The notes beneath the pieces are model-generated. The model was given only the letters and a program-made list of their open reading frames with translations, was not told the DNA's origin and searched no databases. The position numbers and the translations under genes are program-made. Shown here piece by piece: positions 1 to 64,000 of a stretch of 64,000 nt of DNA (within the stretch, counting starts at the first letter, position 1; every line of letters begins with the position of its first letter). The DNA is from an uncultured Prevotella sp. GTDB taxonomy: Bacteria; Bacteroidota; Bacteroidia; Bacteroidales; Bacteroidaceae. The DNA is taken from assembly GCA_900315545.1 (NCBI GenBank), contig OMZM01000001.1, positions 62,001-126,000 on the forward strand, given 5' to 3'.

Positions 1-661
1 TAGCTGCTTTGTCATCAAAATATTGTGAATTATAGCTCACAAATGCGAGTTTACCATCTATTGAGAAACAGTCTGTATCAGATGAACATCCTACTTTTTC
101 AATAAACTCCTCTATTATAATCTTTTTTGAAAATGAATGCAAAAAAGCACTATCTATTGCTTTCGAAAGCTGTTCTTTATTCTCAACTTTTGTTACACCT
201 TTTGAGCCTGCTGAATCAGTCGGTTTTACTATAATTGGATATTCCATGCAAGATATTCCTATAAGTGCTTCTTCTTTTGAAGAAAAGCTCTTTGCTTTTG
301 GAACATTAAACCCATTTTCAGAAAGAAAAGAACGAAACTTATCTTTGTTTTGTAAAATTTCTATAGACTCGAATTGACCAAAAGAAGGAAGGTTCATTTT
401 GTTTTGAACATATGAAGCCGAAACTACTCCAGGATCTACACCGAATGACATTATCCCATCTATCTTCTTTTCTTGTGCAATATTTAAGACCGCCTCTTTG
501 TCAATAATGCTCACATTAACATATTCATCAGAATATTTATGAGCAATATTGTCAGGAACATTATCTGCCGTTATAACATAATATCCCTGTTCATGTGCAG
601 ACTTTATCACAGGTAATAGATACCTGATACCGCCAAGTAACATCAATCTCTTTTGTTTCAT
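1..661 (-). CDS. ATP-grasp domain protein (partial, C-terminus beyond window)
   Basis: The N-terminal 220 residues are visible; the rest lies beyond position 1. It starts MKQKRLMLLGG, a Rossmann-like pre-ATP-grasp fold (about 1-105). A glycine-rich ATP-binding segment follows, with KPTDSAGSKG at residues 146-155 and EEFIE at 184-188. These are typical of carbamoyl-phosphate-synthase-like or amino-acid/sugar ligase ATP-grasp enzymes that form an amide or peptide-like bond using ATP. It is the last visible gene of the leftward operon behind the UpxY-type regulator and an aminotransferase, so a role in modifying a surface polysaccharide sugar is likely. The substrate cannot be told from this fragment. 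Confidence 0.8.
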   Translation of the reverse strand, partial: MKQKRLMLLGGIRYLLPVIKSAHEQGYYVITADNVPDNIAHKYSDEYVNVSIIDKEAVLNIAQEKKIDGIMSFGVDPGVVSASYVQNKMNLPSFGQFESIEILQNKDKFRSFLSENGFNVPKAKSFSSKEEALIGISCMEYPIIVKPTDSAGSKGVTKVENKEQLSKAIDSAFLHSFSKKIIIEEFIEKVGCSSDTDCFSIDGKLAFVSYNSQYFDDKAA

Positions 662-842
662 TTCTCTTATATTCTACAATAATAATATGCCTCTATCTTC
701 CAGTCGTCTATACTGCGGGATTGAGTGGAGAAATTTACTCCGACACCATTTTGTATATCAAACGTGTCTTGTCTATATAAACGTAGTTCTCACGACGTAT
801 CTTCTTGAAGTCCTGTATGCCTATGGGATATTTCATCTACTG

Positions 843-1958
843 TTATCTTTTCATGATGCATGTTATGACTCTGTCGAGGTCTTCGTCTGACAGTTCATGG
901 TGCATCGGCAGGCATATTACTTCGTTTGCCATCTTGGTTGCCACTGGCAGATTGTCTGGGCGCGCACTGTCTAAGCCACGATATGTGGAGAACTGACTTA
1001 TCAGCGGATAGAAATATCTTCTGCCCAAAATGCCCTGTTCGCGCATCTTGAAATATAGTTCGTCGCGCGTCATGCCGTATTTTCTTGCATCTACAAAGAT
1101 GGGGAAATAGCTGTAGTTATGCTTTACGCCTGGCAGGTCGTTCCAATATTCTATTCCTTCTATGTCTTTCAGTGCCTCTCGATATCTTATTGCCACTTTA
1201 TGACGTGCTTCTATTGACTTGTCTACTTGCTGCAAGTTTAGCAGTCCGAAGGCACTGCGTATCTCGTCCATCTTGCTGTTAATACCTGGTCCTACAACTT
1301 CCGTTTCGCCTGCAAAGCCGAAGTTCTTCAAGTAGTCGACGCGCTGCTTTGTCTTAGCATCATGCATGACCATTGCGCCACCTTCTACGGTGTTGTAGAC
1401 CTTTGTTGCATGGAAACTGAGTGTAGACATGTCGCCGGCATTCATGATGCTTTCTCCATCTACTTCCACTCCGAAAGCATGTGCCGCATCGTAGATTACT
1501 TTTAAGCCATATTTGTCAGCAATGTCCTGTATTGCCTTTATGTTACAAGGTTTTCCATATACATGCACCGGCATGATGGCTGTTGTCTTCGACGTTATGG
1601 CTGCCTCTATCTTGGCAGGATCAATGCATCCCGTTGCCCATTCTATGTCAACGAACACAGGTTTTATTCCGTTCCACCACAGCGAATGTGTCGTAGCCAC
1701 GAAGCTGTATGGTGTCGTTATCACTTCACCTGAGATTCGCAACGCCTGCAAAGCAGTGATAAGCGGCAGCGTTCCGTTTGTGAAAAGACTGACATACGGC
1801 ACTTTCAGATAATCTGCCAATGCCTTTTCCAGTCGCTGATGGTATTCTCCATTGTTGGTTATCCACTTCTTATTCCATATATCACGGAGCATCCCGTTCA
1901 GCTCGTCGAGATCTGGAAGCAGCGGACTTGTTACGGTGAGAATTTTATTATCTTGCAT
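843..1958 (-). CDS. DegT/DnrJ/EryC1/StrS family PLP-dependent sugar aminotransferase
   Basis: 371 residues, the usual length for this fold-type I family. It transfers an amino group (usually from glutamate) to a nucleotide-linked keto sugar to make amino sugars for O-antigen or capsule. Visible hallmarks are YDAAHAFG (residues 156-163, Asp contacting the PLP pyridine nitrogen) and SFHATKVYNTVEGG with the Schiff-base lysine at K186. The region around residues 128-137 (IMPVHVYGKP) is also typical. It sits between the DUF1919 gene and the ATP-grasp gene on the same strand, as one polysaccharide operon. The exact nucleotide sugar is unknown. Confidence 0.9.
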   Translation of the reverse strand: MQDNKILTVTSPLLPDLDELNGMLRDIWNKKWITNNGEYHQRLEKALADYLKVPYVSLFTNGTLPLITALQALRISGEVITTPYSFVATTHSLWWNGIKPVFVDIEWATGCIDPAKIEAAITSKTTAIMPVHVYGKPCNIKAIQDIADKYGLKVIYDAAHAFGVEVDGESIMNAGDMSTLSFHATKVYNTVEGGAMVMHDAKTKQRVDYLKNFGFAGETEVVGPGINSKMDEIRSAFGLLNLQQVDKSIEARHKVAIRYREALKDIEGIEYWNDLPGVKHNYSYFPIFVDARKYGMTRDELYFKMREQGILGRRYFYPLISQFSTYRGLDSARPDNLPVATKMANEVICLPMHHELSDEDLDRVITCIMKR

Positions 1959-1989
1959 TTGAATTTGTACAGTTATAATTAAGCGTTAC

Positions 1990-2646
1990 TTAATTCTCTA
2001 CATAATTATCATTAAGCCACTTTAGAAAATCGAAATCGTCATAATAGCGACGTCCCAATATCTGTCCTTTTACATAGTCTGACACAACAAGACAATGGTT
2101 GTATTCCTCAAATCCTCTTATATAGTGCGCGCTCTTTATCTCAGGGTATGGTTTATGTGTAAGTATTACCTTGTTCTTGTATGGCAGAGCGTCGAACTCA
2201 CGCATCAGTTCCATTGTACAGTCATCTTTCTCTGTGAGTATATAAAACATGTTATCTTTAACCATTCTCTTTCTGCCTATTCTCCAAAATGAGCGAGCCT
2301 GTTTTTCCGATTTATAATGTGCAAAATAATATTTTATATCATCAATTTTTGCAATAGGATATTTATATACTGAATCAGAAACAAACTCTAAAGGTTCATT
2401 CATATAATGATCAAAATCTTTCAGCATTTTTATAAAGTCTGACGTAGTAATACCACCATTAAAAAACGGAGTGTTAAAATCTACACATAAGTCACTACAT
2501 ATAAAACCTGCCATACAATTATCTGTTACAATCGTAAACTCTTTATTCTTCAGCTTCTTGCGTTTCATTTTCCATATCAGTTTGCGGAAACGCGTGTTTA
2601 TTGCTAAAAAATATTTGCTGTTGGGATTATTCCAGAAAAAAATCAT
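1990..2646 (-). CDS. DUF1919 family protein (polysaccharide locus)
   Basis: 218 residues without membrane segment or signal peptide. The sequence FTIVTDNCMAGFICSDL followed by NTPFFNGGI and FIKMLKDF matches the DUF1919 family, found almost only in exopolysaccharide and capsule clusters. No catalytic role is established for the family. A basic N-terminus (FRKLIWKMKRKKLKNKEF) precedes the domain. The gene lies 31 bp upstream of the aminotransferase and 109 bp downstream of the antiterminator, which supports a shared transcript. A function as a transferase or phosphate-group modifier has been suggested for the family but nothing here proves it. Confidence 0.75.
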   Translation of the reverse strand: MIFFWNNPNSKYFLAINTRFRKLIWKMKRKKLKNKEFTIVTDNCMAGFICSDLCVDFNTPFFNGGITTSDFIKMLKDFDHYMNEPLEFVSDSVYKYPIAKIDDIKYYFAHYKSEKQARSFWRIGRKRMVKDNMFYILTEKDDCTMELMREFDALPYKNKVILTHKPYPEIKSAHYIRGFEEYNHCLVVSDYVKGQILGRRYYDDFDFLKWLNDNYVEN

Positions 2647-2755
2647 ATGATTTTGTTACTTATATTTCGCTTGTTTGATTTCTGCGACACTGTGTTTGCC
2701 CTTATTTTGTCTCAGCAAACAGAACTGCCTAATGCCTTCTATGTAATCTTAGCTG

Positions 2756-3370
2756 CTAATCTTTGGCGTTTGCGCGTTCGATATCTTCTATCGATACTCT
2801 CACGACGGCGCAGCCGAGTATATTGAGGTCAGCCATGACGTAGGTTGCGTCGCTTGTTTCGCAGACATTGCCCTCGAGTCCTTTCAGCGAGCCTCTCACT
2901 ACCCTGATGCGTTCGCCTTTCTTCAGTGGGCTGTCGATGAACGACACCGGCTGTTCTGAGTTGTAGAGCATGAACTTCAGCGTGTTCATCTCCTTGTCGG
3001 GTATTGTTGCTATAGGGTGCCGTCCGAAGTTGTTGACCTTTCCCAGACGGTTGGTCATGAAGCGGTTGATGAATGGCTCCTTGACAAGTTGCAGGCGTTG
3101 CTGCTCTGTTGTCTTTATGAATACTATGGTGCTTATCACTACTCGTTCGATGTTTTTTCTCTGTCCGTTTTTCCACTGCCGCAGTTCGTTTTGTGTTGCC
3201 ACGTAGCATTCATAGCCCATTTGCTCGAGTTTCTCGCGGCATGCTTTCTCGGTATTTCGCCGCACCACAGCTACATACCAGTTGCGTTTTGGTACGCCTA
3301 CGGCGTTGTCAACATCGGTTGCTGACATGACATGTGTGTTGGATTTTTCTTTCGCGGACAATGGCTTCAT
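2756..3370 (-). CDS. UpxY/NusG-family polysaccharide transcription antiterminator
   Basis: 204 residues. After a 30-residue N-terminal tail comes a NusG N-terminal (NGN) domain starting RNWYVAVVRRNTEKACREKL. A KOW-like segment follows near residues 145-165 (LKKGERIRVVRGSLKGLEG). In Bacteroides, UpxY proteins are encoded first in each capsule operon and let RNA polymerase read through the untranslated leader of that operon; this gene is likewise first in a leftward polysaccharide operon. A -7 box lies at 3442-3449, leaving a leader of about 65 nt before the ATG. No UpxZ partner gene is visible directly downstream. Confidence 0.88.
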   Translation of the reverse strand: MKPLSAKEKSNTHVMSATDVDNAVGVPKRNWYVAVVRRNTEKACREKLEQMGYECYVATQNELRQWKNGQRKNIERVVISTIVFIKTTEQQRLQLVKEPFINRFMTNRLGKVNNFGRHPIATIPDKEMNTLKFMLYNSEQPVSFIDSPLKKGERIRVVRGSLKGLEGNVCETSDATYVMADLNILGCAVVRVSIEDIERANAKD

Positions 3371-3441
3371 AGTCTTATCCTTACGAGTAATGCTATTTTC
3401 AGGTTGCTTCCTTTTTTGTAAAAGGACATAATACTGCGGTG

Positions 3442-3449
3442 CAAAGATA
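3442..3449 (-). promoter_or_regulatory. -7 box of the upxY operon promoter
   Basis: On the minus strand this reads TATCTTTG, the Bacteroidetes -7 consensus TAnnTTTG. Transcription would begin about 6 nt further left, giving a short leader with a small CCTTTT/AAAAGG hairpin before the antiterminator gene. I saw no inverted repeats around it that would mark an invertible promoter. The rest of the 3371-3714 gap holds only the terminator at 3628-3674. Confidence 0.6.
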
Positions 3450-3627
3450 GTTGTTTTTTTTAATATTACGAATTTTTAAGGTGCTATTTTACATTTTTGT
3501 GTCAATTATTTTCGGTATTCAAATAAACTTCATTAGTCAATTTTACACTTATTTAACTCTACATGAGCCTATTAGCTGCCTGTTTTTCTGTTGTTGCCGG
3601 CTGTTGCGTTGCGTGCCGACACAGCAA

Positions 3628-3674
3628 AACCGACAGCATTCAGGCGTTTTAAACGTGCCTGCTTGCTGTCGGTT
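3628..3674. terminator. Long hairpin terminator after pepT
   Basis: The arms AACCGACAGCA (3628-3638) and TGCTGTCGGTT (3664-3674) pair perfectly. An inner CAGGC/GCCTG extension continues the stem. On the minus strand the hairpin runs into GGTTTTGC, so it can end pepT transcription. Confidence 0.7.
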
Positions 3675-3714
3675 GGCGCTGTTGTTTGGTGTGTCTGTAT
3701 TTTCCTGTGCCTGC

Positions 3715-4938
3715 TTAGTCGTTGTATTTTGCGGTAAGCTGGCATATCTTTATGATGACTTTCATCACCTTTTCCATTACCTGTATCGATACGAACTCGT
3801 ATGGTCCGTGAAAGTTCACGCCGCCTGCGAAGATGTTCGGGCATGGCAGTCCCTTGAACGAGAGCTGTGCTCCGTCTGTTCCTCCTCGTATCGGCTTGAC
3901 GCGCGGCGGCACGTCGCATTCCTGCATTGCCTTGACTACGAGGTCAATGACGTGCATGCACGGGTCTATTTTCTCCTTCATGTTGTAGTATTGGTCTTTC
4001 ACTTCTATCGTGCAGGTGCCTTCGCCGTACTTCTCGTTTATCTTGTCGGCGCATTTCTTTATCAGTGCCTTGCGGTCTTCAAACTTGTCGCGGTCGTGGT
4101 CGCGGATGATGTATGACAGCTGTGCTGCCTCGCATGATGACTTGAAGCCTATCAGGTGGAAGAATCCCTCGTAGCCTTCGGTTGTTTCCGGAGTCTGGTC
4201 TGCCGGCAGCAGCTGTGCGAACTCCATTCCCACGAGGCTTGCGTTTATCATTTTTCCCTTTGCGTATCCCGGATGCACGCTTACGCCCTTGATGCTGACC
4301 TTTGCCGATGCGGCGTTGAAGTTCTCGTATTCGAGTTCTCCCAAATCGCCTCCGTCGATGGTGTAAGCCCACTCGCAGCCGAACTTCTCTACGTCGAAGT
4401 GGTGTGCGCCCATGCCTATTTCCTCGTCGGGGTTGAATGCCACGCGTATGTCTCCATGCTCTATTTCCTTATGGTCGCGCAGATAGCACACTGCCTGCAT
4501 TATTTCGGCTATACCAGCCTTGTCGTCGGCGCCGAGCAGCGTTGTTCCGTCGGTAACGATAAGGTCTTCGCCGACGTGCTGCAACAGCTCCGGAAACTTC
4601 TTCGGCGACGAGATGATTCCTGGCGACAGCTCTATGTCGTTGCCGTCGTAGTTGCTTACTATGCGTGCCTTGATGTCGGCTCCGCTGCAGTCGGGCGACG
4701 TATCGTAGTGCGAGATAAATCCTATTGTCGGGATGTTTTTCTTTGTATTGGCTTTCAGCGTGCCGTAGATGTAGCCTTGCTCGTCCATCTCTACGTCTTC
4801 GAGTCCTTCGCGCTCCATTTCTTCTTTCAGGTATTTTGCGAAGATGAGCTGTTTCGGCGTGCTTGGCACGGTCTGTGATTCTTCACTCGACTGTGTGTCG
4901 AATTTGGTGTAGTTTAAAAATCTTTCTGATAGTTCCAT
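3715..4938 (-). CDS. pepT: Peptidase T (tripeptide aminopeptidase)
   Basis: 407 residues from the chosen start [13 protein letters not shown], almost the length of E. coli PepT (408). An upstream in-frame Met at 4974 adds 12 unlikely residues. It is a cytoplasmic M20-family dizinc enzyme that removes the N-terminal residue from tripeptides. Metal ligands and motifs are visible: [38 protein letters not shown] and [19 protein letters not shown]. The gene stands alone between the polysaccharide operon and the MNT/HEPN pair, with its own terminator downstream. Confidence 0.95.
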
Positions 4939-5076
4939 ATTGTCTTTTTGTTTGCTTGTTTTTCTAATTTGCAAATATACGGTTTTTACTTGACAGGTGC
5001 AGCCGTCATTGTTACTCTTGTCTCTGCTGGCAAATTACGTATGATATAATAAAACTTTCGCTTCATCTAAACATTT

Positions 5077-5397
5077 CTATACCATTATGCCTGTTTTCAT
5101 AACGTCGTCGTAGAGAGGCGACCAGTGTTTGTCCGACATAAGGACAGGCTCAATAAGCAAGCTTACCTTGTCTACATCCATGCCAAGTGCTACGGACAAA
5201 TCATACCATTGGTCATCTGCGATTTCCGGCACGATGACTGCAACGTCTATATCGCTCCATTTGTTCGGGTTTCCTTTTGAGTAAGAGCCGTACATCATCA
5301 CCTTCACATTGCCGTCAAAGCGAGGTGAGATTACTTTTTTGTATTCTCTGACGAGCTGTAGGGCTTCATTGCGAGTAAGCACTTTTTGAGAATCCAT
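5077..5397 (-). CDS. MNT-type minimal nucleotidyltransferase
   Basis: 106 residues. It has the nucleotidyltransferase signature GSYSKGNPNKWSDIDVAVIV, meaning GS followed by the D-x-D metal site. It is the partner of the overlapping upstream HEPN gene. In HEPN/MNT toxin-antitoxin pairs the MNT protein AMPylates and silences the HEPN RNase. The start MDSQKVLTRNEA at 5397 gives a 67-bp overlap with the HEPN gene. The next Met codons fall inside the GSY motif, so a later start is unlikely. It ends 138 bp before the pepT start codon. Whether this pair acts as a toxin-antitoxin module is inference. Confidence 0.8.
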   Translation of the reverse strand: MDSQKVLTRNEALQLVREYKKVISPRFDGNVKVMMYGSYSKGNPNKWSDIDVAVIVPEIADDQWYDLSVALGMDVDKVSLLIEPVLMSDKHWSPLYDDVMKTGIMV

Positions 5398-5768
5398 TCT
5401 TTCATCTGTTTTGTTTGTTCGACAATATCTCCGGTTATATCTTCATTCAACGTATTTGCCACGCTTCGTTTATAACTTGGGTAGCGAGCTTCTATATTCA
5501 TTGGGCGAATTCTTTCCAGGAAGTAACGTTGTTCAGGAGTCATCTCCTTATACAATCCACATAGTTCTGCAAGCCGCTTGTGCTCGTGTATATATGGTGG
5601 CACTTCCTCGTTGGTTGCCGTCCAATATGCTTTTAGCATCTTCTCTATTACCTGATGGCACATAAATGCAGAGTAGAGCCAACGACCGCTTTTGAAAAGG
5701 AATTCTCCCAAGTCGAGGTCTTCGTCAACAATATCTAACCAATATTTAACTTTCTCTTCTCTTGTCAT
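5331..5768 (-). CDS. HEPN domain protein, partner of MNT
   Basis: 145 residues, all-helical, resembling the HEPN family (Pfam PF05168). The core is SAFMCHQVIEKMLKAYW (about 33-49), followed by HEHKRLAELC and the ARYPSYKRS segment typical of this family. The catalytic Rx4-6H motif of RNase HEPN toxins is not obvious, so it may not be an active RNase. It overlaps the MNT gene by 67 bp and must be cotranscribed and probably translationally coupled with it. A good promoter lies just upstream at 5794-5825. Confidence 0.75.
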   Translation of the reverse strand: MTREEKVKYWLDIVDEDLDLGEFLFKSGRWLYSAFMCHQVIEKMLKAYWTATNEEVPPYIHEHKRLAELCGLYKEMTPEQRYFLERIRPMNIEARYPSYKRSVANTLNEDITGDIVEQTKQMKEWILKKCLLAMKPYSSSENTKK

Positions 5769-5793
5769 CTATGGCCTATACTTTCTCTGATTG

Positions 5794-5825
5794 CAAAGAT
5801 ATAGATTATTTTTTATTCCACAAAG
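5794..5825 (-). promoter_or_regulatory. Promoter of the HEPN-MNT operon
   Basis: On the minus strand a -33 CTTTG (5821-5825) is separated by 19 bp from a -7 TATCTTTG (5794-5801), which is the classic Bacteroidetes spacing. The predicted leader is about 20 nt. Confidence 0.65.
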
Positions 5826-5883
5826 AAAAAGCAAAGTTTTTATAAAAAGAAGTATTTGCTTATGTTTTTCGTGTCGGAATGTT

Positions 5884-6336
5884 AATCATTTTTTGTCCGT
5901 TTAGTGTCGCGAGAATGCCCGCGAAAGTCGTTTCGGAAATCAAAGGGACAAAATATGCCCAAAATTCAAACACTTACATAACCATCTGACAGTCAGTTTG
6001 TTATCGCATAATATAGCGTTTGTGCGCACGAATTGTATATGTTAAAATTGTCAAACAGTATGTTTGAGATTGTCAAACACACTGTTTGAGGATGTCAGAC
6101 ATAGTGTTTGGGGCTCTCTGACACTGTGTCTGACATGGTAAAATTAGCCAAAAAGCACCCTCAAAGATACTCTTTGACAATTTTAACAGTTAGCGCCGGA
6201 CTGATAATTAACGTAGATTAACACTTTCAGCGACTGTTCCGATTCTATTTGAACGATTTTTGTCTGTCAAAATTTTTCAGCAAATTTCTGTCAAAAAGAA
6301 AAACCGTGCGAGTTTGGCACGGTTTTTGCTGTGAGT
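5884..6336 (+). repeat. Intergenic structured repeat, copy A
   Basis: First of six copies of a non-coding repeat of about 450 bp. The left part contains the conserved stretch GTCGCGAGAATGCCCGCGAA. The core at 6040-6188 is bounded by TGTTAAAATTG and CAATTTTAACA. Inside are palindromic 17-mers starting at 6051, 6073, 6095, 6117 and 6161, with a degenerate slot at 6139, all in a strict 22-bp register. The right part ends with a GC-rich hairpin at 6299-6327. It lies between the 5' end of the HEPN gene and the 3' end of plsC. No convincing protein is encoded, and no terminal inverted repeats or target duplication is seen around the whole unit. Confidence 0.9.
6299..6329. terminator. Hairpin terminator at the right end of repeat A
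   Basis: AAAAACCGTGC (6299-6309) and GCACGGTTTTT (6317-6327) form an 11-bp perfect stem around a 7-nt loop. It has T-runs on both strands, so it can serve the repeat transcript and the leftward plsC operon alike. The hairpin arm GGCACGGTTTTTG also occurs in copies B, C and E, where the opposite arm is decayed. Confidence 0.75.
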
Positions 6337-6474
6337 CGGAAACAGCACCCTAAATTACGTTCCGACTATACTTTTTTATATACTTGTCTATACCTTATTA
6401 TATATAGGCATCTGTCGGCGGCGACGGAATTGCTCATGCAGACTGCCGCTGCCTGTCTGCGACTTTCGTCATGC

Positions 6475-7200
6475 TTATGCCTTCAGCGACTTTTCTATAG
6501 CCTCGTAGCTCATCTTCATTGTCTGCTGCACGTTCTCGGCGCCCTGCCCTGTCGGCATTATGGGCTTGTGGATGGTCAGCGTCAGCGGATGCCACGTTAT
6601 GAAGTGTCCGTCGCGCTGTCGCGGCAGCACCTTGAACGAGCCGTTGATTGTCAGCGGTACTATGGGCAACTGCAACTCGTCTGCCAGCATGAAGGCGCCA
6701 CGCTGAAAGCGCGACATGCTGCCCGTCCTGCTGCGCGAGCCTTCGGGAAAGACCACCACCGACATGCCGCCGCGCAGAATGGTGCGCGCACGCTCGTAGG
6801 TCTGCTTCACCTTGCCGGGCGAACTCTTGTCTACGAAGATGTGGCGGGCATACTCGCAGGCGATGCCTACGAAGGGCACCTTGCGCAAAGCCTGCTTCAT
6901 GAGCCACTTGAAGTTGCGCCCCAGATAGCCGTAGATGATGAATATGTCGAAGGCGCCCTGATGGTTGGCTACGAAAACATAGCTCTGTCCGTCTCTCAGA
7001 TGCTCGCGCCCCTCCACCCGCATGGGCAGCAGCAGCGAGCGTATGGTCAGTTTCGACCACAGCCTGCCTGGATGATAGCCGAAGAAGTTTACTGCTCCAA
7101 GTGCGCATCCAAGCGCCGTAACCGTTGCCGTCAGCATGGTCGACAGCAGAAACAGCGGCATGCATATCAGCAACTGGTATGTTCGGTATAAGTATTTCAT
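6475..7200 (-). CDS. plsC: 1-acyl-sn-glycerol-3-phosphate acyltransferase
   Basis: 241 residues. It makes phosphatidic acid from lysophosphatidic acid at the inner face of the cytoplasmic membrane. The N-terminus is hydrophobic (about residues 10-40). The acyltransferase motifs are NHQGAFD (H80-x4-D85), FPEGSRSRTG (151-160) and VPLTINGS. It lies 13 bp downstream of the metallophosphoesterase gene and is the last gene of the pyrC-led leftward operon. Length and motifs are ordinary for PlsC; a role as a related ornithine-lipid acyltransferase cannot be excluded. Confidence 0.9.
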   Translation of the reverse strand: MKYLYRTYQLLICMPLFLLSTMLTATVTALGCALGAVNFFGYHPGRLWSKLTIRSLLLPMRVEGREHLRDGQSYVFVANHQGAFDIFIIYGYLGRNFKWLMKQALRKVPFVGIACEYARHIFVDKSSPGKVKQTYERARTILRGGMSVVVFPEGSRSRTGSMSRFQRGAFMLADELQLPIVPLTINGSFKVLPRQRDGHFITWHPLTLTIHKPIMPTGQGAENVQQTMKMSYEAIEKSLKA

Positions 7201-7213
7201 ATAGGTTCTCCTT

Positions 7214-8404
7214 TTATTTCTTTCTCAACGTGATGACAACTATCTCTCCCGGCATTCCGAAGCGCATCGGCACGAGCCCTCCAACGCCCGACGTAACATA
7301 GAGGGCACGGTCGCCTTCCCAATACAGACCGGCATCTTCTGCGTATGTGAAGCGTGTCAGCCGCAGCCCAAAGAGGTTTACCTGTCCGCCATGCGTATGT
7401 CCGCTGAGCGTCAACTGAGCCTTCGTTTCAGGCAGGATGAGGTCGCGCCATGCCGTAGGCGTATGCTCCACCATGACGACAAAGGCATTGTCGGCTATGC
7501 CGCTGAGGGCTTTCTTCGTGTCGCCGCGCTGCGGAAAGCGCTTGCGTTCGCTGTCGGTCTTAGGCTCCTTGCCGTGATTTTCGAGTCCGGCAATGACTAT
7601 CGAGTCGCCATTCCGGCTTATTACGCAGCGGTCGTTCATAAGCAGTGTCCAGCCCATCTGCCGCTCTATGCTCTGCAACTCCCTCTCGTTGGCGGCACTT
7701 TCCACCTCGCCTGCATCGGAATAGGCTGAGTAGTCGTGGTTGCCAAGCACGCTGTACACTCCGTCGGCAGCTTTCAGCGAACTGAGCAGAAAACGGTGCT
7801 CATACAGCTCCTGCGGCTCTACGTTCTGCAAGTCGCCTGCAAAGACAATCACATCGGCATGCTGCGCGTTTATCGAGTCTACTGCCCGTGCCAGAATGTC
7901 CTGCCTCTTGCCCGACAGCGTACCTACATGCAGGTCTGAAACGAGCGCTATGCGGTAGCCGTCGAAGGCAGCCGGCAGCGAGTCGAAGGCTATATCCACC
8001 TCCTTCACTTTCAGCTTCCTGATGCCTGAGGTACTGCCCACGACTACGACATATATGCAGTATATCGCCAGCAGCAAACCACACAGGTTGCCCCAGTTGC
8101 GGTTGCTCTTGCGCAGACGGCACACCAGCATGCCGAGAAACGAGCACAGGGCATAGACTGCCTTAGGCGCCACGATGATGCCGAAAAGCAGCAGGTAGAG
8201 CTCCACCAGCGACTGGTTGCCCGACACAAAACCGTCTCTCGATGCCAGATATACGGCAAACGCCAGCATGGCTGCTGCCGGAAGAAACCACAAAACGCCT
8301 TTCCACCACGCGTAACTGCGTCTGCGGCGGATGTAGCGCAGGTATATGTATAGGTCTGGAACTATCGTCAGAAAAAGGAAAAATATTATGTATTTTGCTA
8401 TCAT
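7214..8404 (-). CDS. Membrane-anchored calcineurin-like metallophosphoesterase
   Basis: 396 residues. The first 130 residues carry three to four hydrophobic segments. A calcineurin-type domain follows with the full metal-binding set: VSDLHVGT, AGDLQN, LGNHDYS, VEHTP and SGHTHGGQVN. This architecture matches the YkuE/YaeI-like branch of phosphoesterases. YaeI-type relatives act on lipid headgroups such as UDP-diacylglucosamine or cardiolipin precursors, so its position directly upstream of plsC fits lipid metabolism, but the substrate is not shown by the sequence. It is 53 bp downstream of pyrC. Confidence 0.85.
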   Translation of the reverse strand: MIAKYIIFFLFLTIVPDLYIYLRYIRRRRSYAWWKGVLWFLPAAAMLAFAVYLASRDGFVSGNQSLVELYLLLFGIIVAPKAVYALCSFLGMLVCRLRKSNRNWGNLCGLLLAIYCIYVVVVGSTSGIRKLKVKEVDIAFDSLPAAFDGYRIALVSDLHVGTLSGKRQDILARAVDSINAQHADVIVFAGDLQNVEPQELYEHRFLLSSLKAADGVYSVLGNHDYSAYSDAGEVESAANERELQSIERQMGWTLLMNDRCVISRNGDSIVIAGLENHGKEPKTDSERKRFPQRGDTKKALSGIADNAFVVMVEHTPTAWRDLILPETKAQLTLSGHTHGGQVNLFGLRLTRFTYAEDAGLYWEGDRALYVTSGVGGLVPMRFGMPGEIVVITLRKK

Positions 8405-8457
8405 TGTCCTATGTTATTCTACAGTTTTCTTTCATTTTTCAGCCTTTTCCGTTGCCG

Positions 8458-9783
8458 TCAGAGCCTGAAACGCACCTGCTCGCCACGCACGGACTCGTCG
8501 AGCGAGCCGTTGCAGAACAAGTGCTGACCGTTGCAGAAAGTATGCTTTACCTGCCAGCTGAACGTCTCTCCCTCCATCGGACTCCATCCGCAGCGGCACG
8601 TCAGGTTGTCTTTCGCCACCGTAAACGGCTCGCGGCTGACTACGGCGAGGTCGGCTTTATAGCCTTTTCTGATATATCCGCGACGGCTGACACTGAACAA
8701 ATCTGCCTGATTGTGGCACATCAGCCGTACCAGGCGCTCGATGCTGAGAACACCGTTATCGACAAGCTGCATCATCGCCGACAGCGAATATCTGACCATC
8801 GGCATGCCCGATGCCGCCGACTTGCATCCACCCTGTTTCTCTGCGAGCAGATGTGGTGCATGATCGGTGCTGACTGTAGTTATCCGACTGTCAGTGAGCG
8901 CCTTGCGCAACGCATCGCGGTCGGCTTCCGACTTTATTGCCGGATTACACTTTATGCGCGTGCCGAGACGCTCATAGTCTTTATCTGAAAACCACAGATG
9001 TGCTATGACAGCCTCAGCAGTGATGTTATTGTCGCTGCCGTCAAAAAGCGCCAGCTCGCGTGCCGTCGACACATGGGCGACATGAAGGCGTGCGCCTGTC
9101 TTGCGGGCAAGGCTCACTGCCAGTTCCGTAGACCGCAGGCAAGCCTCCTCGCTGCGTATTCTCGGATGCCACACGACGGGTGGCTCGCCTCCGCACTCCT
9201 GTTCGGCTGCTGCCATGTTGGCGTTTATAAGTGCCGTATCTTCGCAGTGCGACATTATCGGCAACGGCGACTTGCAGAACAGTTGCTCGAGTCTGTCGCG
9301 GCTGTCGACAAGCATGTTTCCCGTCGACGACCCCATGAAGAGTTTTATTCCGGGCACAATGGTCGGGTCGATGCTTGTTATATCGTCAATATTATCGTTT
9401 GTTGCACCTATGAAAAAAGCATAGTTGACACTGCTCTTCAGTGCCGCCCGCCGCAACTTCCAGTCCAGTTCGTCTTGCGAAACAGTCTGCGGCACAGTGT
9501 TGGGCATGTCGAAAAACGTCGTCACCCCTCCCCTTGCAGCCTCACGGCTCTCGCTGCCGATGTCAGCCTTGTGGGTGAGTCCTGGCTCACGGAAATGCAC
9601 GTGTGAGTCTATTATGCCAGGCAAAACAAAACACCCCGCAACATCTACGCATCTGTCGTAGTGCTCGCGAGGTGTCCTGCTGCTGTCTATGATGTCGGTG
9701 ATACAGTCGTCTGTGATGACGAGCGATGCCCTTTCTGCAACACCCTCGTTGACTATAATACCGTTTCTTAGCAGTGTTTTCAT
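8458..9783 (-). CDS. pyrC: Dihydroorotase
   Basis: 441 residues, a class I amidohydrolase. It closes carbamoyl-aspartate to dihydroorotate in pyrimidine synthesis. Metal ligands are visible as DSHVHFREPG (H61, H63), MSHCEDTALI, LHVAHVSTA and the late STDHAPH with the catalytic aspartate. GGVTTFFDMPNT is typical of the family. It is first in a leftward operon with the metallophosphoesterase and plsC. Because all zinc ligands are present it should be catalytically active, unlike the PyrC-like inactive partners of some bacteria. Confidence 0.92.
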   Translation of the reverse strand: MKTLLRNGIIVNEGVAERASLVITDDCITDIIDSSRTPREHYDRCVDVAGCFVLPGIIDSHVHFREPGLTHKADIGSESREAARGGVTTFFDMPNTVPQTVSQDELDWKLRRAALKSSVNYAFFIGATNDNIDDITSIDPTIVPGIKLFMGSSTGNMLVDSRDRLEQLFCKSPLPIMSHCEDTALINANMAAAEQECGGEPPVVWHPRIRSEEACLRSTELAVSLARKTGARLHVAHVSTARELALFDGSDNNITAEAVIAHLWFSDKDYERLGTRIKCNPAIKSEADRDALRKALTDSRITTVSTDHAPHLLAEKQGGCKSAASGMPMVRYSLSAMMQLVDNGVLSIERLVRLMCHNQADLFSVSRRGYIRKGYKADLAVVSREPFTVAKDNLTCRCGWSPMEGETFSWQVKHTFCNGQHLFCNGSLDESVRGEQVRFRL

Positions 9784-9829
9784 TCCAGAAACTGTTTCTT
9801 TCAGTTATTAGCGTTCATCTGTTTCTTTT

Positions 9830-10606
9830 TCATTGCGGACATGCCATCTGGTTAGGTGTTGGCGGTGCATCCGTGCCATGTGCCGGCGAAGCCATAGGCA
9901 TAGGCACTTCCTCGAGCCCGTTCTGTATGTTCTGGACGTGCTTTGCCGTCTCTATATACCATCTGACGTATGGGTCTCTCTTGAAATAGTCTGTTGCCTT
10001 GCTCATGATGACTTCCACCCAAGGCGACAGTTCAGGTATGCCTGTGTTGGTGACCATCATGAATACACCCGGACCGAGCACGTTGTCGAAGTTATCTACG
10101 ATGAAGTTGGTAACGAGAGTGTCCAGTTTTTCGTTTATGCTGAAGTACTCGTCTTGCAGCCTGTTGGACACTTCCACCATGTCGTTGCCGTTCATTATGG
10201 CTTGGTCGTGGCGGTGTATGAGTTCCATCGACTGTGCCTGCAACTGGTCGTACTTGCGCAGGAAGCCGAAAAGCTTGTCGTTCAGGGGCGTGCCTGTGGC
10301 TATCTGTTGCGTCTGAGTAATCTTTATGGTTATGTCGCCGTCTTCGAGTACAAGCGGCAGCATGCTCTCGTCGTCGATGAATATGCTTGCCATCTTGACC
10401 GTATCGATGTTGCCCATGAACGAGAACTGTCCGTGAATGACGTCGCAGGAATCGAGCTTTGCCATGTCGTTATCCTTCAAAATCTTCAGATAGAGCATCT
10501 GTCCGTCAAGGTTAGACACGTTAGACGTTCCATGTATATTGTATGACGTTGCACATGAGGCAAGTGTGGCTACAATCAGAAAAGAGATAAATAATCTTCT
10601 GTTCAT
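9830..10606 (-). CDS. DUF4369-containing lipoprotein
   Basis: 258 residues with a lipoprotein signal peptide (MNRRLFISFLIVATLASC, lipidated Cys18). The mature part begins with a beta-rich DUF4369-like domain (residues about 22-110), with LDGQMLYLKIL and the IDTVKMASIFIDDESMLPLVLE region. Such domains usually sit in front of thioredoxin-like domains in Bacteroidetes, but here no CxxC module follows. The second half is helical and ends in a Pro/Met-rich tail. It probably resides in the periplasm or outer membrane. Function is unknown. Confidence 0.7.
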   Translation of the reverse strand: MNRRLFISFLIVATLASCATSYNIHGTSNVSNLDGQMLYLKILKDNDMAKLDSCDVIHGQFSFMGNIDTVKMASIFIDDESMLPLVLEDGDITIKITQTQQIATGTPLNDKLFGFLRKYDQLQAQSMELIHRHDQAIMNGNDMVEVSNRLQDEYFSINEKLDTLVTNFIVDNFDNVLGPGVFMMVTNTGIPELSPWVEVIMSKATDYFKRDPYVRWYIETAKHVQNIQNGLEEVPMPMASPAHGTDAPPTPNQMACPQ

Positions 10607-10704
10607 ATCAAAATAATTACCTGTAAACTTTCAGAAGACAAAAGTAATCAGTATTATTGACGTGAAAAAACTTTTTTATTCTATTTAAATATTCGGCTGA
10701 TTAT

Positions 10705-11118
10705 TTAGCATTTTTTCTCTTTCTCAAGCTCCGACGACAGGCGATGTACAGTGTAAATCTCTAATATCGCCGCTATGAGAAGTGTCATTATCCACTTGTT
10801 GTAGACGTATTGTATATAGTCGGTGTAACTGCTGAACAACGGCTTGAGCAACATGTAGTGGCTGTCTATCATAAGTATGCCCGACAAAATGAACAGCACG
10901 TCGGCAATAAGCTGTATGCGCCGCAAGCGGATTATAACCACGTTCTGACCGTCGTAACGCTGTTCCAGCTGCATAAGGGCAAAGCACAGTGCGCCGACAA
11001 GGAACACTACCGACATTACTGCACGCTGGAACATGAACACATAGCTGCCGGCTCCTATGACCATGAGTATGCCGCCGACAAGAAAAACAATAGTCTGTAT
11101 CTTACTTAGCTGCTTCAT
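10705..11118 (-). CDS. Small integral membrane protein of unknown function
   Basis: 137 residues with four predicted membrane helices (about 8-28, 33-50, 70-85 and 107-123) and a charged C-terminal tail (SSELEKEKKC). It overlaps the end of the FtsB/DivIC gene by 17 bp, so the two are translationally coupled. Similar small membrane proteins next to divIC occur in Bacteroidetes. No functional motif is visible. Confidence 0.7.
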   Translation of the reverse strand: MKQLSKIQTIVFLVGGILMVIGAGSYVFMFQRAVMSVVFLVGALCFALMQLEQRYDGQNVVIIRLRRIQLIADVLFILSGILMIDSHYMLLKPLFSSYTDYIQYVYNKWIMTLLIAAILEIYTVHRLSSELEKEKKC

Positions 11119-11440
11119 CTTCTGTCTCGTTTTTATTGTCGTCGCTCAGTACGAATATGTCTTCGTCGTCCGCTTTCATAAAATAGCGCTCGCGAGCCAC
11201 CTTCTTTATGGCATTGGGATTATTCTTCAGACTGCCCAGACGCGAAGAGTCGCGCTCATACTGAGCATTGTATTTCGATATCTCCGAACGCAGGTCTTTT
11301 ATCTCGTAGTTGTATTCCCAACGGCGAATAAAGCTGTTCTCGTCTACAAAACCTACTATGGCAATGCCTAATACTATTGTAATAGGATATTTATATCGAC
11401 TGATAATGCGACCTAAGGTCTTCATTTTCTTTATCTGCAT
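11102..11440 (-). CDS. FtsB/DivIC-like septum formation initiator
   Basis: 112 residues; MKTLGRIISRYKYP from the internal Met is an alternative start. A single membrane helix (about 18-32) is followed by a periplasmic coiled coil (about 42-75, IKDLRSEISKYNAQYERDSS) and the family signature NPNAIKKVARERYFMKADDE. FtsB/DivIC links FtsL and FtsQ/DivIB in the division complex. It lies 12 bp behind the sugar transferase gene and overlaps the following membrane protein gene. Confidence 0.85.
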   Translation of the reverse strand: MQIKKMKTLGRIISRYKYPITIVLGIAIVGFVDENSFIRRWEYNYEIKDLRSEISKYNAQYERDSSRLGSLKNNPNAIKKVARERYFMKADDEDIFVLSDDNKNETEDEAAK

Positions 11441-11452
11441 ATACTTCTTTCG

Positions 11453-12061
11453 TTAGTTTGTCCCATCAAAACATTCCATCGTAGCCGAGCCTTCATGCGA
11501 TATTCCACTGCGCATGAGCACCGACTTCAGCGTGAGCAGCACTATCTTCACATCTACAAGAAAAGACAAGTGGTCAACATACCATACGTCGTACTTAAAC
11601 TTTTCCGTCCACGAAATAGCATTGCGACCATGACACTGTGCCCATCCGCTAATTCCGGGACGTACCTCGTGGCGTCGCGCCTGTTCCTTGCTGTACAATG
11701 GAAGATACTGTACGAGCAGCGGACGCGGACCTATGAGCGACATGTCGCCCTTCAACACGTTGAAGAACTGTGGCAACTCGTCGAGCGATGCAGAGCGTAC
11801 GAACTTGCCGATAGGTGTTAGCCTCACCTCGTCGGGCAGTAGATTGCCGTCGGCATCGCGCTCGTCGGTCATCGTCTTGAACTTTATTACTCGGAATATC
11901 TTGCCGTCCTTGCCAGGTCGTTCCTGCATGAAGAAAGCGCCGGCACCCTTGTTTGCAAAGTGCAGCCATACCGTAACCACCAGCAAGACAGGCGAAAGGC
12001 ATACTATAGCCAGCAGCGATATGACAAAGTCGAGTAATCGTTTGATAAAATGTCTATACAT
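11453..12061 (-). CDS. Undecaprenyl-phosphate sugar phosphotransferase (bacterial sugar transferase family)
   Basis: 202 residues from MYRHFIKRLLDF; an in-frame Met at 12100 would add 13 residues. It is a short, monotopic WcaJ/PglC-like enzyme. A hydrophobic re-entrant helix (about 8-35) precedes the catalytic block with KFKTM, LDELPQFFNVLKGDMSLIGP and RPGISGWAQ. It would move a sugar phosphate from a UDP-sugar to undecaprenyl phosphate, the first step in a glycan repeat unit. It is an isolated glycan gene, 8 kb from the polysaccharide operon, and is cotranscribed with the division gene ftsB. Sugar specificity is unknown. Confidence 0.88.
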   Translation of the reverse strand: MYRHFIKRLLDFVISLLAIVCLSPVLLVVTVWLHFANKGAGAFFMQERPGKDGKIFRVIKFKTMTDERDADGNLLPDEVRLTPIGKFVRSASLDELPQFFNVLKGDMSLIGPRPLLVQYLPLYSKEQARRHEVRPGISGWAQCHGRNAISWTEKFKYDVWYVDHLSFLVDVKIVLLTLKSVLMRSGISHEGSATMECFDGTN

Positions 12062-12283
12062 ATATATGTACTGAAACGCGTCAGTTTTAATTCTCTGCAA
12101 ACTTACAAAATATTTTCGTTTTTCAGCAACGAAAGCGTCGTTTTTGTACTTTTTCGGCGATTTTTTGTGTGGAAAGCATCAGGAAACCTTATTTTTCGCG
12201 CTGGATTTTCTTGTTGAACATGCGCAAATCCATTGTTTTTGCAATTATTACGCCTGTAGTTTTCATTTCTCATCTATAATTCT

Positions 12284-12291
12284 TATCTTTG
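12284..12291 (+). promoter_or_regulatory. -7 box upstream of the CPA2 antiporter
   Basis: TATCTTTG matches TAnnTTTG, with a weak TTTTC -33 candidate 19 bp upstream (12260-12264). The leader would be about 105 nt. The remainder of the 12062-12403 gap shows no gene or repeat. Confidence 0.5.
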
Positions 12292-12403
12292 CAGGAGAAA
12301 TGATTTCTACTTGGCGTTTACGGCACGAAAAAGTTGCGTTCACGACAAGTGGAATGTCTATTTGATATGATTTGTCAACAAAAGCAATAAAAACATTTAC
12401 GAT

Positions 12404-14659
12404 ATGTCAAACCTTCCGGCACTTATTACCGACCTTGCGCTGATACTTGTTGTGGCAGGTATCGTAACGATAGTTTTCAAACGACTGAAACAGCCCCTGG
12501 TGCTGGGATATGTAGTTGCAGGCTTTCTTGTCTCGCCGCACATGCCCTACACACCTTCCGTAGTAGATACGGCAGACATACATGTATGGGCTGACATCGG
12601 CGTGATGTTCCTTTTGTTTTCGCTTGGACTCGATTTTTCGTTCAAGAAGATAGTCAAGATGGGTGCCTCGCCTATCATTGCCGTTTGCACTATCATCTTT
12701 TCGATGATGCTGTTGGGCGTCATTGTCGGCAAACTGTTTGGCTGGGGACGCATGGACTGCATATTCTTGGGCGGCATGCTCGCCATGTCTTCGACGACAA
12801 TCATCTACAAAGCCTTCGACGACATGGGCTTGCGGCAGCAGCAGTTTGCAGGACTGGTGATGAGCGTGCTTATACTTGAAGACATACTTGCCATTGTTAT
12901 GATGGTCATGCTGTCGGCAATAGCCAGCGGCAGTGGTGCCGACGGAGGTCAGATGCTTACCAGCGTGTTAAAGATTATATTCTTCCTCGTGCTGTGGTTT
13001 GTTGTCGGTATCTTTGCCATTCCTCAGTTTCTGCGTTCAAACCGCAAGCTCATCAACAACGAGGTTCTGCTCATCGTGGCGCTCGGACTGTGCTGCGCTA
13101 TGGCTGTATTCTCTTCTAAGGTTGGCTTCAGCAGTGCCTTTGGCGCGTTCGTCATGGGTTCCATTCTTGCTGAAACGATAGAGGCGGAAAAGATTATAAG
13201 GCTTGTCGAGCCCGTAAAAAACCTGTTTGGAGCAGTATTTTTCGTGTCTGTGGGCATGCTTGTCGACCCAAACATACTCATCAACTATGCCTTACCTATA
13301 ATAGCACTGGTGCTGACCATTCTTCTGGGACAAGCCGTCATAGGTACGTTTGGCTTCATTCTCAGTGGTCAGTCGCTGAAGTCAGCCATGCGCTGCGGTT
13401 TCTCTATGGCTCAGATTGGCGAGTTCTCGTTCATCATTGCCTCGCTCGGCTTGTCGCTCGGAGTCATCGGCAACTTCCTCTACCCTGTTGTCGTGGCTGT
13501 ATCAGTCATAACAACGTTCCTCACACCATATATGATTCGCTTTGCCACTCCATGCTACAACTATCTGGAGAAGCGCATGCCCAACGAGTGGATACAGCGA
13601 CTTAACCACATCAGCATAGGCCACCCGTCGACCGTTTCGCACAACAGCAACTGGCATGCACTACTCATCCAGATGCTGCGCAACACCGTTATCTACGGCA
13701 TTCTGTCGGCTGCGGCGACGGCTCTGATGCTCACTTTCTTCGAGCCTTTTATCAGTAGTCTGCTTGGCAAGGGCATGAAACTGTGGGCAAACATCATCTG
13801 CGGCGTGCTGACGATACTGCTAATAGCACCTTTCCTGCGGGCTATGGTTATGAAAAAGAATCGCAGCGAGGAATGGAAAGCATTGTGGAACGAAAGCTGG
13901 TACAACCGCGTGCCACTGCTGTTTACTGTCATTGTGCGCGTTGTCATTGCCCTGTCGTTTGTCTTTACCATAATAAACCACTTCTTCCACTTCTCTCAGG
14001 CTCTGCTGACGTGTATCGGTCTGGCGCTAATAGCGGTAATCATACTGTCGCGAAGAACTAAGAACCGAAGCATCAGACTGGAGCGCATGTTCATACAAAA
14101 CCTGCGTTCACGCGACATAAAGGCACAGGTGCTCGGCAAGAAACGTCCTCTCTACGTGGGTCATCTGCTCGACCGCAACGTGCACCTTACTGAGGTTGAC
14201 GTGCCTGAAAACTCAAAATGGATTGGCAAGTCGCTGAAAGACTTGCAGATAGGCAACCGCTTCGGCGTTCACGTCAGCAGCATCCTGCGTGCCGGAAGGC
14301 GATACAACATTCCCGGAGGCGACGACGTGATATTCCCGAACGACAAGATACAGGTCATCGGCAGCGACGAACAGCTGAAGCAGTTTAACGATACGATTAA
14401 CAAAGAGTTGCTTGACGAGGATCCCGACATAGAGAAACGCGAGATGAAACTCCGCCAGCTCATCATCGAGAGCGGCAGTCCGTTCATCGGCAAGACGCTC
14501 AGCGAGAGCGGCATACGCTACAAATACAACTGCATGGTGGTTGGTTTGGAAGAAGGAAAGGATAATCTTTCCAACGTGATGCCCGACTATCGTTTCGATG
14601 AGGGCGACATTATATGGATTGTTGGCGAGTCTGACGATATTGCGCGACTGCTCGGATAA
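12404..14659 (+). CDS. CPA2-family monovalent cation:proton antiporter with RCK_C domains
   Basis: 751 residues. About twelve membrane helices with the Na/H-exchanger fold cover residues 5-385. They are followed by a further hydrophobic section (about 420-560) and two cytosolic TrkA_C/RCK_C domains. The first RCK_C is near 600-665 (WIGKSLKDLQIGNRFGVHV, DDVIFPNDKIQVIGS); the second is near 685-750 (GSPFIGKTLSESGI, GDIIWIVGESDDI). This KefB/YbaL-like layout exchanges K+ or Na+ for protons, gated by ligands bound to RCK_C. No NAD-binding TrkA_N domain is seen. It is a single gene facing the purN operon. Confidence 0.88.
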   Translation: MSNLPALITDLALILVVAGIVTIVFKRLKQPLVLGYVVAGFLVSPHMPYTPSVVDTADIHVWADIGVMFLLFSLGLDFSFKKIVKMGASPIIAVCTIIFSMMLLGVIVGKLFGWGRMDCIFLGGMLAMSSTTIIYKAFDDMGLRQQQFAGLVMSVLILEDILAIVMMVMLSAIASGSGADGGQMLTSVLKIIFFLVLWFVVGIFAIPQFLRSNRKLINNEVLLIVALGLCCAMAVFSSKVGFSSAFGAFVMGSILAETIEAEKIIRLVEPVKNLFGAVFFVSVGMLVDPNILINYALPIIALVLTILLGQAVIGTFGFILSGQSLKSAMRCGFSMAQIGEFSFIIASLGLSLGVIGNFLYPVVVAVSVITTFLTPYMIRFATPCYNYLEKRMPNEWIQRLNHISIGHPSTVSHNSNWHALLIQMLRNTVIYGILSAAATALMLTFFEPFISSLLGKGMKLWANIICGVLTILLIAPFLRAMVMKKNRSEEWKALWNESWYNRVPLLFTVIVRVVIALSFVFTIINHFFHFSQALLTCIGLALIAVIILSRRTKNRSIRLERMFIQNLRSRDIKAQVLGKKRPLYVGHLLDRNVHLTEVDVPENSKWIGKSLKDLQIGNRFGVHVSSILRAGRRYNIPGGDDVIFPNDKIQVIGSDEQLKQFNDTINKELLDEDPDIEKREMKLRQLIIESGSPFIGKTLSESGIRYKYNCMVVGLEEGKDNLSNVMPDYRFDEGDIIWIVGESDDIARLLG

Positions 14660-14691
14660 GTGCGGAAAAGCGCTTATACGGCAGTGCAAGC

Positions 14692-15264
14692 CTATTTCAG
14701 CGAGTTGACAAACTGCTCTATCACCTGTGGGAAATGCTGCATTTCCAGCACATGTTCCTTGTCGGCGATGTCGTCTGGCGTATCGTCTGGCGAGACAGGA
14801 CACTTGAACTGTGCTATTATTTCGCCTCCGTCGCACACGTTGGTAACATGGTGTACGGTCATGCCCGTTTCCGTTTCGCCTGCAGCCTTGACTGCTTCGT
14901 GAACGTGGTGCCCGTACATTCCGCGTCCGCCGAATTTCGGCAGGAGAGCCGGATGCAGGTTGATGATGCGTCCCTTGTATGCCTCGATGAGATAGTCGGG
15001 CGCCATGAGCAGAAATCCGGCAAGCACTATGACGTCGATGTCGTATTCCTTCAGCACAGAAAGGACATGCTGCTCGTCGGCAAACTGTTTCTTCGTTATG
15101 ACTGTGGCAGGCACGTTCAGCCTTCTGGCACGTTCCAGAGCGCCTGCATCGGCACGGTTGCTCACGACAAGCGGTGTGGCTACTGTCGCCGAGCCTTGAA
15201 AATAACGGATAATGTTTTCGCAGTTGGTACCGCTGCCGGAAACAAATATTGCTATGTTTGTCAT
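14692..15264 (-). CDS. purN: Phosphoribosylglycinamide formyltransferase
   Basis: 190 residues from MTNIAIFVSGSGTN; the longer frame to 15324 would overlap hslR and adds a non-homologous tail. It formylates GAR with 10-formyl-tetrahydrofolate in purine synthesis. Key parts are GSGTN, the folate-binding LAGFLLMAP and HPALLPKFGGRGMYGHH, where the catalytic His sits near the Asn of INLHPALLP, and VCDGGEIIAQ. It is last in the leftward rplY-pth-hslR-purN operon, 31 bp behind hslR. Confidence 0.92.
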   Translation of the reverse strand: MTNIAIFVSGSGTNCENIIRYFQGSATVATPLVVSNRADAGALERARRLNVPATVITKKQFADEQHVLSVLKEYDIDVIVLAGFLLMAPDYLIEAYKGRIINLHPALLPKFGGRGMYGHHVHEAVKAAGETETGMTVHHVTNVCDGGEIIAQFKCPVSPDDTPDDIADKEHVLEMQHFPQVIEQFVNSLK

Positions 15265-15295
15265 TTCCTTTGTTGTGTTAAGAATATATCTTGCT

Positions 15296-15709
15296 TTAAT
15301 AGTCGTCGTCAAAATCGTCGTCATCGAAGCCGAACATAGCCGGTTCTATGAACGCATCCATTGCCCTGCGCTCCTTTTTCGTTGGTCTGCCGGTGCCTCT
15401 TGCCCTGTCTACGAAACCGCTTATTCGGCTCATTTCCAGCAGTTCGTATTGCTTCGGGTCGGTAACGTTCTCGTAAATCTCGGGCAACAGCTTTGCGCCT
15501 ACGCGCTGTTCTATGCACTTGAGCACCTTGAAGGAGTATGTTACGGGCGGTTTCTTGACGCTCACCACTTCTCCTTCCTTCAGTGGTCTTGATGGTTTCA
15601 CGCATACGCCGTTTATCGTTACGCGTCCGTTTTTGCATGCGTCGGCGGCTATCGAGCGTGTCTTGTATATACGTGCAGCCCAGAGCCACTTGTCAATTCG
15701 TGCTTCCAT
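15296..15709 (-). CDS. hslR: S4-domain RNA-binding protein (Hsp15-like)
   Basis: 137 residues. The S4 RNA-binding fold occupies residues 1-60 ([36 protein letters not shown]). A basic middle part and an unusually acidic tail ([12 protein letters not shown]) follow. Hsp15 binds the free 50S subunit carrying a nascent chain and helps recycle stalled ribosomes. Its first codons overlap the end of pth by 17 bp, which fits the ribosome-rescue theme of this operon (rplY, pth, hslR). Confidence 0.87.
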
Positions 15710-16280
15710 CTCCGCGTCCTTTCTTGTTGTAGGCGTTCATCGTTATGTCTACGCCTGCGAGAACGAAACTCTTTATTATTTCTACGGCGTTGTCGAATAC
15801 TGGTTGCAGTGCTGTTTTCTGCTCGTCGGTAAACTGTCCGAGCACCCAGTCTATCTGTCCTCCCTGCGGATAGTCGTTGCCTATGCCTACGCGCAGGCGT
15901 GCATAGTCCTGTCCTATCAGCTGCTGTATGTGTCCGAGCCCGTTGTGTCCGCCGTTGCTGCCCTTGCCTTTCAGTCTGAACTGTCCTACGGGCAGTGCCA
16001 CTTCGTCGGATATGACGAGCAGGTGCTTCTGGTCGATGTTTTCCTTGTTGAGCCAGTAGCGCACGGCATTGCCGCTCAGGTTCATGAAGGTGGTGGGTTT
16101 CAGCAGGAAAATCTTTCTTCCGCGCACGGATGTTTCTGCGACATAGCCGTATCGCTTGTCTTCAAAAACAGTGTTGGACACTTTTGCGAAAGCGTCCAAC
16201 ACCATATATCCTGCATTGTGGCGAGTGCTTTCATACTCTGCACCCGGATTTCCCAATCCCACAATTAAATATTTCTCCAT
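15693..16280 (-). CDS. pth: Peptidyl-tRNA hydrolase
   Basis: 195 residues. It cleaves peptidyl-tRNA released from ribosomes. Diagnostic sequence: [19 protein letters not shown] with the catalytic His20 region, [13 protein letters not shown], and the [20 protein letters not shown] stretch with GHNGL. Length and motifs are standard. It lies 9 bp downstream of rplY and overlaps hslR by 17 bp. Confidence 0.96.
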
Positions 16281-16289
16281 CTGCTATTG

Positions 16290-16907
16290 TTATTCGGCAG
16301 CTTCTTCTGATTGTGCATTTGCGCTGTCGGCAGCCGAACGTGCGGCACGTGTCATCTTGACGGTGCATACTACAACGTCCTTGCTTGTAGCCAGCTCGAG
16401 TCCCTCGAAGCTCAGTTCGCCAACCTTGATGCTCTTGCCGAGACCGAGATTTGTAACGTCGATGTCGAGTGTCTCAGGTATGTTCTTGTATGGAGCCGTA
16501 ACGTTGATCTTGCGTATCTGGAGAGCCAGGCGTCCACCGTCGCGTACACCCTGTGCCAGTCCGTTGAGTTTCACTGGTATGCCGATTGTGATTGGCTTCT
16601 CTTCTGTTGTCTCGTAGAAGTCAACGTGCATCAGTGCATCGGTTACAGGATGGAACTGCAACTCTTTCATTATGGCGATGTGGTTCTTGCCTTCGATGTT
16701 GATGTTGCATACGTAAACGTGAGGTGTGTAGACTACCTTGCGGAGTTCTGTCATAGGTATAGCGAATGCTATTGCCTCAGGGAGTCCGTTTTCGCCTTTC
16801 TTCTCGCCGTAGATGTTACATGGGATGAGTCCCTCTTTGCGCATCATCTTTGATGCTTTCTTGCCGAAGTCAGTGCGCAACTGACCGTTGAGCTGAAATT
16901 CTTTCAT
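16290..16907 (-). CDS. rplY: 50S ribosomal protein L25 (general stress protein Ctc)
   Basis: 205 residues, the long CTC form. An N-terminal 5S rRNA-binding L25 domain (about 1-95, QLRTDFGKKASKMMRKEG, IPCNIYG) is followed by the beta-rich TL5/CTC C-terminal domain (about 100-180). The tail is Ala/Glu-rich. It heads the rplY-pth-hslR-purN operon. A promoter -7 box lies at 17033-17040, about 120 nt upstream. Confidence 0.94.
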   Translation of the reverse strand: MKEFQLNGQLRTDFGKKASKMMRKEGLIPCNIYGEKKGENGLPEAIAFAIPMTELRKVVYTPHVYVCNINIEGKNHIAIMKELQFHPVTDALMHVDFYETTEEKPITIGIPVKLNGLAQGVRDGGRLALQIRKINVTAPYKNIPETLDIDVTNLGLGKSIKVGELSFEGLELATSKDVVVCTVKMTRAARSAADSANAQSEEAAE

Positions 16908-17032
16908 TTTGTGTTACTCTAAATTAAGTTGTTAAAATTGTTCTTTTGCTTAATTCGCCATCACACCTGAGTGCTTTTCTCCTTACACAATATTTATATG
17001 TATATTTCGGAGATTTTCTCGAAAAAGCGCTG

Positions 17033-17040
17033 CAAAGGTA
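17033..17040 (-). promoter_or_regulatory. -7 box of the rplY operon
   Basis: TACCTTTG on the minus strand matches TAnnTTTG. The predicted 5' leader is about 120 nt, longer than most in this window. Confidence 0.55.
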
Positions 17041-17171
17041 ATAGTTTTTTATGACATGAGCAATGTTTCGTGCAAAATTTATGTTTTTTCGGCAATATTT
17101 ATGCTTATATATGGTGTTCTGCCTGGCAAAATCTGCATTGTCGGCATGTGTCGTGAGCGGTGCGGATGTAT

Positions 17172-17624
17172 AATCAATTTTCGCCCGTTTAGTGTCGCGA
17201 GAATGCCCGCGAAAGTCGTTTCAGAAATCTGAGGGGCAAAATATGCCCAAAATCCGCATGCTTCCGTAATCGCCTGACTGTCAACTTATTGTCGCGAAAT
17301 ATAGCGTTTGTGCGCACGAAATGTATATGTTAAAATTGTCAAAGAGCATGTTTGACAATGTCAAACACACTGTTTGAGGAGGTCAGACACTATGTTTGAG
17401 GGGGTCAGACGAAGTGTCTGGCAGGGCAAAACAGACGAAACAGGCGCGTCAAACATACTCTTTGACATTTTTAACAGTTATCGCCGACTCAGTTTTTCAC
17501 ATATTTTTGCACTTTCAGAGGCTGTCCCGCATCTATTTTGCAAGTTTTTCCCTGTCAAAAATTTTCATACTTTTTCGTCCCGAAGAAAAATCCTGCACAG
17601 TTTGGCACGGTTTTTGCAGGGAGT
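17172..17624 (+). repeat. Intergenic structured repeat, copy B
   Basis: Same layout as copy A. The core is 17328-17476 (149 bp), with palindromic slots starting at 17339, 17361, 17383, 17405 and 17449 and a degenerate slot at 17427. The right part has CATATTTTTGC (a -7-like box) just after the core and a decayed GGCACGGTTTTTG hairpin at the end. It is almost identical to copy C across its length. It lies in the divergent gap between rplY and nusB. The remaining 17625-17787 segment shows nothing recognisable. Confidence 0.9.
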
Positions 17625-17787
17625 CTTTCGACGGCACTTTTCCGCGCCGCGAAAAGCATGCGCCGACAGCAGCCGGCAGGACTCACCGTTGCACGAAAAC
17701 CACTGCATTCAGACACCTTATACATCAATTTTTCGCAAGCAAAACTTAATTTAGCCGCATTTTCTTGCACATTTACCGAAAAATACC

Positions 17788-17795
17788 TACATTTG
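17788..17795 (+). promoter_or_regulatory. -7 box of the nusB operon
   Basis: TACATTTG fits TAnnTTTG, with TTG about 20 bp upstream at 17765-17767. The predicted leader is about 30 nt. Confidence 0.55.
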
Positions 17796-17831
17796 CACCG
17801 TATATAACAATATTTTCAAGAGAGAAAAACT

Positions 17832-18803
17832 ATGATAAATAGAGATTTAATCAGGATTAAGATTGTACAGTTAGTATATGCCTATTATCAGAACGGCAAC
17901 CGGAACATTGAAAACGCAGAGAAAGAATTGCTTTTCAGTCTTTCAAAATCATACGACCTATATAACTTTCTCTTAGCCCTCATTGTTGCCACGATGCGCG
18001 AGATGCGCCACAGAAACGACATTGCCACCAACAGGGCAAAGCGCGAGGGCAACCCGCTGCCTGCAACAAAGTTCGTAAACAACCGTTTCGCCATACAGCT
18101 CGAAAACAACGAGATGCTCAACAACTTCTGCTCTATGCAGAAAGTGGTATGGGAAAACGACATAGAATTCATCAAGGGGCTATGCAACTCCATCGAGCAA
18201 AGCAAGATATACGAGGAATACATGACGTCGGACGAAGACAACTATGAGGAAGACCGCGAGATATGGCGACGCATCTACCGCACGCTGATACAGGACAACG
18301 AGTCGCTCGACTCCATACTCGAGGAGAAAAGCCTCTACTGGAACGACGACAAGGAAATAGTAGACACATTCGTGCTGAAAACCATCAAGCGCTTCGACCC
18401 TGCCAACGGCGACAAGCAGGAGTTGCTGCCCGAATACAAGGACGACGACGACCGAGACTTCGCAATATCACTCTTCCGCTCGACAATACTCAACGCCGAA
18501 CAGTACAACAGATACATGAGCGAGGCATCATACAACTGGGACCTCACACGAATGCCATACATGGACGTGGTGATAATGCAGATAGCAATAGCGGAAATGA
18601 TAAACTTCCAGAACATACCGATATCGGTTACCATCAACGAGTACGTCAACATAGCCAAACTATACTCCACACGCAAGAGCGGAGGATACATCAACGGAAT
18701 ACTCGACTCCATAGCACGACACCTCACAGCAAACCGCATCGTCCTCAAGACTATGGACGTCAAGCAGAAAGAAAACGAAGAAAGAACAGAACAAAAACAA
18801 TAA
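17832..18803 (+). CDS. nusB: Transcription antitermination factor NusB, long Bacteroidetes form
   Basis: 323 residues, about twice the size of E. coli NusB. The N-terminal half is all-helical. The conserved NusB C-terminal helices are at about 215-300 (YNWDLTRMPYMDVVIMQIAI, SVTINEYVNIAKLYSTRKSG, GYINGILDSIARHL). NusB with NusE binds boxA RNA for rRNA antitermination. The long N-terminal section is typical of Bacteroidetes homologues. It is first in a five-gene rightward operon with yajC, ybbR, coaE and the DUF5606 gene. The tail is rich in Glu, Lys and Gln. Confidence 0.92.
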   Translation: MINRDLIRIKIVQLVYAYYQNGNRNIENAEKELLFSLSKSYDLYNFLLALIVATMREMRHRNDIATNRAKREGNPLPATKFVNNRFAIQLENNEMLNNFCSMQKVVWENDIEFIKGLCNSIEQSKIYEEYMTSDEDNYEEDREIWRRIYRTLIQDNESLDSILEEKSLYWNDDKEIVDTFVLKTIKRFDPANGDKQELLPEYKDDDDRDFAISLFRSTILNAEQYNRYMSEASYNWDLTRMPYMDVVIMQIAIAEMINFQNIPISVTINEYVNIAKLYSTRKSGGYINGILDSIARHLTANRIVLKTMDVKQKENEERTEQKQ

Positions 18804-18829
18804 TAAAAAAACAATAACACAACAAAACA

Positions 18830-19159
18830 ATGAACACAACATTATTACTTCAGGCAGCAGCGCCACAGGGCGGAAACTTTACTTTCATCATAATGATGGT
18901 AGCAATATTCGCCATCATGTGGCTGTTTATGATTCGTCCGCAGCAGAAAAAGCAAAAGGAAATACGCAAGTTCCAGAACTCACTGACCGAAGGCACAAGC
19001 GTAGTGCTCGGAGGAGGCATCTACGGAACAGTGAAGCGCGTCGACCTGACCACAGGAAAGATTGAAGTGGAAATAGCACGCGGCGTTGTCATCAACGTAG
19101 ACAAATCGTATGTCTTTGCCGACATCAACGCAACACAGATGAACACACAGGCAAAGTAA
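18830..19159 (+). CDS. yajC: Preprotein translocase accessory subunit YajC
   Basis: 109 residues. A single N-terminal membrane helix (about 18-35, IIMMVAIFAIMWLFMIRPQQ) runs into the YajC signature RPQQKKQKEIRKFQNSL. The following beta-rich cytosolic domain has GTSVVLGGGIYGTV. YajC associates with SecDF at the Sec translocon. It lies 26 bp after nusB and 10 bp before ybbR. Confidence 0.95.
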   Translation: MNTTLLLQAAAPQGGNFTFIIMMVAIFAIMWLFMIRPQQKKQKEIRKFQNSLTEGTSVVLGGGIYGTVKRVDLTTGKIEVEIARGVVINVDKSYVFADINATQMNTQAK

Positions 19160-19169
19160 AGACACGGAA

Positions 19170-20147
19170 ATGTCGCAGAACAAGTTGACAAAACAGGCTT
19201 TCAGGGATATCTTGCTCAAGATAATGAGCAGGAAATCCTTGATTTTTTTGTTTTTTCTTGTACTCAGCAGCTTCTTCTGGCTGATGATGACACTCAACGA
19301 AATAACCGAACGCGAAGTATCGGTACCCGTCGTACTGACAAACATTCCGAAAAACGTAGTGCTGACAAGCGACTCCACAGACACGGTGCGCATAACTGTC
19401 AGAGACAAGGGATACATTCTTGCAACCTACCTCTACGGAAACAAGATACGACCCATCAGCATCAACTTCCAGAACTACGCACGCGAGGAAGGACACGGCT
19501 CGGTGCCCAATGCCGACCTGCAACGACTGGTATTCCAACAGCTGTACAACTCGTCGCGCATATCTGCCATAAAGCCCGAGAAACTCGACTTCTACTTCAG
19601 CTACGGCGACTCAAAGAAAGTGCCGGTACGCTTTCAGGGAAAAGTCGCTGCGGGCGAAAACTACTTCATTACCGACACACGCATAATGCCGGACAGCGTT
19701 ACCATCTACGCACTGAAAGAGCTGCTCGACAAGATAGAATACGTCAGAATAGAGCCACTCAACCTGCAAAACGTCATCGACACAGTCAGGACAACAGTAA
19801 GGATAGAAAGGCTGACAGGCGTAAAAGCCGTGCCTGCCGAAGTACAGATAGAACTCTATCCCGACGTACTGACCGAAAAAACAATAGAAGTGCCTATCAC
19901 ATGCATCAACATGCCAGAGGGAAAGGCACTGAGAACATTCCCGTCGAAAGCAAGCGTACACTTCGTCGTGGGAGCATCGCTATACCGCTCAATCACGCCA
20001 GAGGCTTTCTCAGTGGTCGTAGACTACAAGGAACTGATGGAACATCCCGACGAAAAGTGCACACTGCACCTGCAGGCAATGCCAAACGGAGTATCGAAGG
20101 CTCAGCTGGAGTTCGACCAGGTGGACTATCTCATAGAGCAGATATGA
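19170..20147 (+). CDS. YbbR-like domain membrane protein
   Basis: 325 residues with one N-terminal membrane helix (about 22-42, SLIFLFFLVLSSFFWLMMTL). The extracytoplasmic part has YbbR-like beta repeats, each beginning with a short hydrophobic-Pro-Val pattern (VSVPVVLTNIPKNV, KVPVRFQGKVAAG, IEVPITCINMPEG). CdaR-type YbbR proteins regulate diadenylate cyclase in Firmicutes, but no cdaA gene is adjacent, so its partner is unknown. The position between yajC and coaE is typical for Bacteroidetes. Confidence 0.82.
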   Translation: MSQNKLTKQAFRDILLKIMSRKSLIFLFFLVLSSFFWLMMTLNEITEREVSVPVVLTNIPKNVVLTSDSTDTVRITVRDKGYILATYLYGNKIRPISINFQNYAREEGHGSVPNADLQRLVFQQLYNSSRISAIKPEKLDFYFSYGDSKKVPVRFQGKVAAGENYFITDTRIMPDSVTIYALKELLDKIEYVRIEPLNLQNVIDTVRTTVRIERLTGVKAVPAEVQIELYPDVLTEKTIEVPITCINMPEGKALRTFPSKASVHFVVGASLYRSITPEAFSVVVDYKELMEHPDEKCTLHLQAMPNGVSKAQLEFDQVDYLIEQI

Positions 20148-20212
20148 CACCAAACTGAGTCGGTACGCATGACGGCAACAGGCAACGGTGCCGCCAAAAG
20201 CAAGGATAAAGC

Positions 20213-20797
20213 ATGAAAAAGAAGAAACACATTGCCATAACAGGCGGCATTGGCAGCGGAAAATCATACGTCGCACAACGACTGAAAGCACACGGCATCG
20301 ATGTGTACGACTGCGACGATGCAGCAAAGCGCATAATGGCAACATCTGCCGACGTAAAAAGGAAAATGAAAAGGCTCGTCGGCAACAACGCATACATAGA
20401 CGGAAAACTGAACAAACCCGTCGTGGCACAGTTTCTGCTCATGTCCGACAGCAACCGAGAGGCTATAAACAACATCGTGCATCCTGCCGTTGCCGACGAC
20501 TACATGAAGTCTGGCAAGCACTGGATAGAGAGCGCCATACTCTTCGACAGCGGCTTCGACAAGAAACTTCCGATAGACAAGATTATCTGCGTAACGGCAC
20601 CGACCGACGTAAGGATAAGAAGAATAGTGTCGCGCGACGGCATAAGCAGCGACAAGGCTAAGGAGTGGATAGACAAACAGCAAGAACAAGACATCGTGAG
20701 AAGCATGTCTGACTACGAAATAGTCAACGACGGACAAGCCGACATAGACACACAGATAGACAATATTCTGAATGAACTAAATAATAACAATAAGTAA
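20213..20797 (+). CDS. coaE: Dephospho-CoA kinase
   Basis: 194 residues. It phosphorylates dephospho-CoA, the last step of CoA synthesis. The Walker A loop GGIGSGKS is at residues 10-17, followed by VYDCDDAAKRIM and the lid region RIRRIVSRDGIS. It follows ybbR by 65 bp and precedes the DUF5606 gene by 12 bp. Confidence 0.93.
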   Translation: MKKKKHIAITGGIGSGKSYVAQRLKAHGIDVYDCDDAAKRIMATSADVKRKMKRLVGNNAYIDGKLNKPVVAQFLLMSDSNREAINNIVHPAVADDYMKSGKHWIESAILFDSGFDKKLPIDKIICVTAPTDVRIRRIVSRDGISSDKAKEWIDKQQEQDIVRSMSDYEIVNDGQADIDTQIDNILNELNNNNK

Positions 20798-20809
20798 CAA
20801 TTAAGAACT

Positions 20810-21256
20810 ATGCAACAGACAATTCTTTCAATTTCAGGTAAACCTGGTTTATACAAACTCGTATCAAGAGGCAACCGCAACCTTATCGTTGAAGCAATAG
20901 ACGAAACACACAAGCGCATGCCTGCCTTTGCAACCGACCGCGTAACAAGTCTTGCCGACATCGCAATATACACCGAAAGCGAAGACGTGCCACTCATGAA
21001 CGTGCTGGCAGCACTGCGCGACAAGGAAAACGGCAAGGAATGCTCTATCAACTACAAGAAAGTCGGCAGCGACGAACTGCGTCAGTATTTCGCAACCATA
21101 CTGCCCGACTTCGACAACGACCGCGTACGCGATGCAGACATAAAGAAACTGCTGTCGTGGTACAACATACTCGTGAAGAACGGAATCACCGACTTTGAGG
21201 AGGAAATGAAGCCTACAGAAGGCGACAACATCGACGACCGCAAGGAACAAGAATAA
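20810..21256 (+). CDS. DUF5606 family protein
   Basis: 148 residues, soluble, with an acidic tail (GDNIDDRKEQE). The beginning ILSISGKPGLYKLVSRGNR and the KKVGSDELRQYFATILPDFD segment match the Bacteroidetes DUF5606 family, which habitually follows coaE. No function is known. It is the last gene of the nusB operon and is followed 15 bp later by a strong terminator. Confidence 0.82.
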   Translation: MQQTILSISGKPGLYKLVSRGNRNLIVEAIDETHKRMPAFATDRVTSLADIAIYTESEDVPLMNVLAALRDKENGKECSINYKKVGSDELRQYFATILPDFDNDRVRDADIKKLLSWYNILVKNGITDFEEEMKPTEGDNIDDRKEQE

Positions 21257-21271
21257 AACTTCAACAGCTGT

Positions 21272-21317
21272 CAGCAGGGCATTTATAATCTTTCTATAAA
21301 TGCCCTGCTGCCTTTTT
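21272..21317 (+). terminator. Rho-independent terminator of the nusB operon
   Basis: A perfect 16-bp stem, CAGCAGGGCATTTATA (21272-21287) with TATAAATGCCCTGCTG (21295-21310), closes a 7-nt loop and is followed by CCTTTTT. Confidence 0.9.
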
Positions 21318-21407
21318 ATGCCGTCCGAACATTACAGACATACCTGCTTTCTTTCAGCACAACAGGCGCGGAAACGAGCAAATAAAGTGCATCGCACGTT
21401 GATATAC

Positions 21408-21495
21408 AGCAAACCGCAGTCATATATGAAGCAAACTGCAACCATATATAAAGCAAACGGCAACCATATATAAAGCAAACCGTAGTCATATATAA
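21408..21495. repeat. Four tandem 22-bp repeats
   Basis: Units start at 21408, 21430, 21452 and 21474. Each is about AGCAAACnGCAACCATATAT plus two bases. They differ at two to four positions each. The copies are direct and contiguous, with no spacer, and lie in the 450-bp gap between the nusB operon terminator and hsp20. The CATATAT part is self-complementary. Confidence 0.9.
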
Positions 21496-21604
21496 TATGT
21501 TCACGCGCGTACTTTATTAATAATACTACCGTAAAAGCATAAGGTAAAGAAATTCAATCACGTCATTTTGTCGCTAAAATATGACAAGTTGGCATATTAT
21601 TCAG

Positions 21605-21621
21605 ATTGGTACAGTTATTGT
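21605..21621 (+). promoter_or_regulatory. Possible sigma-54-like promoter of hsp20
   Basis: TTGGTACAGTTATTGTA resembles the sigma-54 pattern YTGGCACGnnnnTTGCW, with GG and GT ten bases apart instead of GG and GC. The leader would be about 70 nt. No TAnnTTTG box is evident here. Weak evidence. Confidence 0.3.
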
Positions 21622-21704
21622 AGTATATATAAGTGAGAGCCTGACGATAAAGGCTTAAAAAACAAAAGACAATAACAACTAATAAAGAATAGGAGATTAA
21701 GACT

Positions 21705-22133
21705 ATGATGTATCCATCAACTTACAGAAAAAATTGGCTACCTGAAGTATTCAACGACTTTTTCAACACTGACTATATGCCACGCATCAACGCGACAGCA
21801 CCAGCCATCAACGTCATGGAACACGAGAATGGCTACCGCGTAGAACTTGCTGCTCCAGGCATGAAGAAGGAAGACTTTGAAGTAAACATCGACCATGAGG
21901 GCAACCTTACCATAAAGATGGAATGCAAGCGAGAGGCTAAGGAGGAGGACAAGAAGTCGCGCTATCTGCGCCGCGAGTTTGCCTACTCAAAATATTCGCA
22001 GACTCTGATACTGCCGGAAGACGTCGACAAGGACAAGATTAGTGCTCGCGTAGAAGACGGTGTACTGATCATCGAACTGCCGAAAGTAGTGAAAGAAGAA
22101 GTGAAAGTGGCACGTCAAATTACAGTAGGATAA
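21705..22133 (+). CDS. Hsp20/alpha-crystallin small heat shock protein
   Basis: 142 residues. A short N-terminal region (LPEVFNDFFNTDYM) precedes the alpha-crystallin domain (about 30-125): AINVMEHENGYRVELAAPG, KEDFEVNIDHEGNLTIKME. The C-terminal IELPK holds a variant of the I-x-I oligomerisation motif. It acts as an ATP-independent holdase chaperone in the cytoplasm. The gene is monocistronic, preceded by an A-rich ribosome binding region (AATAGGAGATTAAG). Confidence 0.93.
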   Translation: MMYPSTYRKNWLPEVFNDFFNTDYMPRINATAPAINVMEHENGYRVELAAPGMKKEDFEVNIDHEGNLTIKMECKREAKEEDKKSRYLRREFAYSKYSQTLILPEDVDKDKISARVEDGVLIIELPKVVKEEVKVARQITVG

Positions 22134-22175
22134 AATAATAAAATACTTTTTACGCTTACTTTAAGAAAAAAACTT

Positions 22176-22183
22176 TACCTTTG
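22176..22183 (+). promoter_or_regulatory. -7 box of the Ca/Na antiporter gene
   Basis: TACCTTTG matches TAnnTTTG and lies 50 bp upstream of the start codon. Confidence 0.5.
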
Positions 22184-22232
22184 CATCCGTGTTTCAGTAA
22201 GAGACAGGATCAAAGGTAAAGTTTTTATTATT

Positions 22233-23192
22233 ATGATATTCGACATTATACTTATTATTGTAGGCATCGTAGCAGTGCTTTATGGTGCCGACCGCATGAC
22301 CGAAGGTGCCGTTGCACTGGCAAAGCGCATACATATTCCAGAGATAGTGATAGGTCTGACCATCGTCGCCATAGGCACGTCGGCGCCAGAACTGTTTGTC
22401 AGTACCGTGTCGGCACTGAACGGCACGCCCGACCTGGCTGTCGGCAACGTTGTCGGAAGCAACACTTTCAACACTCTTCTCATAGCCGGCGCAGCGGCGG
22501 CTGTGGCACCTATCGACATCAGCAGAATTACTGTAAAGCGCGACCTGCCGCTTGCGGCTCTCTCCTCGCTGCTGCTGATAGTGCTGTGTCTTGACTCTGA
22601 CATATCGAGGACAGACGCTCTGATGCTTTTTGCAGGGTTTATTATCTTCATGGTAATTACCGTCATGCCTGCAATAAAAGACCATAAAGGCAGTGAACAG
22701 CCAACGGCAGAAGCGGCAAAGACAGACAGCGAAACCGCAAAAGCACCATATTCCGTTATGAAGGCGGTAGGACTCATCATTTTAGGGCTGGCACTGCTTG
22801 TTGCCGGAAGCAACATTTTCGTCGACAATGCATCGCAACTGGCTGTTGCACTCGGTGTCAGCCAGGCCGTAGTAGGTCTGACAATAGTTGCCGGAGGAAC
22901 GTCTCTGCCCGAACTGGCTACAAGCGTCGTGGCTGCCCGCAAGGGTCAAAGCGCAATCGCAATAGGCAACGTCTTGGGGTCAAACATATTCAATATATTG
23001 ATGATTCTCGGTATTACCGGCATCATACAGCCTATGAAGATAGAGGGAATTACAATCATTGACCTTGCAACAATGCTCATAAGCATCATACTGCTATGGC
23101 TTTTCTCGTTCACAAAACTGAAGGTGCAGCGTTGGGAAGGCATCGTTCTGCTTATGATTTTCGCAGCCTACATGGCATGGCTGTTGCACTGA
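22233..23192 (+). CDS. Calcium/sodium antiporter, CaCA family (YrbG-like)
   Basis: 319 residues with about ten membrane helices in two inverted halves. Each half carries the ion-binding alpha repeat. The first is GTSAPELFVSTVSAL (about 49-63) with VGNVVGSNTFN. The second is GGTSLPELATSVVAA with IGNVLGSNIFN (about 223-257). The Glu of each PEL is the expected cation ligand. A hydrophilic loop (about 145-172, KGSEQPTAEAAKTDSE) divides the halves. Single gene with its own promoter and terminator. Confidence 0.93.
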   Translation: MIFDIILIIVGIVAVLYGADRMTEGAVALAKRIHIPEIVIGLTIVAIGTSAPELFVSTVSALNGTPDLAVGNVVGSNTFNTLLIAGAAAAVAPIDISRITVKRDLPLAALSSLLLIVLCLDSDISRTDALMLFAGFIIFMVITVMPAIKDHKGSEQPTAEAAKTDSETAKAPYSVMKAVGLIILGLALLVAGSNIFVDNASQLAVALGVSQAVVGLTIVAGGTSLPELATSVVAARKGQSAIAIGNVLGSNIFNILMILGITGIIQPMKIEGITIIDLATMLISIILLWLFSFTKLKVQRWEGIVLLMIFAAYMAWLLH

Positions 23193-23228
23193 TTGCCAGT
23201 GAAGGAGCACTTTACATAGACAAAGCAT

Positions 23229-23275
23229 ATATAACTGAAGCCTGCATCGACGGTCGATGCAGGCTTCAGTTATAT
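23229..23275. terminator. Bidirectional terminator between convergent genes
   Basis: A perfect 22-bp inverted repeat (23229-23250 with 23254-23275) encloses a 3-nt CGG loop. It lies between the convergent Ca/Na antiporter and the TlpA-like gene and can stop transcription from both sides, although T-tracts are short. Confidence 0.75.
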
Positions 23276-23289
23276 GATATGTGCTGCTG

Positions 23290-24351
23290 TTACTTCAGCA
23301 GTTCCTCGAGTTTTTGCAACAAGCCTGAGCCGCGAAGGTCAGATGCGACGATACGACCCTCGCCGTCTAACAGTACATTTGACGGTATAGACATCACTCC
23401 GTAGAGTGCGGCTGCATCGCTCTGCCAGTACTTCAGGTCAGACAACTGCGGCCACGTCATGCCCAGTTTCTCTACCGACGACTTCCACGCAGCAGCATCC
23501 TTGTCGAACGAAATGCCTATTATCTCGTATCCCTTGTCCTTAAAAAGCCTGTAGCTTTCCACTACTGTAGGCATCTCTTTGCGGCACGGACCGCACCAAC
23601 TTGCCCAGAAATCGATGAGCACATACTTGCCCTTGCCGCACCACTCGCTGAGTTTGCGCTTGTTGCCATCCATATCCGGCAGTTCGATGTCGCTGTACAT
23701 TAATCCCGGACGTTTCTTTTCGAGTCCGGCATATACACGCTTCACTGTTGTCATGGCGGGATGGTTATAGTATGGAGTGGTAGGTTTCATGAAAGGAGTA
23801 AGCTCGTCGTAAGTCAGTTCATACATCATTTCCGGCAGGAACACGACAGGTATCATCGTCTCAGTAGCCTCCTGCAGCAATTCCAACTTAGCCTTTTTCA
23901 CTTCCTCTACCATTGCCTCTGCCTGTCGTTGCTTATCCTCATCGCTCACATTGCCCTTATATTCTGCCAGTTTCATCAGTTCGTTGCTGAGTTCTTTGTC
24001 CATCCCCGTGAACACAAAGTCGGCTGCGGCAATCGCTTCATTCTGTTCCGAGCCTGTAAGCTCCTGAGTCTCAAGATAGACTTTCACTGCCGTGCCGTCG
24101 GCAATGAACGGTATGTAGAAATCCTCTGTGCCTACTCCGAGAATGGCATCGTCGGAAACTTCGCTTTCGAAGCTGAACTTTCCGTCCTTGACGGTTGCCT
24201 CTCCGAGTTCCTGCGGACGACGGTCGAGAATGTAGATTTTCACTTTCTTTACCTCTGCCGGTGCCGTTCCACTGACAGAAACCTTAACTTTTGCCTGTGC
24301 AACGACTGCCATGAGCAACATCATTGCAATAAAATAAAATCGTCTGGTCAT
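23290..24351 (-). CDS. TlpA-like thiol-disulfide oxidoreductase with DUF4369 N-terminus
   Basis: 353 residues. A signal peptide (MTRRFYFIAMMLLMAVVAQA) leads to a DUF4369-like beta domain (about 22-120), a helical linker with KDKQRQ-like charged segments, and a thioredoxin/AhpC-TSA domain (about 225-350). The thioredoxin domain has the WASWCGPC active site (CGPC at 253-256) and a cis-Pro region MSIPSN. It likely reduces or isomerises disulfides in the periplasm. The preceding gene on the same strand ends 13 bp upstream, so the two are probably cotranscribed. Confidence 0.9.
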   Translation of the reverse strand: MTRRFYFIAMMLLMAVVAQAKVKVSVSGTAPAEVKKVKIYILDRRPQELGEATVKDGKFSFESEVSDDAILGVGTEDFYIPFIADGTAVKVYLETQELTGSEQNEAIAAADFVFTGMDKELSNELMKLAEYKGNVSDEDKQRQAEAMVEEVKKAKLELLQEATETMIPVVFLPEMMYELTYDELTPFMKPTTPYYNHPAMTTVKRVYAGLEKKRPGLMYSDIELPDMDGNKRKLSEWCGKGKYVLIDFWASWCGPCRKEMPTVVESYRLFKDKGYEIIGISFDKDAAAWKSSVEKLGMTWPQLSDLKYWQSDAAALYGVMSIPSNVLLDGEGRIVASDLRGSGLLQKLEELLK

Positions 24352-24364
24352 TGTTTTTTATAAT

Positions 24365-25510
24365 TTAGTTATTCTTGTTTCTTTTCTTGCTTGCCCTTTT
24401 TGCTTCCGCGCGATGCCGTATGTCGTCCTGCAACTGCTTGACAAGCGCCATCTTAGTTACTATTTCTTCCGACACGGCAGGTATGTTGTGAGCCACGATA
24501 TAGTCGTTCAGTTGCTCGCTCGTCATCATCGGTTGTCCCGACTTCCTCATGTCCTTGCATTCCCTCACGCTTGCCTTGTATTCTTCTTTGGTAAGATATT
24601 CCGCCTTGCCTACATAGAATTCCCTGAAATCATCCATAAGCAATGCATCGCCAAACAAATTAGTCATCACCGCCATTCGCGAGTTCAGCGCCATCAGGTC
24701 TGTCTGCGAGACATAGTTGTTGTCTGTCTTTCGATATACGGCATTTGCCGTTTGCTCCTTGATACGGTAGTTGATGAACAGCACTTTCATGTTTTTCTCA
24801 TCGTCGGGCGATACGAAATCGAGTGCGAAATGTATTATACTGTCGTTTGCGTCGTCAGCTATCAAGCCCACGTCAGCACCCTTTCTGCTTATGACTGTCT
24901 TGCCTTCATCCGTTTCGCGCAGGGAGTACACATCATATTTCCGCATCCATTCTATATACGAAATGTTAGTCAGCAGTCCTGCAAAAGGTCCGATGCTTTG
25001 CATATTCTTTACTTTCATCTCTCCCGTCTTCAGGTTTCGTGCAAACAAGACTTGTTTTTCAGCCTTCTTGTCTGTCCCCAAAAACAGATATATGCGAATC
25101 ATTCCGTCGTAGAAAGACTCATCCGGTCCGATGTCATACTTGTCTTTTGTCAGCCTGTTCATCTCGTAGTTACGGGCATATCCCGTAAGGCAGATGCAGT
25201 GGCTCTTGGGTTTCTGATATACCACTTCTCCGAGCTGATATTCCGACGGCTCAAGAAAGACGTCGCCGGAAAGGTCTTTCACGTCGACTTTCCTTGCCAC
25301 ATAGGCTACATGGGTTATGCGTACGGACTCGGCACTGCCAACGTCCGGCATCTCGCCTGTCAGCGACGTGTTGCCGAGAAAGTTGCCGTCCTGACTGAAT
25401 ACGGAAGCATAGGGAACCGGCTGTCTGTCGGTTTTGTCTCTGACGATGGTTTGGGCAACGGCAGAAATAGTGGCTATAGCGAAAAAAGCGAATAAGATTA
25501 TTCTTCTCAT
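24365..25510 (-). CDS. Secreted protein with carboxypeptidase-like regulatory domain
   Basis: 381 residues from MRRIILFAFFAIATISAVAQ, a clear signal peptide; in-frame Mets at 25558 and 25570 would place it internally. A CarboxypepD_reg-like beta domain follows (about 20-85 of the mature region, KTDRQPVPYASVFSQDGNFL, SGDVFLEPSEYQLGEVVY). The rest matches no family I recognise and ends in a basic tail (KRASKKRNKNN). It precedes the TlpA-like gene by 13 bp, so both may work in the periplasm or at the outer membrane. Function unknown. Confidence 0.75.
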   Translation of the reverse strand: MRRIILFAFFAIATISAVAQTIVRDKTDRQPVPYASVFSQDGNFLGNTSLTGEMPDVGSAESVRITHVAYVARKVDVKDLSGDVFLEPSEYQLGEVVYQKPKSHCICLTGYARNYEMNRLTKDKYDIGPDESFYDGMIRIYLFLGTDKKAEKQVLFARNLKTGEMKVKNMQSIGPFAGLLTNISYIEWMRKYDVYSLRETDEGKTVISRKGADVGLIADDANDSIIHFALDFVSPDDEKNMKVLFINYRIKEQTANAVYRKTDNNYVSQTDLMALNSRMAVMTNLFGDALLMDDFREFYVGKAEYLTKEEYKASVRECKDMRKSGQPMMTSEQLNDYIVAHNIPAVSEEIVTKMALVKQLQDDIRHRAEAKRASKKRNKNN

Positions 25511-25589
25511 AGCTTTATTTGATGGGGTTCTTTTAAACTGTTTGTCTGTGAGATACATTGTCGTTACCACACATATATTTTCTGTTTTG

Positions 25590-25597
25590 CAAAGTTA
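25590..25597 (-). promoter_or_regulatory. -7 box of the secreted protein/TlpA operon
   Basis: TAACTTTG on the minus strand. The leader to the chosen start at 25510 would be about 73 nt. Confidence 0.5.
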
Positions 25598-25657
25598 GTG
25601 AATATTTTTTGATTTCTCCTGTATATTGCAGAAAAACAACAAAAATAACCTTTTCCT

Positions 25658-25689
25658 TTTTGCAGTTTGCTTATTTTATAGTATCTTTG
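25658..25689 (+). promoter_or_regulatory. Promoter of the riboswitch-controlled queuosine operon
   Basis: TTTTG (-33, 25658-25662), a 19-bp spacer and TATCTTTG (-7, 25682-25689). The start of transcription is expected near 25695, just before the riboswitch hairpin. Confidence 0.65.
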
Positions 25690-25705
25690 CAGCCGTTTTA
25701 GCGAC

Positions 25706-25738
25706 AAAGAGTGCTTGGTAACCTCTTAAAAAACAAGA
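25706..25738 (+). promoter_or_regulatory. preQ1-I-like riboswitch
   Basis: Stem P1 is AAGAG (25707-25711) with CTCTT (25723-25727), around the loop TGCTTGGTAAC. An A-rich tail and CAAG (25734-25737) follow. CAAG can pair with CTTG in the loop (25714-25717) to form the H-type pseudoknot of preQ1-I aptamers. The GGTAAC loop end and the AAAAAACAAG tail resemble known examples. The ATG begins 5 nt after the pseudoknot, so ligand binding would hide the translation start. The downstream genes are a queuosine precursor transporter and QueF, which strengthens the call. Confidence 0.78.
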
Positions 25739-25741
25739 AAA

Positions 25742-26431
25742 ATGAATAAACAAAGAAACACTGTAAGTGTGCTGTTTATGCTTTTCAGCATACTTTTCTG
25801 CGTTTGCCTGATAGCGGCAAACCTGTTCGCAACAAAGCAAATAGCGCTTGGAAGCATCAGTCTCACCGGAGGCTTGCTGATTTTCCCTGTATCCTACATT
25901 GTCAACGACTGCGTTTGCGAAGTCTGGGGCTATCGCAAGGCACGTCTGCTGATATGGACCGGCTTTGCCATGAACTTCTTTTTTGTCATCATGGGAGCCC
26001 TGTGCGACATCATTCCGCCAGCGCCCTACTATGAGAATGCTGCCGGTTTTCACGGTGTTTTCGGCTTGGCACCGCGCGTTGCCTTAGCCTCTTTCTGCGC
26101 ATTCCTCGTAGGTTCGTTTCTCAATGCCTATGTCAGGAGCCGCATGAAGATAGCCTCTAAGGGCAGAAACTTCTCAGCGCGTGCCGTCGTAAGCACTATC
26201 GTGGGCGAATGTGCCGACTCCGTAATATTTTTCCCGCTGGCACTTGGCGGCGTCATTCCTACTGAGGCTCTGCCCGAGCTCATGTTCTGGCAGGTTGTGC
26301 TGAAGACGGCTTACGAGATAGTCGTATTGCCGCTGACTATCAGAGTGGTGGCTTTCCTGAAGCGACACGAGCAGTCTGACGTCTACGACGAGGGCGTAAA
26401 CTACTCGGTTTGGAAGATTTTTAATATATAA
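25742..26431 (+). CDS. Queuosine precursor transporter (YhhQ/VUT family)
   Basis: 229 residues with about six membrane helices. Family markers are the N-terminal ANLFATKQIAL, FPVSYIVNDCVCEVWGYRKAR and VVSTIVGECADSVIFFPLAL. YhhQ-type proteins import preQ0 or preQ1 for tRNA queuosine. It is directly preceded by a preQ1-I-like riboswitch and followed after 24 bp by queF. Together they form a small operon for acquiring and reducing the queuosine precursor. Confidence 0.92.
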   Translation: MNKQRNTVSVLFMLFSILFCVCLIAANLFATKQIALGSISLTGGLLIFPVSYIVNDCVCEVWGYRKARLLIWTGFAMNFFFVIMGALCDIIPPAPYYENAAGFHGVFGLAPRVALASFCAFLVGSFLNAYVRSRMKIASKGRNFSARAVVSTIVGECADSVIFFPLALGGVIPTEALPELMFWQVVLKTAYEIVVLPLTIRVVAFLKRHEQSDVYDEGVNYSVWKIFNI

Positions 26432-26455
26432 ATATGTAAATACTGACATATAGCA

Positions 26456-26917
26456 ATGGTAATGAAAAGAGAAGATGAAGGTCTGAAAGAACTCGGCAAG
26501 AAGTCGGAATACGAGTTCAGCTATGCGCCTGACGTGCTGGAAACATTCGAGAACAGACACCGCGACAACGACTACTGGGTGCGCTTCAACTGCCCTGAGT
26601 TCACATCACTGTGCCCTATCACGGGCCAGCCGGACTTTGCAGAAATACGCATAAGCTACATTCCCGACGAGAGAATGGTGGAGAGCAAGAGCCTGAAACT
26701 GTATCTTTTCAGTTTCCGCAATCACGGCGACTTCCACGAAGACTGCGTAAACACGATAATGAAAGACCTCATAAAGCTGATGAATCCGAAGTATATCGAG
26801 GTTACGGGACTGTTTACTCCCCGTGGCGGAATCAGCATCCATCCGTATGCCAACTACGGCAGGAAAGGCACAAAGTTTGAAAAACTGGCTGAGCAAAGGC
26901 TGTTCAGCAGAGAATAG
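26456..26917 (+). CDS. queF: NADPH-dependent 7-cyano-7-deazaguanine reductase
   Basis: 153 residues, the single-domain (YkvM-like) form. It reduces the nitrile of preQ0 to preQ1. The catalytic cysteine is in [15 protein letters not shown] (C53) with the conserved Asp60. The substrate/NADPH motif is [18 protein letters not shown] (H94, E95). A Met two codons downstream is an alternative start. It is the second gene of the riboswitch-controlled operon. Confidence 0.95.
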
Positions 26918-26980
26918 CGCATATACCTTACTGCTGTCTGCCAAGCCCCGAATGGGCAAGAGGCTCAACAGAGACGCTGA

Positions 26981-27030
26981 CCTTAACCCTGACGACTCAG
27001 AAGCACAGCAGTCGTTAAGGTTAAGGTTAT
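26981..27030 (+). terminator. Hairpin terminator after queF
   Basis: The 17-nt arms at 26981-26997 and 27010-27026 pair with one mismatch and one G-T pair, then TTATTGTTT follows. It separates queF from repeat copy C. Confidence 0.65.
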
Positions 27031-27040
27031 TGTTTATGAC

Positions 27041-27492
27041 CTCCCTACAAAAACCGTGCCAAACTGTGCAGGATTTTTCTTCGAGCCGAAAAAGTATGAA
27101 AAGTTTTGACAGGGAAAAACTTGCAAAATAGATGCGGGACAGCCTCCGAAAGTGCAAAAATATGTGAAAAACTGGGTCGGCGATAACTGTTAAAAATGTC
27201 AAAGAGTATGTTTGACGCGCCTGTTTCGTCTGTTTTGCCCTGCCAGACACTGTGCCCGACACCCTCAAACATAGTGTCTGACTTCCTCAAACAGTGTGTT
27301 TGACATTGTCAAACATGCTCTTTGACAATTTTAACATATACAATTCGTGCGCATAATCGCTATATTTCGCGATAACAAACTGACTGTCAGACGATTACAC
27401 GCATACGCAAAATACGGGCGTATTTTGCCCCTCTGATTTCCGAAACGACTTTCGCGGGCATTCTCGCGACAGTAAACAGGCAAAAATTGATT
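27041..27492 (-). repeat. Intergenic structured repeat, copy C (reverse orientation)
   Basis: The core is 27188-27336 (149 bp). Palindromic slots start at 27199, 27243, 27265, 27287 and 27309, and the degenerate slot is at 27221; read in the element's own orientation these match copies A and B. Copy C is nearly identical to copy B, with only scattered substitutions. It contains the left-arm palindrome CAAAATACGGGCGTATTTTG. It lies between the convergent queF and lipoprotein genes. Confidence 0.9.
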
Positions 27493-27534
27493 ATACTTTA
27501 AGATGCAGGAATATGGATGATGAGAAAAAGCAAA

Positions 27535-28323
27535 CTACTTTTTCTCACCGTCTGCTTGTCTGTGGTATCCTTTAATTTCTCCGCTGCTGAACTGCAGGAC
27601 GAGCGTGTCGCGGCTCATCTTCATTATGTCCACCGTGTCGTTGATAATCTTGTTAATCTGAAACTTCTTGTCGTTTCCAAGACTGACGACACCTTCTGTC
27701 AATATCAGTTTTCCGTTATAAATGTGCCATTCTATATAGTTCTTTACAGGCGGATATTCCACCGGACTCTCCGTTTCCAGCGAACTGCGCTGCCACTGTC
27801 GTCCGATGACCTGGCAAGTGTAGTCCTGTTTCAGCTTGAAGCCGTACATGCGCGGCACCATCTGGGCAGCCACGATAGAGTCTATCTCGCTCTTCTCAGC
27901 ATCGGTCAGCGTGCGATTCTTGTCGTAGCGCGTTGACGATTCGCGCAGCGTCGGCATCACCTCGTAGACCCAAGAGCCCTTCAGCTGGTCGATGTCTACC
28001 ACAAATGCTATCTTGTTCTTATTCTTTGAGTCGAGCATCACGGCTATTCTGTCGCCTATCTCGGGATGTCCGTGCACTCGGTTTTCATTGCGTGCCTCGA
28101 TGATGTCATACACTATCGGGTCGGAACAGTTGTCTGGAAGCAGCACAAGCACAGAGTCGGTGCATCCGTCGCACGCCAGACCGTAGACCGTAGAGTCGTT
28201 TTGCGCCACATAACCGAGCGATTCTTCAGGCAAATCCTCAACCACCGGCTTGTCGACCTTTTTCGTACAAGCAACAAAAACAAGAAGCACAAAAAAGGCA
28301 AAATATCTCAGCTTTGCATTCAT
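27535..28323 (-). CDS. Lipoprotein of unknown function
   Basis: 262 residues with a lipoprotein signal (MNAKLRYFAFFVLLVFVAC, lipidated Cys19). Near the start of the mature part is a cysteine-rich segment, GLACDGCTDSVLVLLPDNC. Later parts (IEWHIYNGKLILTEG, KKFQINKIINDTVDIMKMS) suggest a beta-rich lipocalin-like or DUF-type barrel. I do not recognise the family. It is monocistronic, with a -7 box at 28370-28377, and its 3' end faces repeat copy C. Confidence 0.7.
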   Translation of the reverse strand: MNAKLRYFAFFVLLVFVACTKKVDKPVVEDLPEESLGYVAQNDSTVYGLACDGCTDSVLVLLPDNCSDPIVYDIIEARNENRVHGHPEIGDRIAVMLDSKNKNKIAFVVDIDQLKGSWVYEVMPTLRESSTRYDKNRTLTDAEKSEIDSIVAAQMVPRMYGFKLKQDYTCQVIGRQWQRSSLETESPVEYPPVKNYIEWHIYNGKLILTEGVVSLGNDKKFQINKIINDTVDIMKMSRDTLVLQFSSGEIKGYHRQADGEKK

Positions 28324-28369
28324 TATTTCAGTCCCAATTATTGTTCAATATTATTCTGTTATATAGGTG

Positions 28370-28377
28370 CAAAGGTA
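28370..28377 (-). promoter_or_regulatory. -7 box of the lipoprotein gene
   Basis: TACCTTTG on the minus strand, about 47 nt upstream of the start codon. Confidence 0.5.
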
Positions 28378-28450
28378 AATAAAAAATATTAAATAACGAC
28401 CTTTATCAAAAAAAATAGACAAATTGCGTTCATTTTTGAATTATTTTCTA

Positions 28451-28458
28451 TAACTTTG
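28451..28458 (+). promoter_or_regulatory. -7 box of the carboxyltransferase gene
   Basis: TAACTTTG matches TAnnTTTG. The leader is about 50 nt and A-rich. Confidence 0.5.
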
Positions 28459-28512
28459 CGACACATTTAATGAAAAGCATAATAAAAAGTAACTTAAAAT
28501 TATAATATCTAA

Positions 28513-30291
28513 ATGAAAAAAAGAATTCAGTTCAGTCTGGTCTATCGCGACATGTGGCAGTCTTCTGGTAAGTTTCAGCCACGCAAGGACCAATTAGAGC
28601 GCATCGCGCCAGTTATCATCGAAATGGGTTGTTTCGACCGTGTAGAAACCAATGGTGGAGCCTTCGAGCAAGTAAACCTTCTTGCCGGCGAGAATCCTAA
28701 CGATGCCGTGCGTGCTTTCTGTAAGCCTTTCAACGAAGTAGGTATCAAGACCCACATGCTCGATCGCGGTCTTAACGCATTGCGCATGTACCCTGTGCCA
28801 GACGACGTACGCGAACTGCAGTACAAGGTAAAGCACGCTCAGGGTGTCGACATTCCACGTATCTTCTGCGGATTGAACGACACTCGCAACATCATTCCAA
28901 GCATCAAGTGGGCAAAGGCAGCCGGAATGACTCCTCAGGCAACGCTCTGTATCACCACATCTCCCGTACACACAGTGGAATACTACAGCAAGATAGCTGA
29001 CGAAGTGATTGCTGCCGGCGCAGAAGAAATCTGTCTGAAGGACATGGCAGGCATCGGTCAGCCAGCTATGCTCGGCGCACTGACAAAAGACATAAAGACA
29101 AAGCATCCCGACATCATCATCCAGTATCACGGACACTCAGGACCTGGTCTGTCTATGGCAAGCATACTCGAAGTCTGCAACAACGGTGCCGACGTCATCG
29201 ACACAGCCATCGAGCCACTGTCATGGGGTAAGGTTCACCCAGACATCATCTCTGTTCAGAGCATGCTGAAGAACGAAGGCTTCGAAGTAAAGGACATCAA
29301 CATGAACGCCTACATGAAGGCTCGCTCACTCACTCAGGAATTCATCGACGAATGGCTGGGCTACTTCATCAATCCTGGCAACAAGCACATGTCTTCACTT
29401 CTTCTGGGCTGCGGACTGCCAGGCGGTATGATGGGCTCTATGATGGCTGACCTTGCAGGCATCCACCACGTCATCAACAACACACTGAAAGCCAAAGGCG
29501 AACCGGAACTCAGCACAGACGACATGCTCGTCAAGCTGTTCAACGAAGTGGAATACGTATGGCCACGCGTTGGTTACCCACCACTCGTAACTCCATTCTC
29601 ACAGTATGTGAAGAACATCGCACTCATGAACCTCCTCACAATGGCACAGGGCAAGGGACGATTCGTAATGATGGACGACGCTATGTGGGGCATGATTCTC
29701 GGCAAGTCAGGTCGCGTACCAGGCGAAATAGCACCGGAACTGAAGGAACTGGCAGCAAAGCAGGGACGCGAATTTACCGACGCCGATCCACGCACACTTA
29801 TACCTAACGCACTCGACGACTTCCGCAAGGAAATGGACGAGAACGGCTGGGACTACGGAAAGGACGACGAAGAACTCTACGAACTCGCCATGCACCCAGA
29901 GCAGTATCGCAACTACAAGAGCGGACAGGCTAAGAAAAACTTCCTCGCCGACCTGCAAAAAGCTAAGGATGCCAAGCTCGGCACATCTCTGTCGCCAGAG
30001 AAACTCGCAGAGTTCAAGCACGCAAAGGCTGACGCAATCGTTGCTCCGGTCAAGGGACAAATATACTGGGAATTCAACGGCGACGGCGAACAGATGCCTA
30101 CCGTTGAGCCTTTCATCGGCAAGGAATACAACGAAGGCGACGCATTCTGCTACATCCAGACACCATGGGGCGAGATTATGCCTATACCGGCGGCTCTCGG
30201 CGGCAAGCTCGTTGAGATAAACGCTAAGCAGGGCGACAAGATTCAGAAAGGCGACGTCATCGCTTACATCGAAAGAAACAATGCTGAATAA
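28513..30291 (+). CDS. OadA/PycB-like carboxyltransferase subunit with a biotinyl-like domain lacking the lysine
   Basis: 592 residues. The N-terminal two thirds is a pyruvate/oxaloacetate carboxyltransferase TIM barrel: LVYRDMWQSSGKF, the carbamylated-lysine region EEICLKDMAGIG, and metal ligands in YHGHSGPG. A conserved C-terminal carboxylase domain follows (about 300-470). The last 85 residues fold like a biotinyl/lipoyl domain (IVAPVKGQIYW, LGGKLVEINAKQGDKIQKGD). Where EAMKM should be there is TPWGE (550-554), so no biotin can attach. It may work with a separate biotin carrier, or the domain may be structural. Whether it acts as decarboxylase or carboxylase is unresolved, since no OadB or BCCP gene is adjacent. 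Confidence 0.85.
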   Translation: MKKRIQFSLVYRDMWQSSGKFQPRKDQLERIAPVIIEMGCFDRVETNGGAFEQVNLLAGENPNDAVRAFCKPFNEVGIKTHMLDRGLNALRMYPVPDDVRELQYKVKHAQGVDIPRIFCGLNDTRNIIPSIKWAKAAGMTPQATLCITTSPVHTVEYYSKIADEVIAAGAEEICLKDMAGIGQPAMLGALTKDIKTKHPDIIIQYHGHSGPGLSMASILEVCNNGADVIDTAIEPLSWGKVHPDIISVQSMLKNEGFEVKDINMNAYMKARSLTQEFIDEWLGYFINPGNKHMSSLLLGCGLPGGMMGSMMADLAGIHHVINNTLKAKGEPELSTDDMLVKLFNEVEYVWPRVGYPPLVTPFSQYVKNIALMNLLTMAQGKGRFVMMDDAMWGMILGKSGRVPGEIAPELKELAAKQGREFTDADPRTLIPNALDDFRKEMDENGWDYGKDDEELYELAMHPEQYRNYKSGQAKKNFLADLQKAKDAKLGTSLSPEKLAEFKHAKADAIVAPVKGQIYWEFNGDGEQMPTVEPFIGKEYNEGDAFCYIQTPWGEIMPIPAALGGKLVEINAKQGDKIQKGDVIAYIERNNAE

Positions 30292-30298
30292 TCTTTAA

Positions 30299-30838
30299 AT
30301 GATGGATGTCATAAAGATTATTGACAAATACTATAAGGAGAATGTTGCACTGCGCGACATTCTCCTTATTCATAGCAAGGCAGTGACACGGCAAGCCCTG
30401 AACATAGCCGACAAGCATCCGGAACTGAAACTCGACCGCACGTTCATCGAAGAGGCTGCCATGCTGCACGACATCGGCATCATCGAATGCAACGCACCTG
30501 CCATACAATGTTTTGGAACAATGCCATACATCTGTCATGGGGTGCTCGGCGCAGAAATGCTGCGCAAGGAAGGACTGCCACGGCATGCAAGAGTCTGCGA
30601 GCGACATACAGGCGCCGGACTGCCACTGGATGAAATACTGGAACAAAAACTGCCACTGCCACACTGCGACTTGCAGCCTGAAACACTGGAAGAACAGGTC
30701 ATCTGCTATGCCGACAAGTTTTTCTCGAAGACGCGACTCGACCACGAAAAGACCATCGAGGAAGCCGAAAAGTCGCTCAGGAAGTTTGGCGACAGAGGCG
30801 TATTGCGCTTCAGGAAATGGACAGATATGTTCGAATAG
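30299..30838 (+). CDS. HD-domain metal-dependent phosphohydrolase
   Basis: 179 residues. The HD signature is present: HSKAVTRQALNIADKH (first His), EEAAMLHDIGII (HD pair), and further His residues in ICHGVLGAEMLRKEG and RHTGAGL, matching the HDIG/YqeK-like family. These hydrolyse nucleotides or related phosphoesters. The start is 7 bp after the carboxyltransferase stop, so the two genes share a transcript. A second in-frame ATG follows immediately. Substrate unknown. Confidence 0.85.
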   Translation: MMDVIKIIDKYYKENVALRDILLIHSKAVTRQALNIADKHPELKLDRTFIEEAAMLHDIGIIECNAPAIQCFGTMPYICHGVLGAEMLRKEGLPRHARVCERHTGAGLPLDEILEQKLPLPHCDLQPETLEEQVICYADKFFSKTRLDHEKTIEEAEKSLRKFGDRGVLRFRKWTDMFE

Positions 30839-31036
30839 GACACCGACTCAGCGCATCTTTACTCTGACAAAGCATTCTATCTGTTCAGAACAAACTACCG
30901 CCAAGAAAGAAAGATGCATATAAGATTGGTAGCAGATGTCAAATACAATCCTTATTTTGCGCACATCTCAGTCTCTCAGGAGGCTGGGTCTGCGGAATAA
31001 CAACCCTGTCCGACTGCTTCATATCTTACTGTAACC

Positions 31037-31070
31037 AAATGAGCGCGACACCACATTGTGCTCATTTTTA
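31037..31070 (+). terminator. Terminator after the HD-domain gene
   Basis: AAATGAGC (31037-31044) pairs with GCTCATTT (31060-31067), followed by a T-rich run. The rest of the 30839-31125 gap shows nothing recognisable. Confidence 0.7.
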
Positions 31071-31125
31071 TGTTATATAAATCTAAAAACTCAACATTTA
31101 CACCTATTATTATAAAAAGAATATG

Positions 31126-31133
31126 TAATTTTG
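31126..31133 (+). promoter_or_regulatory. -7 box abutting the lptD start codon
   Basis: TAATTTTG ends only 9 nt before the ATG at 31143, so transcription would begin about 3-6 nt upstream of the start codon. The mRNA would be nearly leaderless. Confidence 0.5.
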
Positions 31134-31142
31134 CAGCCTATT

Positions 31143-33923
31143 ATGCGCAGAAGGTTTGCAATATTTGTCATGTTGTTTGTCATCATATTTGTGATGGCAA
31201 GCACAGGTATGCCAAACCGCAAGGCATTGCATCAGCATCTCACTGCCGACACGCTTGCGGTCGACACACTTTCTATGGACTCGCTCGAACTGGCTATCTA
31301 CCGCCACAACAAGCTCATAGACGACTCGCTCAGACAAGACTCCATAAACAAGAAGAAAGCAAACAGCATTGAGGCGCCTGTCGTTTATTCGTCCAACGAC
31401 TCGCTGGTCTACGACGCAGAAAACAAGATTGCCTATCTATATGGCGGCTCTTCGGTGGACTATCAGGACATGAAACTGAAGAGCGACCGCATAAGCATAC
31501 GTCTGGACAGCAACCTTGTGCGTGCCACCGGCACTTCAGACTCCACTGCCGACGACGGTGTCATAGGCGCACCTGTATTCAAGATGGGTGCCGACGAGTA
31601 CAAGAGCGACACCATTGCCTTCAACTTCAAGAGCAAGAAGGGTCTTATCAGAAATGTACACACCGAGCAGCAAGACGGTTTTCTGTACAGTGAACGCTCC
31701 AAGCGCAGCGACGACGGCACGCTGTATCTTGAGCATGGACGCTACACGACATGCGATGACCCGGAGCCGGACTTCTATATTGCGCTGTCGAAGGCTAAGG
31801 TTCAGCCTGGAAAGCGTGTCATCTTCGGACCAGCCTACCTCGTCGTGGCTGACGTGCCGCTGCCGCTTGCCATTCCGTACGGATTCTTCCCATTCACAAA
31901 GAAATATTCTTCGGGCTTCATCATGCCAAGCTATGGCGACGAGAATACGCGAGGATTCTATCTGCGAGACGGTGGTTACTATCTTGCCATCAGCGACATG
32001 TGGGATCTGAAACTGCTCGGCGAAATCTATACGAAAGGCTCGTGGGGACTGTCGGCAGCAAGCAACTATACCAAGAGATACCGATTCTCCGGCAATTTCT
32101 ACGCCAGTTACCAGAACACAAAGACAGGCGATAAGGGCATGCCCGACTACCAAAAGCAGGAGAGTTTCAAGATACAGTGGAGCCACAGACAGGACTCTAA
32201 AGCCAACCCATACAGCCAGTTGTCGGCTAACGTCAACTTTGCCACGTCGAGTTACGAGCGCAACAACCTGACGAGCATGTACAACCCGCAGTCGCTGACA
32301 CAGTCGACGCGTACATCGTCGGTAAGCTGGAGCACTACGTTTTCAAGCATCGGAATGTCTCTTAGTGCGACGACAAACCTGTCGCAGAACATGCGCGACT
32401 CTACCATTTCGCTGACACTGCCCGACGTAAACATATCCATCTCGCGCTTCTACCCGTTCAAGAAGAAGGGAAGGGTTGGCAGCCGATGGTATGAGAAGAT
32501 TTCTGTCAGCTACGACGGGCAGATGACCAACCAGATAAACACTAAGGAAGACCGCCTGCTGCACTCAAATCTCGTGAAGGATTGGCAAAACGGTTTCCGT
32601 CATCATATACCTATAAGCGGACAGTTCAACCTGTTCAAATACATCAACATCACTCCTACTTTCGACTTCACCGACCGCATGTACACAAGCAAGATAATGC
32701 GTTCGTGGGACAATGAAAGCCAGACGGAAGAGAACGACACAACCTATGGGTTCCACAATGTCTACAACTGGAACTTCAACGTGTCGGCATCTACGAAGGC
32801 ATACGTATTCTACACACCGAGCCGCAAGCTGTTCGGCGACAAGATACAGACCGTCAGACACGTCATAACGCCTACCGTCAGCTTCACATACGCACCTGAT
32901 TTCAGCTCGGAGCGCTACGGTTTCTACGACACATACCAGCGCACCGATGCCGACGGAAACGTTACGCTCGTGAAATATTCGCCCTACCGCAACATGATTT
33001 ACGGTGCGCCGGGCGAGGGAAAGTCGGGAAACATAACGCTCAACTTGCAGAACAACGTTGAGATGAAACTGCGTTCCGACAAGGATTCCACAGGTTTCAG
33101 GAAGGTCAGCATCATCGACAATTTCGGTCTGCGCATGGGCTACAACATGGCGGCGAAGGTGCGTCCGTGGAGCGACTTGGGCATGGACATACGTCTGAAG
33201 TGGTGGAAGAACTATACATTCAACATCAATGCCGTGTTTGCTACTTACGCATACGAGCTCGACGACAACGGCAAGCCTTATATCGGCACGCATACAGAAT
33301 GGGGCTACGGGCGTTTCGGACGATTCCTTGGCATGTCGCAGAACATATCCTACACGCTCAATCCCGAAAAGTTGCGCAACCTTTTCTCTGGCAGGAAGAG
33401 CGACCTCGACGATGAGGACTATGAAGACGAAGACGGCGACGGCGTTGACGTGAACCGAGAGTCGAACATCGACGACGACCTGGAGCGCGGAAAGCGCGGC
33501 GCAAAGAAGAAAATGTCGAAGGCAAAGACCGACGACGACGGCTACATGGATTTCTCTATGCCGTGGTCGCTGACCTTCGGCTATGGCATAACGATGCGCG
33601 AGAACACCGCCGGAAAGTTTAATACGAAACGCATGCGCTATCCATATAAGTTCACACAGACGCTCAACGTCAGCGGAAACATACGCATAAGCGACGGCTG
33701 GAACATCAGTTTCTCGTCGGGATACGACTTCGAAAACCACAAGGTGTCGATGACTACAGCCTCGCTGTCGCGCGACTTGCACTGTTTCAACATGTCGTGT
33801 CAGGTGGTGCTTGCGCCTTACACAAGCTACAACTTCACGTTCCGTGCCAATGCGGCTACGCTTACCGACGCTCTGAAATACGACAAGCGCAGTGGCTATA
33901 CGAATGCCATTCAGTGGTATTGA
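31143..33923 (+). CDS. LptD/OstA-family LPS-assembly outer membrane protein
   Basis: 926 residues from MRRRFAIFVMLFVIIFVMAS, a signal peptide; an upstream TTG in frame at 31131 overlaps the promoter box. An OstA-like beta-jellyroll follows (about 75-200: YDAENKIAYLYGGSSVDYQDMK). The remainder is a large beta-barrel with alternating aromatic strands. It would insert LPS in the outer leaflet with LptE. An extremely acidic, then basic segment (about 757-800, DDEDYEDEDGDGVDVNRESN) interrupts the barrel. It is larger than E. coli LptD (784) but normal for Bacteroidetes. Confidence 0.87.
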   Translation: MRRRFAIFVMLFVIIFVMASTGMPNRKALHQHLTADTLAVDTLSMDSLELAIYRHNKLIDDSLRQDSINKKKANSIEAPVVYSSNDSLVYDAENKIAYLYGGSSVDYQDMKLKSDRISIRLDSNLVRATGTSDSTADDGVIGAPVFKMGADEYKSDTIAFNFKSKKGLIRNVHTEQQDGFLYSERSKRSDDGTLYLEHGRYTTCDDPEPDFYIALSKAKVQPGKRVIFGPAYLVVADVPLPLAIPYGFFPFTKKYSSGFIMPSYGDENTRGFYLRDGGYYLAISDMWDLKLLGEIYTKGSWGLSAASNYTKRYRFSGNFYASYQNTKTGDKGMPDYQKQESFKIQWSHRQDSKANPYSQLSANVNFATSSYERNNLTSMYNPQSLTQSTRTSSVSWSTTFSSIGMSLSATTNLSQNMRDSTISLTLPDVNISISRFYPFKKKGRVGSRWYEKISVSYDGQMTNQINTKEDRLLHSNLVKDWQNGFRHHIPISGQFNLFKYINITPTFDFTDRMYTSKIMRSWDNESQTEENDTTYGFHNVYNWNFNVSASTKAYVFYTPSRKLFGDKIQTVRHVITPTVSFTYAPDFSSERYGFYDTYQRTDADGNVTLVKYSPYRNMIYGAPGEGKSGNITLNLQNNVEMKLRSDKDSTGFRKVSIIDNFGLRMGYNMAAKVRPWSDLGMDIRLKWWKNYTFNINAVFATYAYELDDNGKPYIGTHTEWGYGRFGRFLGMSQNISYTLNPEKLRNLFSGRKSDLDDEDYEDEDGDGVDVNRESNIDDDLERGKRGAKKKMSKAKTDDDGYMDFSMPWSLTFGYGITMRENTAGKFNTKRMRYPYKFTQTLNVSGNIRISDGWNISFSSGYDFENHKVSMTTASLSRDLHCFNMSCQVVLAPYTSYNFTFRANAATLTDALKYDKRSGYTNAIQWY

Positions 33924-34032
33924 CATCAAGTTGGCGGGCTGCACGACCTATTTTGGCTGCGACGGCAAGGGCGTTTCGGCATGCCGACGTCTGTAAGTGA
34001 GAGAAACAAACCGATAATCCGACAAAGAGAAT

Positions 34033-35082
34033 ATGAGTCAGAATATTATTTTTGCCAACGACTTGAAGCAGGAACTGAGCGCGGTTTCGGCTGCAAAGGC
34101 TTACGACCGCGTGTTTGTGCTGTGCGATGAAAACACGCGCAGGCACTGTCTTCCACTTGTCGGCAACATCGGTTGCATCGCTCAGGCTTTGCCCGTAACC
34201 ATTACGGCAGGCGACGACAGCAAGAACATCGACAGTGCCTTGCACATCTGGAGGGCGCTGGCGGCAAACGGGGCTACGCGACACTCGCTGCTGATAAACA
34301 TCGGAGGCGGCATGGTGTGCGACATCGGAGGCTTTGCAGCGGCTACATTCAAGCGCGGCATCGACTTCATAAACCTGCCGACAACGCTGCTTGGCATGGT
34401 CGATGCGGCTGCCGGTGGAAAGACGGGCATAAATCTTGACGGACTGAAAAACGAGGTGGGATGTTTCCAGACACCACAGAAAACCATCATCAGCACCGAC
34501 TTTCTGAAGACTCTGCCACCGCAGGAAATGCTGTCGGGATATGCCGAGATGATAAAGCACTCGCTGCTCGACAACACAAACCACTGGAGCAAGATTCTCG
34601 ACACCGACAACCTGAACTGCGAAAGCAAGAATCTGACCGAGATGATACGTCTGTCCATTGACGTGAAAAGCCGATTTGCCGATGCCGACCCGCACGAGAA
34701 AGGCATAAGGAAGGCTCTCAATCTGGGACACACCATAGGGCACGCCATCGAGACATGGAGCCACTGCCACGGCAAGCCCATGCCGCACGGCTACTGCGTG
34801 GCTTACGGTACGGTGGGCGCACTTTACATAAGTTGCGCGGAAACAGCATTCCCGACCGACAGGATGCGGCAGACGGTGCGCTTCATCAGCGAGGTTTACA
34901 GCCGTCCGTCAATAACCTGCAACGACTACGACGAACTGCTGCAACTGATGAGTCACGACAAAAAAAACATCGGAAACGACATAATCTTCACGCTGCTTGC
35001 TGACATTGGCAAGCCGGAAATCAACCGCCACGTCGGCGAAGAACTGATACGCGAGGCACTGGACTTCATTCGCGAGGGATAA
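34033..35082 (+). CDS. aroB: 3-dehydroquinate synthase
   Basis: 349 residues. It converts DAHP to 3-dehydroquinate, the second step of the shikimate pathway, using NAD and zinc. Motifs: NIGGGMVCDIGGFAAATFKRG, PTTLLGMVDAAAGGKTGIN, GYAEMIKHSLL and the zinc site NLGHTIGHAIE. It stands 110 bp after lptD on the same strand. The following 113 bp contain no evident hairpin before the convergent restriction gene. Confidence 0.95.
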   Translation: MSQNIIFANDLKQELSAVSAAKAYDRVFVLCDENTRRHCLPLVGNIGCIAQALPVTITAGDDSKNIDSALHIWRALAANGATRHSLLINIGGGMVCDIGGFAAATFKRGIDFINLPTTLLGMVDAAAGGKTGINLDGLKNEVGCFQTPQKTIISTDFLKTLPPQEMLSGYAEMIKHSLLDNTNHWSKILDTDNLNCESKNLTEMIRLSIDVKSRFADADPHEKGIRKALNLGHTIGHAIETWSHCHGKPMPHGYCVAYGTVGALYISCAETAFPTDRMRQTVRFISEVYSRPSITCNDYDELLQLMSHDKKNIGNDIIFTLLADIGKPEINRHVGEELIREALDFIREG

Positions 35083-35195
35083 AACTTGCGCGAAAACTGG
35101 TTTAGTTTTGATAACTATAGCAGCACAGCCGTCTGCATTGTACTGTCTGATTTCTTTAATTATTTTGTTGCGGACCTATTTCCCTATAACTCGTT

Positions 35196-36026
35196 TTACA
35201 TTTTCCCTCTCTCATCCAATACAACTTCTGCGTTCTTATATAGTGTGGGGATATCGTAATAATGAATACGGAACTTGGTGCCATGGTTGTGACCGGTTCG
35301 TGCATCGAAATCAACATAAACCTTGCCTTGACGGATGGCGTCAATAAACTTATCTTGGTCGAATTGCGACAGTTTCAGAACATAGTTATAGAGGAAAAAG
35401 TTTTCGCGCTTGCTATTTTTGACTTCAAACTTCTGGTCGGCTTGGACATAGAAGCAATTCGTGAGTTTAACACCAGCTTTATGGAATAGGTCATCAAATC
35501 CCCAATAAGGCGCAACGTCGAAATTGTTCAAATGACCAACACGTTTTTCCACGCTATCAACCCATCCTGAATGACGCTCGTCGGTATGTGCGTTATCGAA
35601 TACTATTTCCACACGACGTTGTTCGTCATTGACATTTACCTTGAAGCCCCTATCACTATATGTTTTTGCGTTGAGAGTAGCACGGAAGGATTTCTCATCA
35701 TCAGGATATAAACTACCTGCCTTAGCTGAAGCCCACCCGTATTTTTGAAGCAGAATGCTTGGAACAATTTTCATTGCGCGTGGTGATGGCTCCATATGGA
35801 ACATTGTTAGCAGCGATGAAGTATCAGAACGTTGCGCTTTTAGTTCCCACTCCGCGGCGTTAGGGATTGGCAAGTTATTTTCGGGAATCTCCAACAAGTC
35901 TTCAAGAGTATTCCCGACTGCACCATCATTTTTCCCACGTTCATTCTTAATCCAGCCTTTGGCATAAATTTCCTTGAACTTCTCTATTAATTCTTCTTTA
36001 GAAAAGACTTTTAATACTGTACTCAT
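35196..36026 (-). CDS. MvaI/BcnI-family type II restriction endonuclease
   Basis: 276 residues from MSTVLKVFSKEEL; an upstream Met at 36056 adds ten residues that only lengthen the overlap with the methyltransferase gene. It matches MvaI/BcnI enzymes in GWIKNERGKNDGAVGNTLED and in the catalytic NAAEWELKAQR (the E-x-K part of the PD-(D/E)xK-type site). This family cleaves CCWGG or CCSGG as a monomer, with a strand nick per reaction. It overlaps the methyltransferase gene by 29 bp. Its composition is more AT-rich than the neighbours, suggesting transfer. Confidence 0.88.
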   Translation of the reverse strand: MSTVLKVFSKEELIEKFKEIYAKGWIKNERGKNDGAVGNTLEDLLEIPENNLPIPNAAEWELKAQRSDTSSLLTMFHMEPSPRAMKIVPSILLQKYGWASAKAGSLYPDDEKSFRATLNAKTYSDRGFKVNVNDEQRRVEIVFDNAHTDERHSGWVDSVEKRVGHLNNFDVAPYWGFDDLFHKAGVKLTNCFYVQADQKFEVKNSKRENFFLYNYVLKLSQFDQDKFIDAIRQGKVYVDFDARTGHNHGTKFRIHYYDIPTLYKNAEVVLDERGKM

Positions 36027-36834
36027 TATCTTTCTTCTTTTTACGCTTTGGAGCAATAGTTACTACTTCCGAGAATAAAACTGGCTGATGGTATTTAGCG
36101 ACTTCAGGATTGGTCTTGTTTCTCTCCAGTCTTTCAAGAGCGGTTTCGCAATATTTAGCTGATTTTTCTATACCAATAAAATCCCTGCCTAGTCCAGCAG
36201 CAACAACTGCCGTTGTTCCTGAGCCCATGAATGGATCAAGTATGATTTGTCCCATTGTTGATGAAATAATGCGGTCAATCAGTTCAACAGGGAACGGAGC
36301 CGGATGGTCATTACGCTGTTCCTGCATTATTTCCCATACGTCACCATAGCGATTTGTATGCGGAGCTAATTTGAAATCCTTCTTGGCTATGAGGTAAATT
36401 ACTTCGTACGTCGGCAGGAAATATCCTGCATTGAAGTTAATGCCTCCTTTACGCTTCCAAATGATAATCTGCCGCAAAGGAACATCATATACAATATCCC
36501 TGCGATCTTGGATAAGTCCTGCCTGCACACGCCACTTATGATTATAGAATATGGCTCCGTCATCTTTAATAACGCGAACAAGTTCCAGCAGGACTTCGTG
36601 CTGCCATTTAGCGTACTCGTCATTCGGCATACAATCATCATAATTCTCGTAACCTTCAATCAACGCCGCGTTAGCCCATTTTCCTCCACGTCCGTCCTTC
36701 ATTCCATTACCCGTAGAGTTCTTGAGATTATAGGGTGGCGAAGTGACGACAACATCAATGCAGTTGTCCGGCAACTTCTTCAATACGTCCATGCAATCGG
36801 CGTTAATGATTCTATTCAGATATTCTTCTAACAT
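35998..36834 (-). CDS. DNA (probably N4-cytosine) methyltransferase of the MvaI-type system
   Basis: 278 residues of the beta-class order: the catalytic TSPPYNLKNSTGNG (about residues 30-43) comes first and the SAM motif DPFMGSGTTAVVAAG comes late (about 205-220), followed by DFIGIEKSAKYCETALERL. TSPPY is typical of m4C enzymes such as M.MvaI, so it should protect CCWGG or CCSGG. It is the first gene of the pair and its end overlaps the endonuclease start. This order gives methylation before cleavage when the pair enters a new host. Confidence 0.88.
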   Translation of the reverse strand: MLEEYLNRIINADCMDVLKKLPDNCIDVVVTSPPYNLKNSTGNGMKDGRGGKWANAALIEGYENYDDCMPNDEYAKWQHEVLLELVRVIKDDGAIFYNHKWRVQAGLIQDRRDIVYDVPLRQIIIWKRKGGINFNAGYFLPTYEVIYLIAKKDFKLAPHTNRYGDVWEIMQEQRNDHPAPFPVELIDRIISSTMGQIILDPFMGSGTTAVVAAGLGRDFIGIEKSAKYCETALERLERNKTNPEVAKYHQPVLFSEVVTIAPKRKKKKDNEYSIKSLF

Positions 36835-37000
36835 TGTATATCGATTTAACTGTCTGCAAAGTTACGTAAAAAATCGCTAATTGTTTTCTCTTGGACGTTA
36901 AAAGTCTAAAAGATTAGCAAAAGTATTACGTTTTATTACATTCACCAGTTTTCATATGTTTCCTGAATAACAAAAATCTGGCTCAAATTTGTGCATGAAA

Positions 37001-37398
37001 AACCGTTTTTACTGTCGCGAGAATGGCGTCGAAAGTCGTCGCGAGTATTTTGCATGCCAAATTCGCGAGTATTTCGTGTGCATCTTTATTTCTCTGACAG
37101 TCAGCATATTAACACGAAACACATGCCTTGTGTGCAAAAAATATGAGTGTTAAAATTGTCAAAGAGGCTCTTTGACATCCTCAAACAGTGTGTTTGACAC
37201 TCCCAAACATAGTGTTTGAGAATGACAAACACTATGTTTAGCACGCAAAAAACGCAAAATAGACGGGATAAACATGCTCTTTGACAATTTTAACACTTGT
37301 GTCTGACAGTCAATTTTACATATATTTGCCGAATGAAAGTTTTGTTAACATCTCTTTGGAGCATTTCAGTCTGTCAAAAAAAAATCACAAATTTTGCC
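37001..37398 (+). repeat. Intergenic structured repeat, copy D
   Basis: The most diverged copy. The core is 37148-37295 (148 bp, one base shorter). Slots start at 37159, 37181, 37203, 37225, 37247 (degenerate) and 37268. The 11-bp inverted borders are perfect. After the core, TACATATATTTGCC keeps a -7-like box and TGTCAAAAAAAAATCACAAA is shared with copy E. The terminal GC hairpin is missing, because the repeat runs straight into the stop codon of the AraC gene. The segment 36835-37000 between it and the methyltransferase holds no recognisable feature. Confidence 0.88.
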
Positions 37399-37402
37399 AA
37401 AA

Positions 37403-38281
37403 CTACCCCTCTTCGCGGAAACTTTTTGGCGACATTCCCTTGTTGCGCAGGAAGAATTTGCTGAACGACGCGATGTCGGCAAAATTCAGTCGCTCGGCTA
37501 TCTGCATGACGCTGAGGTCTGTCGTCTTCAGCAGAAACGACGCCTCCATAGTCAGGAACTGGTTTATGTAGTCGACAACCGTGCGTCCGGCAACCTGACG
37601 CACTACGCGCGAGAGATAGACCTTAGATATGTTGAGTTCGGATGCATAGAATGCTATGTCGTGATGCCGTGAGAAATGCTTTGGCAGCAGGCGTATGAAG
37701 CCGATGAAGATGTCTTCCACACGTCCCGTAACGCTGCGGTGAGCGATAGCCCTGTCCTGCGCGTTTTGCATGTCGAGCAGGAATACGGCATACTGCATCT
37801 GCAAAATCTTCTGCTTGTAGATATGGTCTGAGTGCAGGTAGTGTATTATTTCCTTCATCTTTACTGCCAGCGAGAGCGCATCGTCGTGGCGCAGTGTCAG
37901 CTTGGGTCGGTTCAGCTGGACGAAAGGCTGATATGCCATGTGTACGAGGTCGTGGGCAGCAGGCGTGTCTATCGTTACAAACTCGTCAGCCAGAAGGCAG
38001 ATGCCGCGATAGTCGTCGGATGCCGACAGTATGTCGACAGACATGCCCGGCGAGTAGATATAGAGGTCGTCAGCCCCGAGAGTGAGCTGCTGACCGTTGT
38101 AGACTATGTTCAACGTGCCGCCGAGAACCAGCGTAAACGTGTATGCAGACATATAGCCACGCGTCCTGTTGGCACGGAAGGTTATAGCCGCGTCAGTTTC
38201 CGCACAGTATATCTTTCCGTCCCAGTCAGCCACAGGCTCACTGCCGTGCATCCTAATCCATGCTTCTTTCAGGCTGTACAT
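37403..38281 (-). CDS. AraC-family transcriptional regulator
   Basis: 292 residues. The N-terminal cupin-like ligand domain covers about 25-120 (VLGGTLNIVYNGQQLTLGADD). The C-terminal 100 residues hold the two-helix-turn-helix AraC domain: DIAFYASELNISKVYLSRVV and SVMQIAERLNFADIASFSKF, ending GMSPKSFREE. It is transcribed away from the ferritin-like gene, which it may control. The promoter -7 box is almost at the start codon. Confidence 0.9.
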   Translation of the reverse strand: MYSLKEAWIRMHGSEPVADWDGKIYCAETDAAITFRANRTRGYMSAYTFTLVLGGTLNIVYNGQQLTLGADDLYIYSPGMSVDILSASDDYRGICLLADEFVTIDTPAAHDLVHMAYQPFVQLNRPKLTLRHDDALSLAVKMKEIIHYLHSDHIYKQKILQMQYAVFLLDMQNAQDRAIAHRSVTGRVEDIFIGFIRLLPKHFSRHHDIAFYASELNISKVYLSRVVRQVAGRTVVDYINQFLTMEASFLLKTTDLSVMQIAERLNFADIASFSKFFLRNKGMSPKSFREEG

Positions 38282-38289
38282 AACGGCTA

Positions 38290-38297
38290 CAAAGATA
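38290..38297 (-). promoter_or_regulatory. -7 box abutting the AraC start codon
   Basis: TATCTTTG on the minus strand ends 9 nt before the ATG at 38281. The predicted mRNA has a leader of only a few bases. Confidence 0.5.
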
Positions 38298-38350
38298 GTG
38301 AAAATATTTTATTATTGTATCGTTTCAGACAAATTTTGTATTGTTTCATC

Positions 38351-38382
38351 TTTGGTTGATTGTCGGAAACTGCGTAATTTTG
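38351..38382 (+). promoter_or_regulatory. Promoter of the ferritin-like gene
   Basis: TTTG (38351-38354), a 20-bp spacer and TAATTTTG (38375-38382). The leader is about 45 nt, ending in an A-rich stretch. Confidence 0.65.
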
Positions 38383-38432
38383 CACCATCAACACATAAAT
38401 ACACATTAATATTAATTAAAAAACAAACAATT

Positions 38433-38888
38433 ATGGAAGCAAAGAAATCAATCGAAGCACTGCAGTTTTTCGTTACAGGACTGACAGAAGGCGCACTTGT
38501 TCACAAGATGCAGGGACAGATATTCAAGTCGCAGGGATTTGCAAAGCTCGGCGAGAAATACATCAACCACTTCAACGAGGAGATGGGCTGGGTGGAAAAG
38601 TTTGTTGAGCGCATGCTCGATTTGGGCGGCAATGTGAAGTTCGACGGTGCTAAAGCCCGCGACCTGATCTGCGACCCAGTGGAATACATCAAGGCAGACC
38701 TCGAGATACAGAAAGCCGGCGTCGACCTGCTCTACAAATGCTGCGAAACTCTCATCAACGACCCGACAACCTACGACATCATGAAGGCTTATCTTGCCGA
38801 CGAGGAGGAAGACTTTTACTGGAGTGAGGGAACACTGGAAATGATTGAGAAAATTGGCAAGCAGAACTGGCTGTTCACACAGTTGTAA
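38433..38888 (+). CDS. Ferritin-like/bacterioferritin-type protein
   Basis: 151 residues from MEAKKSIEALQFF; a longer frame to 38169 runs through the promoter and the opposite AraC gene. It is all-helical. The sequence EKYINHFNEEMGWVEKFVER followed by MLDLGGNVKF is the second helix and turn typical of bacterioferritins, and further Glu residues in DEEEDFYWSEGTLEMI can complete a diiron site. It probably stores or detoxifies iron. The AraC gene is divergent, and a 57-residue winged-helix protein gene follows. Confidence 0.75.
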   Translation: MEAKKSIEALQFFVTGLTEGALVHKMQGQIFKSQGFAKLGEKYINHFNEEMGWVEKFVERMLDLGGNVKFDGAKARDLICDPVEYIKADLEIQKAGVDLLYKCCETLINDPTTYDIMKAYLADEEEDFYWSEGTLEMIEKIGKQNWLFTQL

Positions 38889-38972
38889 AGGCAAATGCCC
38901 TCACACAGAACATTCAACTCTGAACAAAAATAAGTTTTTTCACAACAACTACATTCCAACAACAATACAACT

Positions 38973-39146
38973 ATGAAGGAAAAAGTATTAAGCGCCATGC
39001 GCGAAGCAGGCAAGCCCGTATCAGCAGGCGACGTAACAAAGGCGCTCGGCGCAGACCGCAAGGAAGTGGACAAGGCTTTTGCAGAACTGAAAAAGGAAGG
39101 CGCAATAGTTTCGCCTGTACGCTGCAAGTGGGAGCCGGCTAAATAG
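38973..39146 (+). CDS. Small winged-helix-like protein (57 aa)
   Basis: 57 residues from ATG to TAG. The pattern MKEKVLSAMREAGKPVSAGD, VTKALGADRKEVDKAFAELK, KEGAIVSPVRCKWEP is a compact helix-turn-helix with a wing, so DNA binding is likely. It lies 84 bp after the ferritin-like gene and ends before a hairpin terminator. Codon use is like its neighbours and an A-rich ribosome binding region precedes it. The regulon is unknown; iron-linked regulation is only suggested by the neighbour. Confidence 0.8.
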   Translation: MKEKVLSAMREAGKPVSAGDVTKALGADRKEVDKAFAELKKEGAIVSPVRCKWEPAK

Positions 39147-39203
39147 TTTTTGACAGAAAACATATAAAAACATTTCACAAATAAAACTTCTTTTAAAACG
39201 AAA

Positions 39204-39271
39204 GACGGCAGGCAAGGTGACGAAGAGGTCATGAAAAAACATCTGAAGACACCGAAACCTGCCGTCCTTTT
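39204..39271 (+). terminator. Terminator after the ferritin/winged-helix genes
   Basis: GACGGCAGG (39204-39212) and CCTGCCGTC (39258-39266) enclose a 45-nt inner part that can fold further through GGTG/CACC. CTTTTT follows. Confidence 0.7.
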
Positions 39272-39304
39272 TGGCATGCTGGCACCGAAAATCATAACGA
39301 CAAA

Positions 39305-39336
39305 TTTTGTACAGTGTAAATAAAACCGTATTTTTG
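39305..39336 (+). promoter_or_regulatory. Promoter of the ZIP transporter, leaderless
   Basis: TTTTG (39305-39309), a 19-bp spacer and TATTTTTG (39329-39336) form a textbook Bacteroidetes promoter. The ATG at 39342 coincides with the predicted transcription start. Confidence 0.65.
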
Positions 39337-39341
39337 CAGAC

Positions 39342-40121
39342 ATGATGACAATCGTTATAGGACTTCTCATCCCGCTGCTGGGCACAATGCTCGGCTCCGC
39401 TATGGTCTTTTTCATGAAAGACAACATACCCGAACGCATCCAGAAACTGCTGCTTGGCTTTGCTTCGGGCATCATGGTAGCCGCATCAGTATGGTCGCTG
39501 CTCATTCCGGCAATGGAGATGGACTCAGCAAAAGGAGCATGGTCGGTCGTCCCCGCAGCCGTAGGATTTCTGCTGGGCATAGCCTTTCTGCTGCTCATAG
39601 ACGAGATGACTCCACACCTTCACTTAGGCACGTCGAGACCAGAAGGACCACGCTCACGAATGACGCGCACTGCCATGCTGGCAATGGCAGTAACAATACA
39701 CAACCTGCCGGAAGGAATGGCAGTGGGAGTAGTGTTTGCCGGAGCAGAAGAGGGAGTGTCTACAATATCGCTCGCATCAGCCATAGCAATATCGCTGGGC
39801 ATTGCCATACAGAACATTCCGGAGGGCGCAATCATCTCGATGCCGATGCGCGCCGAAGGCAACAGCAAGTGGCGGTCGTTCATAATAGGCAGCCTCAGCG
39901 GAGCAGTAGAACCAATCGGAGGACTCATAGTCGTAATGCTGGCATCGTTTATCATGCCAATATTGCCATATACTCTGGCTTTCGCAGCAGGAGCAATGCT
40001 GTATGTCGTAGTGGAAGAACTTATACCCGAAGCCTCAACAGGCGAACATTCTAATCTCAACACAGTCGGCTTTGCCATTGGCTTTGTGCTTATGATGGTA
40101 CTCGACGTAGTGATGGGATAA
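39342..40121 (+). CDS. ZIP-family metal transporter
   Basis: 259 residues with eight membrane helices. Helix IV and V metal sites are visible as HNLPEGMAVG (about 126-135) and QNIPEGAIIS (about 158-167). It resembles GufA/ZupT-type importers of zinc, iron or manganese. A second ATG follows directly after the first. The promoter overlaps the start codon, so the mRNA is probably leaderless. Its closeness to a ferritin-like gene fits iron or zinc handling. Confidence 0.9.
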   Translation: MMTIVIGLLIPLLGTMLGSAMVFFMKDNIPERIQKLLLGFASGIMVAASVWSLLIPAMEMDSAKGAWSVVPAAVGFLLGIAFLLLIDEMTPHLHLGTSRPEGPRSRMTRTAMLAMAVTIHNLPEGMAVGVVFAGAEEGVSTISLASAIAISLGIAIQNIPEGAIISMPMRAEGNSKWRSFIIGSLSGAVEPIGGLIVVMLASFIMPILPYTLAFAAGAMLYVVVEELIPEASTGEHSNLNTVGFAIGFVLMMVLDVVMG

Positions 40122-40173
40122 CAACAGGTATAGAAAATGTATAAACAATAACTGTAATATAAACAAGAACATT

Positions 40174-40923
40174 ATGGAAATAAAAGCAATCCGCATGTTT
40201 GACGGCGGTTTCATGAACCAGCAATTTGCCTTTGGAGGCGAAGAAGGCAAAGACAAGTTTGACGAACAGATAATCTATCGCAGCAGCCTGCAGAACTTCC
40301 TAATCGACACGGGCGACGAAGTAATACTCGTAGATACTGGCTTCAAGAACGAGGCACCGGCACCTCCGAAAAAGCTCGGCGCACCACTGTATATGGGCGA
40401 ACGCATAGCCGACTATATGCAGTCGTTTGCCGAACTCGGCTATAAACCCGAACAAGTTACAAAGATTCTCATCACACACAAGCACCCAGACCACAGCGAT
40501 GCCATAAGATATTTTCCTGACGCAAAGGTGTATATATCGCCCGAAGATGCCGACGCAATGAAACTGGAAAGCGAAAACATTGTCCGCGTGGCATATAAAG
40601 ACGGAGCCTACCACAACTTCCCGCGCGCAGAGAAGATAGCCGACAACCTGTGGCTCATAGAGGCTAAGGGACACACAAAGGGCAACAGCATCGTCATTCT
40701 CGAACACGACGGACTGTTCTACATGTTCCACGGCGACGTAACCTATTGCGACGCAGCCCTGAAAGCCAACAAACTGAGCATCGTTTACGAAGACATGGCA
40801 GCAGCACGCGATACCCTCGACCGCGTAAGGGAGTTCATAAACAACAATCCTACGGTATATCTCTCAACCCACTGCCCCGAAGGTTACGAAAACCTTGAAA
40901 TGAAACGCGTAATGAAACTGTAA
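40174..40923 (+). CDS. MBL-fold metallo-hydrolase
   Basis: 249 residues. The metallo-beta-lactamase motif ITHKHPDHSDA (HxHxDH) is followed by GHTKGNS, FHGDVTYCD and a last His in STHCPEGYE, a complete dizinc set. N-acyl-homoserine-lactonase-like and glyoxalase II-like enzymes share this layout; the substrate is not evident. It lies 52 bp behind the ZIP transporter, probably in one transcript. Confidence 0.85.
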   Translation: MEIKAIRMFDGGFMNQQFAFGGEEGKDKFDEQIIYRSSLQNFLIDTGDEVILVDTGFKNEAPAPPKKLGAPLYMGERIADYMQSFAELGYKPEQVTKILITHKHPDHSDAIRYFPDAKVYISPEDADAMKLESENIVRVAYKDGAYHNFPRAEKIADNLWLIEAKGHTKGNSIVILEHDGLFYMFHGDVTYCDAALKANKLSIVYEDMAAARDTLDRVREFINNNPTVYLSTHCPEGYENLEMKRVMKL

Positions 40924-40963
40924 GCATTTACAGACGTAGCATCATATATCATTATAACAAAAA

Positions 40964-40998
40964 ACTCCGAAAGATCATCAATCCTTCGGAGTGTTTTG
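40964..40998 (+). terminator. Terminator after the MBL hydrolase
   Basis: ACTCCGAA pairs with TTCGGAGT (stem near 40964-40992), followed by GTTTTG. It lies between convergent genes. Confidence 0.75.
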
Positions 40999-41034
40999 TT
41001 ATGGCAACTATTGCCTTTGCAGTTGGTTTGCAAC

Positions 41035-42123
41035 TCAGAATCTGAAGCCGAGCGTAGCGTTGACAATCCAGTCGTCCATACGCATCTCCACACCCGATGC
41101 AGAATCGAAGCGAATATCGTTTATAAGCGCATTAGAACCAATATAAAAATGCGGGTTAAAGGTATAGAACACCGATGCGCGTGCTACTCCAGTAAGGAAA
41201 TAGTGATGCTTGGCAGATACCTCCTTGCTTATCTCCGTATTGTAGGATGAGCCGTCTGGCAGTGGTATGGCAGCGTCGGCTGTAAGGAAGTTCTTGTTGT
41301 AGAACACTATCAGCGGTGCTGCCGATGCATGTATCAGCAGGCGACCGCGATTTGGCGTGTAGTTATATCCATAGCCAAGACCTACGGCTGCCTGATAGAA
41401 CTCTATCTGCTTCAGCCCGCCGAGCATCTTAGAGAGCGTACCGTTCTTTGACGTCAGTTTTGCCGAAAGTATTACTCCGTATGCGGTAAGAGAGCCTGCC
41501 GACCGCTTCTGTATGAGCGACTGCTTCATGGCGGCTGGCAAAGAGTATTTTCGTGAGTTGAATACATAGTAGCCATTGATGATAGTTGCACGCAGTCGAG
41601 TGTCGTTTTTGTTGACAGGAAGGGTCTGCGGCGTGGCTGTCGCATCGAGCGTTCCGTGCAGTCCGTAAGTAGTATGGCTACGGTATTCTATACCAAACTG
41701 GCTGTTCAGACACGAGAGATTGAAGTCGCTGGAATAGCCTTTCGCCATGTCGAAAGAATAGCTTAGCGACAGCGAACGATAACCCACCAAGATGCTTGTC
41801 TGTCCGCTCAGGTTTGAATGCATGTCTACGTTAATGCTCTGATACGTCGGAATATTGTGTCCTTTCACCGATGCGCCTATGCCGGCAAAGTTTGACGTTA
41901 CAGCCACTCGCCATCCATATTTCGGCAGTTCAAGGTAGTCGGGATTAGCACGCCTTACTGCACGCGTGTCTACGAATGTCTTGAGTTTTTTCAAATTGCG
42001 CTTTACCCACGATTCTTCTGTTGTCTGTACGTCTGTAGAATCGGTATCAAATGTTTCAGACATGACTGACAGCGGAAGCAGGAAAAGGCTTGCTGCAAGC
42101 ATCAGTTTGGAATATAAATGCAT
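41035..42123 (-). CDS. DUF4421 family outer membrane protein
   Basis: 362 residues from MHLYSKLMLAASLFLLPLSV, a signal peptide; in-frame Mets further upstream lie in the promoter region. The body has many short beta strands with alternating aromatic residues (YGWRVAVTSNFAGIGASV, SLSLSYSFDMAKGY) and ends in NATLGFRF with a terminal Phe typical of outer membrane barrels. DUF4421 proteins have no known function. Single gene, divergent from the flavodoxin gene. Confidence 0.78.
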   Translation of the reverse strand: MHLYSKLMLAASLFLLPLSVMSETFDTDSTDVQTTEESWVKRNLKKLKTFVDTRAVRRANPDYLELPKYGWRVAVTSNFAGIGASVKGHNIPTYQSINVDMHSNLSGQTSILVGYRSLSLSYSFDMAKGYSSDFNLSCLNSQFGIEYRSHTTYGLHGTLDATATPQTLPVNKNDTRLRATIINGYYVFNSRKYSLPAAMKQSLIQKRSAGSLTAYGVILSAKLTSKNGTLSKMLGGLKQIEFYQAAVGLGYGYNYTPNRGRLLIHASAAPLIVFYNKNFLTADAAIPLPDGSSYNTEISKEVSAKHHYFLTGVARASVFYTFNPHFYIGSNALINDIRFDSASGVEMRMDDWIVNATLGFRF

Positions 42124-42177
42124 CCTGTTATTATCTTTTAGAGTTGCTTTTTCTAACTTTGAGGTCATTTCACGATG

Positions 42178-42205
42178 CAAAAGTAATTATTTTTTTGTAT
42201 ATTTG
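42178..42205. promoter_or_regulatory. Divergent -7 boxes
   Basis: TACTTTTG on the minus strand (42178-42185) serves the DUF4421 gene. TATATTTG on the plus strand (42198-42205) serves the flavodoxin/ferredoxin gene. Only 12 bp separate them, so the two promoters probably compete. Confidence 0.55.
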
Positions 42206-42227
42206 CAAATTGTAAACACTAACACTT

Positions 42228-42986
42228 ATGATATTATATTTCTCTGCTACAGGCAACAGCCGCTATGTGGCTGAACGAATAGCCGTATCATTGTCAGACC
42301 GAGCCGTGTCGATAGAGCAGCACGACGGCAACATTTCGCTTGCCGATGGCGAGGTTTTGGGATTTGTAACGCCTACCAACTGGTTTGAGGTAGCCGTGCT
42401 TGTAAAGTCATTCATGCAGTCGATGACCATTTCTGGCAAGCCTTCCTACTCCTTTATAGTTGCCACATACGGAACAACTCCGGGCTATGTTTTCTCCGAT
42501 GCGCGCAGTCTTCTGAAGCGCAAGGGCATTGCGCTGGATGCTGGTTTCAGCGTAAAGATGCCCGACAACTGGACTCCGATGTTCGATTTAAGCGACAGCA
42601 ATAAGGTGGCAGAGACCAACAGGAAGGCTGAAACATATATTGACAACGTCATCAGGCTTATCAATGCCCGCACACATGGCAACTGCATGGAGAAGAAACA
42701 ACCGTATTTCCTGCGAGTATTCACACGTCCGCTGCTGCATTGGGAGCAACAAACACGCTTCTTTCACGTAGAAGACAGTTGCATAGGATGTGGACTTTGT
42801 GCAAGGAAATGTCCTGTCGGAGCTATTGAGATGCACGACAAGCGACCTGTATGGACAAAGAAACGCTGTACGATATGTCTCGGTTGTCTGCACCGCTGTC
42901 CGAAGTTTGCAATACAATACGGCAAAAAGACAAAGCAGCACGGACAGTATCAGCATCCGAGCATTACTAAAAAGACCGACCACTAA
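42228..42986 (+). CDS. EFR1-type flavodoxin/4Fe-4S ferredoxin protein
   Basis: 252 residues. The N-terminus is a flavodoxin-like FMN fold (YFSATGNSRYVAERIAVSL). The C-terminus carries two [4Fe-4S] clusters: CIGCGLCARKCPVGAIEM and CTICLGCLHRCPKFAIQY. This is the EFR1 arrangement, an electron carrier whose partner is unknown. The end overlaps the convergent menE by 4 bp. Confidence 0.9.
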   Translation: MILYFSATGNSRYVAERIAVSLSDRAVSIEQHDGNISLADGEVLGFVTPTNWFEVAVLVKSFMQSMTISGKPSYSFIVATYGTTPGYVFSDARSLLKRKGIALDAGFSVKMPDNWTPMFDLSDSNKVAETNRKAETYIDNVIRLINARTHGNCMEKKQPYFLRVFTRPLLHWEQQTRFFHVEDSCIGCGLCARKCPVGAIEMHDKRPVWTKKRCTICLGCLHRCPKFAIQYGKKTKQHGQYQHPSITKKTDH

Positions 42987-43975
42987 CTGCTTGCCATTCT
43001 TTCGGCAGTAGCCCTGTCGGGCTTTCCGGTTGCTGTTGTTGGCAACTGACTGACATTAACTATCTTCTTGGGGCACCAGTATTTCGGCAAGACATCGCGG
43101 CAAACAGCCTCTATATCGGCATTGCTCTGTGCGTCAGACTCTGCCAGCAGCACAACCGTTTCGCCAAATTTGTCGTCGCGGCATTTGCTTATCATGGCTT
43201 TCATGGGCAGGTGTGGCAGCAACAATCGTTCCACTTCCTCCATCTGTATCTTAATTCCGCCCGAGCAGATGATATTGTCTTTTCTTCCGATTACCATAAA
43301 ACGCCTTCCGTCATCGTTCATCCTGACAATGTCGTTTGTCTGAAGTCTGCCTTCCACTATTGCCGGTGCTTCTATCCAGAGACAACCGTCGGCAGACTGC
43401 CCCACACTGACACCGCTCATCGTCGTGTACCATTCTGACGCCCCACTGCCGTTTATGCGCCGCAAGGCAATATGCGAGAGTGTCTCGGTCATACCGTAAC
43501 TGCTCCACACGGCATTGGGAAACAATCTCAATTCGTCTTCCAGTTGTCGACTGACGGCACCTCCGCCAATCATCAGATGGCTGCAGCGCAGCAGCCTGCA
43601 GCGCTCCTCATTGTCCTGCAAGGTGCTGAACACCTGCATGGGAGTCATGGCTACGAAGTCGAAACTGTCTGCGTCGATGTCTTTCAGGCTGTCTTTGGAA
43701 AGTGGATGAGCCGATGGTCCGACTGCATAGAGGCGCAACTGTCGGACTATACTGCGCACAACCATCATCTTGCCGGCAATGAAATCGAGCGGCATACACA
43801 GCAACGCAGTGTCGCCAGCATTGAGTCCGAGAAAGTCGCACGTCATCCGTGCACTGTTTTCCATGCGTCGCTTTTCCACCCACATAGGCTTAGGCTTACC
43901 CGTAGACCCACTGGTATGCACCAGCACACACTCACGGTCGTCGTTCCAAGAGTTAAGAAAATCGTTTACGGTCAT
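42983..43975 (-). CDS. menE: o-Succinylbenzoate-CoA ligase, short form
   Basis: 330 residues from MTVNDFLNSWNDD; this ATG overlaps the menC stop (ATGA). It activates o-succinylbenzoate with CoA and ATP in menaquinone synthesis. Adenylation motifs: VLVHTSGSTGKPK, WSSYGMTET, TNDIVRM and GRKDNIICSGGIKIQMEEVE, with the catalytic Lys in TATGKPDR. The protein lacks the first 100 or more residues of the usual acyl-CoA ligase N-domain and starts almost at the P-loop. Together with menC it confirms the pathway. Confidence 0.9.
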   Translation of the reverse strand: MTVNDFLNSWNDDRECVLVHTSGSTGKPKPMWVEKRRMENSARMTCDFLGLNAGDTALLCMPLDFIAGKMMVVRSIVRQLRLYAVGPSAHPLSKDSLKDIDADSFDFVAMTPMQVFSTLQDNEERCRLLRCSHLMIGGGAVSRQLEDELRLFPNAVWSSYGMTETLSHIALRRINGSGASEWYTTMSGVSVGQSADGCLWIEAPAIVEGRLQTNDIVRMNDDGRRFMVIGRKDNIICSGGIKIQMEEVERLLLPHLPMKAMISKCRDDKFGETVVLLAESDAQSNADIEAVCRDVLPKYWCPKKIVNVSQLPTTATGKPDRATAERMASS

Positions 43976-45024
43976 TGCTTCCTTTCGTTTTTTGCCCATA
44001 GTTTGCAGTCGGCTATCTCCAGTCGGCAACCGCCAAGTTCTATGTTGTCGGTAAACAAAGCACCTGTTCCGAGTCCCTGCGGAAACGATATGTTGTCGCC
44101 ATAGATATCGGCAGTGAGATTTGCGATGGCATTGAGCCCGATGTTACTTTCCAGTGCACTCGTCAGCCACGAGCCGATGTTGCGCTCGTCAGCCATTGCC
44201 ACCCACTCGCGAGTGCCTTGCATTCCACCGTGCAACGATGGCTTGATGACTATGTATTGTGGTCTTACCTTGTCTATCATTTCTGCTTTCTCACTCTTGG
44301 AATTAAGCCCTATCAGTTCCTCATCCAGTGCTATTGGCAACGGCGTCTGTCTGCACAGGCGTGCCATTTCGCTCCATTGTCCGGCTCGTATAGGTTGTTC
44401 TATAGAGTGGATGCCGAGCCTGCTCAGTGCCTCGAGCCTCTTCATGGCATCGCAGGGAGCAAAAGCGCCGTTGGCATCTACTCGCAACTGGATTGACTGC
44501 TTGCCGTATCGGCTGCGAATTTTCTGCAAAAGTGCAAGTTCGCTGTCAAAGTCTATGGCGCCTATCTTTAGTTTTATACAACTGAAACCCTGCTTCAGTT
44601 TGTCCTCAATCCTTGCGTTCATCTCGTCGAACGACCCCATCCATATCAGTCCGTTGATGGGTATGCCCTCCTCGCCACGTGCGAAAGCGGTGTCAGTCAG
44701 TTGCCAGCTGCCGCGCCGGCAGTGCTGCAAAGCCGTTTCGAGTCCAAACAAAATCGACGGATAGCGACGCACTTCGTCTATGTCTGTAGAGCCTGTCGTG
44801 GCTACCATTTGGCACGCTTTGGCAAGCCGTTGCTCGTAATCTGGCAGGTCGTCGCACGACAGTTTTGGCAGCGGTGCACACTCTCCAACTCCACGACGGC
44901 TGCTGTCGAAAGTGTCGACGGCACTCACTATCCATATTTTTCTTTCCGTATATACTCCCCGCGACGTGCCGGCAGGCTGTCGGAAGTGCAATGTTCGGGG
45001 TTCAAAGGTTATGTCATATTTCAT
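43972..45024 (-). CDS. menC: o-Succinylbenzoate synthase
   Basis: 350 residues, enolase superfamily. It dehydrates SHCHC to o-succinylbenzoate. Visible features: GECAPLPKLS in the capping domain, KLKIGAIDF with the catalytic Lys near residue 150, RVDANGAF with a metal Asp, SIEQPI with a Glu, DEEL, and the second catalytic Lys in YIVIKPSLHGG. It is translationally coupled to menE and 12 bp downstream of the TfoX-like gene. Confidence 0.93.
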   Translation of the reverse strand: MKYDITFEPRTLHFRQPAGTSRGVYTERKIWIVSAVDTFDSSRRGVGECAPLPKLSCDDLPDYEQRLAKACQMVATTGSTDIDEVRRYPSILFGLETALQHCRRGSWQLTDTAFARGEEGIPINGLIWMGSFDEMNARIEDKLKQGFSCIKLKIGAIDFDSELALLQKIRSRYGKQSIQLRVDANGAFAPCDAMKRLEALSRLGIHSIEQPIRAGQWSEMARLCRQTPLPIALDEELIGLNSKSEKAEMIDKVRPQYIVIKPSLHGGMQGTREWVAMADERNIGSWLTSALESNIGLNAIANLTADIYGDNISFPQGLGTGALFTDNIELGGCRLEIADCKLWAKNERKQ

Positions 45025-45036
45025 AGTATTGCCTGT

Positions 45037-45351
45037 TTACTTCTTCTTTTTCGGCATTGGCAAGGCACTGCAAGTTACACTTACAAGCTGCGACATGCTG
45101 TCGCGGTCGTCGACGTCGGATATGTATAAATAGTCCTTTGCGCCGTCGTATGGCGGACGCATGTCAGCATTGCCGAGAAAATTACGCCCTTCTTCAGTCG
45201 GCTTCACATAGAATCTGTCGTCGCATATCAGCCCGAATATCTTGCCGTTGCAGTATATTCCATAGTCGCCAAACATCTTTCTGACCTCTATCTCGCCTGC
45301 ACCGCTACACTGGTCGGCTACATATTGTACGAAATCTGCATTGCTTGCCAT
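45037..45351 (-). CDS. TfoX/Sxy N-terminal domain protein
   Basis: 104 residues. The single domain matches the N-terminal TfoX/Sxy module (EIEVRKMFGDYGIYCNGKIFGLICDDRFYVK) and ends in a lysine cluster. In Proteobacteria, full-length Sxy controls competence genes; this single-domain form has no proven role. It sits inside the operon leading into menC-menE. Confidence 0.85.
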   Translation of the reverse strand: MASNADFVQYVADQCSGAGEIEVRKMFGDYGIYCNGKIFGLICDDRFYVKPTEEGRNFLGNADMRPPYDGAKDYLYISDVDDRDSMSQLVSVTCSALPMPKKKK

Positions 45352-45419
45352 TACATATATATAATATTATTCTTACTTAAGCTATAATTTTCGCGATGAG
45401 CATGGTATGTGCCGAGACG

Positions 45420-45725
45420 TCATTCGTCTATTGCCTCTATGTAGAAACTGAACGGTCGGAATCCGTCGTTGCAACTTATCATGGCGCTCATGGGGTCTTT
45501 CATCCATCCGTCGTAGAAGTTTCCCTTGCCCATAGCCAGCGACTCGACAAACTCGCGCATGCTGCTCCACGCTGCGGGACACATTCCTTCGGGTTGTTGT
45601 CCGTCTGTCGACACCCACTGCTGCCCTTCCCTGACGTCGCAGGCATGCTCAATCTGATTTTCATACTTTGCCATCAGGTCGGCATAGACCGTCTGGCGAA
45701 CTGCCGTTATCCTGACTTTTTTCAT
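45420..45725 (-). CDS. TIGR04076-family protein
   Basis: 101 residues from MKKVRITAVRQTVYADLMAK. The DVREGQQWVS and GMCPAAWSSM segments match small proteins of the TIGR04076 type, which have a conserved cysteine in CPxAW. No membrane segment. The alternative start three codons upstream is possible. Function unknown. Member of the seven-gene leftward operon ending with menE. Confidence 0.75.
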   Translation of the reverse strand: MKKVRITAVRQTVYADLMAKYENQIEHACDVREGQQWVSTDGQQPEGMCPAAWSSMREFVESLAMGKGNFYDGWMKDPMSAMISCNDGFRPFSFYIEAIDE

Positions 45726-45768
45726 ATCGCGCATAGCTTAATTTGTTGCCGTTGTCATTCCTTCGTTG

Positions 45769-46236
45769 TCATTCCTCCACGTTGCAACCCTCGAAACCCA
45801 TCTTCCTGGCACGCTCGGCATCTACCATGTAGTATGTTACCTCGCCTTCCACGCACACGTCGCCACTGTCGTTGAGTATCTCGGCATGTATGAACAGCAG
45901 GTTGCGCAGCTGTCTTACGGCTTTTCCGCGCACCGTTATCATGGGCTCGTTTGTAGATATTGCCTTTCTGAACTTCACGTTCAGGTTGGTCGTATAGCCA
46001 CATGTCTGCATCTTTCTCGTTACAACCCAGCTGCTAACCTCGTCTATTAGCGTGCTGAGTATTCCTCCGTGCATCGTGTCTATCCATCCCTGATAGTTTG
46101 GCTGCGGCTGCCAGCGGCTGACTATGTAGTCGCCGTCTTCATAAAACTCCATGTGCAGTCCGTAAGGATTGCGTGTTCCGCAACCGAAACAGTTGTATCT
46201 GGGATTGTCGTTCCATGTATTTATAATTTTTTTCAT
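45769..46236 (-). CDS. PaaI-type hotdog thioesterase
   Basis: 155 residues. Hotdog-fold motifs: YNCFGCGTRNPYGLHMEFY at the start, the catalytic-loop DTMHGGILSTLIDEVSSWVV, and a long beta sheet. It probably hydrolyses an acyl-CoA. Because it is in the same operon as menC and menE, it is an alternative candidate for the DHNA-CoA thioesterase step, along with the gene at 52561-52980. Confidence 0.82.
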   Translation of the reverse strand: MKKIINTWNDNPRYNCFGCGTRNPYGLHMEFYEDGDYIVSRWQPQPNYQGWIDTMHGGILSTLIDEVSSWVVTRKMQTCGYTTNLNVKFRKAISTNEPMITVRGKAVRQLRNLLFIHAEILNDSGDVCVEGEVTYYMVDAERARKMGFEGCNVEE

Positions 46237-46278
46237 CGTCTTTCCTGTTACATATTATGTATTGTTGTCTGCCTCATG

Positions 46279-47001
46279 TCATTTCAGCATCTTGGCTATT
46301 TGCTTCTCGGTGGCGTTTGGGAGCAGGCATGCAAGGTGCTCCGACATTAGCCTGTATGACTCCTCCGGCATGTGGTCGCACTGGCAGGCATCTCTGCCGA
46401 GCAGTTGTTCGGGGGTTGTCAGCAGTGCCCATCCGAAGCCATATTCGCGTCCGTGCCTGTCAGTGGGATAGACAAAGTTTTCGGTTACGATGTGGCATCC
46501 CATTTGCAGGCGTGTGATGTAGCTGTCGAACTTCGAGCGCATCTTCGGTCCCGTAAATCCGCATGCTGCCCTCAGCTCGCGCGTTATCATGCTGCCGTGC
46601 TCGCGCAGCGTGGCAAGTATCATTTCTTCTATGCTCCCTTCTTCTGGCTGCGGATTGCGGCTGCGGCGCCAGTTGCAGAAGTCAGCCCACCAGTCGAGGC
46701 TCACAAAGCCTGCCTTTCCTGCGAAAAACTTGCCATAGACACTGTTGCCTTCGGTTACAGCCTGTCCCTTCCACTGCCACAGGGGCCATTCCCATGAGCC
46801 GTCGGGCAGCACCGTGTAGCGGCATTCCTCTGCCATCATGCTTTCGGCGCAATAGCCTTTTATGCCGCTGTCGAGCAGTGGCAGAAATCCCACTTGCCGT
46901 ATTCGGCATATCAGTTCGGGACAGCTGTGTATCTCGTATGGCTGCATTGGCATGTCGCCGTCGCCATGTAAACTGTAGAAATAGTCTTTCAGCGAGTCCA
47001 T
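46279..47001 (-). CDS. AlkZ-related winged-helix protein
   Basis: 240 residues from MDSLKDYFYSLHGDGDMPMQ. The longer frame to 47349 overlaps the esterase gene and lacks homology features. EGSIEEMILATLREHGSMIT, followed by RELRAACGFTGPKMRSKFD, is a winged-helix-like segment seen in AlkZ-related Bacteroidetes proteins. True AlkZ is a DNA glycosylase; the catalytic QxQ-type motif was not identified. The gene lies between the esterase and thioesterase genes in one operon. Confidence 0.65.
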   Translation of the reverse strand: MDSLKDYFYSLHGDGDMPMQPYEIHSCPELICRIRQVGFLPLLDSGIKGYCAESMMAEECRYTVLPDGSWEWPLWQWKGQAVTEGNSVYGKFFAGKAGFVSLDWWADFCNWRRSRNPQPEEGSIEEMILATLREHGSMITRELRAACGFTGPKMRSKFDSYITRLQMGCHIVTENFVYPTDRHGREYGFGWALLTTPEQLLGRDACQCDHMPEESYRLMSEHLACLLPNATEKQIAKMLK

Positions 47002-47051
47002 TCTTATATTGTTTCTTATTGTTTCTGCAATATTTCCGGTGGTGATAGTGT

Positions 47052-48302
47052 CTATTTCGCCACCGATTTTATCCACTCTGCCATGTCGGCAAGCACCTCC
47101 GGCGAGATGGTTTCCTCTATTTTCACATACTCGTCGGGCAGTCCCGTCGTGCAGTGCTGAAACAGATGGTTGAGCGACGGGTATTCCTTCACGCGGTTTT
47201 TCCCGCTGCGTGGCAGTGTCTGCTCTATCGACTTCAGGTTCAGTTCCGACGTAACCTGACAGTCGTTGCTGCCGTTCAGCGCAAACACGGGGCATCGCGT
47301 GGCTGCAATATCGCCGGTCGGGTCGTAGTCGATGAACCATGTCATCCATTTAATATCCATCAGCGATGCTACCATTTCGCGGTAGTCGGCTACGGTAAAG
47401 TTGCCGTCCATGCCCGACAACTGCAGTATTCGGTTGTACTGTGCCGTAAGCGCACTGTCGCCCTTGACGCCTATGCCTGCCATCGACACAATGAAGTCGG
47501 CGTTGCCTCTTGCTGCCAGCATGAAGGCTATGGATGCTCCCTCGCTGTGCCCTATGCAGCCTATCTTGCTGAATTTCCTTGTCTTTCGCAGATAGTCCAT
47601 GCCTGCGGCAGCATCGCGCATGAAGTCTTCGGTCGTTGCGTTCAGCACATCGCCGCCTACTGAAGCCGCCGTTGCTCGGTCGTCGTAGCGCAGCGTGGCT
47701 ATGCCGTTGCGTGCGAAATAGTCGGCAATGACGAGAAACGGCTTATGCTCCATCAGTTCCTCGTCGCGGTTTTGCTGTCCGCTGCCCGACACCATCAGCA
47801 CCACCGGCACTTTCTTTCCACGCTTGTAGCCGAGCGGATAGGTCAGCGTACCTGCCAGTGTGGCACCGTCGGCTTCGTTGCTGAACACCACTTCCTCCGT
47901 CTGGTAGGGATATGGCGGCTTCGGCTGCTGCGGTCTCGGCAACTCGTATTTGCCTTTCGCCATTGTCAGGGGAATGGAAAAACTGCCCTGCACGAATGTG
48001 CCTTCGAGCGTGTCGCCGTGCCGGCGTGCCCGATAGACGGCACCAATTGCCTCGACATTGAGCGAGAGCGAGTCGCTGCCGAGATATTCTTTCTTCACGG
48101 GAAAACCCTTTGCAGCCTGGTCGGGACTGTCGAAGGTGCAGACCAGACTGTCGCCTTTCTGCACGAAATTGAATACAGCCGTCAGCGATGTTTTACCTAT
48201 TTCCAGCTTACCGACCCACGAGCCGGCAAGACTTTCAGTGTTCTGCGCCGACAAGCCTGCTGCCCAGCAAGCCGTCAAAAGTAGTGATATGAGTTTTCTC
48301 AT
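47052..48302 (-). CDS. Secreted alpha/beta hydrolase (esterase/acyl-peptidase type)
   Basis: 416 residues. A signal peptide (MRKLISLLLTACWAAGLSA) is followed by a beta-rich N-terminal domain of about 105 residues (LAGSWVGKLEIGKTSLTAVF). The alpha/beta hydrolase domain has a nucleophile elbow GHSEGAS (about 268-274), GSGQQNRDEEL (oxyanion region) and a final HLFQH with the catalytic His. It resembles periplasmic carboxylesterases. First gene of the operon leading to menC-menE; its 5' side contains repeat copy E. Confidence 0.85.
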   Translation of the reverse strand: MRKLISLLLTACWAAGLSAQNTESLAGSWVGKLEIGKTSLTAVFNFVQKGDSLVCTFDSPDQAAKGFPVKKEYLGSDSLSLNVEAIGAVYRARRHGDTLEGTFVQGSFSIPLTMAKGKYELPRPQQPKPPYPYQTEEVVFSNEADGATLAGTLTYPLGYKRGKKVPVVLMVSGSGQQNRDEELMEHKPFLVIADYFARNGIATLRYDDRATAASVGGDVLNATTEDFMRDAAAGMDYLRKTRKFSKIGCIGHSEGASIAFMLAARGNADFIVSMAGIGVKGDSALTAQYNRILQLSGMDGNFTVADYREMVASLMDIKWMTWFIDYDPTGDIAATRCPVFALNGSNDCQVTSELNLKSIEQTLPRSGKNRVKEYPSLNHLFQHCTTGLPDEYVKIEETISPEVLADMAEWIKSVAK

Positions 48303-48436
48303 TGCGTGTTTTTGTTATATTATGTGTGTCTTCGATATATAAATGCAAATTTACTAATAAATTTGGAAATGCTGATTGATTGACACTTTTTAACCTTGCG
48401 AACACCAAGATTGTGTCGGCTGACGAGAAAAACAAT

Positions 48437-48890
48437 AATCAATTTTCGGGCGTTTTACTGTCGCGAGAATGCCCGCGAAAGTCGTTTCGGAAATCTGAGG
48501 GGCAAAATACGAGCGTATTTCGCGTGTATCTGCAATGGTCTGACAATCAGAATGTTATCTGGAAATATAAGCCTTGTGTGCAAAAAACATTAGTGTTAAA
48601 AATGTCAAAGAGTATGTTTGAGATTGTCAAACACACTGTTTGAGGAGCTCAAACACAGTGTTTGAGCATGTCAGATGAAGTATTTGGCAGGGTGAAAAAC
48701 ACGATTTAGGTGTGTCAAAGATACTCTTTGACAATTTTAACAATTATATTTGGTCATGGAATTAACATATTTTTGCCGTTCGGAAGGCTAATTTTGTTCT
48801 ATTTGAAGACTTTTTCTTTGTCAAAAAAAAATCACAAATCAGCCTTCCGACGGCAGTCGTCTATGAGTTTGGCACGGTTTTTGCTGTGAG
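48437..48890 (+). repeat. Intergenic structured repeat, copy E
   Basis: The core is 48594-48742 (149 bp). Slots start at 48605, 48627, 48649, 48671, 48693 (degenerate) and 48715. The fourth hairpin, TCAGATG-AAG-TATTTGG, differs from other copies yet still pairs completely with wobbles. After the core come CATATTTTTGCC (a -7-like box) and GGCACGGTTTTTGC. It lies between menB and the esterase gene. Confidence 0.9.
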
Positions 48891-48936
48891 AGTGCCAAAG
48901 CGTATGTGTAGGTAAGGAAATTGCCCTATCGGCGCG

Positions 48937-49758
48937 CTACGGCATCTTCGGATATTTCGAGAAATCGGGCTTGCGCTTTTCGAGGAACGCCTTGCCACCC
49001 TCCTGAGCTTCGTCGAGGAAGTAGTAGAGCATCGTGGCGTCGCCAGCCAGTTCCTGTATGCCTGCCTGTCCGTCGAGTTCGGCATTCAGTCCTGCCTTTA
49101 TCATCCTCAGTGCGAGCGGCGACCGCTCCATCATTATTTCTGCCCATTCCACACATTCGTCCTCCAGGCGGTCGAAGGGCACAACCTTGTTGACGAGTCC
49201 CATGCGCTCGGCTTCAGCGGCATCATACTGTTTGCAGAGGAACCATATCTCTCTTGCCTTCTTCTGTCCTACGATGCGGGCGAGGTAACTGGCACCGAAA
49301 CCTGCATCGAAAGAGCCTACCTTCGGACCTGTCTGCCCGAAGATGGCATTGTCGGAACATATCGTCAGGTCGCACACGAGATGCAAAACGTGGCCTCCGC
49401 CAATGGCATAGCCGTTGACCATAGCAATGACCGGCTTTGGCAAGCGGCGTATCTGCATCTGCACATCGAGCACGCTGAGACGAGGTATGCCTGCCTCGTC
49501 GACGTAGCCGCCACGCCCCTTGACGTGCATGTCGCCACCCGAGCAGAAGGCTTTGTCGCCTGCTCCGGTCAGTATGACTACGCTGATGTGCTGTGCTTCG
49601 CGACACCAGCTGAACGCCTGCGACAACTCCCATGTGGTCTTGGGTGTAAAGGCATTGCGATAGCGCGGACGGTTGATGGTTATCTTTGCTATTCCATTGT
49701 ATTCTTCCAGCAGGATTTCTTCAAAATCTCTGACGTTTTTCCATTCTCTTTTTGCCAT
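48937..49758 (-). CDS. menB: 1,4-Dihydroxy-2-naphthoyl-CoA synthase
   Basis: 273 residues, crotonase superfamily. It closes the naphthalene ring from o-succinylbenzoyl-CoA. Family marks: [58 protein letters not shown] and the C-terminal [13 protein letters not shown], all typical of MenB. It follows menD by 37 bp and ends before repeat copy E. Confidence 0.96.
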
Positions 49759-49795
49759 TTCTTATATGTGTTTTTACGTTGTTACTGTATGTTGT

Positions 49796-51454
49796 CTACA
49801 CTGCCATTATCTGCCGGAACTCGGTGCTGTCGACGTCGGCATCGGTAAACACCTCGAGCAGCATCGGTCTGTCGCTCTCTCCAAAGACGAGTTGGCGCAG
49901 CCGGCAGTCGAGCTCGGCAGCATCAGCAGCAGTAAGGTAAGTGATGTTGTTCTGTCGGCAAACTCCCTGAGCATCAGCCTCGTGCGACGCAGAAACAAGT
50001 TTTTCGCGCGCCGGCGACAGTTCCAAGCCCTTCAGGTTGCCGAAAATAGCACCCCTGCCGTTGTTTATCAGCAAAACGCGCAGGTTGCCTTTCAACTCTT
50101 GTTGCCACAGGGCGTTGCTGTCGTAGAAGAAGCTCAGGTCGCCCGTTACGCAGAATGCGCGCCCGTCGGAAGCCAGACTGTAGCCGCAGGCTGTCGACAG
50201 CGAGCCCTCGATGCCGTTGACTCCGCGATTGCAGAAGATGTGGTGTCGGGCGAAAAGCGAGCCCAGACGCACCGCCATACTGTTGGCATAATGCACGCTG
50301 TGAGGCATGTCGAGAGTGTCGATGAGTTGCTCGAAATGCTTCACAGCCATCAGTTGCGAATACGACGGCACATGGCTGTCTACCTTGTCGCAACACTTCT
50401 GCAACAACTCCTGCCACATGCGAAGGAACGACTGTCGGCGGTCGGCGGCATCAAATGTGTCTGCTGCTTGGGCTATATGGCGCAGAATGTCGGCAGGATG
50501 TGCCTGCACAATGCCGGAAAGATGGGTGAACGTATCGTAAAACGCACCGTCGGCATTGACAATCCACTCTCTGCAACCGTCGCAACGGCGCAGGAAATGC
50601 TTCAGATTCTTACTGACTATGGCGTCGCCCACATACAGCAGGAAGTCGGGCTGATAATCCTTCTGTCCGCTGATGGCACTGACTGCCATGTCTATCGGGC
50701 AGCGCTCGACATAGGAAGTGCTGAGGGGCTCGCGCACAACTACCATTTTTTGCGACAACAGACGTATGTCTTCTTCACAGAGATGCTCGTTGTTTGCTTG
50801 TCCGACAACCAGCATCGGGCGCTCAGCCGACAACAGTTCGCGCATCATTTCGCCAATGTTGCCTGCCTGCACGCCTGGCTCCACAAACCTTACGACATGT
50901 GCTTCGGACAGCGTACTGACGGTAAAATCGAACAAAGGCTCACTTATCGGCACGTTGATGTGCACCGGTGCGCCACAGCCTTTGCGACATGCGACAAGGC
51001 ACTCGTTTACCAGTCGACGGCAATACCATCGCTGCTCGTCGTTGGAAGGCTCTGGCAGACTGACCGAATGGCGAACAAACTGCTGCAAAGCACCATGCTG
51101 CGGCATGGTCTGACCGTCTTGCTGACCTATCCACTGAGGGGCGCGGTCGGCACTGACCACTATCAGCGGAAGATGCTGATACATGGCTTCGACGACGGCA
51201 GGGGCTACATTCATGAGCGCACTGCCCGACGTTACGCACACCACGACAGGGCTGTCGGTGGCAAGACACAAGCCAATGGCATAGAAAGCAGCACTGCGCT
51301 CGTCGGTTACGGCATGGCAGGCTATCTGCGGATGGGTATTAAGATTGTGGACAATGGGGGCATTTCGGCTTCCGGGACATACTACGGCATGGCGGATGCC
51401 ATAGCCTACGAGTTGCGAAGTGAGTATATTTACATTATCTTTATTACTGTACAT
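49796..51454 (-). CDS. menD: SEPHCHC synthase (ThDP-dependent)
   Basis: 552 residues from MYSNKDNVNILTSQLVGYG. A longer open frame exists, but the first 70 residues overlap menF and are not MenD-like. It joins isochorismate and 2-oxoglutarate using thiamine diphosphate. N-terminal PYR domain with VVCPGSRNAPIVH and DERSAAFYAIGLCLA; C-terminal ThDP site with FCNRGVNGIEGSLSTACGYS and GDLSFFYDSNAL. It sits 5 bp behind menF in the menF-D-B operon. Confidence 0.95.
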   Translation of the reverse strand: MYSNKDNVNILTSQLVGYGIRHAVVCPGSRNAPIVHNLNTHPQIACHAVTDERSAAFYAIGLCLATDSPVVVCVTSGSALMNVAPAVVEAMYQHLPLIVVSADRAPQWIGQQDGQTMPQHGALQQFVRHSVSLPEPSNDEQRWYCRRLVNECLVACRKGCGAPVHINVPISEPLFDFTVSTLSEAHVVRFVEPGVQAGNIGEMMRELLSAERPMLVVGQANNEHLCEEDIRLLSQKMVVVREPLSTSYVERCPIDMAVSAISGQKDYQPDFLLYVGDAIVSKNLKHFLRRCDGCREWIVNADGAFYDTFTHLSGIVQAHPADILRHIAQAADTFDAADRRQSFLRMWQELLQKCCDKVDSHVPSYSQLMAVKHFEQLIDTLDMPHSVHYANSMAVRLGSLFARHHIFCNRGVNGIEGSLSTACGYSLASDGRAFCVTGDLSFFYDSNALWQQELKGNLRVLLINNGRGAIFGNLKGLELSPAREKLVSASHEADAQGVCRQNNITYLTAADAAELDCRLRQLVFGESDRPMLLEVFTDADVDSTEFRQIMAV

Positions 51455-51459
51455 AATAT

Positions 51460-52560
51460 TCAAAATAGTTCCTTCATCGCCTGCATCTTGGCACATGTTT
51501 CCTGCCATTCCTGCTCCTCGACGCTCTCTTTCATAAGTCCGCCGCCTGCATATAGTCGGAAGCGGTCGGGCAAAATCTGCATGCAGCGCAGTGATACATA
51601 GAGGTTTGTCGAGCCGTTGAGAGCCAGTTCGCCAACGAAACCACTGTAATAGCTTCGTCGACAAGACTCATTATCGACAATGAAACGCTGTGCCGACTCT
51701 TTGGGGAGTCCGCAAACAGCGGGTGTGGGATGAAGTTCGGATATGATATCTGCCGTCGTGGCACCGTCGGCAAGTGTGAACAGGAAGTCTGTCTGCAAGT
51801 GGCAAACGTTAGACGCCCTGACGGTGTGGGGATTGCTGACGGCAATCTTCTCTGTGAAAGGCTTTAGCCGCTGACTGATATACTGTGCTACGACTTGCTG
51901 CTCGTCGCGGTTTTTCTGTGTCCATACAGGCTTTTCTCCGCTGCCGTCGGCACCGCTGCAAACATCGTCAACACGCATAGTTCCTGCCAAAGCCATGCTC
52001 CTGCCCTCACGACTGCGCATGGTAAGCAGAATTTCAGGCGTTGCCATAAGCCAAAGACCTGTCTTTCCCGTTGAAATGAGTGCTACAAACTGGTGCGGAT
52101 AGCGACGGCAGGCACGGTGGAATAGTGCCGTCGCAACGGTTTTCTGCATGTTTTCTTCCAGAGGCTGGCAGTCGAAGAAGACGTCTTCGCTGCGTGCAAG
52201 GACTATCTTGCGGTATTCGCCTGATGTCAACATGCTGTGAAATTTCTTGAAAACAGACCCATACTGTAGGCGGTTTTCTGCCTGCCGAGCCTCGTCGGCA
52301 AGCGTTTTGGGTATCTCGATATTGTCGTCTGCAATGTCGTCAACATGTGTCTCCGTAACAATATCGGGACGTATGATCACGACAGGCTCGCTGTCTGTGA
52401 TGGCAAAAGGTGCAGCAACAAACCCGCTATGACGGTCGATGTCGCCGAAACGACATAATTCTTCTGGCTTGCCACTTGTCTGTGCAATGCTCACTACCGT
52501 ATCGCTGTCTGGCAGACGATACATGGCAAAGGCTTCGTAACTATGCAACTGCGGCGCCAT
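51460..52560 (-). CDS. menF: Isochorismate synthase
   Basis: 366 residues. It converts chorismate to isochorismate, the first committed step of menaquinone synthesis. The chorismate-binding domain fills the C-terminal 240 residues: YRKIVLARSEDVFF, MALAGTMRVDD, ELHPTPAVCGLPKE and AGGGLMKESVEEQEW. The length is short for the family but normal in Bacteroidetes. It immediately follows the thioesterase gene; they abut with no gap. Confidence 0.93.
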   Translation of the reverse strand: MAPQLHSYEAFAMYRLPDSDTVVSIAQTSGKPEELCRFGDIDRHSGFVAAPFAITDSEPVVIIRPDIVTETHVDDIADDNIEIPKTLADEARQAENRLQYGSVFKKFHSMLTSGEYRKIVLARSEDVFFDCQPLEENMQKTVATALFHRACRRYPHQFVALISTGKTGLWLMATPEILLTMRSREGRSMALAGTMRVDDVCSGADGSGEKPVWTQKNRDEQQVVAQYISQRLKPFTEKIAVSNPHTVRASNVCHLQTDFLFTLADGATTADIISELHPTPAVCGLPKESAQRFIVDNESCRRSYYSGFVGELALNGSTNLYVSLRCMQILPDRFRLYAGGGLMKESVEEQEWQETCAKMQAMKELF

Positions 52561-52980
52561 CTACTCGCTTTTCTTAGAAGGAATGATATAGTTGGTTACG
52601 TGTACTGTAGAAATCAAGTCTTCCTGCGAGTCGCGTATGTCTATTGTCCAGACATGCAGCTTGCGTCCTTTCTGTAGGAGTCGCGCCGTTGCCGTTACTG
52701 TTTCGCCCTCGACAACAGCCTTTACATGGCTTCCGCTGACGTTTATTCCGACGCAAATCTTGCCCGGACAGATGGCAGACGAGCCTACTCCGGCAAGGTT
52801 TTCTGCCAATGCCAGCGATGCACCGCCACTGAGAAATCCGAACGGCTGACGGTTACGCTCGTCAACACGCATGCGTGCCATACACATATCGTCATCTGGT
52901 GTGGATATGAACTCCATGCCCAGAGCCGTAGAAAGGTTAGGCGATTTCTCTATAATCTTCTTTATTTCCTCTACATCCAT
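52561..52980 (-). CDS. PaaI-type thioesterase, probable DHNA-CoA hydrolase
   Basis: 139 residues with the hotdog fold typical of the YdiI/MenI-like group: LGMEFISTPDDDMCMARMRV, NRQPFGFLSGGASLALAENL with the catalytic acid near GGASLALAE, and GINVSGSHVKAV. Being first in the menF-D-B operon, it most likely releases DHNA from DHNA-CoA. That assignment rests on context and family. The stop codon directly abuts the menF start. Confidence 0.85.
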   Translation of the reverse strand: MDVEEIKKIIEKSPNLSTALGMEFISTPDDDMCMARMRVDERNRQPFGFLSGGASLALAENLAGVGSSAICPGKICVGINVSGSHVKAVVEGETVTATARLLQKGRKLHVWTIDIRDSQEDLISTVHVTNYIIPSKKSE

Positions 52981-53016
52981 AGTCTTATTTACATTGATAT
53001 CTAAGCCGTCAGCCTA

Positions 53017-53508
53017 CTAACGGCTGACACTCTTAATGAGAATGTGGGCGTTCTTTGGGTCGGCAAGGTATTCTGTCAGTGCGTCGCGACTAAGCGTTTT
53101 CTTCCAGACAGTAGGATTCTCGCTCACAGCCTTAGTTGCCGGCTTATAGTAGTTGAAGCTGTAATGATAGCTCAGTTCGTAGGATTCTTTCTCGTGAGCC
53201 ACTTCTGTTGTGCGCAGATTAGCCTCTATGAGAAGATAGATTGGAGCGCCGGCAGCGCCATTGCTCTCGCTGTATTCCCATGAGCGACCGTCTACTGTCT
53301 CCTTATGCAGTGTGCCGGACAGGTCGCGATAGGTTACCGTGATGTCGTAGAAGGCGTGCATGTCGTCGCTTATGTTGTCTACTACAAACTTGATGTTTGA
53401 CTTTTGCGGCATTTCCACTACTTCTTCGTCGTCGCCACACGATGATAACACGAGTGCAGCAGATACTACTGTCGCTGCAAGAAACAAGAAATTAAATAGT
53501 TTTTTCAT
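53017..53508 (-). CDS. Lipoprotein of unknown function
   Basis: 163 residues from MKKLFNFLFLAATVVSAALVLSSC, a lipoprotein signal with the lipidated Cys24, followed by the acidic GDDEEVVEM. The mature part is beta-rich with aromatic patches (YELSYHYSFNYY). The upstream in-frame Met at 53541 overlaps the HAD gene. Probably exposed on the outer membrane. The family is not recognised. Confidence 0.75.
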   Translation of the reverse strand: MKKLFNFLFLAATVVSAALVLSSCGDDEEVVEMPQKSNIKFVVDNISDDMHAFYDITVTYRDLSGTLHKETVDGRSWEYSESNGAAGAPIYLLIEANLRTTEVAHEKESYELSYHYSFNYYKPATKAVSENPTVWKKTLSRDALTEYLADPKNAHILIKSVSR

Positions 53509-53519
53509 GCTTTTTGTTT

Positions 53520-54206
53520 TTAGTTTTTTATGTTTTTCCATTGTTCATCGAGGTCTGTCATCCTGTCGAACAGCATGTCAGCCCCCTCGCTGAGCAGTGC
53601 TTCCTTTGGCAATGGACCTGTGTTGACGGCAATGGTGAATGCTCCTGCTGCCTTTGCCGAGCGCACCCCGAGAGGTGCATTCTCCACTACGATGGTTTCT
53701 TCGGGCTTTGTTCCTGCTTTCTCCATGCCTCTGAGATATGGTTCTGGGTGTGGCTTGCCGTGCTCAACATCGTAGCTTGTAACCATCATTTCGGGGTCTA
53801 TGAGTCCCGGAAATCGGTTTTCGAGGTCGTCGAGCAGTGAGCGGTGTCCGCTGCCTGTTACTATCACTATCTTCAGTCCGTCGGCTTTCATCTGCTCCAT
53901 GAGATGCTTTACGCCGTCCATCGTCTTTGGCTTAGGACTGGAGTCGACAGCCTTCGATTTTTCGTCGTACATCTTCTGCGCTTCCTCGTCGCTTATCTCG
54001 CGGTTGAGTTGCTCGCGAGCCTTCATCTTGCATATCTCTATTCCGCGCATCCCCTCTATTCGATAGGTCTCGATATCGGGCATGCTGATGCCGAAAAGTC
54101 TCATCGACTCTCTCCAGCAACGTGCATGTGTAGGCATGGAATCGAGCAGGACGCCGTCCATGTCGAACAGTGCCGCGCGTATGCCTGTCGGTAGTTTACC
54201 ATTCAT
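53520..54206 (-). CDS. HAD-family phosphatase/phosphoglucomutase-like
   Basis: 228 residues. HAD motifs: FDMDGVLLDSMPTH (motif I, nucleophile Asp), VTGSGHRS (motif II) and the late VVENAPLGVRSAKAAGA (motif IV). The cap domain between them is helical, as in beta-phosphoglucomutase and 2-deoxyglucose-6-phosphatase relatives. It lies between pgi and the lipoprotein gene. The substrate is probably a sugar phosphate; not proven. Confidence 0.88.
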   Translation of the reverse strand: MNGKLPTGIRAALFDMDGVLLDSMPTHARCWRESMRLFGISMPDIETYRIEGMRGIEICKMKAREQLNREISDEEAQKMYDEKSKAVDSSPKPKTMDGVKHLMEQMKADGLKIVIVTGSGHRSLLDDLENRFPGLIDPEMMVTSYDVEHGKPHPEPYLRGMEKAGTKPEETIVVENAPLGVRSAKAAGAFTIAVNTGPLPKEALLSEGADMLFDRMTDLDEQWKNIKN

Positions 54207-54244
54207 AGTGTATCGTTCAAAGTATTTGGTTATAGGTCCGTATG

Positions 54245-55591
54245 TTAACTGTTGAGACGTTTCCTAATTTCTTCGCTTTCCTTTTCATATCCCGGCTTGT
54301 TGAGCAGGGCAAACATATTGCGCTTGTATGCTTCCACACCAGGCTGGTTGAACGGGTTGACGTCAAGCATGTTGCCGCTTATTCCGCAGGCAACCTCGAA
54401 GAAATATAGCAGCTCGCCTATATAGAACTCGTTGAGTTGCGGCATCACGATGCGTATGTTTGGCACTCCGCCGTCTACGTGTGCGAGTCTTGTTCCGAGC
54501 TCTGCCATCTTGTTTACCTCGTCGATGTGTTTTCCGGCGAGGAAGTTCAGTCCGTCAAGATTATCGTCGTCGGCAGGGAACAGCAACTCCCTGTTTGTCT
54601 TTTCTATGCTTATAACGGTCTCGAAGATTGACCTTTCGCCGTCCTGTATCCACTGTCCCATAGAGTGAAGGTCGGTAGTGAAGTCGCACGAAGCTGGGAA
54701 CAGTCCCTTTCCTTCCTTGCCCTCGCTCTCGCCGTAGAGTTGCTTCCACCATTCGGCTATATAGTGCAGTTTAGGCTGATAGTTAGCCATGATTTCTATT
54801 TTCTTGCCGTTGTAGTAGAGCAACTGGCGTATTGCAGCATACTGCTGTGCTATGTTTTCGTTGAAGGGCACATCTGCCGAGCATTCCTTTTCCATAGTCT
54901 GTGCGCCTCTGACAAGTTCCTTTATATTGAATCCGGCACACGCTATCGGCAGCAAGCCTACAGGTGTGAGCACAGAGAAGCGTCCGCCCACGTTGTCGGG
55001 TATGACAAATGTCTTGTAGCCTTCTGTCTCTGCGCATTTGCGTGCAGCTCCTTTCACGGCGTCGGTAATGGCAACTATGACACGTCGTGCCGTTTCCTTG
55101 CCGCGCTGTTGCTCACACTGGCGCTTCAGAAGTCTGAACGCGAGAGCTGTCTCCGTTGTCGTTCCGCTCTTAGAGATGTTGATAATTCCAAACCGCTTGT
55201 CGCTCAGATATTCTGTCAATTCAGCCAGATAGTCTTCTCCGATGTTGTTTCCGGCAAACAGTATGACAGGCTTCGTGTCGTGCTTCAGCCATGCGAAAGA
55301 GTTTCCGAGAGCCTCTATGACAGCCTTAGCACCAAGATAGCTGCCGCCTATACCTGCCACTACGATGGCGTCGCACTCCTTGCGGAGCGTTGCGGCAGTG
55401 TCTTCTATCTCCTGAATGAACTCGCCTGATATCGCCGAAGGCAAGTGCAGCCATCCGAGAAAGTCGTTACCCTTGCATATTCCCTGCTCCATCGACATGT
55501 GAGCGAGCTTCACTTTCTGCCCTATTGTAGACATATCGTCATGCCGCAGAAAGCATACGGCTTGTGAAGTTTCCAACTGAATATTTTTCAT
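54245..55591 (-). CDS. pgi: Glucose-6-phosphate isomerase
   Basis: 448 residues from [20 protein letters not shown], the short bacterial form. It interconverts glucose-6-P and fructose-6-P. Motifs: [43 protein letters not shown], and the C-terminal [15 protein letters not shown]. The open frame extends upstream to 55684 but those residues run through the promoter. In related genomes pgi follows lysS-gpsA; here it is on the other strand, 2 kb away. Confidence 0.94.
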
Positions 55592-55654
55592 AATCGTGAT
55601 ATTATTAGTTTCTTGACGTCGTTTCCGAGTCGGAATCCATTTCCGACCTGCCTG

Positions 55655-55662
55655 CAAAGTTA
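55655..55662 (-). promoter_or_regulatory. -7 box of pgi
   Basis: TAACTTTG on the minus strand, giving a leader of about 57 nt. The 55663-55815 gap further upstream holds no feature. Confidence 0.5.
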
Positions 55663-55815
55663 ATAATATTCGGTAGCAAAACAAAATAAACTCATTTATT
55701 TTTTATATCAAAATGGGGTTACTAGCGTAAAGTTTATTGAAATGAGCGAAATAAAAAAAGAAATGTCTTGCTTTTCTTTTCGGTATGCATCGCTGTCTTC
55801 GGCTGAGCCAAAGCG

Positions 55816-56751
55816 TCAGAGCAGGAAGAAAAGCGACACGCCAACCACCGAGACGACAGCGCCCACGACCGAGCGTGCGGTTATCGGCTGCTTAAAGAGA
55901 TAGTATGTAGGCACTATTATTAATATAGGTGTAGTGGCTTGTATGGTGCTTGCTATGCCGGCAGCAGTGTACTGTATTGCCATCAGCGAGAAGCCCACGC
56001 CTATGAACGGACCTGTCAGCACGACGATGAGCATTATCGTCATGAACTTTCGGTCGCGGCTGCTGGTGCGCAGAATGTCGGTCTGCCGCCGTATCATCAG
56101 CAGCAGCATGAAGCACGCGAAGCCTGCCAGACACCTTATCATGTTGGCTGCAAAGGGCAGCATGCCTTCCACTTCGGACAGCAATGCCTGCGGCACGTCG
56201 TGCTCGTAGCCGTCGAGTCCTATCTTGCTCAGCACCAGTCCCAAACCCTGTCCCACGCTTGCGCCGATGCCGTAGAGTATGCCTTTCGTAGGCAGTTGCA
56301 GGTGCAGATGGTGGTCTTTGCCACGACCGAGCACCACGACCGATATGCCTGTCAGCGTTACAGCCATTGCCAGCAGCGGTCGCCAGCCCAGTTCCTGCCC
56401 GAGAATAATCCATGCGAAGAAGGCGGTGAACATAGGTGCCATAGCCATGAAGAGCATTCCGAAGCGCGAGCCGATGACCATGTAGCTCTTGAACAGGCAC
56501 CAGTCGCCGAAGAAGAAGCCTATCACGCCCGACAGCAGCAGCACGCCGACTGTCGGGACGCTGGCATACTGCGGCACGGGACTGCCGAAAACGAAGTACA
56601 TCAGCACGCACGACAGGAGGAACGCCACGCCCAGCCGCCATGCATTCATGGCTACCACTCCCACCTTGCGGCTGCCTATCTCTGAGCCAAGCGCGGCAAC
56701 GGTCCACGACGCGGCAACGCCTATTGATATCAATTCGCCTATATACTGCAT
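55816..56751 (-). CDS. EamA/DMT-family transporter
   Basis: 311 residues with ten membrane helices in two EamA halves. The first half spans about 4-135 (GELISIGVAASWTVAALGSE, GVVAMNAWRLGVAF); the second about 160-305, ending GAVVSVVGVSLFFLL. Members export or import metabolites such as amino acids or nucleosides. A typical -7 box is absent; TACCTTCG near the start is a weak variant. Substrate unknown. Confidence 0.88.
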   Translation of the reverse strand: MQYIGELISIGVAASWTVAALGSEIGSRKVGVVAMNAWRLGVAFLLSCVLMYFVFGSPVPQYASVPTVGVLLLSGVIGFFFGDWCLFKSYMVIGSRFGMLFMAMAPMFTAFFAWIILGQELGWRPLLAMAVTLTGISVVVLGRGKDHHLHLQLPTKGILYGIGASVGQGLGLVLSKIGLDGYEHDVPQALLSEVEGMLPFAANMIRCLAGFACFMLLLMIRRQTDILRTSSRDRKFMTIMLIVVLTGPFIGVGFSLMAIQYTAAGIASTIQATTPILIIVPTYYLFKQPITARSVVGAVVSVVGVSLFFLL

Positions 56752-57005
56752 CTCAAATCAAGTATTTCTGTTTTTCGTCGCGCGAAGGTACAACTAATCG
56801 CGCAAAGAAACAAAATTATTTCTCCTTTTCTTTGCGGTTGCGACATGCGGCAACGTAAAAACGGCACTTGCCATTTACTGTCGGCAGGGCGGTAAAGGCG
56901 GGCAGTAGAAATGATGAAAAATCTTTACAAAGCACTGTATGGTTTTTATGTCGAAACAGAGAAAAAAGTGGCTCTTTGAGGGGTGGTTTTGGTGTCAGGG
57001 GCATG

Positions 57006-57300
57006 TGTTAAAAATGTCAAAGAGTATGTTTGACATGCTTTTTGCTTAGAAATGGGCTTGCAAAACTTAGCCTCTGACACTCCCAAACACTATGTCTGAG
57101 GTTGTCAAACACACTGTTTGAGGCGCTCAAACAGTGTGTTTGACAATTTTAACACTTGCATTTATCGCACGGATGCCTTATGTTCAGGGCTATCGGCTTG
57201 AACGTCAGACGATTGCAACTTGCACGCAAAAAACGGGCATATTTTGCCCTTGCGATTTCCGGAACGGGCATCGAGGGCACTCACGAGGGCGTTTTTTGAC
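57006..57300 (-). repeat. Intergenic structured repeat, copy F (reverse, truncated)
   Basis: The core is 57006-57154 (149 bp), bordered by TGTTAAAAATG and CAATTTTAACA. Slots start at 57017, 57039, 57061, 57083, 57105 and 57127, with those at 57039 and 57061 degenerate. In its own orientation, the left part (GGGCAAAATATGCCC and neighbours) is kept to the right of the core, but the part after the core is missing. A 15-bp direct repeat flanks it (56917-56931 and 57302-57316). It lies between the divergent EamA and lysS genes. The gap from 56752 to 56916 holds nothing recognisable. Confidence 0.88.
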
Positions 57301-57464
57301 AAAAAATCTTTACAAACATGCTGCCGGCTGGAAACGTAACGGCTGTGCTTTTCGCGTGATTACAGTTTACCATGAACATGCTGCTTTCGCTCGCTTATTG
57401 TATAAAATCCACATGCCCGACACAATAAATCTGTTTATTTTGCTCTCGTTAAACGGATTTTTTG

Positions 57465-57472
57465 TAACTTTG
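57465..57472 (+). promoter_or_regulatory. -7 box of lysS
   Basis: TAACTTTG, with TTTTG upstream at 57438-57442 (22-bp spacer). Leader about 65 nt with an A-rich end. Confidence 0.5.
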
Positions 57473-57540
57473 CAGGCAATATAGTCTTTTCAATAGAAAA
57501 GAATTGTCTGAAAACAAGAAAAACAAAGGAAACAAAAGAT

Positions 57541-59331
57541 ATGAATATTTTAGAACTGAGTGAACAGGAAGTAGGCCGCAGACAGAGCCTGCAGGAACTG
57601 CGCGACATGGGCATCAACCCCTATCCGGCAGCCGAGTACCCAACCGATGCTTTCTCTGCCGACATAAAAAACAACGTCGAGAACGGCACATGGAGCGTCG
57701 AGGAAGGCGCCGACATGAAAGAAGTATGCATAGCCGGACGACTGATGGGACGCCGCGTGATGGGCAAGGCTGCCTTCGCAGAGCTGCAAGACTCGAAGGG
57801 CAGAATACAGGTCTACGTTACTCGCGACGACATAAACGCTGCCGCAGAGGCATACCAGCCCGACGGCGACGGCACGACACACCGACCGATAGACTACCCG
57901 ACGTTCAAGCGACTGCTCGACATAGGCGACTTCGTGGGCGTAAAGGGCTTCGTCTTCCGCACGCAGACGGGCGAAATATCGGTACACGCTAAGGAAATGA
58001 CTCTGCTGTCGAAGAGCCTGAAACCGCTGCCGATAGTGAAATACAAGGACGGCGTGGCTTACGACAAGTTCGACGACCCCGAACTGCGCTACCGACAGAG
58101 ATATGTCGACCTCGTGGTAAACGAGGGCGTGAAGGACACCTTCCTGCAACGCGCCACCGTGCTGCGCACCCTGCGCCGCGTGCTCGACAACGCAGGATAT
58201 ACCGAAGTGGAGACACCTACACTGCAATCGATAGCCGGAGGAGCATCGGCACGCCCGTTCACGACGCATTTCAACGCACTGAACCAGGACATGTACATGC
58301 GCATCGCTACCGAGCTCTACCTGAAACGACTCATCGTGGGCGGCTTCGAAGGTGTCTACGAGATAGGCAAGAACTTCAGAAACGAAGGTATGGACCGCAA
58401 CCACAACCCTGAGTTCACATGCATGGAACTGTACGTGCAGTACAAGGACTATAACTGGATGATGTCGTTCACCGAGCAACTGCTCGAAGAAATATGCACC
58501 GCCGTGAACGGAAAGCCCGAGTGCATGATTGACGGCAACCTCGTTTCGTTCAAGGCTCCCTACCGCCGACTGCCTATACTCGATGCCATTAAGGAAAAAA
58601 CCGGCTTCGACGTGAACGGCAAGAGCGAGGAGGAAATACGCAACTTCTGCAAGGAGAAAGGCATGGAAGTGGACGAGACAATGGGCAAGGGCAAGCTCAT
58701 AGACGAACTGTTCGGCGAGTTCTGCGAAGGAACGTTCATACAGCCGACATTCATCACCGACTACCCTGTGGAAATGTCGCCACTGACGAAGATGCACCGC
58801 AGCAAGCCCGGACTGACCGAGCGCTTCGAACTGATGGTAAACGGCAAGGAACTGGCTAACGCATACAGCGAGCTGAACGACCCGATAGACCAGGAAGAAC
58901 GCTTCGTGGAACAGATGAAACTCGCCGACAAGGGCGACGACGAGGCTATGATAATAGACCAGGACTTCCTGCGCGCACTGCAATACGGCATGCCGCCGAC
59001 ATCGGGAATAGGCATCGGCATAGACCGACTGGTGATGCTTATGACAGGAAAGACATACATACAGGAAGTGCTGTTCTTCCCACAGATGCGCCCCGAAAAG
59101 AAAGCACCGCGCAGCTCGGCTAAGGAATGGCAGGCTGTGGGAGTGCCGGAAGAATGGATAGCAGTGCTCAACAAGTGCGGATTCTATCTCGTGGCAGACA
59201 TAAAGAACGAGAAAGCACAGGGACTGCAACAGAAAATAGGCGACGTAAACAAGAAATACAAGTTAGGCTACGACAAGCCAAGCGTGGCAGACGTGCAGGC
59301 ATGGATTGACAACGCCAACGCTCAAGAATAG
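57541..59331 (+). CDS. lysS: Lysyl-tRNA synthetase, class II
   Basis: 596 residues. An N-terminal OB-fold anticodon domain (about 60-170) precedes the class II core: motif 2 FRNEGMDRNHNPEFTCMELY and motif 3 GIGIGIDRLVMLMTG. A C-terminal extension of about 90 residues (KLGYDKPSVADVQAWID) adds a helical domain, longer than E. coli LysS (505) but usual in Bacteroidetes. First gene of the lysS-gpsA operon; 15 bp separate the two. Confidence 0.96.
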   Translation: MNILELSEQEVGRRQSLQELRDMGINPYPAAEYPTDAFSADIKNNVENGTWSVEEGADMKEVCIAGRLMGRRVMGKAAFAELQDSKGRIQVYVTRDDINAAAEAYQPDGDGTTHRPIDYPTFKRLLDIGDFVGVKGFVFRTQTGEISVHAKEMTLLSKSLKPLPIVKYKDGVAYDKFDDPELRYRQRYVDLVVNEGVKDTFLQRATVLRTLRRVLDNAGYTEVETPTLQSIAGGASARPFTTHFNALNQDMYMRIATELYLKRLIVGGFEGVYEIGKNFRNEGMDRNHNPEFTCMELYVQYKDYNWMMSFTEQLLEEICTAVNGKPECMIDGNLVSFKAPYRRLPILDAIKEKTGFDVNGKSEEEIRNFCKEKGMEVDETMGKGKLIDELFGEFCEGTFIQPTFITDYPVEMSPLTKMHRSKPGLTERFELMVNGKELANAYSELNDPIDQEERFVEQMKLADKGDDEAMIIDQDFLRALQYGMPPTSGIGIGIDRLVMLMTGKTYIQEVLFFPQMRPEKKAPRSSAKEWQAVGVPEEWIAVLNKCGFYLVADIKNEKAQGLQQKIGDVNKKYKLGYDKPSVADVQAWIDNANAQE

Positions 59332-59346
59332 AAGAAAAAAGAAATA

Positions 59347-60342
59347 ATGTTCAACTGCGGCAAGATAGCAATAATAGGCGGCGGAAGCTGGGCAACAGCC
59401 ATAGCCAAGATTATCATAAGCCACACGCACCACATAGGATGGTACATGAGGCGCGACGACAGGATTGAAGACTTCAAGAGAATGTCGCACAACCCGGCAT
59501 ACCTTACTACCGTACACTTCAACATCGACGAGATAAACTTCTCGAGCGACATAAACAAGATAGTACAGCAATACGACACGCTCGTGTTCGTAACACCGTC
59601 GCCTTACCTGAAAAGCCATCTGAAGAAACTGAAGACACGCATAAAGGACAAATTCATAGTAACGGCGATAAAGGGTATCGTGCCAGACGAAAACCTCGTT
59701 TGCTCGGAATACTTCCACGAAGTCTACGACGTGCCGGAGGAAAACCTGGCTTGCATAGGCGGACCGTCGCACGCTGAGGAGGTGGCACTCGAGAGACTGT
59801 CGTACCTGACGATAGGATGCACCGACATAGACAAGGCGCAGGCGTTCACAAACATACTGAGCAACAACTTCATAAAGACGAAAATATCGTCGGACGTGAT
59901 AGGAATAGAATACTCGTCGGTGCTGAAAAACGTCTACTCTATATGTGCCGGAATATGCAGCGGACTGAACTACGGCGACAACTTCCAGGCTGTGCTGATG
60001 TCGAACGCCGTACAGGAGATGTCGCGATTCCTCAGCACTATAAACCCGATAGACCGCAGCGTGGACGACTCAGTGTATCTCGGCGACCTGCTCGTTACGG
60101 GATATTCCAACTTCTCGCGCAACCGCGTCTTCGGAACAATGATAGGCAAGGGCTACTCCGTGAAGGCTGCACAGATAGAAATGGAGATGATAGCCGAAGG
60201 ATATTTCGGCACGAAATGCATGAAGGAAATAAACCGGCACCTGCACGTGAACATGCCGATACTCGATGCAGTCTACAACATACTGTACGAACGCATATCG
60301 CCGCAAAGGGAAATAAAACTGCTGACCGACTCGTTCAGATAA
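59347..60342 (+). CDS. gpsA: NAD(P)H-dependent glycerol-3-phosphate dehydrogenase
   Basis: 331 residues. It makes sn-glycerol-3-phosphate for phospholipids. The dinucleotide loop is IIGGGSWATAIAKI, followed by VTAIKGI, GPSHAEEVA, the catalytic-Lys helix SVLKNVYSICAGIC, GLNYGDN and GYSVKAAQIEMEM. The last 52 bp are copied at 60790-60840. Confidence 0.95.
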   Translation: MFNCGKIAIIGGGSWATAIAKIIISHTHHIGWYMRRDDRIEDFKRMSHNPAYLTTVHFNIDEINFSSDINKIVQQYDTLVFVTPSPYLKSHLKKLKTRIKDKFIVTAIKGIVPDENLVCSEYFHEVYDVPEENLACIGGPSHAEEVALERLSYLTIGCTDIDKAQAFTNILSNNFIKTKISSDVIGIEYSSVLKNVYSICAGICSGLNYGDNFQAVLMSNAVQEMSRFLSTINPIDRSVDDSVYLGDLLVTGYSNFSRNRVFGTMIGKGYSVKAAQIEMEMIAEGYFGTKCMKEINRHLHVNMPILDAVYNILYERISPQREIKLLTDSFR

Positions 60343-60840
60343 ATAGTTATACTGAATTACGTATCCAATATTATCATTATGCTTACTTTTATTAAGAACT
60401 ATTTTTCAAAAAACAAACTGAATCCAATAATTATTCTAATCTTTGGATTTTTCGCTACAAAGGAGATTATTGTGCTCGTGCGCATGCTGCTCGAGTCAAG
60501 TATTTCCGTAAGCAACCTTCATGTACTTGCTTTCCACTTACTGAAACTTATCGGATTTATAGAGATTATAAGGCAAAAAGCATGGGGAGTAATTATTGTT
60601 TACGGAATAATTGTCTCTCAACTCTTATACTATATTATTAATTATAATGAGAGTGAATATCAATTATCTTATATTCTTGTCGGATTAGTAATCCTATTTG
60701 CAGTGAGCATGCTGCTTTGTCTGAAAAAGAATGGCAAAAGCGGATGGAAGGTATTGATGAAAAGATAATTTCAAGATTAGTGAAATAACACGCATATCGC
60801 CACAAATGGAAATAAGACTCTGACCGACTCGCTCAGATAG
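60291..60840. repeat. Direct repeat of the gpsA 3' end flanking a small gene
   Basis: 60291-60342 (final codons of gpsA, ending CAGATAA) and 60790-60840 are the same sequence with four substitutions and one base deletion. The copy is not in frame and codes for nothing. The AT-rich membrane protein gene at 60379-60768 lies between the two copies. Confidence 0.85.
60379..60768 (+). CDS. Small membrane protein of unknown function
   Basis: 129 residues with four membrane helices (about 15-35, 42-62, 68-87 and 96-114) and a basic end (KKNGKSGWKVLMKR). It is clearly more AT-rich than lysS and gpsA and uses many Ile codons ending in T or A. With the copied gpsA tail behind it, it looks acquired. 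No functional motif. No good promoter was seen, so it may depend on read-through from gpsA. Confidence 0.65.
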   Translation: MLTFIKNYFSKNKLNPIIILIFGFFATKEIIVLVRMLLESSISVSNLHVLAFHLLKLIGFIEIIRQKAWGVIIVYGIIVSQLLYYIINYNESEYQLSYILVGLVILFAVSMLLCLKKNGKSGWKVLMKR

Positions 60841-60867
60841 GCTTATGGCGGCAGACAGACAGACATA

Positions 60868-60910
60868 AGCAGCAGGGCAACCGACACTGTCAGTTGCCCT
60901 GTTGCTTGTT
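60868..60910. terminator. Bidirectional terminator after gpsA locus
   Basis: A 14-bp stem (60868-60881 with 60893-60906, one G-T pair) around an 11-nt loop, with TGTTTA after. It lies between the convergent gpsA-side genes and ybjQ. Confidence 0.75.
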
Positions 60911-60933
60911 TACTGATATTGCTGCGACTATGC

Positions 60934-61251
60934 TCAGATGACAACGGCAGTACCACTGCACGCTACCATAAGCATGGTGTTGCCCTCGCCTATCGTCTCG
61001 TAGTCGATGTCGACACCTATTATGGCATTGGCACCCATAGCCTCTGCACGCTCCTGCATCTCGCGCATGGAAGTATTCTTAGCCTCTGCCAATACCTTCT
61101 CGTAGGCAGCGCTCCTGCCTCCGAAGAAGTCGCGCAGTCCTGCCATAAAGTCTTTTAGGACATTGGCACCGATGATGGTTTCGCCTGTTACGACACCCTT
61201 ATACGACTGTACGGGATGTCCTTCAATGCTTGGTGTTGTCGTAATAATCAT
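60934..61251 (-). CDS. YbjQ/UPF0145 heavy-metal-binding-like protein
   Basis: 105 residues. Conserved stretches are [41 protein letters not shown] and [15 protein letters not shown], typical of YbjQ. The fold forms pentamers; function is unknown despite the metal-binding label. Single gene, 53 bp before the mnmA stop. Confidence 0.9.
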
Positions 61252-61304
61252 ATCTTTCAGGGGGTTAAGTTAATGAATATTCTGTGAAAAAACAGTATCA
61301 TGCA

Positions 61305-62381
61305 CTATTCCTGCAAGCATATCTCGCCGCTGCCAATGCAACGGTGGTGCTGCTCGTCGTAGACAACGCAGAACTGCCCAGGCGCAACGCCATGTATTGG
61401 CGCATCGGCATCAACGCGGAAGATGCCGTTGCCCTCGCTGATTACGGTGGCTGGCAGATAGTCGGCTGTGTGGCGTATCTTGAACGTTACGCGCTGCATT
61501 GGCACCTCGCGGGTAAGGAAATGGAAGTCGTGGACATGGAATGTCTGCTTGTATGCCGTCTCGGGATTGTAGCCCTTGCTGACGTAAAGAATGTTTTTCG
61601 CCATGTCTTTCCTTACCGCAAACCATGGACCTTCGCCAAAACCGAGACCCTTGCGCTGGCCAATGGTGTGGAACCACAGACCCTTATGCTGCCCCAGACG
61701 CCTTCCTGTCTCCAACTCAATGACGTCGCCGGGATTCTCGCCGAGATAGCGGCGCAGATAGTCGTTGTAGTTAATCTTGCCTAAGAAGCAGATGCCCTGC
61801 GAGTCCTTGCGCTTGGCATTGACAAGATGCTCGCGCTCGGCAATAGCCCTGACTTCTTCTTTCATCATGTGGCCTATAGGGAAAATGGCTTTCTTCAGCT
61901 GCCAGTCGTATATCTGTGCGAGAAAGTCGGTCTGGTCTTTAACAGGATCCGGACTCGTAACAAGCCATTTCTCGCCGTCGATTATCTCCGTCTGAGCATA
62001 GTGTCCGGTGGCTATGAGGTCGTAGTCGTGCCCACGCTTCTCGTCGAAGGCACCGAACTTTATCAGCCGGTTGCACATGACGTCTGGATTGGGGGTAAAC
62101 CCTGCGCGCACCTTATCCATAGTATAGAGTGTAACCTTGTCCCAATATTCATGATGACAGTCGATGACTTCAAGACTGCATCCATACTTCTGTGCCACAA
62201 ACGTAGCCATCTCAAGGTCTTCCTCAGATGAGCAGTCCCACTCCTCTTCTTCCTCCGAACCTATCTTTATATAGAAACAGTCAGGCTTCAGCCCCTGACG
62301 CACGAGTTCGTAGACAACAACTGAACTGTCTACACCACCCGACAGAAGCACCGCTATACGCTTATCCTTATAATCCATCAT
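61305..62381 (-). CDS. mnmA: tRNA-specific 2-thiouridylase
   Basis: 358 residues. It thiolates U34 of tRNAs for Lys, Glu and Gln. The PP-loop is VLLSGGVDSSVV (about 11-22), the first catalytic Cys is in NPDVMCNRLIKFG and the second in DSQGICFLGKI. The C-terminal beta-barrel is complete. Starts with two adjacent ATGs. A -7 box (TATTTTTG) lies at 62407-62414 on the minus strand. Confidence 0.95.
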   Translation of the reverse strand: MMDYKDKRIAVLLSGGVDSSVVVYELVRQGLKPDCFYIKIGSEEEEEWDCSSEEDLEMATFVAQKYGCSLEVIDCHHEYWDKVTLYTMDKVRAGFTPNPDVMCNRLIKFGAFDEKRGHDYDLIATGHYAQTEIIDGEKWLVTSPDPVKDQTDFLAQIYDWQLKKAIFPIGHMMKEEVRAIAEREHLVNAKRKDSQGICFLGKINYNDYLRRYLGENPGDVIELETGRRLGQHKGLWFHTIGQRKGLGFGEGPWFAVRKDMAKNILYVSKGYNPETAYKQTFHVHDFHFLTREVPMQRVTFKIRHTADYLPATVISEGNGIFRVDADAPIHGVAPGQFCVVYDEQHHRCIGSGEICLQE

Positions 62382-62406
62382 ATCATTTAAGCCATTTTAC
62401 GCTATG

Positions 62407-62414
62407 CAAAAATA
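62407..62414 (-). promoter_or_regulatory. -7 box of mnmA
   Basis: TATTTTTG on the minus strand, with a leader of about 20 nt. Confidence 0.5.
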
Positions 62415-62497
62415 CAATAAAAGCCGTAAACCGCAAAATTTATAGGTAAAGAAAAGCAATCCAGCTGGCATGCAGCCATCACTTTATACATATATCT

Positions 62498-63967
62498 CTA
62501 TTCTCTTGTCATGTTTCTGCCTGCATCGAGGCGTAGGAAAATGAAAAGAAGAATGGTAAAGCCCCAGAGGGATGAACCGCCATAACTGAAGAATGGCAGG
62601 GGAATACCGATGACTGGTGTCAGACCGAGCACCATGCCCACGTTTATGAAAACATGGAACAGGAAGATGCTGAGCACGCAATAGCCATAGATGCGCGAGA
62701 AACGGAAAGGCTGCCGCTCGGCAAGAAATATCAGTCGCAGTATGAGTGCAAGGAACAGAAGCAGTACGCCTGCAGACCCGAGAAAGCCTTCCTCCTCGCC
62801 TACTGTGCAGAATATAAAGTCGGTATCTTGTTCCGGCACATATTTCAACTTGGTCTGCGTTCCATTAAGAAAACCCTTGCCTTCAAGTCCGCCTGAGCCT
62901 ATGGCTATCTCGCTCTGGTGCACGTTGTAGCCTGCTCCAGACAAGTCTTCTTCAAGTCCCAAGAGCACATTGATACGTGTGCGCTGGTGAACCTCTAATA
63001 CATTGTTGAGAATATAGCTTGCCGAAAGGAAGAATATGACAGAGCCGAGACAAAAGGCGGCTATGAGATAGTAGTTGCGAATGCGCGAGCTGAGCCCCTG
63101 ATATATTAGATAAATCATAAGTATAAGGCTTATTGCCACCTGCACCCATACTATGTTGAAAGGTATTACATATTTTGAGAACAGTAAAGCCACTGCCGTT
63201 ACACCTATTAATATATATAACAGCATGCGCATCTCACGCTTGTTGCGGCAATAAATACCAATCATCGATGTTGTAAATATCTGTATCAGGAGCATCACGA
63301 CAAATGTTCCAGTCATCGTCGGCGTTTCCCACAACTGCACTTCGCCGTATCTTATGCCTACAACGAAATAGATTACCATTGCCACGCCAGTGAAAAGTAT
63401 GCTGCCAGGCATTCCCTCGCGGTAGAACATAAGGAAGAACGACAGGTAGACGAGCGCCGAGCCTGTTTCTTTCTGTCCGACGATGAACAGCATTGGCAGT
63501 AAGACTACGGCTGCTGCGGCTGCAAAATGTTTCCACCGCGACATGGTAAAACCGTAGGCACTCATTAACTTTGCCACAGCCAGCGCTGTTGCAAACTTTG
63601 CGAACTCAGCCGGCTGCAATCTCAGCGGACCCATTACGAGCCACGAGCGCGAGCCTTTTATCTCGTGAGGATTGAATATTGTGGCAAACAATAGCAGCAA
63701 CAATGCCGCATAGATGACATAGGCAAACGTATCATAGAAACGGTCGTCGAGCATCAGAATTACAAATCCGAGACATATTGACGTTCCTATCCAGACTATC
63801 TGCATGCCTGAGCGCGATGAAAGACTGAATATGTCTGTGTCGCCGTATGTATAGCTTGCTCCGCAGACGCTTACCCATCCGAAGACGAGCAGGCACATGT
63901 ATATGGCTATTGTCCACCAATCGAGTGAGCGCAAAACGCCAGGTTTCTTATCTGTCCGCCTTACCAT
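62498..63967 (-). CDS. rodA: Rod shape-determining protein RodA (SEDS glycosyltransferase)
   Basis: 489 residues with about ten to twelve membrane helices. Peptidoglycan polymerase of the elongasome. SEDS motifs: LRLQPAEFAKFATALAVAKL, GQKETGSALVYLSFF, HQRTRINVLLG, GSGGLEGKGFLNGTQTKLK and PEQDTDFIFCTVGEE. It is longer than E. coli RodA (370) because of internal loops, which is usual in this phylum. The upstream gene would be PBP2 (mrdA), mostly beyond the window. Confidence 0.93.
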   Translation of the reverse strand: MVRRTDKKPGVLRSLDWWTIAIYMCLLVFGWVSVCGASYTYGDTDIFSLSSRSGMQIVWIGTSICLGFVILMLDDRFYDTFAYVIYAALLLLLFATIFNPHEIKGSRSWLVMGPLRLQPAEFAKFATALAVAKLMSAYGFTMSRWKHFAAAAAVVLLPMLFIVGQKETGSALVYLSFFLMFYREGMPGSILFTGVAMVIYFVVGIRYGEVQLWETPTMTGTFVVMLLIQIFTTSMIGIYCRNKREMRMLLYILIGVTAVALLFSKYVIPFNIVWVQVAISLILMIYLIYQGLSSRIRNYYLIAAFCLGSVIFFLSASYILNNVLEVHQRTRINVLLGLEEDLSGAGYNVHQSEIAIGSGGLEGKGFLNGTQTKLKYVPEQDTDFIFCTVGEEEGFLGSAGVLLLFLALILRLIFLAERQPFRFSRIYGYCVLSIFLFHVFINVGMVLGLTPVIGIPLPFFSYGGSSLWGFTILLFIFLRLDAGRNMTRE

Positions 63968-63970
63968 ATC

Positions 63971-64000
63971 TTATACGTTTATGTTGGAATGCAGTTGCAA
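63971..64000 (-). CDS. Possible last codons of an upstream gene (PBP2?)
   Basis: The window edge contains an open frame of nine codons (LQLHSNINV) ending at a TAA just before the rodA ATG. In Bacteroidetes the gene upstream of rodA is normally mrdA (PBP2). Too short to confirm. Confidence 0.25.
   Translation of the reverse strand: MQLHSNINV

Follow-up and report, generated by a model that had tools for sequence, protein, structure and literature searches.

Six large repeats lie between the genes of the window (the whole stretch of 64,000 nucleotides of uncultured Prevotella sp. DNA analyzed here), and the question is what they are: a mobile element, regulatory or RNA units, or sites that serve the chromosome itself. 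The original prediction, made from the letters alone, had grouped them as one family. A profile HMM confirmed all six as homologous copies, far beyond chance (Table 1).

Table 1. Copies of the first-type element in the window, with their cores and profile HMM matches (window positions).
Feature	Element	Core	Strand	HMM hit	HMM positions	Score (bits)
Element copy 1	5883..6328	6040..6188	+	5861-6353	18-510	468
Element copy 2	17171..17616	17328..17476	+	17144-17635	13-504	529
Element copy 3	27048..27493	27188..27336	-	27027-27509	24-506	532
Element copy 4 (diverged)	36960..37442 (bounds of the HMM hit)	37148..37295	+	36960-37442	20-499	325
Element copy 5	48436..48883	48594..48742	+	48410-48904	14-506	436
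Element copy 6 (shortened right module)	56907..57338	57006..57154	-	56907-57338	14-444	270

A full copy of this element, hereafter called the first type, measures approximately 446 bp in the consensus and has three parts, with a core of 149 bp between a left and a right module. The left module starts with TAATCAATTTT and contains GTCGCGAGAATGCCCGCGAAAGTCGTTTC, and the right module terminates in TTTGGCACNNTTTTTG; both exact end motifs are present in four of the six window copies, and copies 4 and 6 have neither. The core opens with the 19-mer TGTTAAAAWTGTCAAAGAG and closes with its inverse. Between these near-perfect inverted 19-mers lie palindromes of the type TCAAACA-N3-TGTTTGA, with successive units at a strict 22-bp period; the hairpin array that had been proposed for the core is here refined to an array with this strict period. 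An element copy on a rumen MAG contig (L107) carries six in-register units in a row. Copy 4 is flanked by genes for an N6/N4 DNA methylase (35998-36834) and an AraC-type regulator (37403-38281), and its HMM hit runs approximately 39 bp into the right-hand predicted gene.

The ends of the element were examined in 71 pieces, from which a motif search recovered 51 left and 56 right ends. No outer inverted repeats were found in this set, and the consensus ends are non-complementary by eye; the claim that terminal inverted repeats are lacking stands for the outer ends, but not for the core with its inverted 19-mers. Consistent target duplications had likewise been denied, and none is evident by eye in the flanks of the element pieces, which offer no empty site for comparison. 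The GC hairpin said to be usual in the right part is perfect in only 2 of the 56 right ends, copy 1 among them. We also considered a promoter at the right ends (TTTGGCAC-N2-TTTTTGC, e.g., 6313-6329), which resembles the sigma-54 -24/-12 consensus. This candidate was rejected, as only 37 of the 56 ends have the C of this box at -12 and the other 19 have a T.

The source genome comprises 2,288,422 bases in 56 contigs and is 92% complete. Allowing at most one mismatch, the 19-mer TGTTAAAAWTGTCAAAGAG matches it 138 times in the forward and 136 times in the reverse direction, compared to 0 and 0 for a reversed-pattern control. As a full core holds one 19-mer each way and a hybrid core (described below) only one, the genome contains an estimated 130-140 cores. 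Ten contigs (1,127,721 bases without N, about half of the genome) were searched with an HMM based on 34 copies, with one further retrieved contig left aside, yielding 84 pieces that resolve into 77 sites. These are distributed over all 10 contigs and are not limited to one mobile element. Five contigs of the genome (C17, C18, C22, C36, and C55) start within an element, and assembly was probably interrupted by the repeat at these points.

Matches to the 19-mer are found in 8 of 399 genomes of the genus: the source genome and seven others with a single hit each, one of which (G005) is a genuine partial copy of the element. Among the matches listed, pieces of the element occur in at least three rumen MAG records, RUG13423, RUG624, and RUG753 (L107, L110, and L111), whose genomes hold just two copies, one partial copy and one copy, respectively; misbinned stray contigs or rare transfer are possible sources of these pieces. 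De novo repeat detection in four relatives, with 100 kb taken from each, revealed no dispersed family of comparable depth (maximum 5), compared to a depth of 14-24 at most sites in the source genome. A search of 72,556 plasmid records with one element copy gave zero matches. A viral origin was rejected, as the 19-mer is present in six viral contigs but none of these matches the element HMM at E 0.001.

Genes were called by a simple script that uses a coding score, and by these calls each of the 77 sites is intergenic, with a gene overlap that never exceeds 60 bp after trimming 60 bp at each end. The 71 sites with genes on both sides are located in divergent (26), convergent (19) and tandem (26) gaps, the three settings that had been described for the window copies. 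All junctions in the ten contigs number 100 divergent, 100 convergent and 666 tandem, and the sites therefore favor the ends of transcription units.

The sites are also over-dispersed. Neighbor distances (n = 67) have a mean of 14.2 kb and a coefficient of variation (CV) of 0.53, and a single distance is shorter than 6.5 kb, where 25.2 would be expected under uniform placement and 24.5 under placement at transcription-unit junctions. As few as one close distance was obtained in 0 of 5000 simulations under each of the two models. The closest neighbors are 7.5 kb apart in opposite orientation (36 pairs) and 3.9 kb apart in the same orientation (31 pairs). Recombination between direct repeats was rejected as the cause of the spacing, since neighbors in opposite orientation also avoid closeness. 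The evenness of the spacing is the most unusual feature of these repeats and was absent from the original prediction, as were the second motif and the arrays of the same form in related species described below. At a place beyond the window (C17:146483-147281), a full copy of the first type has a truncated one approximately 140 bp away in opposite orientation.

By masking the element and comparing the leftover intergenic DNA, we found a second family of palindromes, TTACA-N7-TGTAA, which also forms arrays with a 22-bp period. Adjacent pairs of second-type units (≤3 mismatches) occur 110 times genome-wide, compared to 0 for the control. The 19 second-type arrays comprise 13 solo arrays, without recognizable shared flanks, and six hybrids, in which the array is situated between first-type left and right modules and replaces most of the first-type core. 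In all six hybrids, the sole remaining first-type unit is in exact 22-bp phase with the units of the second type.

The two families share one spacing rule. For all 13 solo arrays the nearest first-type site is at least 5966 bp away, a result as extreme as which was obtained in 0 of 10000 random placements, and 12 of them are located in gaps of more than 15 kb (P = 0.0013). When both types are combined (90 sites), the mean spacing is 12.2 kb with a CV of 0.37, compared to 0.88 in simulations, and 1 of 80 distances is below 5.5 kb, compared to 27.6 simulated. The excess of the spacing past 8 kb fits an exponential distribution (KS p = 0.23), and the fit is poor if a hard limit of 6 kb is assumed (p = 0.002); the sites thus follow a soft exclusion of approximately 6-8 kb and not a crystal-like period.

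The 22-bp period was confirmed with a scan that uses no motif and scores four (or three) palindrome centers at a given period. Across 1.13 Mb of the source genome, the four-unit scan gave 55 hits at period 22, each at a known site, and 0 hits at periods 17-21 and 23-30 in the ten contigs. With three units, 36 hits were obtained at period 22, 3 at period 33 and 0 at the remaining periods between 14 and 39. No third kind of motif was detected in the ten contigs at the four-unit threshold.

Arrays with a 22-bp period, mostly of other motifs, are also present in 9 of 12 other genomes sampled from the genus, five of which were picked for their hits. The pattern of two adjacent second-type units was searched for in 60 genomes (the source genome included, 36 of the genus) and occurs in seven: 89 times in the source genome, 28 in G028, 13 in G026, 9 in G003, 4 in G017, 2 in G024 and once in G419, which belongs to another family. 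The control pattern occurs in two genomes, once each. The stretches from G003, G017, G026, and G028 and one stretch from G024 were picked because of hits. Eight further stretches of the genus were not picked for hits (G016, G024 at 500-600 kb, G045, G117, G004, G008, G009, and G010), and four of these contain arrays (G045, G004, G008, and G010). A clear array is absent from the stretches of G016 (100 kb, one weak candidate), G117 (100 kb, nothing convincing) and G009 (58 kb). The arrays are therefore common in the genus, but not universal. The array in G045 adjoins a 23-bp repeat.

The most extensive set was obtained from 590 kb of G028, in which the four-unit scan found 24 hits at period 22, 0-1 at the other periods between 17 and 32, and 10 at period 33; the latter equals 1.5 × 22 and is expected because the half-sites alternate. 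With motif searches added, G028 contains 36 arrays: 18 of AATAGNCTATT, 8 of CAAAGTTATTAACTTTG, 4 of TTACA-N7-TGTAA, 2 of TGATTAGGGCCTAATCA and 4 single kinds, of which the GGACTG kind is weak because pairs of its motif are found at period 21 as well (2 versus 1). The midpoints of 34 of the 36 arrays fall outside open reading frames of at least 100 codons, in a sequence with a non-coding share of 15%. Further kinds were found in 154 kb of G026 (TTATACA-TGTATAA, GTTTCATCATGATGAGAC, and AAAGAAAGGCTTTCTTT), together with a mosaic array near C3 position 122084 in which two unrelated palindromes share one 22-bp register. In seven more genomes (398 kb), 14 four-unit hits were found at period 22, 0-2 at other periods between 17 and 32, and 5 at period 33. 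Three- and four-unit hits taken together number seven in G017, two each in G003, G008, and G010, one in G004, and none in G009 and in G403, a member of another family.

Spacing in the relatives is less uniform. Two of 34 distances in G028 are below 6 kb, compared to 11.4 expected (0 of 10000 simulations); both close pairs (2.1 and 4.0 kb) join different kinds, and the 10 same-kind neighbors are all at least 8.6 kb apart. Two kinds of array lie approximately 450 bp apart in G026. In G017, seven arrays of several motif kinds occupy 60 kb (C92:90783-142641), denser than elsewhere, with gaps of 4.6, 18.0, 4.0, 14.2, 7.5, and 3.4 kb; the three short gaps join different motifs, which means that kinds do not exclude each other in this genome. 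For unrelated motifs, exclusion is thus strong in the genome of the window and weaker in G028, and it was not observed in G017.

We also compared array positions between species. Orthologous gene ends flanked by an array in a relative have one in the source genome as well in 8 of 17 cases, compared to 34 of 108 gene ends without (P = 0.16, with some junctions counted twice). For G028 alone the numbers are 6 of 10 versus 12 of 54 (P = 0.023, a comparison chosen afterwards and with some junctions counted twice), and for the 16 fully syntenic junctions 2 of 2 versus 3 of 14. These values are only suggestive of a conserved position.

Taken as a whole, we favor the reading that the arrays are intergenic landmarks of the chromosome that provide a platform for a chromosome-organizing protein, most simply as loop anchors or supercoil barriers, and give it a probability of roughly 0.38. 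Each array presents approximately 3-6 palindromes at an exact 22-bp period, which places alternating half-sites along one face of the double helix, approximately 11 bp or one helical turn from one to the next. Dimers of a DNA-binding protein could line up on such a platform, or the DNA could wrap on protein, and the resulting nucleoprotein complex would organize the chromosome by anchoring loops or by blocking the diffusion of supercoils between transcription units. The spacing would then be maintained by selection rather than by insertion bias. In favor of this reading are the avoidance of closeness across two unrelated motifs in the source genome, the fixed period and register, the constraint in copies without recent origin, and the similar avoidance in G028; against it stand the close pairs of different kinds in the relatives, the three sampled stretches of the genus without a clear array, and a positional conservation that is only suggestive. 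A broader version extends the landmark reading to a system in Prevotella with a fixed 22-bp frame, in which the palindromes turn over and coexisting kinds substitute for each other, with arrays approximately 8-15 kb apart in at least two of the genomes read, serving as anchors of loops or supercoil domains; we consider this wider claim possible, though on the doubtful side. Lrp/AsnC paralogs were considered as binding proteins and rejected: PF01037 is present in two copies in G000, G028, G026, G003, and G017, and also in G016, so that the number is two with and without many arrays and shows no association.

The strongest competitor assumes a non-autonomous mobile element whose transposition machinery has target immunity, which would keep new copies from inserting within several kb of existing ones; the palindromes would then be binding sites for a transposase and the arrays would have no function for the host. 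Target immunity is known from the transposition of Mu and Tn7. We regard this as a real possibility, although we would still bet against it. The scaffold of approximately 446 bp shared by 58 near-full-length copies implies dispersal, for which the landmark reading must likewise find some route. The soft form of the exclusion, exponential past 8 kb and without a fixed period, suits an immunity mechanism, as does the absence of the element in number from 398 other genomes of the genus. The close pairs in the relatives, joining different motifs, are what kind-specific immunity would allow. However, exclusion in the source genome spans two unrelated motifs without recognizable shared flanks, which is hard to square with an ordinary sequence-specific immunity and easier with a shared function, a point that the relatives weaken.

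The age of the copies also bears on the mobile-element explanation. The 58 near-full-length copies have a mean pairwise identity of 75%, with a maximum of 90%, and hence include no recent copy. Yet 141 of 457 columns vary in at most one copy, compared to 0.1 expected under uniform change. For copies this old and this constrained, function in place is an easier explanation than decaying insertions. The lack of outer inverted repeats, and of target duplications evident by eye, adds to the case against mobility. REP sequences are linked to Y1-type transposases (RAYT). Such a transposase, characteristic of REPIN/BIME systems with RAYT, was not found in the genome of the window: a search for Y1_Tnp (PF01797) gave 0 matches in this 92% complete assembly and was positive in 5 of 14 controls. 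The earlier statement that no transposase accompanies the repeats holds to this extent, PF01797 being the family that the search covered.

Alternatively, the arrays could be operator clusters of ordinary regulators, or insulators or terminators at the ends of transcription units, with a spacing that follows from the size of gene clusters. The exclusively intergenic position of the sites and their preference for unit ends are in line with this, and several regulators could explain why several motif kinds exist per genome, sometimes close together. We nevertheless consider it unlikely, as simulations restricted to junctions still produce 24.5 close pairs where one is observed, and the 12 genes that adjoin the six window copies are dissimilar in function. 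Moreover, the sites have no orientation bias relative to genes (9 versus 6 in the first tandem class and 7 versus 4 in the second); a tendency of elements to be oriented against tandem genes, seen in 11 of 13 cases among the first 28 pieces, was gone with 77 sites.

Substitutions within the units bear on a last alternative, in which RNA or single-stranded DNA of the arrays would be active in folded form, as a dispersed family of noncoding RNAs or hairpins. In first-type units 3 and 4 (49 copies), G.U combinations outnumber A.C combinations by 170 to 26, a surplus that hints at a strand-specific fold, which the landmark reading does not need. Changes between A and G exceed those between C and T two to one in the core only (322 to 149; left module 409 to 475, right module 374 to 338), and the second-type pair 7-11 covaries (0.58 versus 0.41 in shuffled data). 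In contrast, three first-type hairpins in 34 copies have no covariation above shuffles. Second-type pair 6-12 (72 units) conserves purine or pyrimidine without Watson-Crick covariation, as expected for half-sites read in duplex DNA, and without clear asymmetry (GT 23, AC 15). On balance, these patterns favor duplex half-sites over an RNA hairpin. With no orientation relative to genes, many divergent sites, an exact 22-bp period for which RNA offers no obvious reason, and no match to Rfam (0 across the whole window at gathering thresholds, the comparison that had been proposed for the repeats), an RNA family is very improbable.

BOX elements of Streptococcus resemble the window element in their modular layout with a variable middle block. 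The original prediction knew of no described Bacteroidetes repeat of this structure, but at least two repeats are similar in kind, according to the accessible parts of their descriptions. PINSR of Prevotella intermedia is a 188-bp intergenic repeat without terminal inverted repeats, present in 177 and 184 copies, with approximately three-quarters of the regions common to two strains (PMC4755523). The window element has all the shared traits (high copy number, intergenic position, no terminal inverted repeats, occurrence in Prevotella), and PINSR may belong to the same class, by comparison of the descriptions only; it is however shorter (188 versus approximately 446 bp), and its description, as far as accessible, mentions neither palindromes arrayed at 22 bp nor a rule of spacing nor a second motif (PMC4755523). 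The BrickBuilt MITE of Porphyromonas gingivalis has a leader and a tail that enclose 23-nt repeats in tandem; it is present in 19 copies in ATCC 33277, and the repeats expand and contract between strains (PMC4596501). It shares with the window element the intergenic position and the repeat array between two end parts, but has IS-like terminal inverted repeats, which the window element lacks, and neither palindromic phasing nor a spacing rule is mentioned for it in the accessible part of the report (PMC4596501).

As a functional comparison, the BIMEs (REP arrays) of E. coli are closest. These intergenic palindrome arrays number approximately 600 per genome; one was shown to impede supercoil diffusion and BIMEs have been proposed as domain barriers, and, unlike the arrays described here, they have no distance exclusion reported in the accessible part of the source (PMC6907758). 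Palindrome arrays with even spacing or a 22-bp phase were not found to be reported in a literature search that left most subscription journals outside its reach. Repeats dispersed between genes are in themselves well known; what would be new is a spaced, motif-flexible system of arrays.

The arrays can be located from sequence alone in several species, between transcription units. What supercoil diffusion barriers consist of is among the open questions named in the accessible part of a review on the E. coli nucleoid from 2019 (PMC6907758). If the arrays are barriers or loop anchors, domain boundaries would become predictable; if their spacing stems from target immunity, they would form a rare record of this process at genome scale. 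To judge from our literature searches, both outcomes would be novel. The motif-blind scan at period 22 is simple and can be run on any genome. As a minor observation, another genome of the genus contains two GGGAAC/GTTCCC palindromes 22 bp apart (L062, near position 149).
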